Shown here one piece after another: positions 1 through 64,000 of a DNA stretch of 64,000 bases. The notes under the pieces are model-generated. The model did not search any database and was not told where the DNA came from. It was given only the letters and a program-made list of their open reading frames with translations. The stretch's first letter is position 1. The number at the start of each line of letters is the position of its first letter. Origin of the DNA: Isosphaera pallida ATCC 43644 (GTDB lineage Bacteria > Planctomycetota > Planctomycetia > Isosphaerales > Isosphaeraceae); contig NC_014962.1 in NCBI RefSeq assembly GCF_000186345.1, forward strand, positions 2,480,001-2,544,000, in the 5' to 3' direction. Both the position numbers and the translations under genes were made by a program.

Positions 1-318
1 GCCGAGTTCGCCGCGTTGCCATCCCGCAAAGTCACCCTCGACGTGGTGACCCGAGCCGACGCTGCCGCCGACTTCGGCGGCAACCTCGACGCCGTCCCCA
101 AATACGCCCTCACCGTGGGCCCTCGGGTGATCCTGGCGGCCCGGAGGATCGTCATGGTCGCCCTTGGTTCCTCCAAGGCCCGCATCGTGGCCCGTGCCCT
201 AACCGAAGACCCCACGACCGAAGTCCCTGCCTCGCTGCTGCAACTGCCCGAAGTCGCCCCCCGGGTCACTTGGATCCTCGACCCCGACGCCGCCTCGCTG
301 CTGCCGGACTTGACTTGA
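1..318 (+). CDS. nagB: Glucosamine-6-phosphate deaminase-like protein, C-terminal part (cut by window start)
   Basis: The reading frame is open from base 1 and ends at TGA 316-318, so only about the last 105 residues are present. They carry the features of the NagB/6-phosphogluconolactonase sugar-phosphate isomerase fold: the ALTVG stretch, a hydrophobic strand, the GSSKA motif, then DPTTEVPASLLQ and a final ILDPDAA segment. In the family these form the C-terminal half of the active-site domain. The enzyme converts glucosamine-6-phosphate to fructose-6-phosphate and ammonia in the cytosol. The N-terminal catalytic region lies outside the window, so deaminase rather than another family member is an inference from the C-terminal motifs. 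Confidence 0.75.
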   Translation, partial: AEFAALPSRKVTLDVVTRADAAADFGGNLDAVPKYALTVGPRVILAARRIVMVALGSSKARIVARALTEDPTTEVPASLLQLPEVAPRVTWILDPDAASLLPDLT

Positions 319-838
319 CGAGACGCGATCTGAACTCGCAACCTCATGCCGGCTTCAACAGCCACCTGGCCATGATTGGGCGTGAGATGTTCACTAACTA
401 ACGGGTTTTCCCATTCCGATCAACATGGTTGAGGTGCCGCTTAGTCGCGGATTCGTCCCCGAAACAAAGAGCGATCGACCAAGCGCAAGCACACAGCGTA
501 ACCTACCTGGGCAGAGCCTTGGCTGCTCTTCCCAAGTGCGAGCATCTCATTGTCATCAGTCATCACCAACGAGCAAAGTCACGACACGGTGCCCAATCGA
601 GACGGCTCCCTCATCAATGTGACCAACGCCCGGAACGGTGTGGGCTATGGGACGTGGATCGACCTCAACGGCGGATCGGACAAAGTGATGGATGACATCG
701 TTGCGTTGGAAGCCGCCAGGGAAGAGGCGGTGGCGGTGGTCTCCTCTCCATCGCGCGCTCAATGAGCTTAGAGGGGCGGGGGCGAAGTGGGTCTTGTGAA
801 TGCTTCGGAGCAATTGACAGACGTCATTTGGATTAAAG
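319..838. other. Intergenic region without a convincing gene
   Basis: About 520 bases between the nagB-like stop codon and the 3' end of the tmRNA gene. Short open frames exist on both strands, but none has a ribosome-binding site with recognisable protein content. No strong hairpin was found. Confidence 0.5.
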
Positions 839-1223
839 TGGAGGCGGCGGGAATTGCACCCGCGTCCCGAAATGCATTAAGGAGGGCCTCTACGCGCGTA
901 GCCAACCTTTGAGTTTTCGTCGCTTTTTCCCCGATTGGCGGGGGTCCAAGCGCTTAGCCCGTCGTGACGTTTAACTCGTGCCGCAACAGGCGGTTAGGCA
1001 CGAGCGATCCCGCATTGGCGAGCACCGGACAAACCCAGCGGGAGGAGGGTTCGTCACGGAGCCGTCTGCAACCGCGATCAAGCGGGGCCGCGATTAGGCG
1101 GCGAGACGGAGAGAGCTGTTGCTCTCGGCAGTTCATTTTTGATCGGCTTTTTACGAGGCCAGCCGACCAACCTCGGCGCGCCACCTCTCCTCTCAGTCAT
1201 CCGGTCGATCCTAGTTCGCCCCC
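839..1223 (-). ncRNA. ssrA: Transfer-messenger RNA (tmRNA)
   Basis: Read on the minus strand, the RNA starts with GGGGGCG at 1223 and ends with a T-arm (GCGGG-TGCAATT-CCCGC) followed by CGCCTCC and a discriminator A at 839. The ends pair as a 7-bp acceptor stem with G-U at the third pair, which is the alanine identity signal. The CCA end is not encoded. Within the RNA a resume codon GCC at 1129-1127 opens the tag frame AESNSSLRLAA, closed by TAA at 1096-1094. A tag ending in LAA is typical of ClpXP-type degradation tags. tmRNA rescues stalled ribosomes together with SmpB. The length of 385 nt is usual for a one-piece tmRNA. Pseudoknots were not folded. Confidence 0.93.
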
Positions 1224-1796
1224 AATTGTCAAAGAGCCGACGACAAGTCGTCGCGTATCGTGTCGTAAGGAAGACAGTTCACCGCATCGACTGGAGAGTG
1301 TTGCGGGAGTGTGTCCTCAGCAGATTATTCGCAGCGTGGGTGTCCATCTTCAAGAGGAGCGTCGAGATTTTCTTCCCGCGCCCGATTGTGGAAACGAGGC
1401 CACGCTCCAGCGTTCCGACGCGGGGTGGCGATCTCTTGAGGAAAAAATTGGAAATCGTGGTTTACCAAATTGAAGGCTTGGGGTAGCTTGCCGCTCGCCT
1501 GGGAACGTGAGGTGGAAGGTGGGAACGGAATCACCCGTTGCCACGTCACGCCTCAATCGAGTGTTCCCGAATGCCGGTCGGTCCCACGGACCTGGGACGC
1601 TCGCGCCTTGAACCTGTTGGGGTGTCGAACCTGAACTTGAGCCGGTCACGTCTGGCCTCGCCGTGGACCCAAATCCGGCGAGGTCGCGGCGGAACTGGCA
1701 GCCAGGGTCTGACGCCCCATTCTAACCGGGCAAGGTGACGTTGACATGACATCCACGCGACCGGCCGAAGGCCATGCGATCAGGAGGATCATACCA
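1224..1796. other. Intergenic region upstream of tmRNA and the PEP-CTERM gene
   Basis: About 570 bases that should contain the divergent promoters of ssrA (minus) and the PEP-CTERM gene (plus). No clear -35/-10 pair or sigma-54 GG/GC element could be assigned by eye, and the short open frames look like chance. An AGGAGG at 1782-1787 is the ribosome-binding site of the next gene. Confidence 0.45.
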
Positions 1797-2480
1797 ATGA
1801 CGACCACCCCACGATGGGCTTTCGGGAGATGGGCCGCGGTTGCCACCGGCTGGACTCTGGCTCTAGGCAGTTTGGGACCGGCTTGGCCAATCTCGGCGCG
1901 GGGCGACGAGATCACCACCAATCTCGACAACCAAACGGTGGCGGAAACCCTGGCGAGCGACACTGGATTCACCTACGAAACCTTTGGTGAGTTCGGTTTT
2001 CATGGGATCGTTGGTCCCAACCTGGTGAACTTCAACAACACCGCCGCCACGACGTTGACTCCTCCCTCCGGAATGCTCAACCTAGGCGAGTTTCGCATTG
2101 GCACAGCCCGTTTGGGCGGCGAGGCGACTTACATGGACGCTCCCTTCAACGTGACGATCACGGGAGACGACCCCAATCAGATTCCAGTTCGGGTCTCGGG
2201 GGTTCTCAACGGTCGAATCACCCGCACCGGTACGAACTTAGTCGCCACCTTCCGCAGCATTGACCCCACCGAGATGCGAGTGGGCGACCTAACGGTGCCT
2301 CTGAGCCTGGAACGGACCAGCGTCCCTCTGGAAATCGGCTCCAACCCGCTCAAGGACGTGGTGCGACTCGGCTTGCCCCAGGAGATCGCGCCGGTGCCTG
2401 AACCAACCACCTTGGCCATTCTGATGGCCGCTGTCGTTGGCTACGGTTTGCGTCGTCGCCTGGTGTTGCGACGCTCCTAA
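1797..2480 (+). CDS. PEP-CTERM sorting-domain protein
   Basis: A 227-residue exported protein. An in-frame ATG lies upstream at 1746, but ATG 1797 is preferred because AGGAGG at 1782-1787 sits 9 bases before it. The N-terminus has a hydrophobic signal segment after a few Arg residues. The middle is rich in Asn, Thr and Gly (beta-type, no recognised enzyme motif). The C-terminus has VPEPTT, a hydrophobic helix and a final RRR/RR cluster, which is the PEP-CTERM signal. In known systems this signal is recognised and cleaved by an exosortase at the membrane, and the substrates are often extracellular matrix or surface proteins. No exosortase gene is in the window. The function of the mature domain is not recognised. 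Confidence 0.85.
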   Translation: MTTTPRWAFGRWAAVATGWTLALGSLGPAWPISARGDEITTNLDNQTVAETLASDTGFTYETFGEFGFHGIVGPNLVNFNNTAATTLTPPSGMLNLGEFRIGTARLGGEATYMDAPFNVTITGDDPNQIPVRVSGVLNGRITRTGTNLVATFRSIDPTEMRVGDLTVPLSLERTSVPLEIGSNPLKDVVRLGLPQEIAPVPEPTTLAILMAAVVGYGLRRRLVLRRS

Positions 2481-2663
2481 CTTGAGGATTCGCCCTGGCG
2501 AGACCTCCTTTCGTTGAGAGAATGATCTCAATTCCAGGGTTGGATTTGAACTTAGGTTCAGTTTGGAGCCCGGTTCACGTCGATCAAGGCGGCATTTGTG
2601 GATCGGGTTCCTTAGCTTGATCCCGATGCCGGTTTCCGATCGCCGATTTCCTCGGGACCATCG

Positions 2664-3635
2664 TCACGGACCCGGAACCTTGCGTTCCGGGTCCGTCTCC
2701 GCGCGGTTTGGCTTGTGGTTTAACCACGTCAGCAGATCCTCCCAAACGAAGGGGGGAGGAGCTTCCACTTCGATGGGTAGAATCGAACGAGGACGTTCCG
2801 GACGATCTTCGACAGCCCCCATGCCGCCTTGAATCATCCGACCTTCAGCCACCTTTTGGGCCCGCGCGAGCAGAGCGGCTGCGTGTTGGAGACGCCCGCG
2901 GCCGCGCTCGAAGCCGGCGTACTCGCGGAGCAGGATGGGCTCGTCGGGGCGGAGGCTCCGGGCCTTCTCAAAGCATTCGGCGGCCTGGCGTTCGTCCCCC
3001 TGGCGGCGCGCCCAGCGGGCGCGGAGCAGCCAAGGGGTGGCGCGGCGGGGATCAACAGCGATCGAGGCGTTCCAAGCGTGTTGGGCCGCGTCGAACTCGC
3101 CTCGTTCCAGCGCGGCTACGGCCTTGAGGTCGAGCAGAATCGGCTGGTGGTCGCACTGGGGATCTTCCAACCAAACCCCGGCCAAGTCGGACCGACCGTC
3201 AAGCAGGAGCAACTCGGCCCCCGCGCGAATCTGTTCCACATGCCGATCCCGCCAGATGGAATCGTTCGATAGCCTGCGCCACCAGGGGTCGGTGCCAACC
3301 AGGCGGACCACCCAGTCGCCAGGTCGTCCCAACACGTATCCGACCGCCAACGCCCACGAGGCCGACTCCGGTTCCAAAGGATCGGTTTGGAGGCGGCCCA
3401 GCAAATCAGCCAGCGCTTGGTTCCCGCGTCCAGCGTGCAACGCTTCGGCCAGACGCCGCCGATCGGCCTCGCTCCAGCCCGACCTGACTGGAGTTGCACT
3501 CGCAGCGGAGCCAGGGCGAACAGGGGTGGGATTGGCTCCGCCGCACCCGACCAGCGTCACGAGCAAACCCAGCGCAAGGACGCCTTGGACGAACCCCCGA
3601 CACACTCCCTCACGCTTGATGGCGACTTCAACCAC
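2664..3635 (-). CDS. TPR-repeat lipoprotein
   Basis: A predicted lipoprotein of about 323 residues. The frame stays open further upstream to 3947, but that would run into the divergent gene starting at 3744. A GTG at 3635 gives a good start: a short basic region, a hydrophobic stretch and the lipobox LVGC with Cys31. The C-terminal half has at least two tetratricopeptide-like units (alanine/leucine helix pairs around AALERGEFDAA and RRQGDERQAAECFEKA). TPRs are protein-interaction modules, so no enzymatic role is suggested. It is divergently transcribed from another TPR protein about 108 bases away, and the two may share a promoter region. The start codon is uncertain. Confidence 0.7.
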   Translation of the reverse strand: MVEVAIKREGVCRGFVQGVLALGLLVTLVGCGGANPTPVRPGSAASATPVRSGWSEADRRRLAEALHAGRGNQALADLLGRLQTDPLEPESASWALAVGYVLGRPGDWVVRLVGTDPWWRRLSNDSIWRDRHVEQIRAGAELLLLDGRSDLAGVWLEDPQCDHQPILLDLKAVAALERGEFDAAQHAWNASIAVDPRRATPWLLRARWARRQGDERQAAECFEKARSLRPDEPILLREYAGFERGRGRLQHAAALLARAQKVAEGRMIQGGMGAVEDRPERPRSILPIEVEAPPPFVWEDLLTWLNHKPNRAETDPERKVPGP

Positions 3636-3743
3636 CCTTGACGCCGCCCCAACCGCGGTTTGACAATGACACAACCCTGATTCCAACACGTCTGCCTTCC
3701 AAGACCGTCCCGCTCCGATTCCTCTCCTCCGATTCGAGTTTGA

Positions 3744-5093
3744 ATGATGACGCCTGACCTCCGCGACGTTTCGAACACCCCCGCGCCCGTCGGCACGAAG
3801 GGGGCGCGCCGCGGTCCGCTTCGTGTGTTGGCGGCCGTCCTCTATGTGGTGGTGTGCTTGGGTCTGCTGGGTTGGAACCTGCGGTGGTGGTGGGTTCATC
3901 AACGAGTCCTGCCGGAATTGACCAGTTTGGAGGCGCTTTTGCGGCACGGTCGCTACGCCGAGGCCGAGCCGGCTCTACGCGACTGGGTGGCCCGTTCGCC
4001 CCACGACGGTCGGGTGCGTATGATGCTGGCCCGCTGCCGAGCCGGCCGCGGCGACCTCGCCGGTTGCGCTGAGCAGCTGATCGCCGTGCCGGTCTGGTGG
4101 CCGGAGCGGATCGAAGCGGTGTATCGCGCTGGCGAAGCCCTCTATCAGCTGGGACGCGCTCGTGAGGCGGAAGCCGTCTGGCTCGAAGTGTTGAAGGATG
4201 ATCCACTTCACCCAAGTCCCCTGGACTATTTCAGCGACGCTGGTCTCAAGATCATCACCCTGCGGATTCTCCAGGAACGAATCGACGAGGCCAAGGAGCT
4301 GCTTGCCTTGGCCCTAAGCCGCGCTGATAACCCGGCCGACCGCACCACCCTTTTAGGAATGCGCATGAGGTTGGAATTTCAGCGCATCGACCCCAACGAA
4401 AAGATCACCACGTTAACCCCGTTCGTCGAGGCCGATCCCAACGATTGGGATTCCTGGCTCGGACTGGCGATCGCCTACGACGCCCGCGGCGATAACGCCC
4501 GCGCTCGTGAACTCTACGAACGCTGCCTCCACGGTCACCCCCGCCCGGATCGGGTCCGCCGGTTCCTCCTAGAAGGCCTGGTTCAACGCGAAGCCTGGGA
4601 TGAACTTCGAACCCGTCTCGAACCCCTTGATGTCTACCCCCCAAACCTCAACGAGGCCATCGAAGCGTCCGCCCGCGGCCGTCTGGCTTTGCAAGACGGC
4701 CGCGACGATCTCGCCGAGGCCATGTTCCGCCGGGCGATCGAACTCGATCCCCGCGACGCCGAAAGCCACTACCGTCTCGGCTTGCTTCTCAAACGTCGAG
4801 GAACCCTCCAAGACGCGCTGGGGTTCATCCGACGTTCTCAAGAGATCAACGACGCCCGGTCGGAACTTGATCAAGCCTACAACGAGTTCGCCTTCGCCGT
4901 AGCTGAGACCCAACGCGACCTCCCCAACCGCCCCGATCTGATCCGCCGAATGATCCAGGCTTGCCGAATCCTCCAATTTGACCAGGAAGCGGACGCTTGG
5001 CGCGATCTGCTTGGACCAGAACCGGCCCCAGCTTGGAGGATTTTTGACTCCGAACCGTCCCAAGTCTCCAACAAGCCCGTGATCTCATCCTAG
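3744..5093 (+). CDS. Membrane-anchored tetratricopeptide-repeat protein
   Basis: A 449-residue protein with a single N-terminal transmembrane helix near residues 28-48, so the bulk is probably extracytoplasmic. The rest is made of consecutive TPR units, for example around YAEAEPALRDWV, RARELYERCLHG and DLAEAMFRRAIELDPRDAESHYRLGLLLK. The last pattern is a canonical TPR. Such proteins are scaffolds for complexes; the partner is unknown. Two adjacent ATGs (3744, 3747) are possible starts and neither has a strong Shine-Dalgarno sequence. The divergent neighbour is also a TPR protein, which suggests a shared process. Confidence 0.8.
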   Translation: MMTPDLRDVSNTPAPVGTKGARRGPLRVLAAVLYVVVCLGLLGWNLRWWWVHQRVLPELTSLEALLRHGRYAEAEPALRDWVARSPHDGRVRMMLARCRAGRGDLAGCAEQLIAVPVWWPERIEAVYRAGEALYQLGRAREAEAVWLEVLKDDPLHPSPLDYFSDAGLKIITLRILQERIDEAKELLALALSRADNPADRTTLLGMRMRLEFQRIDPNEKITTLTPFVEADPNDWDSWLGLAIAYDARGDNARARELYERCLHGHPRPDRVRRFLLEGLVQREAWDELRTRLEPLDVYPPNLNEAIEASARGRLALQDGRDDLAEAMFRRAIELDPRDAESHYRLGLLLKRRGTLQDALGFIRRSQEINDARSELDQAYNEFAFAVAETQRDLPNRPDLIRRMIQACRILQFDQEADAWRDLLGPEPAPAWRIFDSEPSQVSNKPVISS

Positions 5094-5478
5094 GGTTTTC
5101 GAGGGACGTGGGAAGCGCAGGTGGTGCACGCCACCACCGCGACACATGCTCACTCGGCCCCAACCCCTGTTGCCCAACCTCGGATCATGGATCCGTCGCG
5201 CCGGCCCGTCCCATCCGCGTCTCTCCTCTTGGTCTTCGAAGCGCCTTGGACTCGCGGCTCTCCTCTCCTGCAGGATGCAACCGCGTGATTCCCAAGGGAT
5301 CAGCTCCAACCTTCACGGACAACTCGGAGTGATCTCACGTCATTTTCCGGCGAGGGGTAACCCCGATTGAAAACCGAACCGAACCAGGTTAAGGTGGGCG
5401 AGGGATGGAAATACATGTCGGACAAAGGTTAGGGAAAACCAACCGCCCATTTCGCAATGATCTCTGAGGCGTACGCGC
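5094..5478. other. Intergenic region, no gene seen
   Basis: About 385 bases between the TPR protein and the roadblock protein. It should contain the promoter of the roadblock gene. No conserved RNA or repeat was recognised. Confidence 0.45.
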
Positions 5479-5883
5479 ATGTCACTCGACAAAGGTTTAC
5501 AAAAGGTCATGAGCGAGGTTCCAGGCTGCATTGCCTGCGGCTACGTGGACATGGTCAGCGGGATGAATCTCGGGGTGAAGACTGTCGAGTCACACCCCGC
5601 CGAAGTCATCGAACTGGTCGCCGCTGCGACTGCCGAGATGTTCCAGGGCCAAACCATCAGCATGATTGAGCGCCTCTTCAAGAAGGCGCGTGGGGTCAAG
5701 GACGATGGCAGTCACTTCATCAATGAGATTATCTTCACCAGCGGCAATTTGATCCACGTGATGCTTCGGGGCAAAAAGCACACGGAACACGCCTTGGTGG
5801 TGGTTTGTCCCACCTCGACCAACCTTGGCATGGCCTTGTCCAAGGCGCGGCTGGTGTTGGAATCGGTTGAAAACTCGCTCTAA
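5479..5883 (+). CDS. Roadblock/LC7-like protein
   Basis: A 134-residue soluble protein without a signal sequence. The pattern MSLDKGLQKVMSEVPGCIACGYVD, the central amphipathic helix (AEVIELVAAATAEMF), a strand reading NLIHVMLRG and a final HALVVVCPTSTNLGMALSKAR agree with the roadblock/LC7 (MglB-like) fold. Such proteins are often dimers that regulate small Ras-like GTPases in bacteria, controlling polarity or motility. No small GTPase gene is next to it, so the partner must lie elsewhere. It is monocistronic here, followed by a strong hairpin terminator. Confidence 0.72.
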   Translation: MSLDKGLQKVMSEVPGCIACGYVDMVSGMNLGVKTVESHPAEVIELVAAATAEMFQGQTISMIERLFKKARGVKDDGSHFINEIIFTSGNLIHVMLRGKKHTEHALVVVCPTSTNLGMALSKARLVLESVENSL

Positions 5884-5967
5884 TCCAAAACCCGCGACCA
5901 AGAAGGGCGGGCTTCCCCGCGACCACAAGGGCTTTGGTTCAACAAGAACCGCGTATGCCAACGAGCC

Positions 5968-6007
5968 GGGATCAAGCGGCAACTCTGCAGTTGCCGCTTG
6001 ATCCCGT
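5968..6007. terminator. Perfect 18-bp stem-loop between convergent genes
   Basis: Arms 5968-5985 and 5990-6007 are exact reverse complements with a four-base loop CTGC, followed on the plus strand by TTAGTTTC. It lies between the convergent roadblock and DUF1501 genes, as expected for a bidirectional terminator. Confidence 0.8.
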
Positions 6008-6056
6008 TAGTTTCAGTTCACACCTTGCAGGACTCGCCGACATGAACCACTGTCGG

Positions 6057-7565
6057 TCAGGCCAGAATGGGTTTGATGACCTCGCCGTGAACGTCAGTGA
6101 GACGAAAATCCCGACCCTGAAACCGATAGGTCAGTCGCGTGTGATCAATGCCTAACTGATGGAGGATGGTGGCGTTGATATCGTGGATGTGGACCGGGTT
6201 TTCAGTGATGTTGTAGCAAAAATCGTCGGTCGCGCCGAAGGTGATCCCCGGCTTGATTCCACCGCCGGCCATCCAGATTGTGAAGCAACGCGGATGATGG
6301 TCACGCCCGTAGTTGTCCTTGGTAAGGGTGCCTTGGCAATAGATCGTGCGGCCGAACTCGCCGCCCCAGATCACCAGCGTGTCCTCCAGCAACCCGCGCC
6401 GCTTGAGGTCGGTCACCAATCCGTAGCAACCGTGGTCGATATCTTTGCACGACATCGCCAGACCTTTGGGCAGCCCACCGTGGTGATCCCAATCACGCAT
6501 GAAAATCTGAATAAAATTGACCCCGCGCTCCGCCAGACGCCGTGCTAAGAGGCAATTGTAAGAGAAGGTGCCGGGAATCTTTGATTCGGGACCGTAAAGT
6601 GCCAGAGTTTCCTCGGTTTCGCCCGAGAGGTCGGCGAACTCGGGGACCGAGCTTTGCATTCGGAAGGCCATTTCGTACTGAGCGATTCGAGCGAGGGTCT
6701 CGGCGTCGCCGTGATGGTGGTGGCTCTGCTGATTGAGCGCGGCCAGGCCATCGAGCATTGTCCGGCGGGTCGAGACGTCCACTCCGTCGGGGTTGGAGAG
6801 ATACAGCACCGGGTCGCCTTCGGAGCGAAGACTGACGCCTTGGTGCTGGCTGGGCAGAAATCCTGCGCCCCACAAGCGTGCATACAGCGCTTGGGTTGAA
6901 GCCTTGCTGCTCCAAGAGGAGTGTAGGACCACAAACTCGGGCAGGTTGCGGTTCGAGGTGCCTAAACCATATGACAACCAGGCTCCCAGACTGGGCCGTC
7001 CTGGAATTTGGCTTCCGGTCAAAATGTAGGTAATCGCTGGGTCGTGGTTGATCGCTTCGGTGTGGACGCTGCGAATCACGCAGAGATCGTCGGCCAGCTT
7101 GGAGGTCCAGGGCAGCAATTCGCTGAACCAGGTTCCAGCTTGACCGTGACGCGCAAACTTGAAGATCGAGGGAGCGATCGGAAACCGCTTCTGGCCTGAG
7201 GTCATCGTGGTGATGCGCTGACCCATTCGCACCGAGTCAGGCAAGTCTTTATCGAAATACTCGGCCATCTTGGGTTTGGGGTCGAACAGATCCATTTGCG
7301 AAGGACCGCCCGACATAAACAGATAAATCACCCGTTTGGCTTTAGGAGGGAAGTGCAGGCGAGGAAGGGCTCCTGGCTCAGCGCCACCTACCACCGAGCC
7401 GCGTGGGGTGGCGTCGCCCGCACTCGTTGCGCTTGAGGCCAACGCTCCCAAACCCTCGTGCTGGACGATCGACGCCAACGCGATCCCGCCCAATCCCAAC
7501 CGGCCCGCCTGGCCCAGGAATTGACGCCGGGTTTGATTTAAGGCTTGTTCCGCCCAGGGGGTCAT
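6057..7565 (-). CDS. DUF1501 family exported protein (copy A)
   Basis: A 502-residue protein of the planctomycete DUF1501 family (sulfatase/alkaline-phosphatase-like fold, function not established). ATG 7565 is preferred to an upstream TTG because GAGAGGAGAG lies 7 bases before it. The N-terminus has a twin-arginine signal ([18 protein letters not shown] at 13-14). Family features include [18 protein letters not shown] near the start of the mature domain, [18 protein letters not shown] in the middle, and [10 protein letters not shown] and GRDHHP in the C-terminal half. It lies directly downstream of the PSD1 cytochrome protein (about 107 bases apart, same strand), the usual pairing of these two families in planctomycetes. 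The pair is thought to act in extracytoplasmic breakdown of complex organic matter; that role is an inference. Confidence 0.9.
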
Positions 7566-7672
7566 CGTTTTCTCTCCTCTCAAATATTGGTGGAGACGGC
7601 CGCCTCCAAAGCCTTCGCTTGCTCAGGCGTGAAGTTGAAATCCGACGAGTCGGCGTTGGAAACGACGACACC

Positions 7673-10600
7673 TCAAGGCCGGGTGAGGGCTTCGTCGAGA
7701 TTGAGCAGGAGGTTGCAAATCATGGTCCAGGCCGCGTGTTCGACCGGGTCGAAATGCTCGACCGCGGGGGCTTCGCCTATCTTGACCAGACGACGGGCCT
7801 GCTCGACGTGAGCGGCGTAGTGGTGCCGGTGGGTGGACAGTTGAGTCTGGAGGATGGCCAGTTCGTTGGTCGTGGGTTCGCGTCCCACCACGAGGCGGAA
7901 GCCCCAAACCAAGCGAGACTCGTCAGCAGAGGCAGGGCTGAGGGCCGTCGGGGAGTAGGCCGCGGCCGGGTCGAGCAGCCTGGCGGCCATGACGCGGGCG
8001 GCTTCGACAAACTGGATGTCGTTCATCAACGCCAAGGCTTGCAGCGGGGTGTTGGTACGAGGACGACGCACCACGCACGACTCACGGGTGGGGGCGTCAA
8101 AGAGTTGGAGCATCGGTGGGGGCGAGGTGCGTTTCCAGAACGTGTACAGGCTGCGACGATACAACGCCTCGCCGTGATCCTGAACGAATTTGGCGGTGTT
8201 GCTGCTGGTGAACCCGACGGCTTCCCACAGGCCGCTGGGTTGATACGGTTTGACGCTCTTGCCGCCGATTCGCTCGACTAGCAGACCCGAAACCAGCAAC
8301 GCTTGGTCGCGGATCACTTCGCCGTCCAACCGGAACCGCGGCGCCCGGCTCAGCCAGCGGTTGGATGGATCCAGCTCCAACCGCGATGGGTCGATCACCG
8401 AGGATTGTCGATAGGTCGCCGAGCTGACGATCAATTTGAGCAGGTGACGCACATTCCAGCCCGATTCAACAAACTCAACAGCTAACCAGTCGAGCAAGTC
8501 GGGGTGGCTGGGACGATCGCCTTGCACGCCGAAATCTTCGGTGGTCTTAACCAAACCAACGCCAAAGCACTGTTGCCAGAAGCGGTTGACGGTGACGCGG
8601 GAGGTGAGAGGGTGGTCAGGTCGGGTCAACCAAAGGGCCAGTCCCAGGCGGTTGGGCGGGGCGTCCGGGGGCAAGGGTGGCAACCAGGAGGGAACCCCAG
8701 GTTGAACCGGCTCGGTGGGCCGGTCGTATTGACCACGCTCCATCACATACGCCTGGCGGCGCTCCGCACGTTCCTGACTGATTAACGTGGCGGGAATCGC
8801 CGCGTCGGCGGCTTCAAACGCCGACCGGGCCTGGTCGCGCTCGGATTGGACCGCGGCGAGGGCCGCTTGAGTGAGCGGATGGACCTTTGCCAAAAAGTGC
8901 ATTCGAATCGTCGCGCGTTGGGAGTCGTCCCGTTTTTCCGGCTCGACCGCCAGCGCCTGTTTAACAGGGTTGGGCAGATCGGCGGAGGGGCGTCGCCGTT
9001 CCCGTTCCGACCACAACGCCAGCGACTCGCGGACCTGGGGACCCTGAGGCAATCCCGAGACAATGCCGGCGGCATCCCAGTAAACCGTCCCATCGTGCTG
9101 GGTGAAGGCCCAACCATCGACCACCATGCCGGGGGTCAATCCAACCTGGGCGGCGTCCACTTCGAGTCGAACCCACTTTCCGGGAGGAGGCAGGGGACCC
9201 ATTGGTCGGTTGGCGGGGGTATTGATTTCTCCAAAGGGGATGAGATTCTCACCCCAGTGGACGCGATGATTCCAATTTCCTTGGGCGTGGAATTGGAGCA
9301 TGATGGCCTTAGGTGGGTTTTGGGGGTCGATCCAGACGTAGGCAAAGAGTCGGTCCCCCTCGTCGATGGTCAGGCCAAACGCGGCGTCGGTGAAATAATG
9401 TTGGTCGAGACCCTGGGCAGTGCGGGTGTGGGCCCGTTGGCCCAGGAAGACCGGTCCCTGATCCTTGGTGATGAAGGTCCAGGGTTGGGTGCCGTTGGCG
9501 GTGGGCTTGGCACCGTCGGGCAGGTCGTCGTCAATCCAGACCTGATAACGCGGCAGCCCATTGGTCAATTCGGCCAGTTGCGTCGGGCCAACCGGGTCGC
9601 GGTAGGGGAGGGTGGCGAGCGCCTGGTTGAACGCGGCCTCGGCCTTCTCCCAACGGTCGCGGGCCTCGGCCAATGCTCGTTCCTGTTCGGGAGTGGGCAC
9701 CTTGATCGACGGCGGCGGCAACAAAGCGTTGCCATCCATCGCGGCATCGGCCATGTTGTAGAAGAAAGCGTAAAGTTGATAGAACTCTTTTTGAGTCAGC
9801 GGATCATATTTGTGGTCGTGACAAACCGCGCATCCGGCGGTCAGACCTAGAAAGACCGTCCCAACCGTCTCGGCTCGATCGACCGCGTAGCGGAAATCGA
9901 ATTCCGCGTCGATAGCTCCACCCTCACTGGTGGTGACGTTGCAGCGGTTGAAGCCGCTGGCCACTTTCTGACTGACCGTCGCGTTGGGCAGCAAATCCCC
10001 CGCCAATTGCTCGATCACAAATTGGTTGAACGGCAGATTTTTGCGGTACGCCTCGATGACCCAATCCCGATACGGCCAAATCGACCGTTCGTTGTCGAGG
10101 TGAAGGCCGTGGGTGTCGCCGTAGCGGGCCGCATCCAACCACAACCGCGCTTGGTGTTCAGCGTGTCGGGGCGACTCGAGAAGACGATCCACCAGCTTGT
10201 CGTAGGCTGCTGGATCACGGGCCGTTTCGGCCACGAAGGCGTCGATTTCGTCGGGCGTGGGTGGCAGGCCAGTCAGGTCGAGGGTGACGCGACGGATCAA
10301 GGTGACCGGATCGGCAACGGGATTGGGGACCAGTCCTTCGCGTTGCAGACGGTCGCGGATGAAGGCGTCGATGGGGTTGCGGATGGGTTCGGCGTGGTCG
10401 CCGGGGATGGGCTTGATTGAGGGGGGCGTGGGTCGTCGCGGTGGCAGGAAGGCCCAATGTTCGGTCCAGGGCGCGCCTTGTTGAATCCAGGCGGTGAGTA
10501 TTTGGATCTGGTCGGGGGTGAGTTGGTTGGGTGCCTCGGGCGGGGGCATTTTGCCGGGGTCGTCCGGCTCGGCGGTGATTCGCAGGAGGAGTTCGGACTC

Positions 10601-10894
10601 GTCGGGGTTACCTGGGACAATGGCGCGTGAGCCGGACCGGAGGGTGGCGAAGGCGTCGGGTTTGGAGTCGAGTCGCAGTCCGGCCTTGCGGGTGGTTGGG
10701 TCAGGTCCGTGGCAGTGGTAGCAGGTGTTGGAGAGGATCGGGCGGATGTCCCGGTCGAAGTCAATGGTGGGCACGGTCGGGGCGTCTTGCCCATCCGCCC
10801 AAGCCGGGGCCGGGGCCAATCCAGCCAACCAAGCCACGGCAACCGCCGCGCCGACCCAAACACGCAACGAACCGAGGATGGGCACGATCATCAT
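7673..10894 (-). CDS. PSD1 / DUF1549-DUF1553 protein with planctomycete cytochrome C domain
   Basis: A 1073-residue exported protein. GGGAGG lies about 7 bases before the ATG at 10894. A signal peptide ends near AWADG (residues 31-35). A planctomycete cytochrome C domain follows, with haem-binding CYHCH at 58-62 and the typical KAGLRLD and GKMPPP patterns. Next comes DUF1549 (RRVTLDLTGLPPTPDEID), with a second CAVCH near the DHKYDPLTQKEFYQ motif. The C-terminal DUF1553 domain contains NRFWQQCFG, SHPDLLDWLA, RRSLYTFWKR and NTPLQALALMND. A divergent central insert separates the domains. It is followed by a DUF1501 gene and probably forms an operon with it. The enzymatic role of this family is not known; electron transfer during extracytoplasmic polymer degradation is an inference. 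Confidence 0.92.
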   Translation of the reverse strand: MMIVPILGSLRVWVGAAVAVAWLAGLAPAPAWADGQDAPTVPTIDFDRDIRPILSNTCYHCHGPDPTTRKAGLRLDSKPDAFATLRSGSRAIVPGNPDESELLLRITAEPDDPGKMPPPEAPNQLTPDQIQILTAWIQQGAPWTEHWAFLPPRRPTPPSIKPIPGDHAEPIRNPIDAFIRDRLQREGLVPNPVADPVTLIRRVTLDLTGLPPTPDEIDAFVAETARDPAAYDKLVDRLLESPRHAEHQARLWLDAARYGDTHGLHLDNERSIWPYRDWVIEAYRKNLPFNQFVIEQLAGDLLPNATVSQKVASGFNRCNVTTSEGGAIDAEFDFRYAVDRAETVGTVFLGLTAGCAVCHDHKYDPLTQKEFYQLYAFFYNMADAAMDGNALLPPPSIKVPTPEQERALAEARDRWEKAEAAFNQALATLPYRDPVGPTQLAELTNGLPRYQVWIDDDLPDGAKPTANGTQPWTFITKDQGPVFLGQRAHTRTAQGLDQHYFTDAAFGLTIDEGDRLFAYVWIDPQNPPKAIMLQFHAQGNWNHRVHWGENLIPFGEINTPANRPMGPLPPPGKWVRLEVDAAQVGLTPGMVVDGWAFTQHDGTVYWDAAGIVSGLPQGPQVRESLALWSERERRRPSADLPNPVKQALAVEPEKRDDSQRATIRMHFLAKVHPLTQAALAAVQSERDQARSAFEAADAAIPATLISQERAERRQAYVMERGQYDRPTEPVQPGVPSWLPPLPPDAPPNRLGLALWLTRPDHPLTSRVTVNRFWQQCFGVGLVKTTEDFGVQGDRPSHPDLLDWLAVEFVESGWNVRHLLKLIVSSATYRQSSVIDPSRLELDPSNRWLSRAPRFRLDGEVIRDQALLVSGLLVERIGGKSVKPYQPSGLWEAVGFTSSNTAKFVQDHGEALYRRSLYTFWKRTSPPPMLQLFDAPTRESCVVRRPRTNTPLQALALMNDIQFVEAARVMAARLLDPAAAYSPTALSPASADESRLVWGFRLVVGREPTTNELAILQTQLSTHRHHYAAHVEQARRLVKIGEAPAVEHFDPVEHAAWTMICNLLLNLDEALTRP

Positions 10895-11186
10895 AAGACG
10901 CCTCCCAGAGAACGGGCAGCGGTTCCAACGGGCGGGATGAGGAAGGAGGGGAGTGGGGCGAGACCGAAAGGCAGGTTAAAGAATCGTAGCACTTCGGTGC
11001 AAGGTGAGCGAGGCGATTGTATCACCTTGAAGTTCCGAAGAATAGGGGCCAACGCTGAGCGTCGAACGGGACGACGGCAGTTTGGCCGAAGTTTGACTCT
11101 GGAGTGGAACCTCCCGCGTGTTCGACGAGGCACGGGGCGGGTGATGGGGGGGTTGTAACTGGAAAAGACCTCGCGCTCGACGGAGC
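10895..11186. other. Gap between intact PSD1 gene and PSD1 remnant
   Basis: About 290 bases upstream of the intact PSD1 gene, holding its promoter and the ribosome-binding site complement near 10905-10910. No other gene was recognised. Confidence 0.4.
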
Positions 11187-11613
11187 TCAAGGCTGGATGA
11201 GGGCTTCGTCGTGGTTGAGCGGGAGATTGCGGATCATGGTCCAGGCCGCGTGTTCGACCGGGTCGAAATGCTCGACCGCCGGAGCTTCGCCCACCTTGAC
11301 CAGATGCAGGCCGCTCAATAACATCCGCGAACCGCTGAGAAGACATTTTCACCGGATCGGACAGAATCGCAAACTCAGTCGAAGAAGGCAAACGACTTGG
11401 AATCAGCCAGAACACCCGCGCCGTTCGAGCCTCCGCGACTAAAGCGGTTTTAACTTTTTTTCTTTTCAACCGGACACGCGAAGCGATAGGGCGTCGATGG
11501 GGTTGCGGATGGGTTCGGCGTGGTCGCCGGGGATGGGCTTGATTGAGGGGGGGCGTAGGTCGTCGCAGTGGCAGGTGTTGGAGAGGATCGGGCGGATGTC
11601 CCGGTCGAAGTCG
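11187..11613 (-). pseudogene. Remnant of a second PSD1-type gene
   Basis: Two stretches closely resemble the intact PSD1 gene just downstream. Bases 11187-11312 encode (minus strand) a near copy of its last ~40 residues, including EHFDPVEHAAWTMI and a stop at the same place. Bases 11490-11613 match two separate parts of its 5' region, corresponding to 10366-10440 and 10720-10760. One extra G in a G-run at about 11547-11553 shifts the frame, and roughly 280 bases between the two 5' pieces are missing. The whole middle of the gene is gone. The order and strand are those of a collapsed tandem copy. It cannot encode a functional protein. Confidence 0.85.
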
Positions 11614-11684
11614 AGGGAGAAGACGGACGCGATCGCGCTAGCGCTTATTCGAGGGAGAAGACGGACGCGATCGCGCTAGCGCTT
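11611..11684. repeat. Tandem duplication of a 38-bp unit
   Basis: The unit beginning TCGAGGGAGAAGACGG occurs at 11611-11648 and again at 11649-11684 (36 of 38 bases), with identical sequence. Each unit contains two adjoining palindromes, CGCGATCGCG and GCGCTAGCGC. It directly abuts the end of the PSD1 remnant. Confidence 0.85.
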
Positions 11685-11865
11685 GTGAGCAGATGAACTG
11701 CGATTGAGTTCAATCGATCAACACATGATCGGACTCTCTTCTTTCTCCTGCTTACTCCAGCACGCGGCGAGGGGAGTCGGTGGGCAAATAGAAGATTCCT
11801 GCTCCACTCTCAACCCCGTGCTGAAGCAAGCCTCATGGTTTGACTTGGCCTGATGATAGGTGTGT

Positions 11866-13257
11866 TTAGATAAGTTCGCGGATAGGGGGCTTCTCGACGA
11901 GGTATTGGGGCCGTCCAGTGGGGTCTTGCAGGGTGGTTGAGGTGGTATCGATGCCTAGGACGTGATAGAGGGTGGCTAGGACTTCCTGGACGTGAACCGG
12001 GCGGTCCTTGGCGTATTCGCCCAGGCGGTTAGTGGAGCCGATAACTTGACCGCCCCTCAAACCGCCGCCGGCCAAAAAGGCGCAGCTGACCGGAGGCCAG
12101 TGGTCACGTCCGGCCTGGTTGTTGATCCGCGGGGTCCGACCGAACTCGCCCCAGGCGATCACCGCCACGTCGTCGAGCAATCCGCGTTGGTCGAGGTCTT
12201 CGATGAGGGCGCTGAGGGCCTGATCGAGTTTGGAGCCGTGGTCGCGCACCAGGTCGAAGTTCTGGCCGTGGCTGTCCCAACGTCCATAGCTGAGGGTCAC
12301 GCAGCGCACGCCGGCTTCGATGAGGCGGCGGGCGATCAAGAGATGATCGTTGGCCGTGGGAGCGCCGTCGTACTGATAGTTGTAGGGTTTGCCGTCGCCG
12401 TAGCGTTGGATGATGGCGGGGTCTTCCTTGGAGAGGTCGAGCGCGTCGAGCAGACGGCTGGAGGTCAGCACCTCGAACGCTTTTTGGGTGGCGGCGTCCA
12501 CGCCGGTGAGCGTGCCGTCGGCGTCGAGGTCGCGCCTCATGTGGTCAAACGAGGCGAGCAGGCCACGGCGATCGTTCCATTGGTCGAGGGTGACGCCGTT
12601 GAGGGTCATGTTGGTCATGGCCGGTCCATCGGGCCTGAACGGCGCGTAGGCCGCGCCGAGGAAGCCAACCCCGCCGGGATCGCCCCAAGGAGCATGCCCG
12701 GTCTTGGGAGCGAGTCCAACGAACGGCGGCACTGCTGGATCGACCGGACCGTTGAGCTTGGAGACCACCGCGCCCAGGCTAGGACGGCCGCCGATCGAGC
12801 GCAGATTGTCGGGTGTCCAGCCGGTGAAGCATTGGAACGACTCGTGACGGTCAACCGCGCCAACAATCGACCGGATGATCACCGCTTTGTCCATGAGCTT
12901 GGCCAGACGTGGAAAGCACTCGCCAATCCAGATGCCCGGCACATTGGTTTCGATCGGCTTGAATTCGCCGCGAATCTCGGCGGGAGCTTCGGGCTTGAGG
13001 TCGAACATGTCCTGGTGGGGTGGTCCGCCGCCCAAAAAGACGTTGATGACCGCCTTGTGACCCAGCCCTTGTTTGCGGGGTCGGTTACCGCTTTGTGCGC
13101 GATCGGTTTCCCGAGCCGCCTGAGCAGCCCGCGCTTCGATCCGAAAGAGGTCGGCCAATCCCAGGTAGCCCGCGGTGGTCCACAGGCCACCCAGTTGCAG
13201 GAAACCGCGTCGGGAGATTCCATCGCAATAGGCCCGTCGCTTGCTGGGTCGCGTCAT
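11866..13257 (-). CDS. DUF1501 family exported protein (copy B)
   Basis: A 463-residue DUF1501 protein, a distant paralogue of the one at 6057-7565. The start ATG 13257 has AAGGAGAAG about 7 bases upstream. A twin-arginine signal ([10 protein letters not shown], residues 15-24) precedes the mature protein. Family motifs seen are [61 protein letters not shown] and the C-terminal [16 protein letters not shown]. It normally accompanies a PSD1 gene; here the only PSD1 sequence immediately downstream is the decayed remnant. It may therefore be an orphan, or it may work with the intact PSD1 protein further downstream. Biochemical function is not established for this family. Confidence 0.9.
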   Translation of the reverse strand: [463 protein letters not shown]

Positions 13258-13628
13258 CGTTCCGCTTCTCCTTGGCTCGTTAGGGAGCCGTCATGTTCCG
13301 ACCTGGCCTCCCCACTCCAGCACGCTTCATCTCACTCCGGGGAGGTCACGATCCGCACTGTCCAGCCTCACCCGGTTTGAGACGGGTCGAACGATTATCC
13401 CTTTGAGAAATGTTAAACGTCGGAACCGGGAGCCGTCAAGCGGCAACTTGAGGGGGTGCGGCCTGATTGGTCGAATTCAGGGCAAAGTGGTGTGGGGAGA
13501 ACGCGATGGTCTTAGGGATTGATGGGTGGCTCTTGCGAGTGCACTTGGGTGTGTCATGGCGTGTGGCGAACCTTCCGTGAGGACAAGTCGGGTTGAATGA
13601 GAAACTCATCGCACCTCACGTTGACGAG
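13258..13628. other. Intergenic region, no gene seen
   Basis: About 370 bases between the DUF1501-B start and the short fragment below. No RNA, repeat or coding signal was recognised. Confidence 0.4.
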
Positions 13629-13892
13629 TCAAGAGGCATAGGTTCGGACGGTCAGGAATCCATTGGTGGGGGCGGTCCAGCGGTCAAGGTCCACGTCGTC
13701 GGTTCCCACGACGAACCCTTGGTCTTCGCCGATCACTCCCTGGATCATGCCTTGGGTTTGGAGGTTTTGGACCGCGCCGAAGTCGGCGACGTTGTCGCTA
13801 AGAAGAGAAGAGAAGAGTTGTTGGAGGTTCGCAAAATCCAACGGACCGACAGACACCAATTCATTTTGGTTAGCGGGGTTTTGACGCTTCAT
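13629..13892 (-). pseudogene. Short fragment resembling the end of a large secreted repeat protein
   Basis: An 87-codon frame starting ATG 13892 (AGGA 4 bases upstream) and ending TGA. It lacks a signal peptide. Its end (VGTDDVDLDRWTAPTNGFLTVRTYA) resembles the start of bacterial pre-peptidase C-terminal (PPC)-type beta domains, which continue for another 50-60 residues in complete proteins; here it stops at once. It is best read as a truncated remnant, or as a small protein of unknown role. It lies 58 bases downstream of the CPBP protease gene on the same strand. Confidence 0.35.
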
Positions 13893-13950
13893 TCCTGGAC
13901 GTTGACGATCCGGCTGGACTGCCAGCGGCGCGAGAATCGAGACGACGACA

Positions 13951-14778
13951 TTAACCCTCGCTTGATACGGTTGAGAGCGGTCCTTCAGAGCCCGGGGGAT
14001 CGCGCCACCAGAGCCAGCGCGCCGCGATGAGGACACCCAGGACCATGACGACCGTGCTTGCGAGGGCGGCGACCAGTCCACGGCCGGGTGCCGTGGCCAC
14101 GAGAAGGTTGAAGGAGGTGTGCCAGATCGCAACGACGAAGACGCTCTGAACACGAAAGAAGATCCACGCCAAGACGATCGAACCGGACGCAAGGCCAAGC
14201 GCCCAGCCGAGGAGCGCCGGACCAAGTAGAGCGGCCATGCTTGCATTCAGAGCGAACAGCGGCAGGTGCCAAAGCAGCCACATGCCCGCGACGAGCAGGG
14301 AGGCGTGCAGCTTCGAGCGACCCCGCGCGAGTCGAGGCAATGCGAAGCCACGCCATCCCCCCTCCTCGCCGATGCCGTTCAGAATCAACACGAACAGCAA
14401 CGACGCGGCCGGAGGCCAACCCTCAGGAACGCCTGGATAGGTGTTGAGGTCGTCCAGCGTGGGTGGTGGAACCCCGAACAACGAGAGGATGGCATACGCG
14501 GCAACGCCGAAGAGAAGTGGCGACGTCGCGAGCAGCAACGATGGGAGGCGAGGCGACGGCAGGCGAACGCAACTGAGGAGCAAGCAACGCAGGCCGCCGA
14601 CGCCGTCCACAACCGCCGTGACAACCAACGCGGCCAGAAACGGGCCGAGAAGCCCCGGCAGGTGGGTCGCGCTTGAACCGGGTTGAACGCGATCCCCTTT
14701 CAACAGCAGATACAGCCAGTAGGACCAGGAAAACGCGAAGGCCAGCACGAAGTAGCTCAGAACAGCGTGTTTCCGCAT
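13951..14778 (-). CDS. CPBP-family intramembrane metalloprotease
   Basis: A 275-residue polytopic membrane protein with about seven hydrophobic helices. The CPBP (CAAX protease and bacteriocin-processing) signature is complete: EEGGWRG with Glu138, Glu139 and Arg143, a second motif WHLPLF with His171, and a third with His220 in AIWHTSFN. These residues form the active site of the Rce1-type glutamate/metal protease fold. Bacterial members process membrane peptides or confer self-immunity to bacteriocins; the substrate here is unknown. ATG 14778 is preferred to an in-frame TTG 39 bases upstream, but neither has a clear Shine-Dalgarno sequence. No bacteriocin gene is nearby. Confidence 0.87.
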   Translation of the reverse strand: MRKHAVLSYFVLAFAFSWSYWLYLLLKGDRVQPGSSATHLPGLLGPFLAALVVTAVVDGVGGLRCLLLSCVRLPSPRLPSLLLATSPLLFGVAAYAILSLFGVPPPTLDDLNTYPGVPEGWPPAASLLFVLILNGIGEEGGWRGFALPRLARGRSKLHASLLVAGMWLLWHLPLFALNASMAALLGPALLGWALGLASGSIVLAWIFFRVQSVFVVAIWHTSFNLLVATAPGRGLVAALASTVVMVLGVLIAARWLWWRDPPGSEGPLSTVSSEG

Positions 14779-15296
14779 GGTTGGGGGGTGGGACAAGGTG
14801 GAAGATCGGCGCGACAACGAAGCTCATCCGTGGACATGCCCAAGACCAAGACATCGCAAGAGCAGTGGACTGGACCACAACGCTGGTATTAGGTGCGGCT
14901 TTGGTTGGACCGGCGTGTTCGATCCAATCGAGAACAAGCCAGCCCACTTATTGGTTCGTTAAGCTAAGCAAAATCAAATCGTTGTTTGTAGTGATTGTCC
15001 TTTTGGCTGGAAAACGGCTTGCCGGGAGTCGCGCTCCACTCTTGGAGAAATGAATGCTGAATCATCCCCGACAGGTTTCTGAGTACCAAAGCAAAACCCA
15101 CAAACGACCAAAGTTGGTTTGTGAGACAGACACCTAAATTACGTTCACTTATAGCTCGCGTGAGTGATCACCGATCATTTTGGTTTTCGAGTCTGAGAAA
15201 CCAAGGGTGATCAACGTCATTGAAGACTAGCGATGTGATCAAACATCAACATCGCCGTCTTTAGAGTTTCAAAACAAAACAGACTTCAACCTCAAG
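14779..15296. other. AT-rich intergenic region before tRNA-Pro
   Basis: About 520 bases, noticeably richer in A and T from about 14950 onwards than the rest of the window. No gene, inverted-repeat pair or copy of the tRNA 3' end was found, so foreign origin is not supported beyond base composition. Confidence 0.4.
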
Positions 15297-15371
15297 TCGG
15301 GGCGGCGGGATTTGAACCCACGACCTCTAGAACCCCATTCTAGCGCGCTAGCCAGACTGCGCTACGCCCCG
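15297..15371 (-). tRNA. tRNA-Pro (anticodon GGG)
   Basis: On the minus strand the acceptor stem CGGGGCG pairs with CGCCCCG. The anticodon arm is CTAGA-ATGGGGT-TCTAG, giving anticodon GGG, which reads CCC/CCU proline codons. The T-arm is GTGGG-TTCAAAT-CCCGC. C1-G72 is the usual proline first pair. The discriminator is A and the CCA end is not encoded. Confidence 0.95.
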
Positions 15372-15580
15372 TGGCGTCGGGCCAATCACGAGAACGCCGA
15401 AGAGTGACCGTGGCAGGCTCGACTCCAGCGATTGTACGAACGGTGTCGGTGATGTCAAGACGGTTTTGAGCTTGCGGACGAATTGCCTTCCGGGAACGAG
15501 GCGGACGTGGTAGGGAACGCAGGTCGGAACGCGAGGAGTTCGCCCTCGAAACGCCGGGAAACATGGGCGGGGAGGCGGTG

Positions 15581-16486
15581 ATGGATCTGATTTGCGGCGG
15601 GATGTATCGGTCTTGCTCGACCTGGCAATATGAGGTGGCCACAGCGCTGTTGCGACGGTTCGCTCGGGGGGGAGTCGAGCCGTTGGGCTATCTCACCGGA
15701 GCAGAGTACGCTCGCTTGTCCCGCGCGACCCGCGAACCGATCCGGGGTTGGCGGGTGCTGAAGAGTCACGAGGAAAGTCCGGTCCTAGCCAGGGTGTTGC
15801 GAAGGGGCGAGGCCCGCGCCTTGTATTCGTTTCGGGATGTACGCGAGGTGGTCTTCTCGATGCTCCATAAGCGGCGGGAGTCGTTCGAGACCTTTCTGTA
15901 CGCGGGCCGTTTGCATCAAATTTTGGTCAACGACCGCTTTTGGAGAAACCAACCCGGCGTCCTTATCCAGCGCTACGACGACCTCACGGCCCGCCCGGCT
16001 GAGGGGGTCAGTCAGATCGCGCGGTTCTTAGGGTTGGAGGGGGTCACACCCGAAGCATGCCAGGCGATCGCGCAGGAGTTTTCCAAAGAGGCCAATCTGG
16101 AACGCACTCGCCAACTCCGGGAGCGTCTCACTGCCCAGGGGGTCGATTTGGACGACCCAGCGAACGCTTTGGTTTGGGACCGCGAAACCCTGTTGCACTG
16201 GAACCACGTCCGCGAGTCCGCTCCCACTTGGAGGGATCTGGCGACGCCGGCCCAGCGGCGGATTCTGGGCGCGGTTTGCGGCTCTTGGTTGATCGAACAG
16301 GGTTTCGAGACCGATGACCGTTGGATTGTCGCCGCCGTTCCCGCCGATCGCGCTCCACGTTGGCGACTCGACCCAGCCGAACGCGCGGCCGTGCGTCGCG
16401 GCCTTCGGGCCAACTGGGCGTTACGCACCTCGTTGCGTCACCCCGTCCTCGTCGCCACGCTGAAACGTTGGTTGAAACAATCCTAA
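15581..16486 (+). CDS. Sulfotransferase-domain protein
   Basis: A 301-residue cytosolic-type protein. The start ATG 15581 is chosen because GGGGAGG lies about 6 bases upstream; an alternative ATG is at 15563. GGMYRSCSTW near residue 6 matches the 5'-phosphosulfate-binding loop of PAPS-dependent sulfotransferases. YSFRDVREVVFSML around residue 85 matches the 3'-phosphate-binding motif (RDxR...S). The later WNHVRES segment fits the C-terminal part of the domain. Such enzymes move sulfate from PAPS to hydroxyl or amino groups of carbohydrates, lipids or small molecules. The acceptor cannot be predicted. It appears monocistronic. Confidence 0.72.
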   Translation: MDLICGGMYRSCSTWQYEVATALLRRFARGGVEPLGYLTGAEYARLSRATREPIRGWRVLKSHEESPVLARVLRRGEARALYSFRDVREVVFSMLHKRRESFETFLYAGRLHQILVNDRFWRNQPGVLIQRYDDLTARPAEGVSQIARFLGLEGVTPEACQAIAQEFSKEANLERTRQLRERLTAQGVDLDDPANALVWDRETLLHWNHVRESAPTWRDLATPAQRRILGAVCGSWLIEQGFETDDRWIVAAVPADRAPRWRLDPAERAAVRRGLRANWALRTSLRHPVLVATLKRWLKQS

Positions 16487-17058
16487 ACGCAGAGACACGA
16501 CGGACGAACGCAGGGAACCTCTATCCCCAGTCCGTCTTCATCGAAACGGAACCATCAAAGAAACGCAAGGAAGAGGAGGGGAGGGTGACTCCCCCACCCA
16601 AACCGGCTTCCGATCCCCCTCACCTGCCGATCATCCCCCCCTTTCACGCTCCACCCAGGTGTCCCAATAGGTCCAAATCTCAGAGAAAACCCTGAATCGC
16701 GTCATCTCCGACTTGATCGAAGTCTATTCTACTGGTAGAGGGTCACTATTCGGGAAACCAAAGATCGTGATTCAAGAGTCGCGGAAACACGGACCGAAGG
16801 GACAGGAGGTTTCCTCTCGGTTCGCAGTGGTCGAAATGGGTTGGCTTGGGCGTGTGTTTCGGAGGGCTTTCCGGCGCAGCTCAGGCGTCCCATCGTCCCG
16901 TCGGAAGTCTCAACTCGTTCAGGGGACCGATTTTTCCGTTTGGTCTCTCCCATCCAAGGACGGCCCGGCTTTCCGTCTTCCTCTCCCCGCCTCGTATCGG
17001 TGGCCGGCCGATCATCCCTCCTTCCCCCACTCAACTCTTGTTTTCGGAGGGGAACGCC
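16487..17058. other. Intergenic region, no gene seen
   Basis: About 570 bases between the sulfotransferase and the exported protein. Open frames in this stretch have no start signal and no recognisable content. GGAGGGG at about 17046-17052 is the ribosome-binding site of the next gene. Confidence 0.4.
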
Positions 17059-18372
17059 ATGCTGACGATGATAACGCCGCCGGTTGGCCGACTCGATGGC
17101 AGTTCGTGGTTCCGTCGTTTGGTTTTGACCGCCTTCGTCGTATTGTCCTCGGAATCAACCGGTTGGGCCGACGAACCGCCTTCCGCCGCCTTGGCTTCCA
17201 ACCCGTCCAACGATTCGGTCGCCAATCCTGCGACCTTGGGTTTCGCGTCGGCTCTTCGGGTGTGTGACCGCCAGGCGCTGCGTGATGGTTCGGGGTGGCG
17301 GGTTCACTACCGCTTGGAGGTGGCGACGGCGGCTCCGGTCGCCGTTGAACCCGGCGAGGTCGTGGTGATCGTCGAGTCCGACCTCTCCAACGCCCGCGTG
17401 CCCGGACTGGAACAGCCCCGCCGATCGCGACTCGTCGTGCGGGGCGACGAGGGGCTGGTCGCGCAATGCGACCTGGACCCCACTGCCGAGGAAGCCCGTC
17501 GCAGCCGCGAACGGCTCATGGTCGAGTTGATCGTGAATCCCCCCAGACGCTCCCGCTTCGAGGCGACCGCCGAATCCCCCGGTTTGAGCCAAGACCCCAC
17601 TGCCGATCCCTTCGCAGCTCCCACCGCCGTGGAATCGCCCGCCGGACCCCTGCGAATCGCTCCCGCGACGCCCGACGAAACGGGTCGCCGCGGCTTGGGT
17701 GGAGAGACCATCCCCGCAGCGGCGGGACCGATCCCCTCGTTGACTCTGCTTCCCGGCGCGACGGTGGAGGTGGTGTTGCTCTTGAGTCATCACCGCTTTT
17801 TGTATGGTCGCTACGAGCCGCTTCTGGGTCGTCGCGCGATTCAGATCCGCCTAGGCGAACTGAGCTTCGCCGACCGAATCGACCTAGACGACGACCGCCC
17901 CGTGCCCCCCCCGGTCCATCGCCTCGACGGTCCTCAGGACGGCCCCCCCGCCGATCGCCTCGACCCCTCCCAATATGTCTCAGCACCGCATAGCCTCCAC
18001 CTGGAAGCCCACGCGCCAGGGAATCAGTCGTACCGATTCAAGGATCAAGAGGTGCGTTACGGGACCACCATGCGGCTCTCGTTTTCCTATTTGGTGGCGA
18101 TTGGATCGGAAGGCCGCGTCAAGGCCCGGGTGTCACAATATCGCGACGGCCCCGCCTCCTCTTGGCGGATCCTCCCCGAGGGGTGTGTGGAGATCCCCTT
18201 GACCGAGATCGGACGCTGGACCCGAGTCGAGACCGTGTTCCGCACCCAAAACGACGCCACCACCATCGGACTCGACTTCCGCATCGGCGGCGACATCGGC
18301 GAGGCCTGGATCGACGACATCGTTCTTGAGGCCATCGACGATCAAGGCGCGACTCAGCCCCGGCGTCCTTGA
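17059..18372 (+). CDS. Exported protein of unknown function
   Basis: A 437-residue protein. The frame is open from 16846, but ATG 17059 has GGAGGGG a few bases upstream and is followed by a signal peptide: basic/hydrophobic FRRLVLTAFVVL, with likely cleavage near GWADE. The middle is proline- and arginine-rich with low complexity (around residues 190-310). The last ~110 residues look like a beta-sandwich: SLHLEAHAPGNQSYRFKDQEVRYGTTMRLSF and IGEAWIDDIVLE resemble the DxxLE end of carbohydrate-binding or jelly-roll domains. No catalytic motif was recognised. It is convergent with pstB, with a hairpin between them. Confidence 0.65.
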   Translation: MLTMITPPVGRLDGSSWFRRLVLTAFVVLSSESTGWADEPPSAALASNPSNDSVANPATLGFASALRVCDRQALRDGSGWRVHYRLEVATAAPVAVEPGEVVVIVESDLSNARVPGLEQPRRSRLVVRGDEGLVAQCDLDPTAEEARRSRERLMVELIVNPPRRSRFEATAESPGLSQDPTADPFAAPTAVESPAGPLRIAPATPDETGRRGLGGETIPAAAGPIPSLTLLPGATVEVVLLLSHHRFLYGRYEPLLGRRAIQIRLGELSFADRIDLDDDRPVPPPVHRLDGPQDGPPADRLDPSQYVSAPHSLHLEAHAPGNQSYRFKDQEVRYGTTMRLSFSYLVAIGSEGRVKARVSQYRDGPASSWRILPEGCVEIPLTEIGRWTRVETVFRTQNDATTIGLDFRIGGDIGEAWIDDIVLEAIDDQGATQPRRP

Positions 18373-18393
18373 AGCTCCCCCGCCCATCATCAT

Positions 18394-18433
18394 CCCGTTC
18401 CCTAGGTGGGAAGCAACTCTCCCTAGGGACGGG
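18394..18433. terminator. Stem-loop between convergent genes
   Basis: Arms 18394-18406 (CCCGTTCCCTAGG) and 18422-18433 (CCTAGGGACGGG) pair with a single bulged base and a 15-base loop. It sits between the stop of the exported protein and the stop of pstB. There is no T-run on either side, so intrinsic termination is uncertain. Confidence 0.45.
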
Positions 18434-18526
18434 AAATGACCTGCTCGAACAGGGTCTGAATGCGGGTCACGCCGATTGTGCCGCGCTAGACAGCCACGCC
18501 GCGGAACGTCGGCCATCAACCCGACC

Positions 18527-19354
18527 TCAGCTGAACTCGCCACGGATATAGCGGGCGGTGGTTTCGTGCAGGGGGTTCTCGAAGAGTTGGTAGGTGGGAC
18601 CGTATTCGATCAAGTGGCCGGTGCGCCCGCCTTGAGTCGTATCGACATAGAAAAAGGCGGTGTAGTCGGCAACGCGGCGCGCCTGATCCATATTGTGGGT
18701 GACGATGACGATGGTGTAATCCTTTTTGAGTTCCAACATGAGGTCTTCGATCTTCTTGGTGGCGATTGGATCCAGCGCCGAGCATGGCTCGTCCATTAAG
18801 AGGATTTCTGGACGGGTGGCGATGGCCCGCGCGATGCAGAGGCGTTGCTGTTGACCGCCGGAGAGCGACAGGCCGGAGGAGTGCAGTTTATCTTTAACCT
18901 CGTCCCAGAGCGCGGCGGCTTCAAGAGATTCGCGGATGCGTTCCTGATGATTCCCCTTGAATCGATTGAGCCGTAGCCCAAAGCCGACATTTTTGGCGAT
19001 GCTCATGGCGAAGGGGTTAGGTTGTTGGAAGACCATGCCGATGGTCCGGCGCACCGCCACCGGATCGACTTCGGGGGCGTAGATGTCGTGGCCGTTCAAC
19101 AACACCTGACCTTCGAGGCGGAAGCCGCGGATCAGGTCGTTCATGCGATTCAGGCAACGCAGCACCGTGCTTTTGCCACAGCCGGAAGGACCAATGAAGG
19201 CCGTGATCGTACCCTTGGTGATTGGCACATGGGAGTCGCGCACCGCCAAAAAGTCACCGTAATACAGCCGATCAATCGCGCAGTTGATCAGAAGGGCGGT
19301 GGTGGTCTGGGATGACGCCGGGGTTCCCAAGGCGTCCTGAAGAGGGGTGGACAT
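18527..19354 (-). CDS. pstB: Phosphate ABC transporter ATP-binding protein PstB
   Basis: A 275-residue ABC ATPase. It has Walker [10 protein letters not shown] (55-63), the Q-loop FQQPNPF (109-115) typical of PstB, signature LSGGQQQR (164-171), Walker B LLMDEP (185-190) and the H-loop in IVIVTHNM. PstB drives high-affinity phosphate import at the cytoplasmic face of PstCA. It is the last gene of the pstSCAB run, about 87 bases after pstA. No phoU follows, unlike many bacterial pst operons. A short N-terminal extension of about 20 residues precedes the ABC domain. Confidence 0.96.
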
Positions 19355-19441
19355 GGTTGAAGAGTCCCTGTGATCGTGACGTGAGAACTGACATGATCGG
19401 CAGCCAGTTGGAGCGACGAGGGTGAAGCAGGGGCAAGGGGC

Positions 19442-20431
19442 TCATCGTCTCGTTTGAGTGGAGGGAGCCTGCGCGGCCACGACGCGGACGGCGATGTTGG
19501 CGGTCAGCGCCGCGACGACCAGGATCAGCGAGGCGGCCCAGGCAATGTCGATCTGGCTGGGATATGGCACACCGGAGAAATTGTAAATAAGAACGGCCAG
19601 CGAAGCAATCGGGGTGATGAACGGGGCTTCGGGCCAGTAGTCGAAAAACAGCGCAGTGAAGAGCAGGGGAGCGGTTTCCCCCGCGGCCCGCGACACCGCC
19701 AGCATGATACCGGTGAAGATACCCGAGGAGGCCGTAGGCAGCACCACCTGGAGGATGGTTTGGGTGCGGGTGGCCCCCATGCCCACTGCCGCTTCGCGGA
19801 GTTTGCGGGGTACCGCGCGGAGGGCTTCGGCAGTGGTGAGGGTGATGACCGGAATCATCAGGATCGCCAGGGCGACGCCGCCGGCCCAGGCCGAGAAGCT
19901 TCCCGTGGTCAGCACCACCACCGCGAAGGCGAACACGCCCGCCAGAATTGAGGGCAGACCGCTCAGAACCTTGGCGGCGAACGAAACGACCGTGGCAATC
20001 GAACTCTCGGGACTGGCAACCTCGGCCAGATAGATTCCGGCCATCAAGCCAATCGGCACCGCCAACGCCGAGGCGATGGTCACCAAAATCAAGGTGCCTA
20101 ACAGCGCATTGCCCAACCCTCCGCCCGGCATTCCCGCCGCGGGCGGCAGATCGGTGAACAGCTCGAGACTGAGCATTGACCCCCCTCGCGTCAGCACTAA
20201 CGCCAGGACTGAGACCAAGGGCACCAACGCCAGAAAGGTCAACGTCAAGGCGAGGATGGTCAGGCCAGAGTCGATCAGAAGCCGACCTTGCGTTAAGTCG
20301 CGTCGGAAGGGATGAGGCGGCTTGTTCCGATCCGACGGCGACGATTCACCTAACTTTCGGCCGGGGGTACCCTGGGCGGGTTCGGTGTCGGGGTCGAGGC
20401 CGTGACCGAACGGTTGAGAACTTATCGTCAT
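19442..20431 (-). CDS. pstA: Phosphate ABC transporter permease PstA
   Basis: A 329-residue inner-membrane permease. The frame is open far upstream, but ATG 20431 overlaps the pstC stop codon (ATGA) and gives the normal protein. About six transmembrane helices are visible. The binding-protein-dependent transport motif EALRAVPRKLREAAVGMGATRTQTILQVVLP, which docks to PstB, is well conserved, as is SRAAGETAPLLFTALF. With PstC it forms the phosphate channel. The N-terminal ~55 residues before the first helix are unusually long and proline/charged-rich. Confidence 0.95.
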   Translation of the reverse strand: MTISSQPFGHGLDPDTEPAQGTPGRKLGESSPSDRNKPPHPFRRDLTQGRLLIDSGLTILALTLTFLALVPLVSVLALVLTRGGSMLSLELFTDLPPAAGMPGGGLGNALLGTLILVTIASALAVPIGLMAGIYLAEVASPESSIATVVSFAAKVLSGLPSILAGVFAFAVVVLTTGSFSAWAGGVALAILMIPVITLTTAEALRAVPRKLREAAVGMGATRTQTILQVVLPTASSGIFTGIMLAVSRAAGETAPLLFTALFFDYWPEAPFITPIASLAVLIYNFSGVPYPSQIDIAWAASLILVVAALTANIAVRVVAAQAPSTQTRR

Positions 20432-21405
20432 CAATGTATCCCCTTGAGCGACCGCGACGCCCGTTGAAGAATCAGCACCCCAACCACGTTGATCACCAGG
20501 GTGATTACCAGTAGCGCTAGGGCCGCAGCCATCAACGCGGGAATCTCCACGACTGGATCGGCTTCGGCGAACTTGTTGGCCAGGAGAGCCGCCAGGGTGG
20601 TGCCCGGTGCGAACAGCGACCATTGGATCGTGTTGGCGTTGCCGATCAGCATCGCCACGGCCATCGTTTCGCCCACCGCGCGGCCGAAGCCCAACACAAT
20701 CGCGCCGAAGATCCCCGGCGCGGCGGTGGGTACGATGATTTGCAAGATGGCTTGCCAGCGGGTCGCCCCGATGCCATAGGCGGCCTCTTTGAGTCGCTGT
20801 GGAACCGACGCCAGAGCGTCGCGCGAAATCGAGGCGATGGTGGGCAGGATCATGATCGCCAGCACCAGCGCTGCGGGGAACATCCCCGGTCCGCTCAAGC
20901 GGGTCGAGAAAAGAGGAAACCAGCCCATCGTCTCGTTGAGACTGTTGGCGATGGGACGCACCAACGGCACGATCACGAACAGCCCCCACAACCCGAACAC
21001 CACCGAGGGAATCGCCGCAAGCAGTTGCACTAAGTTGGTCAGTAACCATTCCAGCTTGGGCGGCAGAAACGACTGACTCAGCACGATCGCCACGGTCACT
21101 CCAAACAGGGTTCCCATTGCGAGAGCCAGCAGCGAACTGACCAGTGTACCGGCGATCTGGGGCCAAATCCCGAACCTTGCCTCCGCTACGCTCCAATCCG
21201 ATCCGATCAGGAAGCCGGGGCCATAGGTGATCAGCGCTGGCCAGGCGGTGCGGGTGATCTCGTAAACCAGAAAAACCAGCATCAACACCACCGCCAGCGC
21301 GAACAGCCGTGTCAGCGTTCGGAACCCGCGGTCGTTAAGCTTCTCAAAGGTTGAGGGAGGCTGTGCCAGAGTGCCTCGTGTTTGGGGCGAGTTGGTGGTG
21401 GTCAT
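20431..21405 (-). CDS. pstC: Phosphate ABC transporter permease PstC
   Basis: A 324-residue permease with about six helices. The coupling motif DALASVPQRLKEAAYGIGATRWQAILQIIVP and the GFGRAVGETMAVAMLIGN segment identify it as PstC. The start ATG 21405 overlaps the stop of pstS (ATGA), and its own stop overlaps the start of pstA, which indicates translational coupling through the operon. It forms the transmembrane channel with PstA. Confidence 0.95.
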   Translation of the reverse strand: MTTTNSPQTRGTLAQPPSTFEKLNDRGFRTLTRLFALAVVLMLVFLVYEITRTAWPALITYGPGFLIGSDWSVAEARFGIWPQIAGTLVSSLLALAMGTLFGVTVAIVLSQSFLPPKLEWLLTNLVQLLAAIPSVVFGLWGLFVIVPLVRPIANSLNETMGWFPLFSTRLSGPGMFPAALVLAIMILPTIASISRDALASVPQRLKEAAYGIGATRWQAILQIIVPTAAPGIFGAIVLGFGRAVGETMAVAMLIGNANTIQWSLFAPGTTLAALLANKFAEADPVVEIPALMAAALALLVITLVINVVGVLILQRASRSLKGIH

Positions 21406-22658
21406 TCCCGGTTCCCGTGAGGATCTTCCGAAAAACCCGCGACGGCCTTCTCAATCCGTTCCTCGATGTCCCCGCGCGATGAACCGGCGACGGACGCGGC
21501 GGCGGGCGGCGGCGATTCTGATTCCTGCCCGACCGACTCGGCCGCGTTGGCGACTTCGATCGAGTCGATCGCCTGGCGAACCTGTTCGACAGTGGCCGGG
21601 GGCAGGGGAACGTATCCCAGATCGGCGGCGTAAGTTTGTCCTTGATCGATCCCGTAACGCAAGATCGCCTTGAGCGCCGAACCCACTTTGGGATCGTCGT
21701 AACGCCCACGCACCAGTATCCAGGTGTAGCCGACAATGGGATAAGCTCCCTCCACCGCCGGATCGGGAATCCAGGCGATGAGGTTGTTGTCGAACTCGGC
21801 CTCTGCCAAACCCAACGCCGCCGATTGCGGACTCGCCGCCACGAACGACCCCGCACGGTTTTCCAGAATCGCCGTAGGTGTTCCTGAAACACGGGTGTAC
21901 CCATATTCCAGAAAACCGATCGCGCCCGGGGTTTGGTCAATGGTAAAGGCAACTCCCGGGTTGCCCTTGGCGGCGATCCCCGCCAGCCAATCGACCGACT
22001 TGCCCGCCTTGAGCTTCAAGTCGGGTTGGATCTGGCGCAGGACCTCGACCAGATGCTGAGTGAACAGGTATGTCGTGCCGCTGCTGTCAGAGCGTTGGAC
22101 CACCGTGATCGGCAAATTGGGCAAATCCACCCCCGGATTGGCCGCCACGATCGCCGGATCGTTCCAACGCTCGATTCGATTGGTCGGTAGGGCCTGCTCG
22201 TTGAGCATCATCCGGGCGTACACCGCACGCGGTAGCCGAATCGGCCTTTCGACTCCCGGCAGGTTGTACGCCAACACGACGCAGCCGGCCGTCATCGGCA
22301 GCAGTTTGACCCCGCCGAATCCTTCGGGAGCCGACGCGATCTCGTCGGGCGTCATCGCCGCGTCGGACGCCGCGAAGTCGGTCAAACCGTTGAGGAACTG
22401 TTTGATGCCCGCCCCCGAACCAATTCCCTGGTAACTGATTCTCACTTTGGGGTTGATGTCGTAGTACTCACGGAACCAACGCTTGTAAAGCGGTTCGGGG
22501 AAGGTTGCCCCGGCCCCTTGGAGCGTCACCACCTCCCGATCGGCGCAGCCAGCGACCAGCAAACTCAGAGCTGCGAACGTCGGCCATGCCTTGACAAGAT
22601 GGCGTGGGGAGCCGATCCATCTTGGATTCGCCGCGCCGCTGTATGTCGTTGTCATCAT
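21402..22658 (-). CDS. pstS: Phosphate-binding lipoprotein PstS
   Basis: A 418-residue periplasmic phosphate-binding protein. The N-terminus has a hydrophobic segment and lipobox LVAGC with Cys38, so it is probably lipid-anchored. LQGAGATFPEPLYKRWF and YQGIGSGAGIKQF are PstS hallmarks, followed by DFAASDAAMT and the phosphate-contacting RSDSSGTTYLFT loop. The C-terminal ~55 residues are an acidic, alanine/serine-rich tail beyond the binding domain. It is the first gene of pstSCAB. No Pho box could be recognised upstream by eye, and no phoB/phoR is in the window. Confidence 0.95.
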   Translation of the reverse strand: MMTTTYSGAANPRWIGSPRHLVKAWPTFAALSLLVAGCADREVVTLQGAGATFPEPLYKRWFREYYDINPKVRISYQGIGSGAGIKQFLNGLTDFAASDAAMTPDEIASAPEGFGGVKLLPMTAGCVVLAYNLPGVERPIRLPRAVYARMMLNEQALPTNRIERWNDPAIVAANPGVDLPNLPITVVQRSDSSGTTYLFTQHLVEVLRQIQPDLKLKAGKSVDWLAGIAAKGNPGVAFTIDQTPGAIGFLEYGYTRVSGTPTAILENRAGSFVAASPQSAALGLAEAEFDNNLIAWIPDPAVEGAYPIVGYTWILVRGRYDDPKVGSALKAILRYGIDQGQTYAADLGYVPLPPATVEQVRQAIDSIEVANAAESVGQESESPPPAAASVAGSSRGDIEERIEKAVAGFSEDPHGNRE

Positions 22659-22976
22659 GATCGGACCGTCTTCTCAACCAACGGTGCGTCACTTCTCACC
22701 TCAAGCCGATTATAACGTCGTTGTATGCGGCGGTTCTTAAAGATTTGATTAAAAAAACACCGTTTGTGTGGCGGCGTTGTTAGAGAGGCGGACGTGGGCG
22801 CGGATTTGATTCATCCAAAGTTCACGTTGCGAACCTGCGGGCCGCGCCAAGTCAAGATTGATGAAGGGGTGAGCGGTTTGGGAATCGCACGAAGGGGGGC
22901 TTGCTGGGACCGGTTTGTGGAGAATCAACTCGTGAGGCAATGCCGCGTGTCGCTTTGGCTTGCTGCTTCTCCTTGG
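22659..22976. other. Intergenic region upstream of pstS
   Basis: About 320 bases containing the pst operon promoter. There is an AT-rich patch at 22735-22762. No gene seen. Confidence 0.4.
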
Positions 22977-23447
22977 TTATTCAGCCTTGCGATAGAGAAA
23001 CGCCAGACCCTTCGGCTTGCCCCGGGCGTCGTACACGTCCCTCACACTCACCACATCGCCATCGGGTGTGAGATAGACCACATGAGTGGCCTTCCTGTCG
23101 GTCACGACGATGTAGCGGAATCCTTTGAACCAATCATATGTTGGGACAATTCGGACGGGCAAGCCCAGCTTTTCTGCCGCGTACACAGCTTTGATTTGGG
23201 CAAGCTCTTTTTCGTCGCCCTCTTCGTAGTGGGCGGGTTGCATTCGTTGCTCGCGGGCTGCCTCGAAGATGCGGTCCAGATCGCCCGCCACCGGGCCGGG
23301 ATTGGGCACCCGCCGAACCGTACCGACAACCGATGGGTCGGGGTTTGAGTCGGTTATCTGCGGTGCTGGTCGGTTGAGGCGGCCGATCACGCTCAAACTC
23401 ACAACGACCAAACATCCCAGCAAGACAACTTTCAAGCAACCTGACAT
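22977..23447 (-). CDS. Small membrane-anchored protein of unknown function
   Basis: A 156-residue protein. ATG 23447 has TAGGAG about 8 bases upstream and is followed immediately by a hydrophobic helix (CLKVVLLGCLVVVSLSVIG), giving a signal anchor or a lipoprotein-like signal. The rest is a soluble domain of alternating strands ending in VVYLTPDGDVVSVRDVYDARG. No known motif was recognised. It lies upstream of pstS on the same strand but over 300 bases away, so it is probably a separate unit. Confidence 0.6.
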   Translation of the reverse strand: MSGCLKVVLLGCLVVVSLSVIGRLNRPAPQITDSNPDPSVVGTVRRVPNPGPVAGDLDRIFEAAREQRMQPAHYEEGDEKELAQIKAVYAAEKLGLPVRIVPTYDWFKGFRYIVVTDRKATHVVYLTPDGDVVSVRDVYDARGKPKGLAFLYRKAE

Positions 23448-23857
23448 ATCGATACTCCTAATTACAATGGATGACGCCGCCCATCGAGACGATTGATCCA
23501 GACCGAGGCCGGCTCCCATTGACTTCGGAAACCGCGGAGGAGCGCTTTTTGCCCAGTGAATCTTACCGTCGGCGGCTTAACCTTCCCACAGGACGCCGTG
23601 CAAGAACCCACCTTCAGTGATCAACGCCATGAGGAGCGTGGCGAGAACAACCGACTTGTTCTAGCGTTGGAATCAGTCGTCCGCCATCCTCTGGGGACCA
23701 AAGCAGCGCGACCGGCCGCCCTCAACGACAACCATACATAGCGGAGTCGGAAGATGATCGCATGATGGATGAGTCGCTTGCCGGATCCTACCCCCGTTTC
23801 AGTTTCAGCAGCGGGACACGCGGCGAATCGTCTGCTGAAACGGATCGATCGGCACGC
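23448..23857. other. Intergenic region, no gene seen
   Basis: About 410 bases between the small anchored protein and the GDCCVxC gene. Short frames here have no start signals. No hairpin stands out. Confidence 0.4.
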
Positions 23858-24076
23858 TTAATGCCGGTTCTGCGCGTGTTCTTGCTGGAAAGGCGGGCAA
23901 CGCCTATTGCCGTAACTGCAAAACACGCAGCAGTCCCCGGTCTTGGGTTTCAACTCGACCGAACAGTTCGGACAGACCCAAACAATAATACACGCATGGG
24001 TTGGCATAAGGACGGTCGATCGACCATGACAGTTTGGACATGCAATTGTGCTGAACAAAAGTTTTTCTTCACTCAT
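23858..24076 (-). CDS. GDCCVxC-domain small cysteine-rich protein
   Basis: A 72-residue protein with nine cysteines: CPNC (13-16), Cys29, CPNC (35-38), then GDCCVFCSYG (47-56) and Cys60 in CPP. This is the pattern of the GDCCVxC family, in which one cysteine is replaced by selenocysteine in some members. Here the codons are TGC TGC, so it is the all-cysteine form. The two CPNC pairs suggest a metal-binding ribbon, and the GDCC motif a redox or metal-binding site. Function is not known. The start ATG 24076 overlaps the last 8 bases of hisI (ATGAGTGA), so it is translated from the same message as hisI and the DsrE-like gene. Confidence 0.8.
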   Translation of the reverse strand: MSEEKLLFSTIACPNCHGRSTVLMPTHACIIVWVCPNCSVELKPKTGDCCVFCSYGNRRCPPFQQEHAQNRH

Positions 24077-24602
24077 GGGTTATCTGATCTCTTCGGACAT
24101 TGGCTGTGAGGAGGTCAGCTCTTTCGTCAACGGTGAGCCATCCTGTGCGGTGCGATAGACTTTGAGGGGGGTCAAACACCTTTTCCTGCTCAAGGAATTC
24201 TAATGTCAAATCGGTCTCGGAGCCAAGTTGTGCCAACGCGCGAAAGAAACACGAACGGTAACCAACGTGACAGGACGCTCCGCCGTCAATCCGCACCTGG
24301 AGGAGTACGCAGTCCTGGTCATCGTCAATCAGCAACCTCACCACGCGCTGGATCAAGCCGCTTTGTTCCCCCTTGCGCCAAAGGTTGCCACGCGAGCGAG
24401 ACCAGTAATGTGCCTCGCCGGTGGCGATCGTCAGCGCCAGCGCCTCGGCGTTCATTACGCCGACCATGAGAACCTCGCGCGTGGTCGCATCCTGCGTCAC
24501 ACATGGAATCAGACCGCGTTCGTCGAACTTGGGCTGGAGTTGCGTCCCTTCCTCGATTTCAACCAAGGTGCCGCGTGGTGGAAAAGGTGGGAAGTTGATC
24601 AT
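24069..24602 (-). CDS. hisI: Phosphoribosyl-AMP cyclohydrolase
   Basis: A 177-residue single-domain HisI. It hydrolyses phosphoribosyl-AMP to ProFAR in histidine synthesis. Signature regions are HYWSRSRGNLWRKGEQSG (65-82), the Mg-binding aspartate cluster DDDQD (93-97, normally DCDxD) and the zinc-site CHVGYRSCF (Cys111, Cys118). ATG 24602 is chosen because it overlaps the DsrE-like stop codon (ATGA); the longer open frame would lie inside that gene. A C-terminal tail of about 40 residues follows the usual end of the domain. It is not linked to other his genes but sits between a DsrE-like protein and a GDCCVxC protein, which is unusual. Confidence 0.9.
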   Translation of the reverse strand: MINFPPFPPRGTLVEIEEGTQLQPKFDERGLIPCVTQDATTREVLMVGVMNAEALALTIATGEAHYWSRSRGNLWRKGEQSGLIQRVVRLLIDDDQDCVLLQVRIDGGASCHVGYRSCFFRALAQLGSETDLTLEFLEQEKVFDPPQSLSHRTGWLTVDERADLLTANVRRDQITHE

Positions 24603-24976
24603 AGCGTGATTACCTGATCCGGCATGGCTTCCGACAGCGCGGCGTAAAGCTGCGGGAAGCAGCCGCACACCACACCCCCTACCATCCCTTTGGCCTTCAC
24701 CGATCCGGTTCCGCATTGGTCGAAGGTTCCTTCGGCCAATCCCCGACGCACCGCGCATTGGTCACAGACCATCAGCAGAATCCCCTGTTCCTTGGCAATG
24801 CGGGCCAGCCTCTCTCCGACAGGATCACCAACGCGCAGGCAGAAAATGTTATCGTCAAAAAACATCATTCCGACGACCTTAGCGCCATGAATCCCCTGTT
24901 CTAGCTGTGGAAGAATCATGGTGGCCAGCTTAAAGGAACTGGCCATGTTCGTTGCAAAAACATAGGCTACCTTCAT
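24599..24976 (-). CDS. DsrE-family cysteine-rich protein
   Basis: A 125-residue soluble protein. ATG 24976 has AAGGAGAAGG directly upstream, and the open frame further upstream has no support. MKVAYVFATN and a Rossmann-like alternation of strands and helices fit the DsrE/DsrF fold, used for sulfur transfer. Six cysteines are present (46, 71, 74, 88, 104, 106), with CDQC at 71-74 and CGC at 104-106. They could form a thiol relay or metal site. It overlaps hisI by ATGA and is the first gene of a three-gene unit. A role in sulfur or selenium handling is an inference from the fold and the GDCCVxC neighbour. Confidence 0.72.
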   Translation of the reverse strand: MKVAYVFATNMASSFKLATMILPQLEQGIHGAKVVGMMFFDDNIFCLRVGDPVGERLARIAKEQGILLMVCDQCAVRRGLAEGTFDQCGTGSVKAKGMVGGVVCGCFPQLYAALSEAMPDQVITL

Positions 24977-25387
24977 TTCCTTCTCCTTATCGTCGCAGGT
25001 CGGTCTCACGCCGGGGTGCTTGGAATAACCCCACTCGACGCAATCCCGAACGAAGTCGGTGTCGTTATTGGTCTTGATCACCCCAAAAGGCGCATTCGAC
25101 GAAAGACATCGCGACTGCAATGTTCGTCGAGGATCGCGCCTAGGTTGACGCAACGCTCCTCACGGGGATGCTCCAAAGGTGTTGCCGCTGCGAAGGATCG
25201 GGCTTTTTGAGATAGCGTTCTCATGTACTATCGGGTTTGACCCGCTGGTTGTCAAGAGGGAATTGGATTTTTACGCTGGCGATGCGATAAACTGCTTGCA
25301 CAAAGGATCGACTGACAATCGTGTCGGGAAGATCTTCACCGAAGCGAATCGGCGGGTTTAAGTGAATCTAAGAATCTTTACCTTCCT
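24977..25387. other. Intergenic region upstream of the dsrE-like operon
   Basis: About 410 bases between the miaA stop and the dsrE-like start. It should contain the promoter of the three-gene operon. No coding signal or riboswitch was recognised. Confidence 0.4.
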
Positions 25388-26380
25388 TCAAGGAAAATTG
25401 ACTTGCCTCCTGTGATGTTCGAGGTCTTCAAATCGCCGGGCCAAACGCTGGGCGAGCGTAGCGGGGGACTCATTGGCCATCACCGGTTCAAGGTGAACCT
25501 CGGCGAGATGACGAAACCAGGTTTCTTGACGCTTGGCCAGTTGACGAGTGCGAGCCTGAGCGCGTTCGATCATGGCGGCTCGGTCGAGGCGGCCTTGCAG
25601 GTGGTCGGCGGCCTCGCGGTAGCCGGCGGCCTGAGCGGGGATGGGATGCCAGGGGTGGGGAAGGGCCAGGAGTCGGGCGGTTTCGTCGAGCAGGCCGCCG
25701 CGGACCATCGCGTCGACCCGTTGGTTGATTCGTCGATGCAACTCGTCGCGCGGGCGGCTCAAGGCAATCACTGCGACGCCACGGGCTGGTTGGTCGTGGT
25801 CCTGACGCAACACGCTAGGGGGCTGGCCGGTGAGCAGGGCGATTTCCAAAGCGCGGATGACCCGGCGACGGTCGCGCGGCGGTAGACGTTGGGCGGTGGC
25901 GGGATCCAGCGCATGGAGACGGGTGTGCAACTCGGCGTCGTTGAGTCGTTCCAGGGAATGCCGAAGCTCGGGGTCGGCGGCGGGGCCGTCGAACAGTCCC
26001 CGCAGCATCGCCTTGAGATAGAGCGGCGTCCCGCCGGTCACCAAAATCGGCACCCCGCGCCTTTCCAGCACGTCGACCACTCGGGCGGCCTGTTCCAGGA
26101 AAAAGGCGACCGAGGCTCCCTCCCAGGGGTCGAGCAGGTCGAGCAGGTGGTGGGGAACCGTCGCGCGTTCCTCGGGCGTCGGCTTGGCGGTGCCGATGTC
26201 CATGCCGCGATAGAGGGTCATCGAATCCATCGTCACGATCTCGGCCCCCCAAAGCCGCGCCAACTCGATCGCCACGGCGGTTTTGCCCGAGGCGGTCGGG
26301 CCGGTCAGAAACCGACAGCGGCGGAAACGCTCCGGACCCGGCGGTGTGGAGCGGGCATCGACGGGGGAGCAAAGACTCAT
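25388..26380 (-). CDS. miaA: tRNA dimethylallyltransferase
   Basis: A 330-residue enzyme that adds a dimethylallyl group to A37 of tRNAs reading UNN codons. The P-loop GPTASGKT is at 27-34, followed by DSMTLYRGMDIGTAKP and the DP[W/Y]E loop, which position the substrates. GGTPLYLKAMLRGLFDGP, RDRRRVIRALEI and the C-terminal AKRQETWFRHL are all family signatures. The start ATG 26380 has GAGG about 10 bases upstream. It is divergent from the lipoprotein at 26524 and appears monocistronic. Confidence 0.96.
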   Translation of the reverse strand: MSLCSPVDARSTPPGPERFRRCRFLTGPTASGKTAVAIELARLWGAEIVTMDSMTLYRGMDIGTAKPTPEERATVPHHLLDLLDPWEGASVAFFLEQAARVVDVLERRGVPILVTGGTPLYLKAMLRGLFDGPAADPELRHSLERLNDAELHTRLHALDPATAQRLPPRDRRRVIRALEIALLTGQPPSVLRQDHDQPARGVAVIALSRPRDELHRRINQRVDAMVRGGLLDETARLLALPHPWHPIPAQAAGYREAADHLQGRLDRAAMIERAQARTRQLAKRQETWFRHLAEVHLEPVMANESPATLAQRLARRFEDLEHHRRQVNFP

Positions 26381-26523
26381 GATGCAACGACCTCAGGCGA
26401 CGTTGAACCGCAGGGGGGGATGAAGCGTACCAAGAGGCATACTTCATGGAGCGGAGAAGCGGAGCCTCCGCGCGGCCGGAGCCTATCTTTCCGCCTCCCG
26501 CGCACACAGACATGGTTGGGGTT

Positions 26524-28419
26524 ATGACGTTGTTCGGCAAGACCGCGGCGATGATCCATTCTTCCACCTGCCCCTCTTCCCACCCGCTTCAGGTTGGCCG
26601 GGAGGAAGGTGGTCCTTCAAAACACCAGGGTTTCCCTTCCTCGCGCCGTCGGGTCTATCTGGTCTTGATGTTGGCGGGGCTGATCCTGGCCGCCGACGCA
26701 GGGTGCGGCTCGCGCAAGGAGATCAGCTCCAGCCCCGGCGGGATGCCCTCGGCCCGTCGAGACCGCAACGGCGATGGCATCGGCGGAGGCCTGACCATTG
26801 CCGATCAACGCGCCGTGATTTTGAAAAGCGTCATTGAGTTGATCCGAACCGCTCCCGAAAACCCCGGCGCGCGGAATTTCGCCATCGCGGTGGACAGCCT
26901 CAACCAATGCTTCATTGATGAACCCGACGGTCGTTACCGGGTGGACGAGGCGACTCGGGCCCTGTTTCAGACCCTCTCGAACCCTCCAGCGGCGTTGACG
27001 GAGTTGGAGTCGCGTCAATGGGTCGAGCTGGATGCCCGTCACGTCGAGGACTGTCTACTTTACAGCCGGATTACCCGACGCTTGACGCGGGACGATCGCT
27101 CGACGCTTGAAAACCTGGAGCGTCTTTTCGATTGGACCATCACCCAAGTGGCCCTCGCGCCCGCCAACTGGTTGACGCTGGACCCCCGACTGCCTCAAGC
27201 CCAGGCCCGTCCCTACGACGTGCTGATCCGCGGTTTGGCCGTCGAACGCGGACTGTGGGCGGAGCGCTCCTGGCTCTTCATGGCGCTTTGCCGCCAACTC
27301 AATCTGGACGCCGCCCTGGTGACAGTCGATCCGCCCGACGAGCAAGTGGGCGAGACCCTGCTTGGGGTCGCGGTGGTGGTGGATGGAGAGATGGTCATGT
27401 TCAACCTCTCCACCGGCTTCCCCCTCCGCGACGCCCAGGGACAACGCGCTACCCTCGCCGCGATGGTCCGCGATCCTGACCTGCTGCGCGGCTACGACCT
27501 GCCCGAATCGCCCTTCCCCGTCCAACCCGCCGACCTGGTTCAAGGAAAGGTCACGTTCTATCTCGATTCAAGCCGGGGCTACATGTGCCCCAAAATGAAA
27601 CTCCTTCAAGAACTGCTCTCGGCCGATTTGCGGATGATCCTGCACCGCGAGCCCTCCGCCCAGTTCGACGCCATCTTCAAAGCCGCCTCGGCCGCGGGTC
27701 TGAACCATCCCCAAGTCGCCTTTTGGGACATGCCGCGGCAAATCGAGCAACTGCTGTTGACGAGTCCGCAGTTTGTCGCTTCAACCAAGGACTTCCTGCT
27801 CTTTTTCAACGCTCGCTTGGAACTGACTCCCGAAATGCCCCTCCTAGCCGCGCGGCTAGCTCAACTGCGGGGCGATCTCGGCCAGGCGAAAACCAAATAT
27901 GTCAACTTTCGATTCGCCGACCGGATCGAACAACGCGACGGCAATGTCATCCAACTGCCCCGCGAACTTCAGGCGGTTCTCGACCTCTACGCCACCTATT
28001 TTCTGGGGCTTTGTCACTTGGAGGCCGGCAACTTCGAGAACGCGCGTCGCATGTTTGAACAAACCCTGACGCTCTCGCCTGAGCCCCGGCGCGATCTTTC
28101 AGTGTTCGTCTATCCACACGTGTTTCGTTGGTCCGCGTTGTCCAACCTCGCCAGGTTGGAGGAACGAGCGGGCCAGATCGCCGAGGCGATCCGTGACTAC
28201 ACTCGTCCCAACGATTTGACCCCCCAGAAGATCGGCGACCAGCAGCGGGCTACCCAACTCGTCTTCGACGATCCGATGCGCCCGCTTGCGCCACCTCGTC
28301 CGCCCGCGCCTACCAGCTTCGCGGGTGTCTCGTTCGAGAACGCTCCGCCGCCCCCTTCGCCCAACACCGCCCCCGCATCCCCGGCTTTGGGAAGTCCGGC
28401 GTCACCCAGTGGAGGCTGA
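26524..28419 (+). CDS. Large lipoprotein with TPR-like C-terminal half
   Basis: About 631 residues. Start codons at 26446, 26524 and 26551 are possible and none has a clear ribosome-binding site. A hydrophobic segment ends in ADAGC, with Cys61 as the likely lipidation site. The middle (around ERGLWAERSWLFMALCRQLNLDAALVTVD) recalls the substrate-recognition part of transglutaminase-like domains, but the catalytic Cys-His-Asp set was not found. The C-terminal part has TPR-like helices (LGLCHLEAGNFENARRMFEQTL) and ends in a proline/alanine-rich tail. The radical SAM gene follows after 7 bases with its ribosome-binding site overlapping this gene's end, so the two are probably co-translated. Function unknown. 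Confidence 0.7.
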   Translation: MTLFGKTAAMIHSSTCPSSHPLQVGREEGGPSKHQGFPSSRRRVYLVLMLAGLILAADAGCGSRKEISSSPGGMPSARRDRNGDGIGGGLTIADQRAVILKSVIELIRTAPENPGARNFAIAVDSLNQCFIDEPDGRYRVDEATRALFQTLSNPPAALTELESRQWVELDARHVEDCLLYSRITRRLTRDDRSTLENLERLFDWTITQVALAPANWLTLDPRLPQAQARPYDVLIRGLAVERGLWAERSWLFMALCRQLNLDAALVTVDPPDEQVGETLLGVAVVVDGEMVMFNLSTGFPLRDAQGQRATLAAMVRDPDLLRGYDLPESPFPVQPADLVQGKVTFYLDSSRGYMCPKMKLLQELLSADLRMILHREPSAQFDAIFKAASAAGLNHPQVAFWDMPRQIEQLLLTSPQFVASTKDFLLFFNARLELTPEMPLLAARLAQLRGDLGQAKTKYVNFRFADRIEQRDGNVIQLPRELQAVLDLYATYFLGLCHLEAGNFENARRMFEQTLTLSPEPRRDLSVFVYPHVFRWSALSNLARLEERAGQIAEAIRDYTRPNDLTPQKIGDQQRATQLVFDDPMRPLAPPRPPAPTSFAGVSFENAPPPPSPNTAPASPALGSPASPSGG

Positions 28420-28426
28420 CCCGACC

Positions 28427-29113
28427 ATGTCCTCGATCCCCTCGGTTGTCAGTCCCGCCATGTCCACCAACTCCCCAGCCTGGGCGCGCGTAGCCCGGAT
28501 CGTGCCTCGCACCCGCGCCGAGGGGCCAGGGCTGCGGTTTGCGCTTTGGTTCCAGGGATGTCCTTTTCGCTGTCCAGGATGTTGTAACCCAGAGATGTTG
28601 ACATTCAGAGGTGGTCAACTACTTTCATTCGAGTATGTATCAGATCAGCTGCATCAAGCCGCAGCTCCGGGCGATCTCGAAGGCATCACTCTATTGGGTG
28701 GCGAACCCTTCGCGCACGCCGGTCCCGCTGCTGACCTCGCCAAATTGGCCCGCGACCTGGGCTTGACCGTCATGGTCTTCACGGGATTCACTCTAGAGGA
28801 TCTGCGCGACTCCTTCCCGAGTCATCCCGATCGCGCCCGCTTGTTGGCATACGTCGATCTGTTGGTGGATGGTCCCTACAATCGCACTTGCCCCGAACCT
28901 CCGCCACCCTTGGGACGGCGCTGGATCGGCTCGACCAATCAACGAGTCCATGCCTTTCGTGGTCATCCCGATGTGGCCGCGGATCCCCGCTGGCGCGAAC
29001 CCAACACCCTGGAACTGCGTTTGGACTCTCACGCTTTGACCATCAACGGTTTCCCCGCCCCTAGCGCCGTGGGACTTTGGAAGCGGCCAACCCGCTCGGT
29101 CAAGCATGAGTGA
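28427..29113 (+). CDS. Radical SAM activase-like protein (NrdG-type 4Fe-4S domain)
   Basis: A 228-residue protein starting at ATG 28427, with GGAGG at 28411-28415. GPGLRFALWFQGCPFRCPGCCNP carries the radical SAM cluster motif CxxxCxxC (Cys45, Cys49, Cys52). GITLLGGEPFAHAG is the GGE motif that binds the SAM amino group. Size and pattern match the anaerobic ribonucleotide reductase activase (NrdG) and other single-cluster activases. No glycyl-radical enzyme or nrdD gene is adjacent; the upstream neighbour is a lipoprotein instead. The C-terminal ~60 residues (RWIGSTNQRVHAF) are shared by a subset of these proteins. The specific target is unknown. Confidence 0.82.
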   Translation: MSSIPSVVSPAMSTNSPAWARVARIVPRTRAEGPGLRFALWFQGCPFRCPGCCNPEMLTFRGGQLLSFEYVSDQLHQAAAPGDLEGITLLGGEPFAHAGPAADLAKLARDLGLTVMVFTGFTLEDLRDSFPSHPDRARLLAYVDLLVDGPYNRTCPEPPPPLGRRWIGSTNQRVHAFRGHPDVAADPRWREPNTLELRLDSHALTINGFPAPSAVGLWKRPTRSVKHE

Positions 29114-29191
29114 ACAACAAATCAACAAAAGCAAATATATTCAAACACACTGGTTGCTTCTCAAATGAACTTCCTTAGTTTTCAAGATCGC

Positions 29192-29229
29192 GCGTTCCAA
29201 CCCTGCCTGCGAGGAAAGGATTGGAACGC
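29192..29229. terminator. Stem-loop between convergent radical SAM and enolase genes
   Basis: Arms GCGTTCCAA (29192-29200) and TTGGAACGC (29221-29229) pair exactly around a 20-base loop. No T-run follows on either strand. Confidence 0.45.
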
Positions 29230-29284
29230 CGCCTTAGGGGTTGGAGTGAGGAGGTGAGGATCTTCGAGCTTGGGGAGGCACGAC

Positions 29285-30598
<1,314 letters not shown>

Positions 30599-30802
30599 CT
30601 ACGGAACCACACTTCTGAGAATGTTCAAAAACGAGTGGACCAACCCGACTGTCCGATGGGGTTTGAGGTGCTTCCCAACGAATAGCGCGATTCGGTTTGC
30701 TCTTTGAGGCGATTGGGAGGACGTTGCCGATTTCCTGTCACGGAGCAAGTCGGAAAGTTCAACGTCCTAATGGCCTTGGTCTGGTCACGCAAGTTGAGTT
30801 GG

Positions 30803-32047
30803 TCAGGGAGGAGAATCGCCCGCGCCTGGACGCAACCGTTCGGTGATGGGACGACGTTCGCGGGGGATAGCAGGAGGATTGAGCCGATCGGGTTGGGAAT
30901 CCTGGTTGACCCCGGAGCGGCTGGCTTCTGTCCCCAACTGGTCAAGCAGAGGCGAGGAGGAACGCCCACGTTCCGGTTGACCACCCGATTCGGGAGCGAC
31001 GCCGATTCGAGCGTCGAGCAGGTCGAATAGGTCGTCCATCTCGTCGCCTGCCGACTGATCACGTTCGATCCGATTAACAGGAATACGGAGGACCACAAGC
31101 GAACGCGATTTTTCAACCCCGGACTTGAGTTCCAGTTCGAGGAATTCGACGCCGGGCGCGGGTGGCTCGAAGAAGTAGACTTCTTGAACCTTTTGTTGAG
31201 GCAGGAGGTCGCGCTCGATGAGGTCCCGTTCCAGCAGTCGGTAACTGGGCATGAGGACTTCTTTATAGTAGAAGCCCCGGTTATCGAGCAAGCTGGGACG
31301 GATTTTATACAGTTGACGGGTTTTGGCCAGGTTGCGCACTTCGATGGCCACCACGAGACCAATGTCGGGGTATCGGGTGGTGGTTCCAGTTCGGGAGTGG
31401 ATGTCCTGGACCAAAGGGCGTTCCAACCGAGCCGAGCGGATGCGGAACTGAAGATCACCCAGCATCGCCGGTTGATCGAATGGCGTCGCGGCGGGGCGTA
31501 TTCGCTCGAGAAGGGGTTCGGCCTCGCCCATCCAGTTGGGAAACATCTTCTGAAGCGTTGGCTTGATACTTTCGGTCATCGCCATGCCGGCAATCGAGCC
31601 GCAAAACAGCAAGGCGATGGCCGGGGCAGCAAGCGTCTGGGACGAGATTATCCCGATGATGATCCCGGCTAGGGCGAAGAGACCACCTAGACCGCCCAGC
31701 GAGATGGCTCCGCCGGTCTGATCCAGACGCAGACAGGCGGTGGCCAAGAGCCCGCAAAGCGCAGCGATCCAACCCAACAAAACGATGGTTCCTTGTAAGG
31801 GGTGACGGCCCATGATCGTACCGGGCGAGGAGGAGGGCAGTTGCAACCGGGGGGAAACGCCGGCCTCCGACGCCGTAGCGCGGGGCTCGCCGATGGTTCC
31901 TCCCGAACCGCCGACCGTGGCGCGAATCTTGTCCCGCCCCACTTTGAATTGACGCGGACAATATGGGCAGGGGACCACCTGATCAAGGAACTCCTCGTGG
32001 AGCAGCAGCCGGTGTCGTCCGCATTCGCATTCCACGGCGATTGACAT
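30803..32047 (-). CDS. Zinc-ribbon membrane protein of unknown function
   Basis: About 414 residues. The N-terminus is a zinc ribbon (CECG near residue 7 and CPYC about 20 residues later), a frequent start in planctomycete membrane proteins. Two or three hydrophobic helices follow (GTIVLLGWIAALCGLLATA; LFALAGIIIGIIS; AIALLFCGSIAGMAM). The C-terminal half is a soluble domain with alternating strands (GLVVAIEVRNLAKTRQLYKI; EFLELELKSGVEKSRSLVV) of the kind seen in DUF4352-like beta domains, and it ends in a low-complexity charged tail. ATG 32047 has GAGG about 8 bases upstream; a GTG two codons earlier is also possible. Function unknown. Confidence 0.65.
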   Translation of the reverse strand: MSIAVECECGRHRLLLHEEFLDQVVPCPYCPRQFKVGRDKIRATVGGSGGTIGEPRATASEAGVSPRLQLPSSSPGTIMGRHPLQGTIVLLGWIAALCGLLATACLRLDQTGGAISLGGLGGLFALAGIIIGIISSQTLAAPAIALLFCGSIAGMAMTESIKPTLQKMFPNWMGEAEPLLERIRPAATPFDQPAMLGDLQFRIRSARLERPLVQDIHSRTGTTTRYPDIGLVVAIEVRNLAKTRQLYKIRPSLLDNRGFYYKEVLMPSYRLLERDLIERDLLPQQKVQEVYFFEPPAPGVEFLELELKSGVEKSRSLVVLRIPVNRIERDQSAGDEMDDLFDLLDARIGVAPESGGQPERGRSSSPLLDQLGTEASRSGVNQDSQPDRLNPPAIPRERRPITERLRPGAGDSPP

Positions 32048-32215
32048 GATCACGCCTCATTGACGGGGTTTTCAAGTTCGGCTCCGCCCCAGCCAAGTAC
32101 GGAATTAGAAGAAAACGGGGGGGAAGAGCAAACTCACCTCGACAGCCAATCTCGGCCAAGCCATTGCTCGCAACCGAGTCGATCCGAATCGAGTCGGCTA
32201 ATGGTTCTGTCTCCG

Positions 32216-32971
32216 TCAACCGCCCGCCCGACCTTGACGCGCTACCGCCTCGGCGGCCGCCTTGACCGCCTCCGCGTCCCCCAGGTAACGCGAACCTTGC
32301 GGCTTGAGATTCTCGTCGAGTTGATAGACCAGGGGAATGCCGGTCGGAATATTCAGTTCAAGAACGTCTTGATCCGACAGGCCGTCAAGGTGTTTGACCA
32401 AGGCTCGAAGGCTGTTGCCGTGGGCAACGATTAACACCTGCTTGCCGGCCTGGATGTCGGGTGCGATCACCTCGTTCCAGTAGGGCAGGACCCGCGCCAG
32501 GGTGTCCTTGAGGCTTTCACACGCGGGCAACTGGTCGGGCGTTAGGTCGCGGTAACGCCGGTCGTGACGCGGGTGGCCGGGATCGTCCGGCGAGAGGGGG
32601 GGAGGCGGGATGTCGTAGCTGCGTCGCCAGATCTTCACTTGATCTTCGCCATGACGCGCGGCGGTCTCGGCCTTGTTCAGTCCTTGAAGCGCGCCATAGT
32701 GCCGTTCGTTGAGCCGCCAGCTTCGCACCACGGGCACCCAGAGTTGGTCGAGTTCGTCCATTGCCAGCCAGAGGGTACGGATCGCCCGTTTGAGGACCGA
32801 GGTGTAGGCCACGTCGAAGGCGAACCCTTCGGCCTTCAGCTGCTCCCCAGCGCGTTTGGCCTCGGCGAGTCCCTTGTCGGACAGATCGACATCGACCCAT
32901 CCCGTGAAACGGTTCTCCAGATTCCAGCGGCTTTCACCGTGGCGGAGCATCACCAGCGTCTGAGTCGGCAT
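32216..32971 (-). CDS. gpmA: 2,3-bisphosphoglycerate-dependent phosphoglycerate mutase
   Basis: A 251-residue member of the histidine phosphatase superfamily that interconverts 3- and 2-phosphoglycerate. The RHGES motif has the phospho-accepting His11, and Arg10 is also present. Glu89 in [11 protein letters not shown] and His184 in VAHGNS complete the active site. [16 protein letters not shown] and the ~30-residue insertion [15 protein letters not shown] are features of the cofactor-dependent GpmA branch. ATG 32971 is preferred to an upstream GTG. Expected to be cytosolic and constitutive. Confidence 0.95.
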
Positions 32972-33312
32972 CGCGTCGCGTCTCACTCCTTCGCTCGCCC
33001 GTCAGTCACTCTCGTTGCGTTGTTGGGATCGGGAGCCGACCCGATTTCGTCCCGTCGCGTGGTTCGAGTCAATTGCGGGCGTTCTAGTGGGGTGGTTCGG
33101 GATCAGGCGGACAAGGCCGGGCCTATCCGATTGGAACGAATCCGAGCGACAAGGTTTCGCGCTGCGATCCGTTCCCCAGGTCTTGGTACCTGATTGAGTC
33201 TTGCCTTTGGCGGGGACAACCCCGAGCAAGATTGTACGATCGAGCCGCTTCCGTTGCGAGACCCAACCCGATTGCGTCAACTCCACACGGGCGACACGAC
33301 GATTACTCCGAT
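32972..33312. other. Intergenic region between gpmA and the FAD oxidoreductase
   Basis: About 340 bases containing the gpmA promoter and a hairpin at 33200-33230. No other gene seen. Confidence 0.4.
33200..33230. terminator. Two-part stem-loop downstream of FAD oxidoreductase gene
   Basis: Outer arms CTTGC (33200-33204) and GCAAG (33226-33230) enclose an inner GC-rich stem CGGGG/CCCCG (33211-33215/33220-33224) with loop ACAA. It lies 80-110 bases past the oxidoreductase stop codon. Confidence 0.45.
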
Positions 33313-35115
33313 TCACAACGCGCTGGTCTCGGGCCAGGACAATTCCAGCCCCTCAGCGCTGAGGAGCGACTGGAACGCGGCGAGTCGGTGGGGATGGTTG
33401 CGAACTCCGCGCGGCGTCAGGTTTTGGCTCAAACAGAAATCCACGAGCAGTCCGGCCGCCTCACCAATGGTCCATTCCACGGGATGCAGTCGGAAGGCCC
33501 CGTTGGTGAGATGGGTTACGCCCAGGTTTTTGCAGGCGGGCAACAGATTCTCTAGGCGGACTGGAATGAGCGCGCCCAAGGGGATCTGAAAGGGAAGGCA
33601 AGCCAAGTCGAGGTAGTTGCGGCCGCCGGTGGTGGGGTGCAGGTCGATCCGGTAGGCTCCGACGCCCACCGAGTCGGCGAAGGGAGCGGCGGTGATCCGA
33701 TCGCGGGTTGGGTCGAAGCCTGGTTGGCTTCGCAAGATCGCCCGACGCGCCTCCAGACCCACATGGTTTTCGGTGACGGTGAACTCGGCGACGATGCGGC
33801 GCGACTCCCGCACATAAGGGAACATGGCCAGACCATCGGCCGTTCCAGTGATGTCCCGACGCAACACCAAGCCAGGCCAGCCGGTTCCGCCGTCGGGACG
33901 GGGGGCTTCGGTCCTCATCCAGTGCAACAGCGACAGGCTTAGCGAGGCGGCTCGAGCGCGGGCCTGGTGGAAAGCCAAGGGGTTGGTAGGACCTTGGGGC
34001 GGGTGCAGCGGGGCCAGCCAAAAGTCGTTTTGGGGCCAGTTGACCAGGCTCACGTCTCGAATCCCGGCGGATGCCTCAAAGCTAGACGCGGCGAGAATGC
34101 GGCGATAGACCCAGAGGTTCAGGCTGGCTCCCGGCACGTCGTCGCGGGTCGGGTCGAAGCCGGCAGTGGTCGGCTCGAGCGTGACCGGGTGGGAAAAGGT
34201 CCACGAAAGCAACGGGCCAGGCCAGGCTGGTTCCAGCTGAGGATGGTGGTCTCGCCAGAAGGCGTAATCCTCGGGTGGATCGGGATCGCCCACATGGTTC
34301 TCGCCGGGACGGTGTTCGACGGCGAAGCAAAGCGTGAACCCTTGAACGTCGTCGGGACGGGCTTGCTCCGGCGCGTGGGGCTCCTGGGTGTCGGCATGCG
34401 ACTCGGCTCCCGTGACGAACTCGGCCCCGGCCAACGGCAACAGATCACCTAGTTCGGTGGCGTCGAGAATGTAAGGGGCTTCGACAACCCTTAGCGTGTT
34501 GTCCCGGCTTCGCAACCGCACCATCCGCACGCGATCGCCCTCGGTCTCCACTGTCTCGGCCCGCGTGCTGCGTAGGATCGTCAAGCGTCCTGCGGCCAGA
34601 TACGGACCGAGCGCGGCCTCCAATTCCGCTAGAATCACCCGAGGCTCGCAACACAAACGCGAGACCCGACCTTGGCCGGGGTTGAGCCGTTCATCCCGAA
34701 CTGAGGCTCCAGTAAGAGGATACACCCGACGGTAGTGGTCGCGCACCGCCTTCCTCAGCCGAGCATAGGAGGCCGTTCGACCGAACGACTCGATCCAGCG
34801 ATGTTCGTCAGGAGGAACCGCCTGCGAGGTCCATTGGCCGCCCAACCATTCGGTCTCTTCGACGAGGATGACCCGGCGACCGCGTCGGCAGGCAGCCAAG
34901 GCGGCCGCAACCCCGCCGATTCCTCCGCCGACAATCAGCACCTCAGCCCGAAGGACGGGTTCTTGGCCACTCGGGGCGAGCGGGAACCGATTCGTCCAAG
35001 GAGTTGCGAAGAGGACGGACGACGGAGAGCCGCCCAGAGCCGCGGCGGCGGCCACCGTTACGCCAAGGCCAAGCAGATCGCGGCGGGTTGGGAGGGCAGG
35101 ACGCGACCAGGTCAT
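33313..35115 (-). CDS. Tat-exported FAD-dependent oxidoreductase
   Basis: A 600-residue protein. The twin-arginine motif PTRRDLLGLG (RR at 11-12) and a hydrophobic stretch indicate folded export. The dinucleotide-binding motif VLIVGGGIGGVAAALAA (around residues 59-75) and EWLGGQW follow, and ILDATELGDLLPLAGAEF matches the second FAD-contact region of this family. The C-terminal HLTNGAFRLHPVEWTIGEAAG is typical of the FAD_oxidored group found in planctomycetes near carbohydrate-degrading enzymes. Substrate unknown. The start ATG 35115 overlaps the stop of the bTHX gene (ATGA), so translation is probably coupled to that ribosomal protein. Confidence 0.85.
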   Translation of the reverse strand: MTWSRPALPTRRDLLGLGVTVAAAAALGGSPSSVLFATPWTNRFPLAPSGQEPVLRAEVLIVGGGIGGVAAALAACRRGRRVILVEETEWLGGQWTSQAVPPDEHRWIESFGRTASYARLRKAVRDHYRRVYPLTGASVRDERLNPGQGRVSRLCCEPRVILAELEAALGPYLAAGRLTILRSTRAETVETEGDRVRMVRLRSRDNTLRVVEAPYILDATELGDLLPLAGAEFVTGAESHADTQEPHAPEQARPDDVQGFTLCFAVEHRPGENHVGDPDPPEDYAFWRDHHPQLEPAWPGPLLSWTFSHPVTLEPTTAGFDPTRDDVPGASLNLWVYRRILAASSFEASAGIRDVSLVNWPQNDFWLAPLHPPQGPTNPLAFHQARARAASLSLSLLHWMRTEAPRPDGGTGWPGLVLRRDITGTADGLAMFPYVRESRRIVAEFTVTENHVGLEARRAILRSQPGFDPTRDRITAAPFADSVGVGAYRIDLHPTTGGRNYLDLACLPFQIPLGALIPVRLENLLPACKNLGVTHLTNGAFRLHPVEWTIGEAAGLLVDFCLSQNLTPRGVRNHPHRLAAFQSLLSAEGLELSWPETSAL

Positions 35116-35270
35116 GTTACTTGATCCGACGCAGTCTCAGTGGACGGAGCAGTCTCGCCGGCGGTCTCCACCGGCTTACTGGCTTTCTTAGACGGCTTGC
35201 GTGGACGACACTTGCCGAAGCTGCCTCGGCTCAACTTGCCTCGAAATGTCCGTCGATCACCCTTACCCAT
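35112..35270 (-). CDS. 30S ribosomal protein bTHX family
   Basis: A 52-residue very basic protein starting MGKGDRRTFRGKLSRGSFGKCRPRK, matching the bTHX (Thx) pattern MGKGDxRTxRGKxxxGSxGxxRPRK. bTHX binds in a cavity at the top of the 30S head and stabilises rRNA. ATG 35270 has GAGGA about 7 bases upstream, whereas the longer frame upstream would start with a hydrophobic sequence unlike the family. A short Thr/Ser/Glu tail follows the conserved part, which is usual in planctomycete homologues. Its stop codon overlaps the oxidoreductase start. Confidence 0.88.
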   Translation of the reverse strand: MGKGDRRTFRGKLSRGSFGKCRPRKPSKKASKPVETAGETAPSTETASDQVT

Positions 35271-35400
35271 CTTGGTCCTCGAATCGTGTTGGTTGGAAAA
35301 CAAACAGCATAACAGAAACACCACAACTCCACGCCATGCCGAGCGCGACGCGACATAGCGGGATGGGTGCGGCCTGGACGCGATGGTGTTGGCCAGCCGG

Positions 35401-35724
35401 TTAGTGAACGGTGATGAGTTCGACTTCGAACAACAGGGTGGCGTTGGGAGGAATCACGCCGCCGACCCCACGCGCGCCGTAACCCTCCTCGGGCGGAATC
35501 GTCAGCTTGCGAATCCCACCGACCCTCATGCCAGCCACGCCAATGTCCCAGCCCTGGATCACCTGGCCGACTCCCAGATCGAACTGGAATGGTTGGCCCC
35601 GATCCCGCGACGAGTCGAACTTGGTTCCGTCGGTCAGGGTTCCTACGTAATGCACCGAGACCCGCGCGCCGGCCTTGGCCTCCGCGCCCGAGCCGATTTG
35701 GACATCTTCAATGGTGGTGGGCAT
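35401..35724 (-). CDS. FKBP-type peptidyl-prolyl cis-trans isomerase
   Basis: A 107-residue single-domain FKBP that catalyses proline isomerisation during folding. VSVHYVGTLTDGTKFDSSRDRGQPFQFDLGVGQVIQGWDIGVAGMRVGG and the final IPPNATLLFEVEL contain the conserved binding-pocket residues (Tyr, Phe, Asp, Val-Ile, Trp, Tyr in GYGARG). No signal peptide, so it is cytosolic. It is downstream of the YbjQ protein on the same strand with about 90 bases between them. Confidence 0.95.
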   Translation of the reverse strand: MPTTIEDVQIGSGAEAKAGARVSVHYVGTLTDGTKFDSSRDRGQPFQFDLGVGQVIQGWDIGVAGMRVGGIRKLTIPPEEGYGARGVGGVIPPNATLLFEVELITVH

Positions 35725-35813
35725 GGGTCGCTCGATTCGTTGGCGTTGAGGTTTGGAAAAAGGGGAGAGCGTGTTCGTGTGGTGACAAGACGGGTACGGG
35801 AACGGCTCAGGGC

Positions 35814-36134
35814 TTAGTCCAGCACCACAGCAGTACCGGACACTGCGACCATGAGGATACCGCCCTGAGCACCCAGAGTCTGGTAGGAGACCATGACGCC
35901 GACAATGGCGTTACCACCCAATTCGGCGGCCGCCTGTTCCAGTTCCGCGAATGCTTGTTGGCGCGCATCGCGGAACACTTTTTCATAGGAGCCAGAACGC
36001 CCACCAACCAGGTCGCGGAAGCTGGCGAAAAGGTCTTTGAAGAGATTTGCCCCCATAATCGCCTCGGCGTTGACCACACCCAGATAGCTCCGAATGCGTC
36101 GGCCCTCGATCTGATGGGTGGTGCTCATCAACAT
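35814..36134 (-). CDS. YbjQ/UPF0145 family protein
   Basis: A 106-residue protein ending [86 protein letters not shown] covers the whole conserved YbjQ domain (annotated in databases as a putative heavy-metal-binding, pentameric fold; real function unknown). Starts at 36167, 36134 and 36128 are possible and none has a good Shine-Dalgarno. The 5' part overlaps, in another frame, the 3' end of the cytochrome c frame. Confidence 0.85.
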
Positions 36135-36762
36135 GGTTTGGGTCGGGTGACTGCTGTGGTAGCTCATGGCGCGGTACCGATGGGCTCGATGAGCTGGGAT
36201 CGGAACCGTCGTTCGCATCCTGTTCCCCACGATGGGGATGTTCTTCGCCGGGGGAGTCGGCGATGGACAGCGGGGGTTGCCCTTCACGGAGGAAGTCGGG
36301 GATGGGCCGCCCGCCCAGATGGAGGACGTAAGCCGTCACGGCGCGGAGGGCTGACTCCTCTTCGAGACCTTGGAAGCCGGGCATCGCCGATCCGGCGGCC
36401 CCACGTTGGATCAGCGTCAACACGTCGCGCGGGTTATCGCCGTACTTCCAGGAAGCGGACGTGAAGTCACCGGGATGAGGACCGGCTAGAGCCCGGGCAG
36501 TTGGGCCATCACCTTGACCCGATTCGCCGTGGCAGCCCAGACAACGTTCCCGATAAACGGTAAAACCGCGCGCTAAAGTTGGATCGGTGGCAATGTCGGC
36601 CGGAGGTGGGGGGACCAGACGGCTGCTCAACAACCAATACGCCAAGCCACCACCGGCGACGAGACCCAGCATTCCCAGAAAAATCCAACGCGAGGCGTCG
36701 GGGTCGATCCCGAAAGGCGTGGGGGGGGGATCAACTGATGAGTTGGCCGAGTAGTCGCTCAC
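35983..36762 (-). CDS. Membrane-anchored c-type cytochrome
   Basis: Starts at GTG 36762 with GAGGGG about 9 bases upstream. A transmembrane helix at about 26-46 is followed by a mono-haem domain: CLGCH (74-78) covalently binds haem, and Met127 in AMPGF is the likely sixth ligand. This is the layout of cytochrome c class I domains of cbb3/alternative complex systems. The conserved domain ends near residue 155. The frame then continues for another ~100 residues of Ser/Pro/His-rich sequence, and the last ~50 codons overlap the YbjQ gene out of frame. Such a long overlap is unlikely, so the true 3' end may be earlier (frameshift or sequence error). Confidence 0.75.
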
Positions 36763-36871
36763 GACTGATGACCCCTCGACGGCACAGCGCGGCAAGCTCG
36801 CATGGAACGCTCTCGGATCAGCTCGAAATCACAGGAATAATCAGACCCCACGCGACCAATCATCGGGAAAG

Positions 36872-36944
36872 TGGAGTGGAGGAGACTTGAACTCCCAACC
36901 TTCGCATTGCGAACGCGACGCTCTGCCAGTTGAGCTACCACCCC
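36872..36944 (-). tRNA. tRNA-Ala (anticodon CGC)
   Basis: On the minus strand, acceptor GGGGTGG pairs with CCACTCC and includes the G3-U70 pair that identifies alanine tRNAs. The anticodon arm TCGCG-TTCGCAA-TGCGA gives CGC, reading GCG. The T-arm is GGGAG-TTCAAGT-CTCCT. Discriminator A; CCA is not encoded. Confidence 0.95.
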
Positions 36945-37484
36945 ATCAACTCGACGAACACCACGTCTCGACGGGATCGAAGTGGGTCGGCGAAGATCCC
37001 TAGACGGGATCGTAGGTTGCTGGTGCATCATAACCCAACCGCATTCTCAAAGCAAGCGGGTCGCGCGATTGGTTTTCGCATGGGGACGTTCGACGCCTGA
37101 AGAATAAACGCGACGTTCAATATGTTATTTTGGTTTTTCTGGTGGGCGTGGTTCTCCCGCGTGGCAAGATTCCCGTTCGGACGGCGAACTTGACCTTGAA
37201 GCCTGCGATTCGGCAAGATAGTCAGCGCAAAGTAACGACCTTGCGTATCGTCGAGTCATTCCGCTCCGCTGGTTGGATTGCCTTGGCCAAGCCCGATCTT
37301 GCGAAACGTCGGGTCGATTTCCTCCTGGCAGTTGAGTGGCTCACGTCGTTGGTCTCCCAACCGTACCCAACCCGCCCGGATCTCGCCGCTTCAACACTGC
37401 CCAAGGTGACGAAGCGCGGCTGTGTGTTTCCCTCCTTCCCTGTTCTGCTCCAATCCCTTTCCCAAATCTGGGAGTTTCCCCGGC
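36945..37484. other. Intergenic region upstream of the TerC gene
   Basis: About 540 bases containing the promoters of tRNA-Ala (minus) and the TerC gene (plus). The frame of the TerC gene is open from 37422. No other gene or RNA was recognised. Confidence 0.4.
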
Positions 37485-38504
37485 GTGGACGTGTTCGCGG
37501 CGGTCGCCCCGACGGCGGCCATCGAGTCAATTGCCGATTTCACCGTCACCCATTGGCTGGCGGTCTTCGGCGCAATTGGTTCCCTTATCATCCTGGAAGG
37601 ACTTCTTAGCGCCGACAATGCATTGGTGCTGGCCATTCTGGTTCGCCACCTCCCCAAACATCAACGCACCAAGGCGTTGCGCTACGGGATCATCGGCGCG
37701 TTCGGATTTCGGTTCATTGCTGTAGCGCTGGCGGCCTACCTAGTCAAATATTGGTTCGTCGTTTTGATAGGTGGATGTTATCTGCTTTATTTGATGGGGC
37801 ACCATTTTCTTCGTCGTGGGCATGACGAGGAGGGAACAGAAACCGACATCGAAGTGGAGGAGGCCCAAACCTACGCTCGTAAAAACCAGGCGCGGGGGTT
37901 CTGGGGCACCGTGGTGGCGGTCGAACTCGCCGACATCGCCTTTTCGGTCGATTCCATCCTTGCCGCTCTTGGAGTGGCTGCCGGCCTGCCGCGCTACATT
38001 CAAAATGTGGAACTTGGACCATTCCAGCTTTGGTTTTGGGTGGTCTTTCTAGGTGGGGTGCTTGGCATCGTCACCATGCGGTTGGTGGCGGGCTACTTCA
38101 TCCTCCTGTTGGAACGATTCTCGACCCTGGCGGAGGCGGCTTACCTTCTGGTGGGCTGGATCGGTCTGAAGCTGGTGGGGGTTTCGCTTCGCATGATGTT
38201 CCATCCGCCACGCAATCCACGCACCGGCGTCGTGAGCGAGCCGGCGGCCTGGACCCAATCCGTCCCCCAGATCCTCCGTGACTTCCCCTGGGAGATGAAT
38301 CCGGCCGTGTTCTGGTCCGGGATGAGTTCCATCGTCATTGGCGCGTTCGTGTTGGGAATCGTTCGCAATCGCCGCCTGGCCCGTCTGGAAGCCGCCAAGA
38401 AGGTCCTTCAAGAGATTGAAACCGAAGCAACTCCCATCCCCGAACCGATCGGCGTCGCGGGCGCAGCGTTGCCAAGAAGCGACACTCCAGACAAACTCGG
38501 TTGA
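37485..38504 (+). CDS. TerC family integral membrane protein
   Basis: About 339 residues with seven or more hydrophobic helices. LEGLLSADNALVLAILVRHLP (helix with acidic SADN) and VVAVELADIAFSVDSILAALG are the two conserved metal-site motifs of TerC. The central acidic loop HDEEGTETDIEVEEAQ links the halves. TerC proteins are implicated in metal (Mn) export coupled to Sec-secreted metalloproteins, and in tellurite resistance; the substrate here is not known. GTG 37485 (GGGAG about 10 bases upstream) is chosen over GTG 37422, but the start is uncertain. Confidence 0.87.
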   Translation: MDVFAAVAPTAAIESIADFTVTHWLAVFGAIGSLIILEGLLSADNALVLAILVRHLPKHQRTKALRYGIIGAFGFRFIAVALAAYLVKYWFVVLIGGCYLLYLMGHHFLRRGHDEEGTETDIEVEEAQTYARKNQARGFWGTVVAVELADIAFSVDSILAALGVAAGLPRYIQNVELGPFQLWFWVVFLGGVLGIVTMRLVAGYFILLLERFSTLAEAAYLLVGWIGLKLVGVSLRMMFHPPRNPRTGVVSEPAAWTQSVPQILRDFPWEMNPAVFWSGMSSIVIGAFVLGIVRNRRLARLEAAKKVLQEIETEATPIPEPIGVAGAALPRSDTPDKLG

Positions 38505-38517
38505 GACCCCAGAATCC

Positions 38518-38548
38518 TCCAGGGTTTGACGATAGCTCGAGCCCTGGA
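38518..38548. terminator. Stem-loop after the TerC gene
   Basis: Arms TCCAGGG (38518-38524) and CCCTGGA (38542-38548) enclose a 17-base loop just downstream of the TerC stop codon. No T-run. Confidence 0.4.
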
Positions 38549-38638
38549 CGATCTCCCTAATCGGTTCCGATCTGAAGTGGCGAGGATGGAGACGCAACGT
38601 CGCCGGTGTCAACGCGGACTAGCCTGAAATCGCCTGGT

Positions 38639-39217
38639 TCAGGTGGAGGACCGCGCCGCCTCGCGCCGAACGTCGCCGTCAATCCGGAGGTCCAGCAACG
38701 CCCACGTCGGCGTGGGCATGGTCCCGGGCGATTCCGACCATCGACCCGACCGCTTGAGCGACTCAAACCCTACGGTGGGGGAGGGTGTGGCGGTGTCGGC
38801 CTCGCTGGAGGTCTCGTCGAGACCGATCACCGGCGCGACCGGAAACGAGGACTCCAACTCCTCCTCAGCCTGGAGGGCGCGACTCTCCGATCCCCACCGC
38901 GACCTTGCCGCCAAGGACCCGACTGGCCATGTCCGCGGCGGGATCGGTTGGCGGTGATCCTCCAACTCGGCCCGCAACCGCTTCAACGCTTCACGGGCCA
39001 TCCCCAATACCCGCCCACGAAACACCGCCTGCTCCATCGCGTCCAGCACCAACGGCTCCAACTCCCGCCGGATCGTTTCAGGCATCGCCCGCAAACGATC
39101 CCGCAATACCACTAACTCGGCCGGTACTCCCTCCTCCCGGCGTAGTGGTCGGCGCAAATCCCAAGACGTTTCCACGTCCCGGATGTCCTCTTCATCGTCA
39201 ACGCGACCGTTCGTCAT
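38639..39217 (-). CDS. Hypothetical protein
   Basis: A 192-residue soluble protein with no signal peptide. ATG 39217 is preceded by AGGGGG at a proper distance. The first ~110 residues are charged and helical (LVVLRDRLRAMPETIRRELEPLVLDAMEQAVFRGRVLGMAREALKRLRAELEDHR), and the rest is low-complexity Ser/Glu/Pro. No known domain was recognised. It is convergent with TerC and lies immediately downstream of the truncated methylase on the same strand. Confidence 0.55.
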   Translation of the reverse strand: MTNGRVDDEEDIRDVETSWDLRRPLRREEGVPAELVVLRDRLRAMPETIRRELEPLVLDAMEQAVFRGRVLGMAREALKRLRAELEDHRQPIPPRTWPVGSLAARSRWGSESRALQAEEELESSFPVAPVIGLDETSSEADTATPSPTVGFESLKRSGRWSESPGTMPTPTWALLDLRIDGDVRREAARSST

Positions 39218-39257
39218 AAATTCCCCCTAGATTACCCAGACGCTCCATTATAGCACC

Positions 39258-39743
39258 TCAACCTGGATAAGCACTCGGATTGGTCGGGTCTTTTGGAAGC
39301 GGAGGCGGCAGGATTTGGAATGGGGAAGGAGGGTCGGCGTTGAGCGGACACCTCAGCGTGGAATCGTCAACGGATCCGAGGAAGCGTTCATCGGCTACAA
39401 AGAGGCGTGGCTGGTTGGGTGTTCGACCACGTTGGAGCCAGTCCAGGTTTCGGCTGATGAGCAGTTCGGTCATGGTGTCGTGGTGGGTGTTCTTCATGGG
39501 GATTGACGCGGTCTCGAAGCCGTGACGCCGCGCCAGGTTCAAAACTTCGTCGCTTTGGTCGTAGGTCATGAGGAAATCGCCCGCGAACGGTTCGACCAGA
39601 ACTGTCGGACGTGGCCTGAGGGAACGCAACCAAGTTCGAGTGTGGGGAATGAGCCAGGTTTTCCCAGCAGGATAGCGAAACGGGCTGCGTTGTGGAACAG
39701 AGGCCACGTCGATGATTTGACAACGCGGGAATGGACTGCTCAT
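39258..39743 (-). pseudogene. D12-class DNA adenine methylase with internal core deletion
   Basis: A 161-codon open frame whose two ends match a D12/Dam-type adenine methylase but whose catalytic middle is missing. Residues 21-55 (PFRYPAGKTWLIPHTRTWL...LVEPFAG) are the SAM-binding motif I region. Residue 56 onward (DFLMTYD...MKNTHHDTMTELLI) is the C-terminal part. The DPPY active-site motif that normally lies between them is absent. The junction is at about 39575-39580 and is in frame. GGGGAAG lies upstream of the ATG. It can hardly be active as a methylase; a regulatory or DNA-binding remnant role is not excluded. Confidence 0.75.
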
Positions 39744-40132
39744 TCCAAGCTTCCCCAGGATGGATTCAGCACGATGGGTTCAGAGCCGTTTTTGCCGAGT
39801 TTGCCTTGAAGTCAGTTGAGAACGTGTTCCAGCGTATTTTTCCTTCGGTATGGTTGCATGAGGAGAAGCAATCAGGTGGGCGATCTTCGCTTCTTCACGA
39901 GCGTGGATTGTCATCGCGCTGGGGTTGGTTGTCGTTGACGATCGACTGGGGAAAGCCATATGATGCCATGCGGACTCCTCTCCCGAGGGTTGCCACGTTG
40001 CCCGGAGATGCCGGGTTCCACGGGCCGGCCTTTTGCGATTGGCGTCGGCTCGAAGGGAAACGGGATTCGATTCCGTCGCGTTTTGCGACACTCCGCGCCG
40101 CTCCGCCCCGGTTTTCGTGACGGACTCGACGG
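39744..40132. other. Intergenic region between truncated methylase and rex
   Basis: About 390 bases. It may hold remains of the region upstream of the methylase and the rex promoter. Frames in all directions lack start signals and known content. Confidence 0.4.
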
Positions 40133-40897
40133 ATGCCCACCTCACCGCGTCGCGGATTACGTTCGACTTCTTCGACGCCTGCCGTCCCGTCTGGCGATTC
40201 GACGGTGTCGCCTTCTGGCGTGGTCAAGCGGGTCGCCCCGTCATCGGGTACTCCCGCGTCAGAGACAGCCCGGACCATCGCACCTCGCGCCGTGGTGGCC
40301 CGCGCGGGATTATATCTGCGTCAGTTGGACGCCTTCAAAGGGCAAGGTGTCCATACGGTTTCCAGCCGTCAACTGGGCGAGGCGCTGAACCTGGGGGACG
40401 CTCAGGTGCGCAAGGACCTGGCCTGGTTCGGCCAGTTTGGTCATCCCGGCGTCGGCTACGACGTGATTGATCTAGCGGAGTCGCTTCGGGCCGCGCTGGG
40501 GCTAGATCGGGTCTGGCCGGTGGCCTTGGTAGGGGTGGGCAATCTGGGCCGGGCGCTGTTGCGTGATCGTGGCTTCTCCCAGCGCGGTTTCCAAGTGGAA
40601 TGCGTCTTCGACAAGGATCCTCGCCTGGTCGGTCAGCGTTGCGAGGGGTTTTTGGTCGAGCCGGTCGAGCGTCTGGCCGAGTTGCTCGCCGCTCGGCGGA
40701 TCGTGTTGGTGGTGCTTTGCGTGCCAGCCGATCAGGCTCAAGCGGTGGCCCATCGGGCTGTCGAGGGGGGAGCCAAGGGCATCCTCAACTTCGCGCCGGT
40801 GGCCCTCAGTTTACCTCCAGGGGTCGATGTGGTGCCAGTTGATTTGAGCATCCATTTGGAACGTTTGGCCTATCACGCCCATCACGCAGGCCGTTGA
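40133..40897 (+). CDS. rex: Redox-sensing transcriptional repressor Rex
   Basis: A 254-residue regulator that senses the NADH/NAD+ ratio. The winged-helix domain is at about 50-110 (VVARAGLYLRQLDAFKGQGVHTVSSRQLGEALNLGDAQVRKDLAWFGQFGHPGVGYDV). The Rossmann domain begins with VALVGVGNLGRALL (GVGNLG at 134-139), followed by VECVFDKDP and GILNFAPVALSLPPGVDVVPVDLS, as in known Rex proteins. The N-terminal ~48 residues are extra compared with typical Rex and low in complexity, so the real start may be a downstream GTG. No Rex operator (TTGTGA-N6-TCACAA) was recognised in the adjacent DNA. Confidence 0.92.
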   Translation: MPTSPRRGLRSTSSTPAVPSGDSTVSPSGVVKRVAPSSGTPASETARTIAPRAVVARAGLYLRQLDAFKGQGVHTVSSRQLGEALNLGDAQVRKDLAWFGQFGHPGVGYDVIDLAESLRAALGLDRVWPVALVGVGNLGRALLRDRGFSQRGFQVECVFDKDPRLVGQRCEGFLVEPVERLAELLAARRIVLVVLCVPADQAQAVAHRAVEGGAKGILNFAPVALSLPPGVDVVPVDLSIHLERLAYHAHHAGR

Positions 40898-40924
40898 GCC
40901 CTCGACGTGTTCCACTACACAAGG

Positions 40925-40945
40925 AATATTGTATAAATCAATATT
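40925..40945. promoter_or_regulatory. AT-rich perfect inverted repeat between rex and permease
   Basis: AATATTG (40925-40931) and CAATATT (40939-40945) are exact reverse complements separated by TATAAAT. It lies between the convergent stop codons of rex (40897) and the permease (40970). It could be a terminator-type hairpin or a protein-binding site. The AT content contrasts sharply with the flanking genes. Confidence 0.45.
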
Positions 40946-40969
40946 GTGGTATTTGTGATACGGTGGCGT

Positions 40970-42379
40970 TCATCGGTTCACGAACACGAAGGCGACGGTT
41001 CCGGCCAGGAGGGTCGCCAAGGTCCAGAACGCGACCTCGGGCCGGTCCCGCACCGCGGCGATGGCCAAAGCGGCCGTCACAATTAGGAAGACCGCCGGGG
41101 TGACCGGGTAGCCCCAAGTCCGATAGGGACGGGGCAGGTGGGGGCGAGTCCTCCGCAACACATAAATCGCCGAGACGGACGACAGCGAGGCTAGTGCCAG
41201 ACCGAGCGAAGCGTATTCCAGCACGGAGGCGAAGCGGGGAATCCAGTTGAGGGCCACTGCGAACAACGCCAGGCACAACGTTGCAGGAACCGGCGCGCCG
41301 TGTTGCGAGACCCGGGCGGCGAACCGGGGAAACATCCCCTCGCGGGCCATCGCCACGATCACCCGCGGACCCGTCACGAGAAAGGCGCTGAGCATCGACA
41401 GCAACAACACCGCCACGAACAGCGCGAACCAGGTCGAGACCGGCGGACCGATCAAGCGAGCAACCGCCAACTCGGCGATGTTTTTGACCGCGTTGGGATT
41501 AGAGGACGCCAAGGTTTGAATCTCTTCCGCCGAGAAGGCGACAATATAAACTAGATTGACGGCCACATAGAGGCTCAACACCGCCAGATTGCCCAACACG
41601 ATCGCGCGGGGGAGGTTGCGTCCGGGATTCTTGACCTCCCCAGCCAGGTAACCGGCACTGTTCCAGCCCGCGTATCCATAGTTGATGTACAGGAGTGAGA
41701 TCAACATAGCGCTCCACACCGACCCAGTGAGCTGGTCAGGGAGATCGTCCAGATGGGACCAATCGGCTTGGGGCGAAATGAGGCCGAAGACGACCATTGC
41801 CACCAACGCCCCCAAGGTGGCCAGGGTGGTGAGTCCCTGAAGGCGCGCTGAACCACGACGCCCCAGCAAATGAAAACCAGCCAGGCCGAGGATCAGTCCG
41901 GTGGCCAGGGCCCGCTCGGCCCACCAGTACTCCTTGGTCAGCGCCTCGGGCGCGACCAGTCCGCCGCCGGTCAACCAGTAGCTTGCGCTGGTTCGGGCGG
42001 TCACAGCAATCGGCGCACCAAAACCGATGAGGGCGGTGATCCAACCGGCCAGGAAGCCCGCCAAGCGGCCATACGCCTCGCGCACGAAAACGTAATCCCC
42101 GCCAATACGTGGCATCGCGGCGGCCAACTCGGCGTGGGTCAGCGCACCGCAGAGCATCGCCACCCCGCCCACAATCCAAAGCCAGAGCATCACCTGATTG
42201 CTGCCGACCGAGGCGATCGTGTAACCCGAGGTGGTTAGAATCCCGACCCCCACCATGCTGGCGGCGATGAAAAAAGCAGCGCTCATCGCGCCGAATTCCC
42301 GGCCCTCGGTCGCGTCCCTTTCGTCGGGTGGGGCGGGAGCGGGCCATGAGGAGGGCGAGTCGGGTTCGGATCGAGTCAT
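40970..42379 (-). CDS. APC-family amino acid permease
   Basis: A 469-residue transporter with about 12 hydrophobic helices. AAFFIAASMVGVGILTTSGYTIA in helix 1 matches the APC pattern (GVGIxxxxG) that binds the amino acid backbone. GGDYVFVREAYGRLAGFLAGW, NYGYAGWNSAGYLAGEVKNPGRNLPRAI and ALFAVALNWIPRFASVLEYASLGLALASLSSVSAIYVLRRTRP are typical of the LAT/APC branch. The substrate cannot be told from sequence. ATG 42379 has a weak AGGT upstream. Convergent with rex, probably monocistronic. Confidence 0.88.
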   Translation of the reverse strand: MTRSEPDSPSSWPAPAPPDERDATEGREFGAMSAAFFIAASMVGVGILTTSGYTIASVGSNQVMLWLWIVGGVAMLCGALTHAELAAAMPRIGGDYVFVREAYGRLAGFLAGWITALIGFGAPIAVTARTSASYWLTGGGLVAPEALTKEYWWAERALATGLILGLAGFHLLGRRGSARLQGLTTLATLGALVAMVVFGLISPQADWSHLDDLPDQLTGSVWSAMLISLLYINYGYAGWNSAGYLAGEVKNPGRNLPRAIVLGNLAVLSLYVAVNLVYIVAFSAEEIQTLASSNPNAVKNIAELAVARLIGPPVSTWFALFVAVLLLSMLSAFLVTGPRVIVAMAREGMFPRFAARVSQHGAPVPATLCLALFAVALNWIPRFASVLEYASLGLALASLSSVSAIYVLRRTRPHLPRPYRTWGYPVTPAVFLIVTAALAIAAVRDRPEVAFWTLATLLAGTVAFVFVNR

Positions 42380-42543
42380 GGAGAACCTAGCTTCTGAAAA
42401 CAGGACGGGGCGGGAGGGAAGGCAGCGCGGTCGATCACACGGACACGGTGGGTGACGAAATCAAACCCACGCCCAACGGCTGTTCCTCTGAGTATTCCCC
42501 ACCCTCGTCCCTTTCGGGCCGTTGCCGACGGCGATGGTCATGG

Positions 42544-43788
42544 TCAGCTGGAACGAGGTCCGACCAGTTCGGGAGCGGACGAACCGTTGGAACGCAGAGA
42601 GTCGGCGTCGTTCTCGAAATCGGGGGGCGGGGGAACGTCCACTGGGCCAGGCGACACCGCGGGCGGACGCAACGCGGGAGTGGCAGTCGTGTTGGGTTGA
42701 TCCACCGAGGCATTGGAATTGGTCCGGGGCACCCGGGGCGGCGGCACGCTAGCCGGTTGAACCTCCGGTTCGCGTAACGCGAAGTGGGCCCGAACCGTGG
42801 CGGCGACCTGACGCACCTCTTGGCTCGGGTCGTATTGTGCGGTCAATTCCAGAGGACGCAAGGCGCGTGGGTCGCCGGTTTGCCCCAACGCCCGGGCCGC
42901 AGCCTGGCGAACGTCGCTCTTTTTGTCGTTCTTCATCACGTCGATCAACGCGGGGACCACGCGGGGATCGCCCGAGCGTCCCAAAGCCAGCGCTGCATCG
43001 CGGCGCTCGGTGGGGCCGCCGGTGAACACCCGATCTAACGCCCATTCCAGACGCGCTTGGGCCCGTTCCTTGGGCGAAAGCGGGGCAGCTTCCGGAACAG
43101 CCACCACGGGAGGGCCGGGCACCACAGGGACCGCCACCAGGGGCGGAGGCGGCGGCGGAGGGGGGGAGAAGAGCGAATCGGCCAACAACCCACCCATCAA
43201 CCCCAGACCCAATGCCAGACCAAGTTCAGCGTTGGTCGCGCCTGGCGAACGGGGCGAAATCACCACGGGCGGCACCATGCGCGGCGGCACAACCCCGACC
43301 GCCGACCGACTCAAGGCCACTCCGGATTGGACCCGCGGACCATGAAACTCACGCTCCACATTCAACGAGCGCTGGACACCCCCGGGCCCCCGGTCGATCT
43401 CCAACGACCGGGTGACGCCGCCCAAAGGCCGCTGGATGGTCAGTGAGCGATCCAAACCTCCGGGACCGCGCTGGATTTCGAGCGCCCGCTGTCGCGTTCC
43501 CGCGGGACGATTGGATTCGAATTCGCGTGCCAGGACCCCCGGTCCGGCCAAGGTGGAACCGGAACGCTCCAAGGTTCGTCCGCGCGGTCCCTGGAGGCGA
43601 ACCTCCGAATCGGTGCCCCGAACGCCTTGAGCCATCGCCGGGCACGTCAAATCCGGCGGGACGAGCAGGCCCCAGAGCATGGTCCAAACGCCAAAGCCGA
43701 GACAGATGGTTCTGGCGATTCGCCGCTGATTGGCCAAAGTGATGCGCAGCAACACCAACGAAACGGAAACAGAGGCGAGGCGTTTCAT
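42544..43788 (-). CDS. Exported HEAT-repeat protein with 13-residue repeats
   Basis: A 414-residue protein. ATG 43788 (GGAG about 9 bases upstream) precedes a signal-like hydrophobic segment at about 26-46 and an Ala-rich cleavage region (PAMAQG). Residues 101-146 form at least three tandem 13-residue units (RALEIQRGPGGLD, RSLTIQRPLGGVT, RSLEIDRGPGGVQ) plus a partial fourth. After a transmembrane-like glycine/leucine segment (about 188-206) and a polyproline stretch, residues 245-340 hold HEAT/PBS-lyase-like repeats (AALALGRSGDPRVVPALIDVMKN; VRQAAARALGQTGDPRALRPLELT), which bind proteins. Function unknown. Confidence 0.75.
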   Translation of the reverse strand: MKRLASVSVSLVLLRITLANQRRIARTICLGFGVWTMLWGLLVPPDLTCPAMAQGVRGTDSEVRLQGPRGRTLERSGSTLAGPGVLAREFESNRPAGTRQRALEIQRGPGGLDRSLTIQRPLGGVTRSLEIDRGPGGVQRSLNVEREFHGPRVQSGVALSRSAVGVVPPRMVPPVVISPRSPGATNAELGLALGLGLMGGLLADSLFSPPPPPPPPLVAVPVVPGPPVVAVPEAAPLSPKERAQARLEWALDRVFTGGPTERRDAALALGRSGDPRVVPALIDVMKNDKKSDVRQAAARALGQTGDPRALRPLELTAQYDPSQEVRQVAATVRAHFALREPEVQPASVPPPRVPRTNSNASVDQPNTTATPALRPPAVSPGPVDVPPPPDFENDADSLRSNGSSAPELVGPRSS

Positions 43789-44279
43789 GGTTTCACGCTC
43801 CGAGGTCGGAGTCGCCCTCCCTGAGTGGTTCCCAACCATCGTGGTTGACCTCATTCAACGTGGCGTGGTCATCCCGCCGCTTAAACGCTCTTCCGCGAAA
43901 AGAATCGGCGGAGCGTTGCCGCCCAGGTCAATCTCCTCAACGGCGGGATCGTGGAACGAAACCCGCGCATCGATCATGGACCGGGAGTCGCCGGGATGCG
44001 AGCATTCCACTCGTCCTTATGAGTATCGGACGTTTCTCGCTCCAAGGTGTTTGATCCTCAGTCGAGTGAACACCCACGAACCTGGCACCCCCCGACACGC
44101 TCCAATCCCATGAACTGAACGAGGCGCGCAACCATGAACTCCATTTCCAGTCCCACCTGGATCATCCCCGTGGCGGGTTGGTCGGGCGGTCGCGGTGAAC
44201 CCGTGAGAGGGAGGCCGAAACTTAGGCCGACACTGCGAATTGGGCGGACCTAGAGGTTGAGAAGGTGGACCTACAACAT
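43789..44279. other. Intergenic region upstream of the HEAT-repeat gene
   Basis: About 490 bases downstream of the zinc-ribbon gene, containing the HEAT-gene promoter. No gene or RNA was recognised. Confidence 0.4.
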
Positions 44280-44474
44280 TCAGTGCCGCGAACTTTTCCA
44301 AGTTCCGCCATAAGTGTAAAGAGGATTGCCCAAACGAACCGCCTCCAGGCAGTCGGGGCAAACGAACTCCCAGCGCCGCGAGGCGTCGTGACGCACTCGA
44401 TAGGCCACCTTGGTGGGCTGAGCGCATCGGAAACACGCTTTGGTCTTGGGCTCGCGGACGCGGTCGCGGGCCAT
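44280..44474 (-). CDS. Small zinc-ribbon protein
   Basis: A 64-residue basic protein (MARDRVREPKTKACFRCAQ...). CFRC (14-17) and CPDC (39-42), separated by 21 residues, form a zinc ribbon. RVRHDASRRWEFVCPDCLEAVRLGNPLYTYGGTWKSSRH is a pattern I associate with short planctomycete proteins; this is from memory and unchecked. The role is unknown; nucleic acid binding is possible from the basic character. The frame is open further upstream, but ATG 44474 gives the compact domain; AAGG lies about 12 bases before it. Confidence 0.65.
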   Translation of the reverse strand: MARDRVREPKTKACFRCAQPTKVAYRVRHDASRRWEFVCPDCLEAVRLGNPLYTYGGTWKSSRH

Positions 44475-44785
44475 GAACCCAACCTTGCTTTCTTGGTGAA
44501 TGTGAAGTTGGACGAACGGTCCAACAGAAGTTGCCAACCCGAAGGGTTCCGATTCGCCGAAAGGGCATGGTGGGCCGAGACATTGTGGGCCATCGGGTTG
44601 CCTTCGGCAAGGTGACGCGTTGACTCCAAGCCACCCACCACGTTGAGGCCCGGTTGAGGCTGCCTCATCAAAGTCACGCCAATCCCTCCGGTCCGCTGGG
44701 CCGAGTTGCGGTGAAGCGACGAAGAGCGTCAAGATGATGAAGGTGGGAGCGAACTTCTCTTGACCGAATCGCTTGGCGCGAAACA
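44475..44785. other. Intergenic region between zinc ribbon and kinase genes
   Basis: About 310 bases with the divergent promoters of the zinc-ribbon gene (minus) and the kinase gene (plus). No RNA or repeat was recognised. Confidence 0.4.
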
Positions 44786-46564
44786 ATGATGAAGATCTTG
44801 GGACGATGTACGGATCGTCCGTTTCGACCCGAGACCCCACCCGCTGGACTCCCGCCCCCCATGACCGCCCCACCCCTTCCCCCTTCCTCCAAACCGCTCG
44901 CCCAACCCTCGGAGGCCACGTCGCCGTCCAACGCGGTGGTGACCAGTCCTGCAACGTTGGAGGTCGTTCAATCATCTCCCTGGACGATGGCGGCAACGCT
45001 CGAACCAGCACGTGAGCGTGACGCGACGGCGCGGATGTTGGAGGAGACGGTTCCGCATGTCCGTGTAGATGGTTCCGCCAGCGAGGCGGACGCGGTGACC
45101 GCGTCGGTCCCGCCCACGCTTGGCCTCGGAAATCGCGACGTGGAGGTCGCTTCCGGGACGGCGGTCTCCTCGCAACCATCCTTTTCCGCGTCGAGCGGAC
45201 CGCTGGTCATCGCGTGCGGTGGCGACGAGTTTGAAGGCCGGGACTTGGGCCCCTACCACCTGATTCGTCGGGTGGGCGAAGGGACTATGGGACGGGTGTA
45301 TGAGGCTCAACACCGCGGTCTGGCCCGTCTCTGCGCAATCAAGATCATGAATCCCGACCTCGCCCGTCGTCAGCCGTGGTTGGTGGAGAACTTCTATGAG
45401 GAAGCGCGGGCGGCGGCGCGGTTGGATCATCCCCACGTGGTGGCGGTCCGCAACCTGGGCTGCGAGCGCGGGGTGCATTTCCTCGAACTCGAATACGTGC
45501 CCGGCGGCGAAAGCCTCAAGCAGCGGGTCGTGGTCCACGGTCCGCAACCACCGGCCAAGGTGGCCTGTTGGGGGCGTCAGATCGCCCTCGCGCTGGCCGC
45601 GGCGCACCGTCAAGGCTTGGTTCACCGCGACGTCAAACCAGCCAACGTGCTGGTGACGCCCGACGAGCAGGTCAAGCTCGCCGACTTCGGCCTGGTTCGT
45701 CCCCTGGTCAAGACCGAAGCCCCATCCGCCGCCGGTCCGGTTAGCGCGAGGGCGGTGAAGAGATCGACTCCCGGCGACGTGGTTCGAGGCGGTGTCGGTT
45801 GGACCTCACCAACGGCCGCGGCCCGTGCGGCACGCCATCACGCGGTGGCGGGCACACCTATGTTCATGGCTCCCGAATTGTTCCGGGGCAAGCCGGCCAC
45901 GCCCGCCTCCGACGCCTACGCGCTGGGGGTGACCCTGTTTTATCTGGCGACCGCCCGGTTGCCATTCACCGCCTCCTCGGTCAACCGTCTCATCAAGTTG
46001 CACCTTCAGGCCGAGCCACCCGACCCGCGCGACCTCATCCCCGAGATCAACGACGATCTGGCCGAGGTGATTCTGCACTGTCTGGCCAAGAAGCCCCGCC
46101 ATCGGATTCATGACCTCCAACAGTTGGCCGAGCGTCTCCAGGCGATCTTTTTCCAGTATCGGGACATTCATGAACTTGTTCTGCAGGCGCTCGAAGGCAT
46201 GGAGGGGGTCGTGGTCCAGGGGGGCCAGGGCCGTTATCGTCTGATCTGCCCAGTCCCCGACGACCGGATTCAAGAGGTGTACGTCGAGACCGGACATGAC
46301 GCCCAAGGCGAACCAACCCTATCGGTTTACTCGCTCTGCGCGCCAGCCGACCCCGATCATTATGGCTATGCGTTGAGGCTCAACGCCGAGTTGTCCCATG
46401 GAGCGATCTCGGTGCGCCGAGTCGGTGGCGAATCGATGTTTGTTATGGCGCGCAATCATCCGTTGACGCGCGTGGCCGCCGCCGACGTGGCCGCCTCGAT
46501 CCGCGAGATCGCTCATCACGCCGACCAGGTTGAGGCCCGTTTCTCCCGCATGGACCTCTTCTAA
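44786..46564 (+). CDS. Serine/threonine protein kinase with C-terminal YbjN-like domain
   Basis: A 592-residue Hanks-type kinase. The first ~150 residues are a disordered proline/threonine-rich region. The kinase domain covers about 156-450: glycine loop GEGTMG (164-169), Lys186 in AIKI, catalytic HRDVKPAN (280-287), DFG (300-302) and GTPMFMAPE (357-365). The activation segment is longer than usual (about 55 residues). After the kinase domain, residues 460-592 resemble the YbjN / type III-secretion-chaperone-like fold (RYRLICPVPDDRIQEVYV; LNAELSHGAISV; ADQVEARF). No transmembrane helix is visible, so it is probably cytosolic. Two adjacent ATGs are possible starts. Substrate unknown. Confidence 0.9.
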   Translation: MMKILGRCTDRPFRPETPPAGLPPPMTAPPLPPSSKPLAQPSEATSPSNAVVTSPATLEVVQSSPWTMAATLEPARERDATARMLEETVPHVRVDGSASEADAVTASVPPTLGLGNRDVEVASGTAVSSQPSFSASSGPLVIACGGDEFEGRDLGPYHLIRRVGEGTMGRVYEAQHRGLARLCAIKIMNPDLARRQPWLVENFYEEARAAARLDHPHVVAVRNLGCERGVHFLELEYVPGGESLKQRVVVHGPQPPAKVACWGRQIALALAAAHRQGLVHRDVKPANVLVTPDEQVKLADFGLVRPLVKTEAPSAAGPVSARAVKRSTPGDVVRGGVGWTSPTAAARAARHHAVAGTPMFMAPELFRGKPATPASDAYALGVTLFYLATARLPFTASSVNRLIKLHLQAEPPDPRDLIPEINDDLAEVILHCLAKKPRHRIHDLQQLAERLQAIFFQYRDIHELVLQALEGMEGVVVQGGQGRYRLICPVPDDRIQEVYVETGHDAQGEPTLSVYSLCAPADPDHYGYALRLNAELSHGAISVRRVGGESMFVMARNHPLTRVAAADVAASIREIAHHADQVEARFSRMDLF

Positions 46565-47272
46565 CAGCTTGAGCCGACCCGCCACGTCCGTGCCCTCGTC
46601 GCAATCGTCGCGGCGAATCGGTTCGTGTCAACCGCCCGCCTCGGAGGGTTCGTCGCAACCGGTGGGGCGAGCCGACCAGTGCCGGGGAATGGGCTAAGCG
46701 GAGACGACCTCGGGACCGATTCTCCCCGCAGAGAACTCTGCGAAGCGCTCGGACATCCTCGACCGAGTCCGCTCGTTCCAGGAAGATTTCGAGTAGGATC
46801 GTCCAGGTAGGACGGATTCCAGCGCGATCGCGGATGGGGAGTCACGGCGCTAGTCCGCCGCGATCCCGGTTGACGACCTCCGCCGTTTGTCTCTTGTCGT
46901 TGGCGTCTCCGCCTTGACCTGTCCAGGTTTGGATCGCAACGCGAGGGGCCGATCTGGTGAGAGTGGACCCGCCGACGGTGGCCAGGAGGGAAACCCGTCG
47001 CGCCGGTGTCGAACCGTGTGCCGATCCGACTGCATGCACGTCGGGGAGGCTCGGCGGTGGGACCGCGTCGCGCCGGGGATCGTTCCATTCGAAGGGACCA
47101 GAGGCGGCCGTCTTCCCCCGACGCGAACCGAGGGAGGTTCCGTCGAGACGGATCGGATCGGATCGAATCGCCGCGTGCGAATCGCTTGAATCGTTCGGAC
47201 CATGCGGCGAGACCAAGTTCGAGCGTCCAACCGCCCGCGACGCGACGCGGCGCAAGGCATGGAGGTGCGAAG
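46565..47272. other. Intergenic region before the secreted CARDB-type protein
   Basis: About 700 bases with many GATCGG-type short repeats but no convincing gene. A long minus-strand open frame here is arginine/proline-rich and looks like composition, not a protein. The GTG start of the next gene has GGAGG at 47261-47265. Confidence 0.45.
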
Positions 47273-48535
47273 GTGTTGCAGCTCAAGACTGGCTTCGGCA
47301 AAGGTGACCGCCCGCGACGATCGGCTCCCCGTTGGTTGGCCGCCACTCGTTCCAAGCCCAAGGTGATTAGGCGGCCCGACTTGGACAACCTGGAAAGCCG
47401 TCAGCTGATGGCCTTCTCGGCGCTGGGGTACTCCCGACCCGATCTGTTGGTATCGGGTTACGCCGCGCCGGTGGCCTCCTATGGACGGCCTCTGAGCTTG
47501 GTGATTGACGTTCGCAATCTAGGCGCGACCTCCATACGTGAACCTCTTGGGTTCTTTGATTCCCGGGCGGCCGCCGATCCCACGTTACGCTATCCGACCG
47601 ACGCCTTCACCGCCTCCACCACCGCTGACGCCCCCGAAAGCGTGGTGCGTGTCTTCTTGTCTCGCACGCCGCGTCTGACACCGCGGGCGGTGCAATTGGC
47701 CGACATCAACGTGCCCAACATCCGCCAGAACAGCCTGGTGCGCCTTCTGCCCGAGGACGCTCTGCCGCCCAACGTGGCGATCGAGCCCCACTTGCTGCCA
47801 CCCAACGGCATCCAGACCCAAACCATCAACACGGCTCCCACAATCAACCTGCCGGCGGTCAACGATCCCCGCGTGGCCGACTTCCCGGTGGAAGGCATCC
47901 TTTATCTGATCCTCAAGGCCGACGCCACCCACGTTGTCGCCGAACATGACGAGACCAACAATTTCTCCACTGCCATTCCCATCCGTCTGGCTCCGGTGCA
48001 GCCTAACTTCGAGGCGGTCGGCTTCGATGCGCCCCGTGGAATGCAGCCCGGCGACCTGATTCGTCCTCGTCTGCTCATCTCTAACACCGGCACCGCTAAC
48101 GTGCCCCTCACCGAGCCGCTGCGGATCGATCTGGTCGCCACCCGCGACGCGCAACTCGACGCCAACGACATCGCCTTCGCCAGCTATCAAGTCGATCAAG
48201 TCGCCCCACTGACCTTGGCTCCCACTCGCCGACTCGTCCCAGGAGCACGCAACCTCGTCAATCCGGCCAACATCCGTCGTGTCGATCCCTTCAACTCGCC
48301 GCTGTTCCCCACCAGCCCCAACGTCCGCATCCCCAACAGCACCAATCGTTTCAACATCGGTCTCGTCGTCGATCCCGAAAACCGAATCAAGGAACTGCGC
48401 GAACCTCGGCCCGGTCCTGTGGTCCGCCTCGCCCAACTTCGCAAGGTGGGCGAACCAATGCGGGGGATCGGACCGATCAACGAATCCGTACGGGGTGAAG
48501 CGACGCGACCGCTCAACTTCCCGCGCCGCCCTTGA
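47273..48535 (+). CDS. Secreted protein with planctomycete N-terminal motif and CARDB-type domains
   Basis: A 420-residue protein. GTG 47273 is chosen because GGAGG lies 7 bases upstream; the open frame before it is arginine-rich nonsense-like sequence. The N-terminus has a basic region then DNLESRQLMAFSALG, which matches the LExRxLL-type motif seen at the start of many planctomycete extracellular proteins. Two repeats of about 140 residues follow, each with a strand pattern ending HDETNNFSTAIPI (first) and DPENRIKEL (second). The ExNN motif is characteristic of CARDB (cell-adhesion related) beta-domains. Probably cell-surface or secreted; partner unknown. Confidence 0.72.
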   Translation: MLQLKTGFGKGDRPRRSAPRWLAATRSKPKVIRRPDLDNLESRQLMAFSALGYSRPDLLVSGYAAPVASYGRPLSLVIDVRNLGATSIREPLGFFDSRAAADPTLRYPTDAFTASTTADAPESVVRVFLSRTPRLTPRAVQLADINVPNIRQNSLVRLLPEDALPPNVAIEPHLLPPNGIQTQTINTAPTINLPAVNDPRVADFPVEGILYLILKADATHVVAEHDETNNFSTAIPIRLAPVQPNFEAVGFDAPRGMQPGDLIRPRLLISNTGTANVPLTEPLRIDLVATRDAQLDANDIAFASYQVDQVAPLTLAPTRRLVPGARNLVNPANIRRVDPFNSPLFPTSPNVRIPNSTNRFNIGLVVDPENRIKELREPRPGPVVRLAQLRKVGEPMRGIGPINESVRGEATRPLNFPRRP

Positions 48536-48583
48536 TGGGATCGAACGGAACCGGATCGAATCGACCTACGTGGAGTCGCGCTA

Positions 48584-48633
48584 ACCACGATCGGGAAACG
48601 ATGTGATTCGATTCATTTCCACTCGATCGTGGT
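48584..48633. terminator. Stem-loop after the CARDB-type gene
   Basis: Arms ACCACGATCG (48584-48593) and CGATCGTGGT (48624-48633) are exact reverse complements, and part of the loop can pair further (GGAAA/TTTCC). It lies about 50 bases past the stop codon. Confidence 0.5.
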
Positions 48634-48691
48634 GGAACCAGGCTCCCATTCCCCCTCCTTCACGCGCGTTCGGTGTTTCCCGAGCGTGAGG

Positions 48692-48731
48692 CGGCGTGGT
48701 CCCAAGTTCCCCACGTTGGGACGACAACGCC
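48692..48731. terminator. Second stem-loop between convergent CARDB and HNH genes
   Basis: GTCCCAA (48699-48705) pairs with TTGGGAC (48716-48722), extended by GGCGT/ACGCC across a small internal loop. It probably serves the HNH gene on the minus strand or both. Confidence 0.4.
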
Positions 48732-48825
48732 CACGTGCCGACGGTTCGTCTTAGGACGGATCGTCGGCGTTCTTGTTTCGAATTCGGATCACGCTCGACT
48801 CAAGATGACAACAGCCCCTGATGAG

Positions 48826-49278
48826 TCATTTCTGTTTCTTGGCCCAAGCGACGTGACGCGCCACGCCGGGATGGGCCAGAAGGGCTTCACGGGTGTTGAA
48901 CGAGCGCGCCAATTCCTTCTCGTCGGGAATTAAGCAGTGGATTCCCTGATGACAAAGCGTACATAACCACAGCCCCCGGTGGTTCATTTCGCGGCGGGTG
49001 AACTCCGCCTTGAAGCGAGGTTTACGATGCACGGCGCGGGGAATCAGATGGTGGAAGGTCAGAGGTTGGGATCGCCCGCACAACTCGCAGCATTCCGGTT
49101 CGTGGGGCCGTCCCAGAGAGAAATCGTCCTTGTGTTCGGACTCGGAGCGGGTCTCGAAATCAGAGTTGTCGTGATCGTGAACGTGTAACGAAGAGGATAC
49201 GAGGGCGTTGGCGCGGGTCGGGGAGGTGTTCGACCGGCGTCGTTCGTCCGCGTGATCCCGATGACGTCGGGAAGGCAT
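48826..49278 (-). CDS. HNH endonuclease-like protein
   Basis: A 150-residue protein. The first ~55 residues are polar and disordered. The C-terminal domain has CELCGRSQPLTFHHLIPRAVH and CTLCHQGIH: four cysteines in two CxxC pairs would bind zinc, and HH plus the later H fit the HNH (beta-beta-alpha-metal) nuclease site. Proteins of this exact pattern are stand-alone HNH family members of unknown target. ATG 49278 is preferred to TTG 49296. It is convergent with the CARDB-type gene. Confidence 0.8.
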   Translation of the reverse strand: MPSRRHRDHADERRRSNTSPTRANALVSSSLHVHDHDNSDFETRSESEHKDDFSLGRPHEPECCELCGRSQPLTFHHLIPRAVHRKPRFKAEFTRREMNHRGLWLCTLCHQGIHCLIPDEKELARSFNTREALLAHPGVARHVAWAKKQK

Positions 49279-49419
49279 GAGCAGACTCGGTTCCAAACGG
49301 GGTGAGGACCGCGTGATGCGAATCCGCCGGGGAGGATGACCCCTTCCACCGGGTGTGGCCCGTGCCGCGTTGGTCGCGTCTGGATGATCCCTGCGAGGGC
49401 CAGACGCGACAAGGCGGGG

Positions 49420-50886
49420 TCAGGGGGCGGCAACGGTGGCTGGGCGTTCGGTTCGGCGATTGCGGTCGGGGTTGAATTCGGCCTGATCCCAGATCGGTCC
49501 GTACACCTCCTTGTCGAAGGGAGGACAGCCCGAGGGAAACTGACCGTATTGATTGTTCTTGGATCGCATCAATCCGGTGCAATAACTGAAGGTGCGACAG
49601 ATTCGCTTCCGTTCTAGCGGTTTGCCGGCCAGGATTCGGGCGGCGAAGTCGGGTTGGGCGAGCGCTCCTCGGCCATAGCCCATGAAGGTCACGTCGCCCG
49701 CGGCCACTTGGGCCGCGCCGACGTGGAAGGCAAACTCCTGGAGCCAGCTGTAACCGGTGCCCACCAACGCCAGGTCGGGGAAGGCTCGTTGCACTGTCGC
49801 GGCGGCCACCAGATGCCGCGCCACCCCTTCCAAAGGGTGTTCGGGCGACTCGTAGCCGTCGGTTGGCGGGAACTCGAAGGGGCGTCCCCAGTGCGGGTTG
49901 GCGTAGGGGTTGCCCAGGGTCACATTGACCAACCCGACCCCCAACTCCCGAAGTTGCGCAATCAATTCCAGTGGTTCGTCAAAATCCATCTTGAGCGGGT
50001 TGGATTCGTCCACTCCCCAGGCACAGAGGTAGGGGCTTTGATAATCTTCGGGAATGCCCTGATCGTCGGGCCCGCCGTGGCGATAAGGCAGGCCGTCAGA
50101 AAGGTTCAAGCGGGTGGCGATCAAAGCGTCGGGCTTCTCGCGGCGGATGCGCATGACCACGTCGCGAATGAACCGGGTTCGGTTGAAGAAGGTACCGCCG
50201 TATTTGCCGGGGCGTCCCCGCGCGCCCAGCAACTCGTTGAGCAAATAGCCGTGGCACTGCTTGAGATCAACGAAGTCGAAGCCGATCCGGTAGGCCAGCA
50301 GGGCGGCGGTAGTATAGTGAAGCTGGAGGCGGTCCAACTCCTCGTCACTGATGAGGGGGTCGCTGGGACGCACCAACCGCCCGGTCGCTTTGTCTAGGTA
50401 GGTTCGCGCGTCCAGCAGAGGATGATGTTGGGCCAGGATTGGCTTTTTGTAGCTGTAGCGGCCCGAGTGGGTCAGTTGCAGACCCACTAGCAGGTCGTCG
50501 TCACGGCCAAACGCTTCACGATGGGCTTGACGGATTGTGTCGAGGATTGCGCGCAGGCTCTCGACATGGGCGGGAGAGATCATCAGTTGGCGGGGGTTAG
50601 CCCGGCCTTCCGGCACCACCGCACAGGCTTCAACCCAGATCAGCTTCGCCCCCCCGGAGCCAAAGCGTTGGTAGCGTCGCAGCGTCAAGGGGCCGGCTCG
50701 GCCGTCGAGGTCGCCGTCGCACCCTTCCATAGGTTGGATTGCCAGACGGTTGCCCACGATGCGGTTGCCTACCTGGACTGGTCGGGTGAGGGGTTCAAAG
50801 TCGTTTTGTATGCGGATCTCCAGCCCGCGGTTGCGGGCGTCCTCACTGAGCGCCTCCGGTGTTTTGTATTTGAAAAACCGAGCCAA
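49420..50886 (-). CDS. NADH:flavin oxidoreductase (old yellow enzyme family)
   Basis: A 488-residue FMN-dependent TIM-barrel enzyme starting at TTG 50886, with GGAGG about 8 bases upstream. RLAIQPMEGCDGDLDG, LQLTHSGRYSYKKP, FDFVDLKQCHGYLLNELLG, and the C-terminal GDVTFMGYGRGALAQPDFA match the OYE pattern for FMN and substrate binding (His-Ser, Gln-Cys-His, Arg). Such enzymes reduce activated C=C bonds using NAD(P)H. No [4Fe-4S] cluster motif of the enoate-reductase type was found, despite the extra C-terminal cysteines. Substrate unknown. The same-strand ABC genes lie upstream. Confidence 0.88.
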   Translation of the reverse strand: MARFFKYKTPEALSEDARNRGLEIRIQNDFEPLTRPVQVGNRIVGNRLAIQPMEGCDGDLDGRAGPLTLRRYQRFGSGGAKLIWVEACAVVPEGRANPRQLMISPAHVESLRAILDTIRQAHREAFGRDDDLLVGLQLTHSGRYSYKKPILAQHHPLLDARTYLDKATGRLVRPSDPLISDEELDRLQLHYTTAALLAYRIGFDFVDLKQCHGYLLNELLGARGRPGKYGGTFFNRTRFIRDVVMRIRREKPDALIATRLNLSDGLPYRHGGPDDQGIPEDYQSPYLCAWGVDESNPLKMDFDEPLELIAQLRELGVGLVNVTLGNPYANPHWGRPFEFPPTDGYESPEHPLEGVARHLVAAATVQRAFPDLALVGTGYSWLQEFAFHVGAAQVAAGDVTFMGYGRGALAQPDFAARILAGKPLERKRICRTFSYCTGLMRSKNNQYGQFPSGCPPFDKEVYGPIWDQAEFNPDRNRRTERPATVAAP

Positions 50887-51107
50887 GGTTCGATCCTCCC
50901 CGCCGTTGCGGTCTCAGGTGTTGCAGAGTGTGGGAGTATACGTGCCTCATTATGGACCGTCGCTTCCCTTTGGCCAAGGGGAGACCGATCCGGTCCCATC
51001 ACGGTGGCGTCGTTGGTGATAGAACCGGATCGAGTCGGGACGGATGTTTGGGAAACGGAACCTGCCTCAAGATCCGTCGTCCTGGGGGCGTCACGTCGGG
51101 GGCAGGG

Positions 51108-51854
51108 TCAAGCAGCGCGGACCTTAGCCAGAAGTTCGCGGGTGATGTTTTGGCGGGGGTCGTTGAAGAGGCGGTCGGGCGGAGCCGATTCGATGAGACG
51201 CCCTGAATCCAACACGTGAACCGTTGTCGCGGCGTGGCGGGCGAACTCCATCGCGTGGGTGACAATCACCATGGTCAGGCCGTCGCGCGCCAGGTCGGCC
51301 ATGACCGACAGCACCTCGGCGGTCATTTTGGGATCGAGCGCGCTAGTTGGCTCGTCGAACAGGATCGCCTCGGGCTTCATCGCCAAGGCACGGGCGATGG
51401 CGACCCGCTGTTGCTGGCCACCCGAGAGGGACGAGGGCCGTTTGTGGGCGTGGCCGAGCATCCCCACCCGATCCAGAAGCGGCTTGGCCCGTGCTTCGGC
51501 CTCCTCACGCGACAGACCCAGTACCGTCCGAGGCGCTTCGATCACATTTTCCATCACCGTGAGGTGAGGAAACAGATGGAACGCTTGAAAGACCATGCCC
51601 AGCTTAAGCCGGATCTGGTGATGGAGCGCTGCCTTGCGCGAGGTCGAGCAATGGGCGGTGACAGTCAGATCGTCCACCGTGACACAACCGCCGTGGAACT
51701 CCTCCAGGCCGTTGAGACAGCGCAGCAGGGTAGATTTGCCACTGCCAGAGGGACCGATCAGCACCGCGACCTCCCCCCGTTCGATCGTTAGATCGATCCC
51801 CTTGAGAATCGTCGTCTTGCCGTGACGCTTGACCAGTTCGCGCGTGTGGATCAT
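51108..51854 (-). CDS. Polar amino acid ABC transporter ATP-binding protein
   Basis: A 248-residue ATPase of the GlnQ/HisP type. Walker A GPSGSGKST (34-42), FQAFHLFPHLTVMENVIEAP (Q-loop), signature LSGGQQQR (143-150), Walker B AILFDEP (163-169) and MVIVTHAMEFAR (H-loop) are all present. It powers the binding protein-permease encoded just upstream on the same strand (about 100 bases apart). The substrate is probably a polar amino acid, based on family. Confidence 0.93.
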   Translation of the reverse strand: MIHTRELVKRHGKTTILKGIDLTIERGEVAVLIGPSGSGKSTLLRCLNGLEEFHGGCVTVDDLTVTAHCSTSRKAALHHQIRLKLGMVFQAFHLFPHLTVMENVIEAPRTVLGLSREEAEARAKPLLDRVGMLGHAHKRPSSLSGGQQQRVAIARALAMKPEAILFDEPTSALDPKMTAEVLSVMADLARDGLTMVIVTHAMEFARHAATTVHVLDSGRLIESAPPDRLFNDPRQNITRELLAKVRAA

Positions 51855-51958
51855 CGATCAAGAACCCCCTTTCCAAATAAGGGTGGTGAAATGGAAACGT
51901 AACGTGGTTGGGAGAGGGATCGCGCGGCGATGCGCCGCCGTTTCTATTACTTACGAAC

Positions 51959-53692
51959 TTACGAACGCAGGTCGTTTTGGTCGTGATCGCGGGTGTTGAC
52001 GTTGGCGGGTGGCGTGGTCGAGTCGGGTTCGTCATCGTCGGGTTTATGACCATCCAACCGTCGCTCAAACCAGGTGGAGAACCAGGCCAAAGGCAGACTC
52101 ATTGCTAGATAAATCGCGCCAGCGGCCAGACCGAACTCGACGACGCCGCCCTGGGTGTTGGAGAGGATCGAATACTGCTTGGTCAATTCGACGAGGGTGA
52201 TGACCGAACAGACCGAGGTGTCCTTGAACATGGCGATGAAGTCGTTGGTCACTGGCGGCACCACGATGCGGACGGTTTGCGGCAGCACCACCCGGCGAAT
52301 CGCCTGAAACAAGGTCATCCCCAACGCCCGCGCCGCTTCGAGTTGACCGCGCGGGATCGCTTGCAGCCCAGCGCGGTAAATTTCGGCCTCGTAGGCCGAA
52401 TAGTTGATCGCCAGCCCCAACACCCCCGCGGCGATCGCTGGCAGGTAGACCCCCAACTCAGGCATGAGGTAAAAGAGGAAGAACAGCTGGAGCATCAACG
52501 GCGTGCCCCGAATGACCTCGACGTAGCCCCTCAATAGCCAGTCCAGTGGCTTGGGGCCGTACACCCGTCCCAGGGCGATTACCATCCCGGCCAGAATCGC
52601 CAAGGGCATCGCGGCGCAGGCGAGGAAGATGGTCATTCCGGCGGCAGCAATCAGGGTAGGGCCGTAGACGATCAGGCGTCCAAAGTCGAGGCCCCGTTTG
52701 GGTCGAACCTGTTCAACGCTGGTTGCCTCAAAGGTCGCCAGAGTTTCCTGGGCCTCGTTCCAAACGTTCCACGTTTCATAGATCTTGCGCAGCTCGCCCG
52801 AGGCGATGAGCTTGCCGATTGCCTGGTCCAACCGGTCGCGCAATTCGATGTCATCTGCACGGACATACATGACATAATAGCCGCACCCCTCCGGTGGTCC
52901 GGCGGCAGCGAGCTTTTGATATTCGGGACGACCCAGGTAGAAGCGGCTAGGGGCAAGGTCCTGCAGCGTGCAATCGACCTGACCGTTGACGGTGGCCATT
53001 AGGGCGTTGGTGGTCCCCTCGAAATAAACCACCTCCACCAGCGAAGGGTCAGAATTCGCCCGAGCGTACTGTTCGGCTCCCGACCCACCCAACACCCCGA
53101 CCCGCCAGCGGCCCCCGTCCGGCTTGGCGAACTTCAGGTCGGCCCAGGAACGGACGATCCCCCCTTTGAGTGCCAGCAGCTGAAGCTGATAGACATAGTA
53201 AGGACGGGTCGAGAGATAACGCGATTCTCGGCTTGGCGTTTTCTCATATCCATTGACAACAACATCTACGTCACCACGCTCAAGGAGTTGCAGCAGCGTG
53301 TCCCAACCGCCTTGACGGAACTCCGGAGTGATTCCGCCCAGTTCTCGGCCCACCGCCGTTAGCAGATCGAGTTCAAAGCCGACGAGCTGCTCGTTGTCGT
53401 CGCGGAACAAAAACGGTGCGCCACCTTCCTCGTCGGAGCCAAACCGCAGCACGCCTGACTCGCTCACGCGGGGCCAGGCCGGGCCGCCGGGTTGACCCTG
53501 GGCGGGCATGATGGTTCCGCAACCAGCGATCAGCAGCGCGAGGACCGTGCGCACCAGCCACGGGGTTGTCTCGTCGTTCCGCCGTGCCGCGCGGAACGGG
53601 TGACAGGCCGTGTTCGTGTTCTTCAACCACTTGGACAAGGGGGGGGAGGGTTCGTCCGAAGACGACGACGCGACGTCGTCGCAATGCTCCAT
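51959..53692 (-). CDS. Fused amino-acid-binding protein and permease of an ABC transporter
   Basis: A 577-residue two-domain protein. ATG 53692 has GAGGA about 8 bases upstream. After a polar N-terminal region, a hydrophobic segment with lipobox LIAGC (Cys58) leads into a family-3 solute-binding domain (about 80-300): VLRFGSDEEGGAPFLFRD, LVGFELDLLTAVGRELG and DVVVNGYEKTPSRE. A permease domain (about 330-560) follows, with five or so helices and the coupling loop AARALGMTLFQAIRRVVLPQTVRIVVPPVTNDFIAMFKDTSVCSVI. Such fusions occur in some bacteria and place receptor and channel in one chain. The neighbouring ATPase completes the system. Confidence 0.92.
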   Translation of the reverse strand: MEHCDDVASSSSDEPSPPLSKWLKNTNTACHPFRAARRNDETTPWLVRTVLALLIAGCGTIMPAQGQPGGPAWPRVSESGVLRFGSDEEGGAPFLFRDDNEQLVGFELDLLTAVGRELGGITPEFRQGGWDTLLQLLERGDVDVVVNGYEKTPSRESRYLSTRPYYVYQLQLLALKGGIVRSWADLKFAKPDGGRWRVGVLGGSGAEQYARANSDPSLVEVVYFEGTTNALMATVNGQVDCTLQDLAPSRFYLGRPEYQKLAAAGPPEGCGYYVMYVRADDIELRDRLDQAIGKLIASGELRKIYETWNVWNEAQETLATFEATSVEQVRPKRGLDFGRLIVYGPTLIAAAGMTIFLACAAMPLAILAGMVIALGRVYGPKPLDWLLRGYVEVIRGTPLMLQLFFLFYLMPELGVYLPAIAAGVLGLAINYSAYEAEIYRAGLQAIPRGQLEAARALGMTLFQAIRRVVLPQTVRIVVPPVTNDFIAMFKDTSVCSVITLVELTKQYSILSNTQGGVVEFGLAAGAIYLAMSLPLAWFSTWFERRLDGHKPDDDEPDSTTPPANVNTRDHDQNDLRS

Positions 53693-53927
53693 CAGGTCAT
53701 CTCCTCGCGCGGTCGGGGGAGGACGCGAACCGCGGCGTTGTGGGTTGAAAAGAATGGGGTGAACAACGGTTAGAGGAAACCATTCTCGACAGGGAAACGG
53801 GCGGTTGGCCGCGATTTCAGGTTTAGAGGGTGCCCTCGAATTCCAGGGGAATCGGTGGGATGGCCGAGGCGACACGCGATCTCGGGGGGAGGGGATTCCC
53901 TCTGGTTGAGATCGACGCGGCGGGGTC

Positions 53928-55184
53928 CTAGTCCCCTGTGGAGACGGCGTGTTGCTCGGCCACTGTGATCGGTGGGGGCGAGGCGTGCCGACGAGCCCGG
54001 CGCTGCACGCGGGCGGCCTGGCGGCGGGCTCGTCTGAGACGACGATACGTCACGCCTGAGAGTCGGGTCCAGCGGCCCACCAACATTTTGTGACCCCGCC
54101 AATGGACTCGGTTGTTCACTAAGGCGTCGAACCAAACCGGCACTAGGAACAGATCCTTGACCGGACAGAGCAGAAGGTGACGGGCGCGGGGGAACACGCC
54201 GCGCAACCAGCGGGATTGCAAGGCGTCGCGGGCGATGCCCAGACCCACCAGCACCACTAACCCGCCCCAGGCGATCCCGGTGTCGTCCGACAACGCCCAG
54301 ACCACCCCAATAAGGCTCAGGTTGGAAAGCGGTTCCAGCAGAAAGAAGCCAGGGGCCATGCGACGGCGAATCTTGTACCAACGCGAGTGACGGTTGAGGA
54401 ACCAGCGCAATCCGCGGTCGTGGTTGACATTGTCGATGACGTGATGGCTCAGCGCGATGCGATAGCCCGCCTTGCGGACCTTGACCCCGATTGCCTGATC
54501 CTCGGCCAACAGATGCCGCACCGCTCGAAATCCGCCGATCTCTTCCAGAACCCGACCCGGCATGAGCATCGACTTGCCCACCACGCAGGTTTGCCCCACC
54601 ACTTCCGCCAACGCCACGCCGCCGGCAATGAAGCCGTTGAGCTGCAGATTCTCTAACGCGCCCCCCGCGCTGGTCTCGCCGACCCCCGCGAAAATGTTCG
54701 AGACGAGTCCGACGCGGGAATCGGCTAGGTAGGCTGTCGTCTCGCGCAGGTAGGAGGGTTTGACCCGCACATTGGAGTCACTGATTAGCAGATAATCGTA
54801 TTTGCGAAAACGATCCATCGATGCGAGGTTTTCGACCTTGGGGTTGAATCCCAAGCGTGGAGCGCCCCGCACGAGCTTGGCGTCGTGGTAGGGGTATTCG
54901 GCGATCAGACGTTCGACAACGGCGGCGGCGGGATCGTCCGGGTCGGCCACGCCGAAAAGGAGTTGATAGCGTGGATAGTCGAGTTGGAAAAAGCTACGAA
55001 GGTTCTCCTCGAGCCCTTCGTCGATTCCCTTGAGTGGTTTGAGGATGGTGACCGGTGGGGTGTAGTCGGGCAGGGACCGTCCTCGTCCGGGCCGAGTGAC
55101 CCACAAAAGGGCGGCGCTTCCAGCCAAGCTGGTGACCACCGCGATTGCCGCCACCAGCCCCAATACCAGGTTCCCGTCGATCAT
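53928..55184 (-). CDS. Ceramide glucosyltransferase-like glycosyltransferase (HpnI family)
   Basis: A 418-residue GT2/GT21 enzyme with an N-terminal transmembrane helix (about 7-28). PPVTILKPLKGIDEGLEENL, FGVADPDDPAAAVV, ISDSNVRV (136-138 the metal-binding DSN), AEDQAIG (228-230) and RHSRW (265-269) are the D1-D2-D3-(Q/R)xxRW motifs of ceramide glucosyltransferases and of HpnI, which makes hopanoid N-acetylglucosamine lipids. C-terminal helices anchor it. ATG 55184 with GGAGG 5 bases upstream is preferred over GTG two codons before. The acceptor lipid is unknown; no other hopanoid genes are nearby. Confidence 0.85.
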   Translation of the reverse strand: MIDGNLVLGLVAAIAVVTSLAGSAALLWVTRPGRGRSLPDYTPPVTILKPLKGIDEGLEENLRSFFQLDYPRYQLLFGVADPDDPAAAVVERLIAEYPYHDAKLVRGAPRLGFNPKVENLASMDRFRKYDYLLISDSNVRVKPSYLRETTAYLADSRVGLVSNIFAGVGETSAGGALENLQLNGFIAGGVALAEVVGQTCVVGKSMLMPGRVLEEIGGFRAVRHLLAEDQAIGVKVRKAGYRIALSHHVIDNVNHDRGLRWFLNRHSRWYKIRRRMAPGFFLLEPLSNLSLIGVVWALSDDTGIAWGGLVVLVGLGIARDALQSRWLRGVFPRARHLLLCPVKDLFLVPVWFDALVNNRVHWRGHKMLVGRWTRLSGVTYRRLRRARRQAARVQRRARRHASPPPITVAEQHAVSTGD

Positions 55185-55296
55185 TGTCACCTCCCCCGCC
55201 GATCATTTGGTCGGTTGAGTTGGTCCGGCCGCCCTTTTGTGGGAAGGAGTTCCGGCGGAACCTGGTCAACTTAAGATTTTCGTTCGATCGGGCTGG

Positions 55297-55860
55297 TTAT
55301 TCGGGTTTGAATCGAAATTCCATCGTCCCCTGGCAACAGGGGCAGTCCTGGGGAAACCGCGACGAGATCGCGCAGACCTCGCAGTGGTACTCGGGAATAC
55401 GAAACACACCGTCTTCGGCGTCGCGAATCCGGACCAAGGTGACTTGGAGATAGGGCAGACCTGGATAAAGCCGTCCGGTGAGACGGATCGCTTGATCGCG
55501 GAAGCGATCCGGGTCGATCCAAAAGGCGCGGGTGGCCGAGTCTTTGAGGATTGGGGTGAGGGTGGCGTCCGGGTCGTCCTGGCGGAGGACCAGTTGGTCC
55601 TCGACTCCATCCGGGTCACATGCCAGGCCGCGTTGATGGAGCGCCTGGCTCAAGGGGATCACGGTTCCGGCGAGGGTGACGGTTTGGAATCCCACGCCGC
55701 CCGCTTGGTCCTGCTTGTCCCGATTGGGATCAGGAGGGGAGTCGAGGGAGGCGTCAGCCTTAGCGACATGGCGAACTAGCGGCCCACCGGTCAGTGCTGC
55801 GGCAGCCAGCAGCCAATGGCGGCGGGGGAGGGAACCAGGGGCTTGGGTGGGCGAGGACAT
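55297..55860 (-). CDS. Exported protein with C-terminal zinc ribbon
   Basis: A 187-residue protein. ATG 55860 is followed by PRRHWLLAAAALTGG, a Tat-like or Sec signal. The middle has TVTLAGTVIPLSQALHQRGLACDPDGVEDQLVL and strands reading GLPYLQVTLVRIRDAEDGVFRIPEYHCEVC, ending with CEVC and CPCC, a putative metal ribbon. The layout resembles cytochrome-oxidase-assembly-like or metallochaperone proteins only loosely, so no function is assigned. It precedes the glycosyltransferase gene by about 110 bases on the same strand. Confidence 0.6.
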   Translation of the reverse strand: MSSPTQAPGSLPRRHWLLAAAALTGGPLVRHVAKADASLDSPPDPNRDKQDQAGGVGFQTVTLAGTVIPLSQALHQRGLACDPDGVEDQLVLRQDDPDATLTPILKDSATRAFWIDPDRFRDQAIRLTGRLYPGLPYLQVTLVRIRDAEDGVFRIPEYHCEVCAISSRFPQDCPCCQGTMEFRFKPE

Positions 55861-56047
55861 GCTTCGGCGCTCCCGCTGAACTGAGCAAAGCCGGTGGGAG
55901 AAGAGAGGGGGCGGGTACGAAACCGGAGCAAGGTGACGTGGTGAATAAGGCCAAGACGGGCCGGAACCGGAATGACTTCCCTCCTGGTTGGATTGTAACC
56001 CATTCCACCGCAATCACCAAGACGTTCTTGACGGCGTCGCCTTGACT

Positions 56048-58825
56048 TCAGCGGGATCGGACAGGCGCGGCGGTGGGTAAGGGGTGGGGCGTGACGCGGC
56101 CGCGGGAGCGTGTTGAACGTTCGAGGCGGGCGCGTTCCGGAGACGCGGCGTGGTTGTCGTGTTGGGTCGCGCGGTCGGATTCGAACAGGCGTGGAAGAAC
56201 CTCGTCGAGATGAGCCACCAGATGGATAACCAGGTCTTGGCGAACCTCGGGAGGCAGTTCGGTCAAGTCCTTCTCATTGCGAATCGGTAGAATGACCTCG
56301 CGGACTCCGCTACGGCGGGCGGCCAGCACCTTTTCCCGGACTCCGCCGACCGGCAAGACTCGTCCGGTGAGGGTCACTTCGCCGGTCATCGCCAGACCTG
56401 GACGAATCGGCATCTCACGCCAGAGGCTCACCAGGGCCGCGACGATGGCGACCCCCGCGGAGGGACCATCCTTGGGGACCGCGCCGGCGGGCACGTGAAT
56501 ATGAACGTCGGCCTTGTCAAACCGATTGGGGTCGATGGCCAATGAGGCGGCGTGGCTCTTAAGGTAGCTCATGGCCGCCTGGGCGCTTTCGCGCATCGAG
56601 TCGCCTAGCAGCCCGGTGAGGGTCAGCGACCCCTTGCCGGGATTGGCGGTGGCTTCGATGAAGAGAATCTCGCCACCAGAGGGGGTCCAGGCCAAGCCGG
56701 TCGAAAGCCCAGGGGTCGGTTTTTGGTCGGCCGCCTCGCGGAAGAACTTGGGCGGCCCCAACCACTCGGTCACGTTGGCGGGGGTGATCGTCAAATTGCG
56801 GGTGTCCCCCTCGGCGTGCTTGACGGCCACCTTGCGGCAAATCGCGGCCAGTTCCCGTTCCAGGTTGCGCAGCCCAGCCTCGCGGGTGTAGTCCACGATC
56901 ACCTTACGCACGGTGTCGTCCGGGAATTTGACGTCGCGCGGGGCCAATCCATGCTCGGCCAATTGCTTGGGAATAAGATATCTGTGCGCGATGAGCAGTT
57001 TCTCTTCCTCGCTGTAGCCGGGCAGTTCCAGCACCTCCATGCGGTCCCTCAGCGCATGGGGGATGGTTTCCAGAGCGTTGGCAGTGGCCAGGAACAGGAT
57101 TTTGGAGAGGTCGAAATCGTGGTCGAGGTAATGGTCGCGGAAGGTTTTGTTTTGCTCGGGGTCGAGGACCTCCAGCAGCGCTGCGGCGGGGTCGCCTCGG
57201 AAGTCGTGGCTGAGTTTGTCCACTTCGTCGAGCATCATCACTGGGTTGTTGGTGCCGCACTTGCGCAGACCTTGAATGATCCGTCCGGGCATGGCGGCCA
57301 CATAGGTTCGGCGGTGTCCGCGAATTTCCGCCTCGTCGTGAACGCCGCCCAGACTGATGCGCACGAACTCGCGGCCCAGGGTGCGGGCGATCGACTTGCC
57401 CAGCGAGGTCTTACCGGTCCCCGGCGGCCCGACCAGGCAGAGGATCGGCCCTTTGAGGCTCTTGCAGAGCTTGCGGACGGCTAGATACTCCAAGATTCGT
57501 TGCTTGACCTTCTCCAGGTTGTAGTGGTCGGCGTCCAGAATTCTGCGGGCGACTTTGAGGTTGAGCCGGTCGCGGGTGCTTTTGCTCCAAGGCAGGGAGG
57601 CGATCCAGTCGAGGTGGGTGCGGACGATCGAGTGTTCCGCCGAACTGGGGTGCATATTGGCCAGGCGGTCCAGGTCCCGTTTGCATTCGACCAGAACCTC
57701 CTTAGGCGGTTTGGCCTTTTCGAGTTTGTTCCAGAGTTCCTCGACCTCGGTGTTCTCCTTGTCCGATTCGCCAAGTTCCTCCTGGATGATGCGGATTTGC
57801 TGACGGAGGAAATGCTCGCGCTGAACCCGGTTCATCTCTGAACCAACCTGGGCGTGGAGCTTGGAGGAGAGTTCCAGCACATCAAGTTGGCGGGTGAGGT
57901 GTCCCACCAGCTTCTTGAGCCGATCCACCACGTCGGTCGTGCCCAGCAGTTCGATCCGGTCCTCGACGCTGAGGTTGAGGTTAGCGGCCAGCAGGTCGGC
58001 CAGCACCGAGGGGTCGTTGGCGTTGAGGATGTTGACCTGAAACTCTTCCGAGATGAGCGGCGACTTCTCGACGATCTGGCTGAAGAGTTGGTTGACCGCG
58101 TGAACCACCGCGTCGAGCTCCACCCCGGGCTCGGCGTGGCTGAGCAGCGGTTCGACCAGGGCGTGCGGCAGGCCGTTGGAGTCGAACACCTTGATCAGCC
58201 GGCCGCGAAATTCCCCCTGGCAGACCACCCGAGTCGAGCCGTCGGGAAACTTGAGCATCTTGAGGATCGTGCCCAGGCACACGAAGGGATGAAAGCCCTC
58301 GGTACCGGGGTTCTCCTCCTCGGGGTTGCGTTGGGTTGCCAGAACGACCCGGGGCTCGCTCGGATAGATCCGATCGATCAGTTGAATGCCGGCGCGACGA
58401 TCGATGACCAGCGGGGCCATCATCTGAGGGAAGATGACCTCGCGGCCCAAGGCAAGAAGCGGCAGCGGAATGAGTGGGATCGGCGGGTCTTGGGAATCGT
58501 CCTCGCGGGTCTTGTTGGAATTGGACCGTCCTTTGGACTTCGTGGGGCTGTTGGTCTTGCTGTCACGCGGTTGGGAAGAGGGGGAAGATGGGGAACGGGT
58601 TTCGGAACCGGTTTGCGGACGTCCCCCGCGTTCCTCGGAGCCGGAGCCGTGACGTGAATCGGCTCGCAGCAAGGCCACCATCTCGTCCCACGTCACGATC
58701 CGGGCCGACCGTGGCTTCCGCGCATCGTCGTTCGAGTCACCGGACGAAGGGACGTCGGCGACATCGGACGCGGCGTTCTTGGCGGGAGTGGACGCAGGCG
58801 AACCCGACGGCTTGGAACGTTTCAT
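56048..58825 (-). CDS. lon: ATP-dependent Lon protease
   Basis: A 925-residue Lon. It degrades misfolded and regulatory proteins in the cytosol. After an unusual N-terminal extension of about 112 residues rich in Ser, Asp and Lys, the Lon N-domain begins (IPLIPLPLLALGREVIFPQ). Walker A GPPGTGKT is at 466-473, Walker B MLDEVDK around 531-537, and the protease dyad is Ser789 (PKDGPSAG) and Lys832 (GGVREKVLAA). The domain ends near 885 and a short polar tail follows. It lies alone on the minus strand, next to no obvious heat-shock element that could be recognised by eye. Confidence 0.97.
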   Translation of the reverse strand: MKRSKPSGSPASTPAKNAASDVADVPSSGDSNDDARKPRSARIVTWDEMVALLRADSRHGSGSEERGGRPQTGSETRSPSSPSSQPRDSKTNSPTKSKGRSNSNKTREDDSQDPPIPLIPLPLLALGREVIFPQMMAPLVIDRRAGIQLIDRIYPSEPRVVLATQRNPEEENPGTEGFHPFVCLGTILKMLKFPDGSTRVVCQGEFRGRLIKVFDSNGLPHALVEPLLSHAEPGVELDAVVHAVNQLFSQIVEKSPLISEEFQVNILNANDPSVLADLLAANLNLSVEDRIELLGTTDVVDRLKKLVGHLTRQLDVLELSSKLHAQVGSEMNRVQREHFLRQQIRIIQEELGESDKENTEVEELWNKLEKAKPPKEVLVECKRDLDRLANMHPSSAEHSIVRTHLDWIASLPWSKSTRDRLNLKVARRILDADHYNLEKVKQRILEYLAVRKLCKSLKGPILCLVGPPGTGKTSLGKSIARTLGREFVRISLGGVHDEAEIRGHRRTYVAAMPGRIIQGLRKCGTNNPVMMLDEVDKLSHDFRGDPAAALLEVLDPEQNKTFRDHYLDHDFDLSKILFLATANALETIPHALRDRMEVLELPGYSEEEKLLIAHRYLIPKQLAEHGLAPRDVKFPDDTVRKVIVDYTREAGLRNLERELAAICRKVAVKHAEGDTRNLTITPANVTEWLGPPKFFREAADQKPTPGLSTGLAWTPSGGEILFIEATANPGKGSLTLTGLLGDSMRESAQAAMSYLKSHAASLAIDPNRFDKADVHIHVPAGAVPKDGPSAGVAIVAALVSLWREMPIRPGLAMTGEVTLTGRVLPVGGVREKVLAARRSGVREVILPIRNEKDLTELPPEVRQDLVIHLVAHLDEVLPRLFESDRATQHDNHAASPERARLERSTRSRGRVTPHPLPTAAPVRSR

Positions 58826-59465
58826 GGCGGCTCGACGTGGTGGCGGGGAAATCCGTCGGTCGGTCAGTTCAACTCACCAAACCAGATATGGGGAAAAAGT
58901 GAGGTTGCGAAGTCCTTTGAACGCCTTCTTGGGAACATCGTCCGAACCCACCGCATAGACCTCTTTCCGGTCGCGTGCCCTGGTCCATCGCTCGGACAGA
59001 ACTTCCTCGGTGACTCGAAGATCCAGGCGCGGATCTTGAACCCAAGATCGGCGGCGTCGCGTGATCAAGTCCGTTCGATCCCGCGCCATTGGCCATTGTT
59101 CGCCACGCCGCCTTGGAAGGAAAGGGGTTGCAAGCGGATCATCAACCTGATCCCGGGAAAAGCTTGGAACAAGATTCCCGTGATTTGATAGTGCAGAGCC
59201 GAATTCTGCTTTGTAACACGATGATCAGCTGTCGGCAACCATTTCCCACCGTCGCCCAAGTCCGCCCACAGCCGGCGCTAGCGCCGAGGTTGAAGCGGAG
59301 ACTTGAATCGGGTCGCCATGAAGTCGATAATCATCCGACAAGCGACCCACCGTCTGAGGTGTCGATTTTGCTGTCCGGTCTTTTCGACCCTCTCTATGGC
59401 GGTATGAGTTCGTTTTGTCCAAGCTTACTCTCCGCTCTCCTTGGCCGTGTTTGGAGCCGACGACC
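58826..59465. other. Intergenic region between lon and the aldo/keto reductase
   Basis: About 640 bases with the divergent promoters of lon (minus) and the reductase (plus). A 14-bp palindrome CGGCGCTAGCGCCG lies at 59273-59286. No gene was recognised. Confidence 0.45.
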
Positions 59466-60392
59466 ATGACCCCGCGTTCCTCCTGCGCTGGTTCTCTGAG
59501 CCGCCGTGATTTTCTGACTCGGACCAGCGTCACGGCCAGCCTGGCGGTCGCGGGTCTGGGCGTGATGGGCATGACCCCGTCCGCCGCCCGCCGCATGGCC
59601 TTGCCCACTTCGGCGTCCGATCGGGTGACGTTGGGACGCACGGGGATCACCTGTTCGGTGGTGGGGATGGGGACCGGTTCGGTAGGGGTGGGGCAAGCTT
59701 CCAACCAGACCCGTTTGGGGGTCGCGGGGTTCACCAAGGTGGCGCGTCACGCTCTGGACCGGGGCTTGAATCTCTTCGACGTAGCCGACCAGTACGGTTC
59801 GCACACCTATCTTCGGGCCGCCCTCAAAGGGGTGCCCCGCGAGTCCTACGTGGTGCAGACCAAAACCCACGCGACCACCTACGCTAACGCCAAGAGTCAC
59901 GTCGAACGCTACCTCATGGAACTGGGGGTCGATTACCTCGACACCCTGCTGCTCCACTGCATGACCAAGGAAAGCTGGATCGCCGACCACGAAGGGGCCC
60001 GCGACTATCTCTCCGAGGCCAAGGAGAAGGGTCTGATTCGCGCTCACGGCGTGTCCTGCCACGGCATTGAACCGCTTCGCGTTGCCGCGCGTGATCCTTG
60101 GGTCGAAGTCGATCTCGCCCGGATCAACCCCGAAGGCCAGATCATGGACGCCGACGTCCCGACGGTCGTCTCCGAACTGGAGGTGATGCACCACGCCGGC
60201 AAGGGAGTCATCGGCATGAAGATCCTGGCCGAAGGACGCATCAAGGACGCCGCCGCCAAGGACGCTTCGCTCAAGTTTGTGCTGGGTCTGGGCACCGTCA
60301 ATGCCTTCGTCGTCGGCTTCGAATCGACTGAACAAATCGATGACCTGGTCGGCCGCGTCGATCGCATCCTGACCGAACTCAAAGGCGCGTGA
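59466..60392 (+). CDS. Tat-exported aldo/keto reductase family protein
   Basis: A 308-residue protein. The signal LSRRDFLTRTSVTASLAVAG (RR at 13-14) is a twin-arginine motif. The mature part is a TIM-barrel aldo/keto reductase: VTLGRTGITCSVVGMGTGS, then the catalytic tetrad Asp105, Tyr110, Lys133 and His164 (FDVADQYG, QTKTH, LLLHCM). This arrangement is common in planctomycete exported AKRs. ATG 59466 is taken because of the Tat motif; the frame is open from 59415. Substrate and cofactor preference unknown. Confidence 0.88.
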   Translation: MTPRSSCAGSLSRRDFLTRTSVTASLAVAGLGVMGMTPSAARRMALPTSASDRVTLGRTGITCSVVGMGTGSVGVGQASNQTRLGVAGFTKVARHALDRGLNLFDVADQYGSHTYLRAALKGVPRESYVVQTKTHATTYANAKSHVERYLMELGVDYLDTLLLHCMTKESWIADHEGARDYLSEAKEKGLIRAHGVSCHGIEPLRVAARDPWVEVDLARINPEGQIMDADVPTVVSELEVMHHAGKGVIGMKILAEGRIKDAAAKDASLKFVLGLGTVNAFVVGFESTEQIDDLVGRVDRILTELKGA

Positions 60393-60623
60393 ACGTCATC
60401 ATCAGCCAATCCACGATACACGATATGGCGAGGACGCGTCGTCTTGTCTTTTTTGTCCCGTCTCCTTGTCTTCCGCCTGCGCGGTGTTCTGATCGGATGG
60501 CCACGCGCGTCTGAGATGCCGTTGGTACTGGGCGGTGGGGACGAACGAGGCGGAGCGTCTCCGTGACAGATCCATAAGCCTATTCAACGACACCACGAAT
60601 GAACGGCGTGGGGAAGCGACGCG

Positions 60624-62837
60624 ATGCCGACCTGGTTGAACGGTCTGCCGGCAATGCCGTTGATGTTGGGTGTGTTGGCGGTGTTGGCGATCGCCTATCG
60701 GTATTACTCGGCGTTCCTCGCTGCGCGGGTCGCGGCGTTAGACGATACTCGGATCACCCCAGCCCACCGGTTCAACGATGGTCGCAACTTCCACCCCACG
60801 CACAAGTGGGTGCTGTTTGGTCATCACTTCGCGGCGATCTCTGGGGCCGGTCCGCTGATTGGTCCGGTCTTGGCGTTGCAGTTTGGGTACTTACCGGGCT
60901 TGATCTGGCTGGTGATTGGCGTTTGTCTGGCCGGCGCGGTGCAGGACATGATGGTGATGTTCGCCTCGGTGCGTCGGGGTGGTAAAAGTCTGGCCGGGAT
61001 CGCCCGTGAGGAGTTAGGGCCGACCGCCGGAACCGCCGCTTCGCTGGCGATTCTTTACATTATCATCATCGCGTTAGCCGGTTTGGGCATCGTGGTCGTC
61101 AAAGCGCTCGCGGGAGAGACAATTCCCTACGGCTCGACCAACCCCGCGCGGCCCGCGATCCTGATTCCACCGCCGGATGCGCCAGTGAGTCGCACCTTGG
61201 ATGTCAAGACCGGCCTGACCACCTACAACGTGCCGCCCGGCTCCATCTATCACTTTGGCCCGTCCCCTGAGGACCAATTGCGGTTCGAGGAGCCGTTTCA
61301 GCTGGTTTACCCAACCGCGCAACCGCTGCAACGCCGTCCCGCCGAGGAGGGGGGCGGCTACCTTTTGCCCCCGACTGCCAAGCGAATCGTTTCGGGCAGT
61401 TCCTGGGGCACCTTCACCATCGCCGCCACCATCCCCATCGCCTTGTTTGTGGGGATGTATATGAACAAGCTCCGTCCCGGCAAGGTGGTCGAAGCCTCGC
61501 TCATCGGCGCGGCGCTGGTGTTGGGGGCGACCTTCGCCGGGGCGTGGATTCCCGGCTCGCCGCTAGAACGTCTCTTCGACCTGACCCGCGAGGAGATCAT
61601 CCTGGCAATGGGGGTCTACGGCTTCGTGGCGGCGGTGCTGCCGGTTTGGCTGTTACTAGGGCCACGCGACTACCTCTCCACCTTCCTCAAAATCGGCACC
61701 ATCGTGCTGCTGGTCGTCGGAGTACTGCTGGCCAATCCCACCATCCAAGCCCCCGCCATCAACCCCGTCTTCCTCCAGGGCGGTGGACCCTATTTCAATG
61801 GCCCGGTGTTTCCTTATGTCTTCATCTGCATTATGTGCGGGGCGATCTCCGGTTTCCACGCCCTGGTCGCCTCCGGCACCACGCCCAAGATGATCGACCG
61901 CGAAAGTCACATTCGACCCATCGGCTACGGTGCCATGCTGATGGAAGGGTTGGTCGGCGTCGTGGCGCTGATCGCCGCAGCGTCGATGCCTAACAAGATG
62001 TATTACGATATCAACATTGATCTTGCTCGCAAACCCGATTTCGTCAACCAATTGCGGCTTATCGAGCAGGACGGTCACGGCCACGCCGTTGGTGATCCCG
62101 CTGCGGCGGCCGCCGCCCGCAGGGCGCAAGAGGCTCGGGGGGACGAACTCGTGGCCATCGAGCGCCAGGTTGGCGAGCAGCTTCACGGACGCACCGGGGG
62201 CGCGGTGACTTTGGCCGTAGGCATGGCTCGGATCTTCGAAGACGCAATGCCGTTTTTCAAGGGAATGCTGAGCTACTGGTATCACTTTGCCATCATGTTC
62301 GAGGCGCTGTTCATTCTCACCACCATCGACGCTGGAACCCGGATCGGGCGATTTCTGTTGCAGGAGAACCTGGGCAAGATCTATCGCCCCTTCGCCAATT
62401 TGGAGTGGCGTCCCGGCGCGTGGTTGGCGACCGGTTTGGTCGTGGGCGGGTGGTGCTACTTTATCGCCACCGGCACGGTGGACACGATTTGGCCGATGTT
62501 CGGCCTGGCCAACCAGTTGTTGGCGCTGATTGCGCTGGCGGTTGTGTCCGCCGTGTTGATCTCGGAAGGCAAGCTCAAATACGTCTGGGTGACGATGCTG
62601 CCTCTGACGTTCGTGGGGATCACCACCTCCACTGCCGCCGCTTATGAAATCCGTCGGTTCTACGCCATGATGTATCTCGTCGAACCGGCCAAACGCTGGG
62701 GCGAATTCAAAGGCTGGCTCAACATTGGCTTGACCTTCTTTTTGATCGTTTGCGCCGCGATCGTGTTGGTCGCCGCGACCCGTCGCTGGTTGGACGCCTA
62801 TGACACCCACGCCCGCGCCCGTCGCGCCAAGGCCTAA
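60624..62837 (+). CDS. cstA: Carbon starvation protein CstA
   Basis: A 737-residue membrane protein with about 16-18 hydrophobic helices. FNDGRNFHPTHKWVLFGHHFAAISGAGPLIGPVLALQFGYLPGLIWLVIGVCLAGAVQDMMVMFASVRRGGKSL is the conserved CstA N-domain, and MCGAISGFHALVASGTTPKM is also conserved. CstA takes up peptides or pyruvate when carbon is scarce. A polar loop of about 80 residues around 170-250 is longer than in E. coli. ATG 60624 has GGGGAAG upstream. Monocistronic, followed by a hairpin. Confidence 0.93.
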   Translation: MPTWLNGLPAMPLMLGVLAVLAIAYRYYSAFLAARVAALDDTRITPAHRFNDGRNFHPTHKWVLFGHHFAAISGAGPLIGPVLALQFGYLPGLIWLVIGVCLAGAVQDMMVMFASVRRGGKSLAGIAREELGPTAGTAASLAILYIIIIALAGLGIVVVKALAGETIPYGSTNPARPAILIPPPDAPVSRTLDVKTGLTTYNVPPGSIYHFGPSPEDQLRFEEPFQLVYPTAQPLQRRPAEEGGGYLLPPTAKRIVSGSSWGTFTIAATIPIALFVGMYMNKLRPGKVVEASLIGAALVLGATFAGAWIPGSPLERLFDLTREEIILAMGVYGFVAAVLPVWLLLGPRDYLSTFLKIGTIVLLVVGVLLANPTIQAPAINPVFLQGGGPYFNGPVFPYVFICIMCGAISGFHALVASGTTPKMIDRESHIRPIGYGAMLMEGLVGVVALIAAASMPNKMYYDINIDLARKPDFVNQLRLIEQDGHGHAVGDPAAAAAARRAQEARGDELVAIERQVGEQLHGRTGGAVTLAVGMARIFEDAMPFFKGMLSYWYHFAIMFEALFILTTIDAGTRIGRFLLQENLGKIYRPFANLEWRPGAWLATGLVVGGWCYFIATGTVDTIWPMFGLANQLLALIALAVVSAVLISEGKLKYVWVTMLPLTFVGITTSTAAAYEIRRFYAMMYLVEPAKRWGEFKGWLNIGLTFFLIVCAAIVLVAATRRWLDAYDTHARARRAKA

Positions 62838-62838
62838 A

Positions 62839-62889
62839 TCGATCGATTGGAATAACCTAGGTGATTGCCAAGAAGAGCCGATCGATCGG
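62839..62889. terminator. Stem-loop directly after cstA
   Basis: TCGATCGATTGG (62839-62850) can pair with CCGATCGATCGG (62878-62889) with G-U pairs across a 27-base loop, starting 2 bases after the cstA stop codon. It lies between convergent genes. Confidence 0.4.
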
Positions 62890-62971
62890 AGTAGGAGAAC
62901 ACGACCTTCGCCGTCGAATGAGGTCCAGCGTTGACTCCCATTGATAAATAAATATATAAAATAATCCCTAC

Positions 62972-64000
62972 TCACTCACCTGCCGCCGGTCGTTCCATCG
63001 AGACGATCCAGGTCCGCAGCAGTTCCACAGCGCGACGATCCACCAGCGAGGAGGCCAAGGGTGGCATCGCGCCGGAGTTCTCGCCCCGCGAGGCCACCCG
63101 GTGCAACAACACGGAGCGCTCGGGGTGTCCCGGCGCGATCAGGCGGGCGTCGGGCAGATTGAAGGTATGATGGGAAGGAACTTCATCAAGGATGCGAGCC
63201 TGGGCGGTGGGGGTTGGAAAATCGAGTTGCATTCGGGCGTTGCCGCCGCCGGCTTCGACGTGGCAAACCGCGCAATTGGTGTGTAGATAAGAACGAGCGC
63301 GGGTTTCGAGATCGGCGGTCGAATCGTAGGGATCAACCAGTTTGGTTCGATGGTGGGGACGCAACAGGAAACCGCGTCCATCCCCTGGATGAGCCGAGGC
63401 GAGCAGAGCGTCGAGTCGCGCGGTGGCCGCTGCGCCTTCCAGACCCAGCGAACGGGTTTCGGCTTGAATCGCCTTGTGAAGCTCGTCGTGGGAGTTGATT
63501 CCTTCAAACAACCCCCATCGCTCCAAGCGGGCCATCTGGTTTTCGGTCCCGACCACGCCGTTGGAGTCCACGATCGGCCTGTTGAATTGGAGGTCGCAGA
63601 GTCCTAGCACGAAGTTGGCTGCACGGCTGTGGCAGACCATGCATTCGACCCGACTGGGATAGTGCCAGGTTTGGTTGAACACCCGTCCGGTTTCAGCGTC
63701 GACGACTCGGTAGACCCGCTCGGTCCCGGCTTTGTCTACCAGGAAGGCTTCGGTCTGCGCATCGTTCCAGGCATAGGTGTAGGCCGACCACTCGTTTTGG
63801 GTCTTGACCATCACCCGGGTCTCGATCCATTGCCGCCGCGCCTCGGTAGAATCGCCGTCCTCGGCGATCTGAAGCGCGAATGATTTGACGGTGATGGAGC
63901 CGTCGGGCAGGTTCCAGCCGTTTCGGGAGGTGTGGACGATGCGTTGGCCGTCGGGGATGCCGAAGGCGCGTCGTTTTTCCGCATTGTCAGACCAAAGCGG
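62972..64000 (-). CDS. SO2930-type di-haem c-type cytochrome protein, C-terminal part (cut by window end)
   Basis: The frame is open from base 64000 to the stop at 62972, so the N-terminus lies beyond the window. Visible residues start PLWSDNAEKRRAFGIPDG and continue through IVHTSRNGWNLPDGSITVKSFALQ. CMVCHSRAANFVLG and CAVCHVEAGGGNARM are two c-type haem sites. YAWNDAQTEAFLVDKAG and the final LLRTWIVSM agree with the SO2930 family of di-haem cytochromes, often fused to or paired with PQQ/sorbosone dehydrogenases in planctomycetes. Exported by inference from the haem sites; the signal is not in view. Confidence 0.82.
   Translation of the reverse strand, partial: PLWSDNAEKRRAFGIPDGQRIVHTSRNGWNLPDGSITVKSFALQIAEDGDSTEARRQWIETRVMVKTQNEWSAYTYAWNDAQTEAFLVDKAGTERVYRVVDAETGRVFNQTWHYPSRVECMVCHSRAANFVLGLCDLQFNRPIVDSNGVVGTENQMARLERWGLFEGINSHDELHKAIQAETRSLGLEGAAATARLDALLASAHPGDGRGFLLRPHHRTKLVDPYDSTADLETRARSYLHTNCAVCHVEAGGGNARMQLDFPTPTAQARILDEVPSHHTFNLPDARLIAPGHPERSVLLHRVASRGENSGAMPPLASSLVDRRAVELLRTWIVSMERPAAGE

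Follow-up and report, generated by a model that had tools for sequence, protein, structure and literature searches.

A probable zinc-scarcity unit in Isosphaera pallida combines a DsrE-like protein, a second HisI with an altered metal site and a GDCCVxC protein

The window analysed here is a 64,000-nucleotide stretch of the Isosphaera pallida ATCC 43644 genome (5.53 Mb, two contigs), and it holds a unit of three overlapping genes on the minus strand. In the 5' to 3' order of the message, they encode a SaoD/DsrE-family protein (24599..24976; 125 aa, DsrE/TusD fold, with H30, C71xxC74, C88 and C106), a HisI-only paralogue of phosphoribosyl-AMP cyclohydrolase, designated HisI2 (24069..24602; 177 aa, with D94 at the first zinc cysteine and C111 and C118 kept), and a GDCCVxC-domain protein (23858..24076; 72 aa, nine cysteines). 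The hisI start codon lies within the ATGA that closes the DsrE-like gene, and the GDCCVxC gene shares 8 bases with the hisI 3' end; re-reading the positions on the window confirmed the coordinates, strand and both overlaps given in an earlier note on this DNA. All three products exceed curated cut-offs: NF040913 ("DsrE_rel_ELSE", hereafter ELSE) at 207 bits (cut-off 152), PRK00051 HisI at 147 (126) and NF041374 GDCCVxC at 88 (40). AAGGAG stands immediately 5' of the DsrE-like gene. A candidate sigma-70 promoter (TTGACA-17-GATAGT, minus strand, 25227..25255), a consensus match only, occurs about 250 bases upstream of that gene, in a scanned stretch that holds two promoter-like sites where shuffles predict 0.7; if it is used, the predicted leader measures about 250 bases, and an Rfam search of that leader gave a single, sub-threshold match. 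Directly 3' of the GDCCVxC stop codon, a stem-loop without a T run (minus strand, 23793..23843) possibly marks the end of the unit; it is absent from the terminator scan, and its fold is not clearly better than that of shuffled sequences (z -1.3).

By composition and distribution, the unit looks foreign and was probably acquired horizontally. Its G+C content is 55% against 62% for the window, among the lowest of stretches of equal length (2/629). NF040913 occurs in one of the 45 genomes of the order, that of I. pallida itself, and above cut-off in two of 392 genomes drawn from the phylum; GDCCVxC is found at E up to 0.001 in 10 of the same number. A scan of one genome per species confirmed at least 480 NF040913 relatives. 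The best 80 of these, which we examined, are 70-84% identical and come from SAR11, Prochlorococcus, Nitrosomonas, Thiobacillus, Pirellulaceae, Verrucomicrobiota, Chloroflexi and others, with planctomycete names on seven of the 80.

A PRA-CH search of the I. pallida genome found two copies, and thus the second, canonical hisI that the earlier note had proposed looking for does exist (C2:307430-307651). In this copy the motif is the ordinary one and, by eye, its surroundings show no evident his gene, and hisG (C2:672716) lies apart from both hisI genes. Because the ordinary hisI and hisG are scattered too, a lone hisI is not odd in this genome and a second hisI is; the argument that hisI normally sits with other his genes therefore does not discriminate here. 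HisI2 itself scores 98 bits against Pfam PRA-CH (cut-off 27). Among the best 80 of at least 480 NF040913 loci, eight also contain a hisI gene (Alphaproteobacteria, Verrucomicrobiota, Planctomycetota, Nitrospinota). It adjoins the DsrE-like gene or stands one small frame off in L030 (divergent), L039, L048, L070, L077 and L089, and lies a few genes away in L038 and L040. Seven of these eight loci also hold a gene of the zinc-scarcity set defined below, and all eight genomes carry another PRA-CH. In four further genomes searched for PRA-CH, whose completeness is not stated, one has two copies and three have one. On plasmids, 738 records contain a HisI-like match; four of the six whose surroundings we read adjoin ZigA/COG0523, Fur, DUF1826, folE or thrS genes, and the HisI of a Thioclava plasmid has no zinc gene annotated within 10 kb. 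A hisI on plasmid NT26_p1 (L136:5010-5426) lies beside a Tn3-family transposase among merT, merC-domain and merA genes, and is possibly a backup for mercury-poisoned HisI.

These settings recall the Zur-regulated hisI2 of Pseudomonas, likewise a second hisI besides an ordinary one (PMC2770081, PMC6103462, as far as the available parts of these papers tell). The former counts HisI as one of nine Zur-regulon paralogue families, and the latter has hisI2 in its list of genes induced by zinc limitation in Pseudomonas protegens. Relatives of the window HisI resemble such zinc-limitation sets in clustering with COG0523/ZigA, Fur, DUF1826, folE, cysS and thrS. In contrast to the Zur-regulated hisI2, the window locus is without a zinc gene or canonical Zur box, and HisI2 is accompanied there by a DsrE-fold and a GDCCVxC protein.

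The altered residue of HisI2 falls in the metal site. In HISN2, the presumed in-vivo zinc site consists of Cys126, Cys142 and Cys149, and a second site of Asp125, Asp127 and Asp129; the corresponding residues are called universally conserved in cyclohydrolases, citing D'Ordine et al. (available text of PMC8102479). Aligned with 1zps, HisI2 shares with canonical HisI (1zps; HISN2) the PRA-CH domain, the Asp triad, the second and third zinc cysteines (C111, C118) and the catalytic H112. It differs in that D94 replaces the first zinc cysteine, giving the motif IDDDQDC in place of xDCDxD, and in one extra residue before the CH motif. Held against a definition of HisI by three zinc cysteines plus the Asp triad, it has D94 where the first cysteine belongs. 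HisI2 is thus, by homology, a HisI with an altered metal site.

We compared this position across HisI proteins. Thirty distinct rows (eight identical rows dropped) comprise 15 with DDD at the motif, 12 with DCD and three with NCE. The DDD rows are the window protein, eight other ELSE-linked HisIs, four from plasmid zinc sets, a Nitrosomonas protein whose gene shares a contig with an ELSE locus, and that of the Thioclava plasmid. Asp accordingly stands at the first zinc cysteine in nine of nine ELSE-linked HisIs, the window protein included, and in none of the ordinary second copies of the eight ELSE-linked genomes and the window genome. In a larger set, the Asp form makes up 24 of 57 rows, again none of them an ordinary second copy of an ELSE-linked genome. 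A single origin of the Asp form, suggested by one clade at 99/97 in the 30-row tree, may hold but is not claimed here, as the 57-row tree does not uphold it. In the latter tree, which was built without the motif columns and carries a long-branch warning, three changes account for the 24 DDD rows, compared with 18.5 for shuffled labels.

Asp can ligate zinc, and HisI2 keeps two of the three zinc cysteines together with the catalytic His. It might thus still be a plain zinc enzyme, the second copy adding dose or binding zinc more tightly when it is scarce. Dose is also an alternative offered in PMC2770081, where, in the part available, the HisI paralogues are reported with conserved zinc residues, in distinction to the Asp of HisI2; the two statements, made on different sets of proteins, stand side by side. 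Against a plain zinc enzyme, the exchanged cysteine is a ligand of the catalytic zinc from the residue group called universally conserved (PMC8102479, in part), and its replacement by Asp, frequent among the HisI rows, spares the ordinary second copies of ELSE-linked genomes. We consider this alternative rather unlikely.

The Asp form presumably performs the histidine step. In the phylum search, nine planctomycete genomes of one genus, 99-100% complete, yielded a single PRA-CH, of the DDD form, and all nine have HisG (G092, G113, G225, G271, G282, G343, G394, G428 and G432; loci L211-L219). As their only PRA-CH, this form must carry out the histidine step unless another enzyme does so. No zinc gene is evident by eye near the sole hisI of these genomes in stretches of 3.4 kb. 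Two further planctomycetes carry a DDD copy plus another PRA-CH, and one planctomycete Asp-type hisI (L220) adjoins a COG0523-like frame, as judged by eye. The DDD form is therefore not confined to zinc sets, as these nine genomes and the Thioclava plasmid show. The genomes that combine HisG with a sole DDD copy are also our strongest evidence against the HisI domain having left histidine synthesis.

The first protein of the unit matches NF040913 over its full length and far above the cut-off. Membership of SaoD (NF040732) was considered and rejected, the score of 120 bits falling below the cut-off of 169. Its predicted structure is confident (pLDDT 95), and the modelled fold resembles DsrEFH and TusBCD, with 2hy5_A as the top PDB match (E 9.5e-6). 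DsrEFH and TusBCD are sulfur carriers. The window protein differs from them in being the product of one stand-alone gene, with 19% identity to 2hy5_A, and no dsr or tus partner is evident by eye near it. Among the best 80 of at least 480 NF040913 proteins, H30 is kept in all 80, C71, C74 and C88 in 79 and C106 in 78, as read without gaps, so that the exceptions may be alignment slips. The conserved His and four cysteines suggest a protein that binds or hands over a metal or thiol. A pattern search for viral copies matched 162 stretches, none of which encoded a relative.

We searched the NF040913 loci for six zinc-scarcity gene types (COG0523 GTPase, ZnuA, ZnuB, Fur family, CysS and DUF1826) with single, Pfam-checked queries. 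A CysS paralogue is among those reported for zinc scarcity (PMC2770081, in part). At least one of the six types occurs in 41 of the best 80 of at least 480 loci, six of which match by construction because the queries were taken from them, compared with one of 39 control stretches (Fisher p 2.5e-8). The controls began as 40 stretches, most at round-number positions, 20 of them from ELSE-carrier genomes and 20 from planctomycetes including the window's own genome; one was dropped for overlapping a test locus, one is shortened by a contig end, five lie on contigs with an ELSE locus, and the set is unmatched to SAR11 and other marine loci. After collapsing the same best 80 at 92% or higher identity of the DsrE-like protein, 26 of 53 groups hold a zinc-set gene (p 4e-7). 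COG0523 alone accounts for 29 of the best 80 loci, and CysS copies occur in three. The six types are not exclusive to zinc, since ZnuA/ZnuB-type transporters may carry manganese and Fur-family regulators may serve other metals. None of the six is found in 39 of the best 80 loci, and 27, some on short contigs, have neither these genes nor a Zur-type box. In other settings, the NF040913 gene of Thermomicrobium roseum adjoins genes for a Fur-type repressor and for a metal ABC transporter; near that of Thermus brockianus lie genes for a GTP-binding protein and for the substrate-binding protein of a metal ABC transporter; and the Thermus thermophilus HB27 locus, on pTT27, has neither zinc nor sulfur neighbours.

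Several other genes recur near the DsrE-like gene. An FAD/NAD(P) oxidoreductase of the Pyr_redox_3 type, found by clustering in six loci (among them L077:3610-4815, Pfam-checked, L038:3109-4254 and L040:3079-4251), is a candidate for a further member of the zinc-scarcity set, and a frame resembling it precedes an Asp-type hisI in L210:214-1353. In two Opitutales, a FeoB-like protein, with a GTPase and a Gate domain according to Pfam for L038, is encoded directly before the DsrE-like gene (L038:4251-5963, L040:4188-5963). Pirellula-type loci (L020:4385-5903, L027:4288-5819) have COG0523 together with a WD40 protein and a small CCCG-cysteine-cluster protein just before that gene; the small protein of L027 has no Pfam match.

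According to the earlier note, the HisI domain might have left histidine synthesis to serve sulfur, selenium or thiol chemistry together with its two neighbours. The similarity of the DsrE-like model to DsrEFH and TusBCD would suit this proposal, as would two haloarchaeal plasmids in which NF040913 adjoins TusA, rhodanese and YeeE/YedE genes of sulfur transfer. Its selenocysteine lead is real, in that DsrE-like proteins containing Sec in a UxxC motif are reported (PMC1088965, with the Sargasso Sea as source, and PMC13188914; available parts of both), known there as DsrE-like. However, HisI2 scores above the HisI equivalog cut-off, its Asp form is the only PRA-CH of nine genomes with HisG, and the recurrent neighbours of NF040913 belong to the zinc set. 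We regard a departure of HisI2 into sulfur or selenium chemistry as highly unlikely: the sole-copy planctomycetes point to a histidine enzyme of the usual kind whose metal site has changed. Of the broader wording, "sulfur/selenium or metal-handling", the metal half holds up, with the DsrE-like protein in zinc-scarcity neighbourhoods and GDCCVxC often beside mercury or cation transport genes, and the sulfur/selenium half does not.

Upstream of the NF040913 genes, possible regulator sites recur. We scanned up to 250 bases upstream for palindromes without a preset pattern; in 32 of the 86 loci, no more than 5% of 40 shuffles reached the best one. Allowing at most one mismatch, 25 of the best 80 of at least 480 loci carry, in the first 200 bases upstream, the pattern GTTATRNNATAAC, which we take to resemble the proteobacterial Zur box, against 0.52 expected from first-order shuffles, an expectation that errs on the kind side because the pattern was picked after the open scan. 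Its carriers are mostly SAR11 and other Alphaproteobacteria, and amount to seven of the 53 collapsed groups of these best 80. A different palindrome, TTGCAA-N5-TTGCAA, is present with at most two mismatches in nine of the best 80 (0.84 expected), including Marinimicrobia, Verrucomicrobiota and Pirellulaceae, and may be a second Zur-site type in Marinimicrobia, Verrucomicrobiota and Planctomycetota. Palindromes like it stand 5' of the DsrE-like gene in L058, L077, L084, L087 and L030.

In the window itself, neither type was found. The 414 bases upstream of the unit contain no canonical Zur box, the best match having 6 of 15 positions mismatched; a palindrome search of the upstream sequence found no Zur-type palindrome. 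Two weak palindromes seen by eye upstream of the unit, and a 14/16 match between this region and that 5' of one of the genome's COG0523 genes, were set aside as not beyond chance by estimate. The genome has three Fur-family, four cobW-type and one ZnuA-type matches, none of them inside the window. Elsewhere in the genome, 5' of a znuA-like operon (L143:5640-5960), lie the overlapping palindromes ACTTTTTGGTAGACCAAAAAGT and GACCAAAAAGTGCTTTTTGGTC, reminiscent of DtxR/MntR sites, so that this znuA-like transporter may be for manganese. The chief weakness of our case is that, beyond the identity of its genes, nothing at the window locus itself points to zinc; the zinc-scarcity neighbourhood and Zur-type boxes are seen in relatives, from which we infer zinc regulation in this genome.

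The third protein belongs to the GDCCVxC-domain (seleno)protein family: all nine cysteines of the window GDCCVxC protein are invariant in the 28-row NF041374 alignment. Its fold model (pLDDT 78) has no PDB match at E below 0.001. We surveyed 69 GDCCVxC loci from plasmids, planctomycetes, viral contigs, L019 and the window, four of which supplied the transporter queries. Within 1.5 kb of GDCCVxC, a MerT-like gene is present in 28 loci, a MerP-like gene in 20, a CDF-like exporter in 12 and a DsrE-like gene in two, and 38 loci, some on short stretches, show no tagged gene. Of seven plasmid relatives read individually, five adjoin a mer transport gene or CDF exporter and two do not; in contrast to the window copy, none of the seven stands beside hisI. 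In L019, the gene order is DsrE-like, GDCCVxC, znuA-like; we found no other independent tie between GDCCVxC and zinc uptake.

These associations, and the hisI inside the mercury-resistance element of NT26_p1, raise the alternative that the unit answers poisoning by soft metals such as mercury or cadmium and not a lack of zinc, with GDCCVxC binding the toxic metal and HisI2 replacing a HisI whose cysteines are poisoned. By eye, however, no mer or efflux gene is evident next to the unit in the surrounding window stretch, and the NT26_p1 HisI keeps its first zinc cysteine. The DsrE-like family moreover points to zinc uptake sets, and the other DsrE-like plus GDCCVxC pair comes with a znuA-like gene. 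We judge a soft-metal response improbable.

The conserved three-gene co-occurrence that the earlier note proposed looking for is borne out for pairs and not for the triplet. Among the best 80 of at least 480 NF040913 loci, the DsrE-like gene is paired with hisI in eight and with GDCCVxC in one, and the full triplet occurs in none of the 86 other loci scanned (these 80 plus six further). Together with the low G+C content of the unit, this leaves room for three horizontally acquired genes that abut by chance. Two overlapping junctions on one strand speak against such an accident, as does the fact that each partner is found again with the DsrE-like gene in other bacteria, for the most part in zinc settings, and we give chance adjacency very little credence.

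We conclude that the three genes probably constitute a zinc-scarcity unit with a HisI2 isozyme, and that the whole unit was probably acquired horizontally. A Zur-like repressor would let go when zinc runs short, and one message would be made. HisI2, as a working isozyme of the zinc enzyme HisI, would take over from the zinc-dependent copy and keep the histidine step running; with Asp for one of the three catalytic-zinc cysteines, it plausibly uses another metal (Fe, Mn or Co) or tolerates low zinc. The DsrE-fold protein may bind or hand over a metal or thiol, and the GDCCVxC protein, with relatives often encoded after mercury or cation transporters, would buffer or pass on soft metal ions. Together, the two cysteine-rich proteins might serve to bind, buffer or pass on metal, or to keep thiols in order. 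The metal of HisI2 and the roles of both small proteins are putative. Nothing that we found directly supports a tie of histidine synthesis to thiol status, as once suggested for this locus; zinc status appears to be what it is tied to. A more far-reaching reading is tentative, and in our estimate somewhat short of even: NF040913 would be a general bacterial zinc-scarcity protein, from SAR11 to Chloroflexi and Planctomycetota, and HisI2 would have been rebuilt for a non-zinc metal through the Cys-to-Asp exchange, permitting zinc-free histidine synthesis under starvation with the DsrE-fold and GDCCVxC proteins as metal or thiol helpers.

Zinc-scarcity paralogue clusters and hisI2 are already known. 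The DsrE-like family in zinc sets, the GDCCVxC link and the Asp in place of a zinc cysteine in HisI2 are absent from the open-licence literature searched, as far as the accessible portions of those texts extend. Within that literature, nothing was found on GDCCVxC, on PRA-CH with zinc and Cys93, or on DsrE with Zur and zinc; the SaoD/DsrE papers give no zinc role in the parts available, and none of those on SAR11 zinc regulators concerns the DsrE-like gene by title. The NCBIfam description of NF040913 likewise names no zinc role, in distinction to the zinc-scarcity neighbourhood and Zur-type boxes found here.

The reason for a second hisI in zinc starvation is a question left open in PMC2770081, in the portion available, and our comparison offers a testable answer at the level of a residue: one zinc cysteine is gone in the HisI2 form seen here. 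The analysis also ties metal scarcity to two cysteine-rich families that are widespread and little characterised. SAR11 bacteria are very abundant in the zinc-poor ocean, and they carry the DsrE-like gene behind an apparent Zur box, so that its role would matter well beyond the genome of I. pallida.
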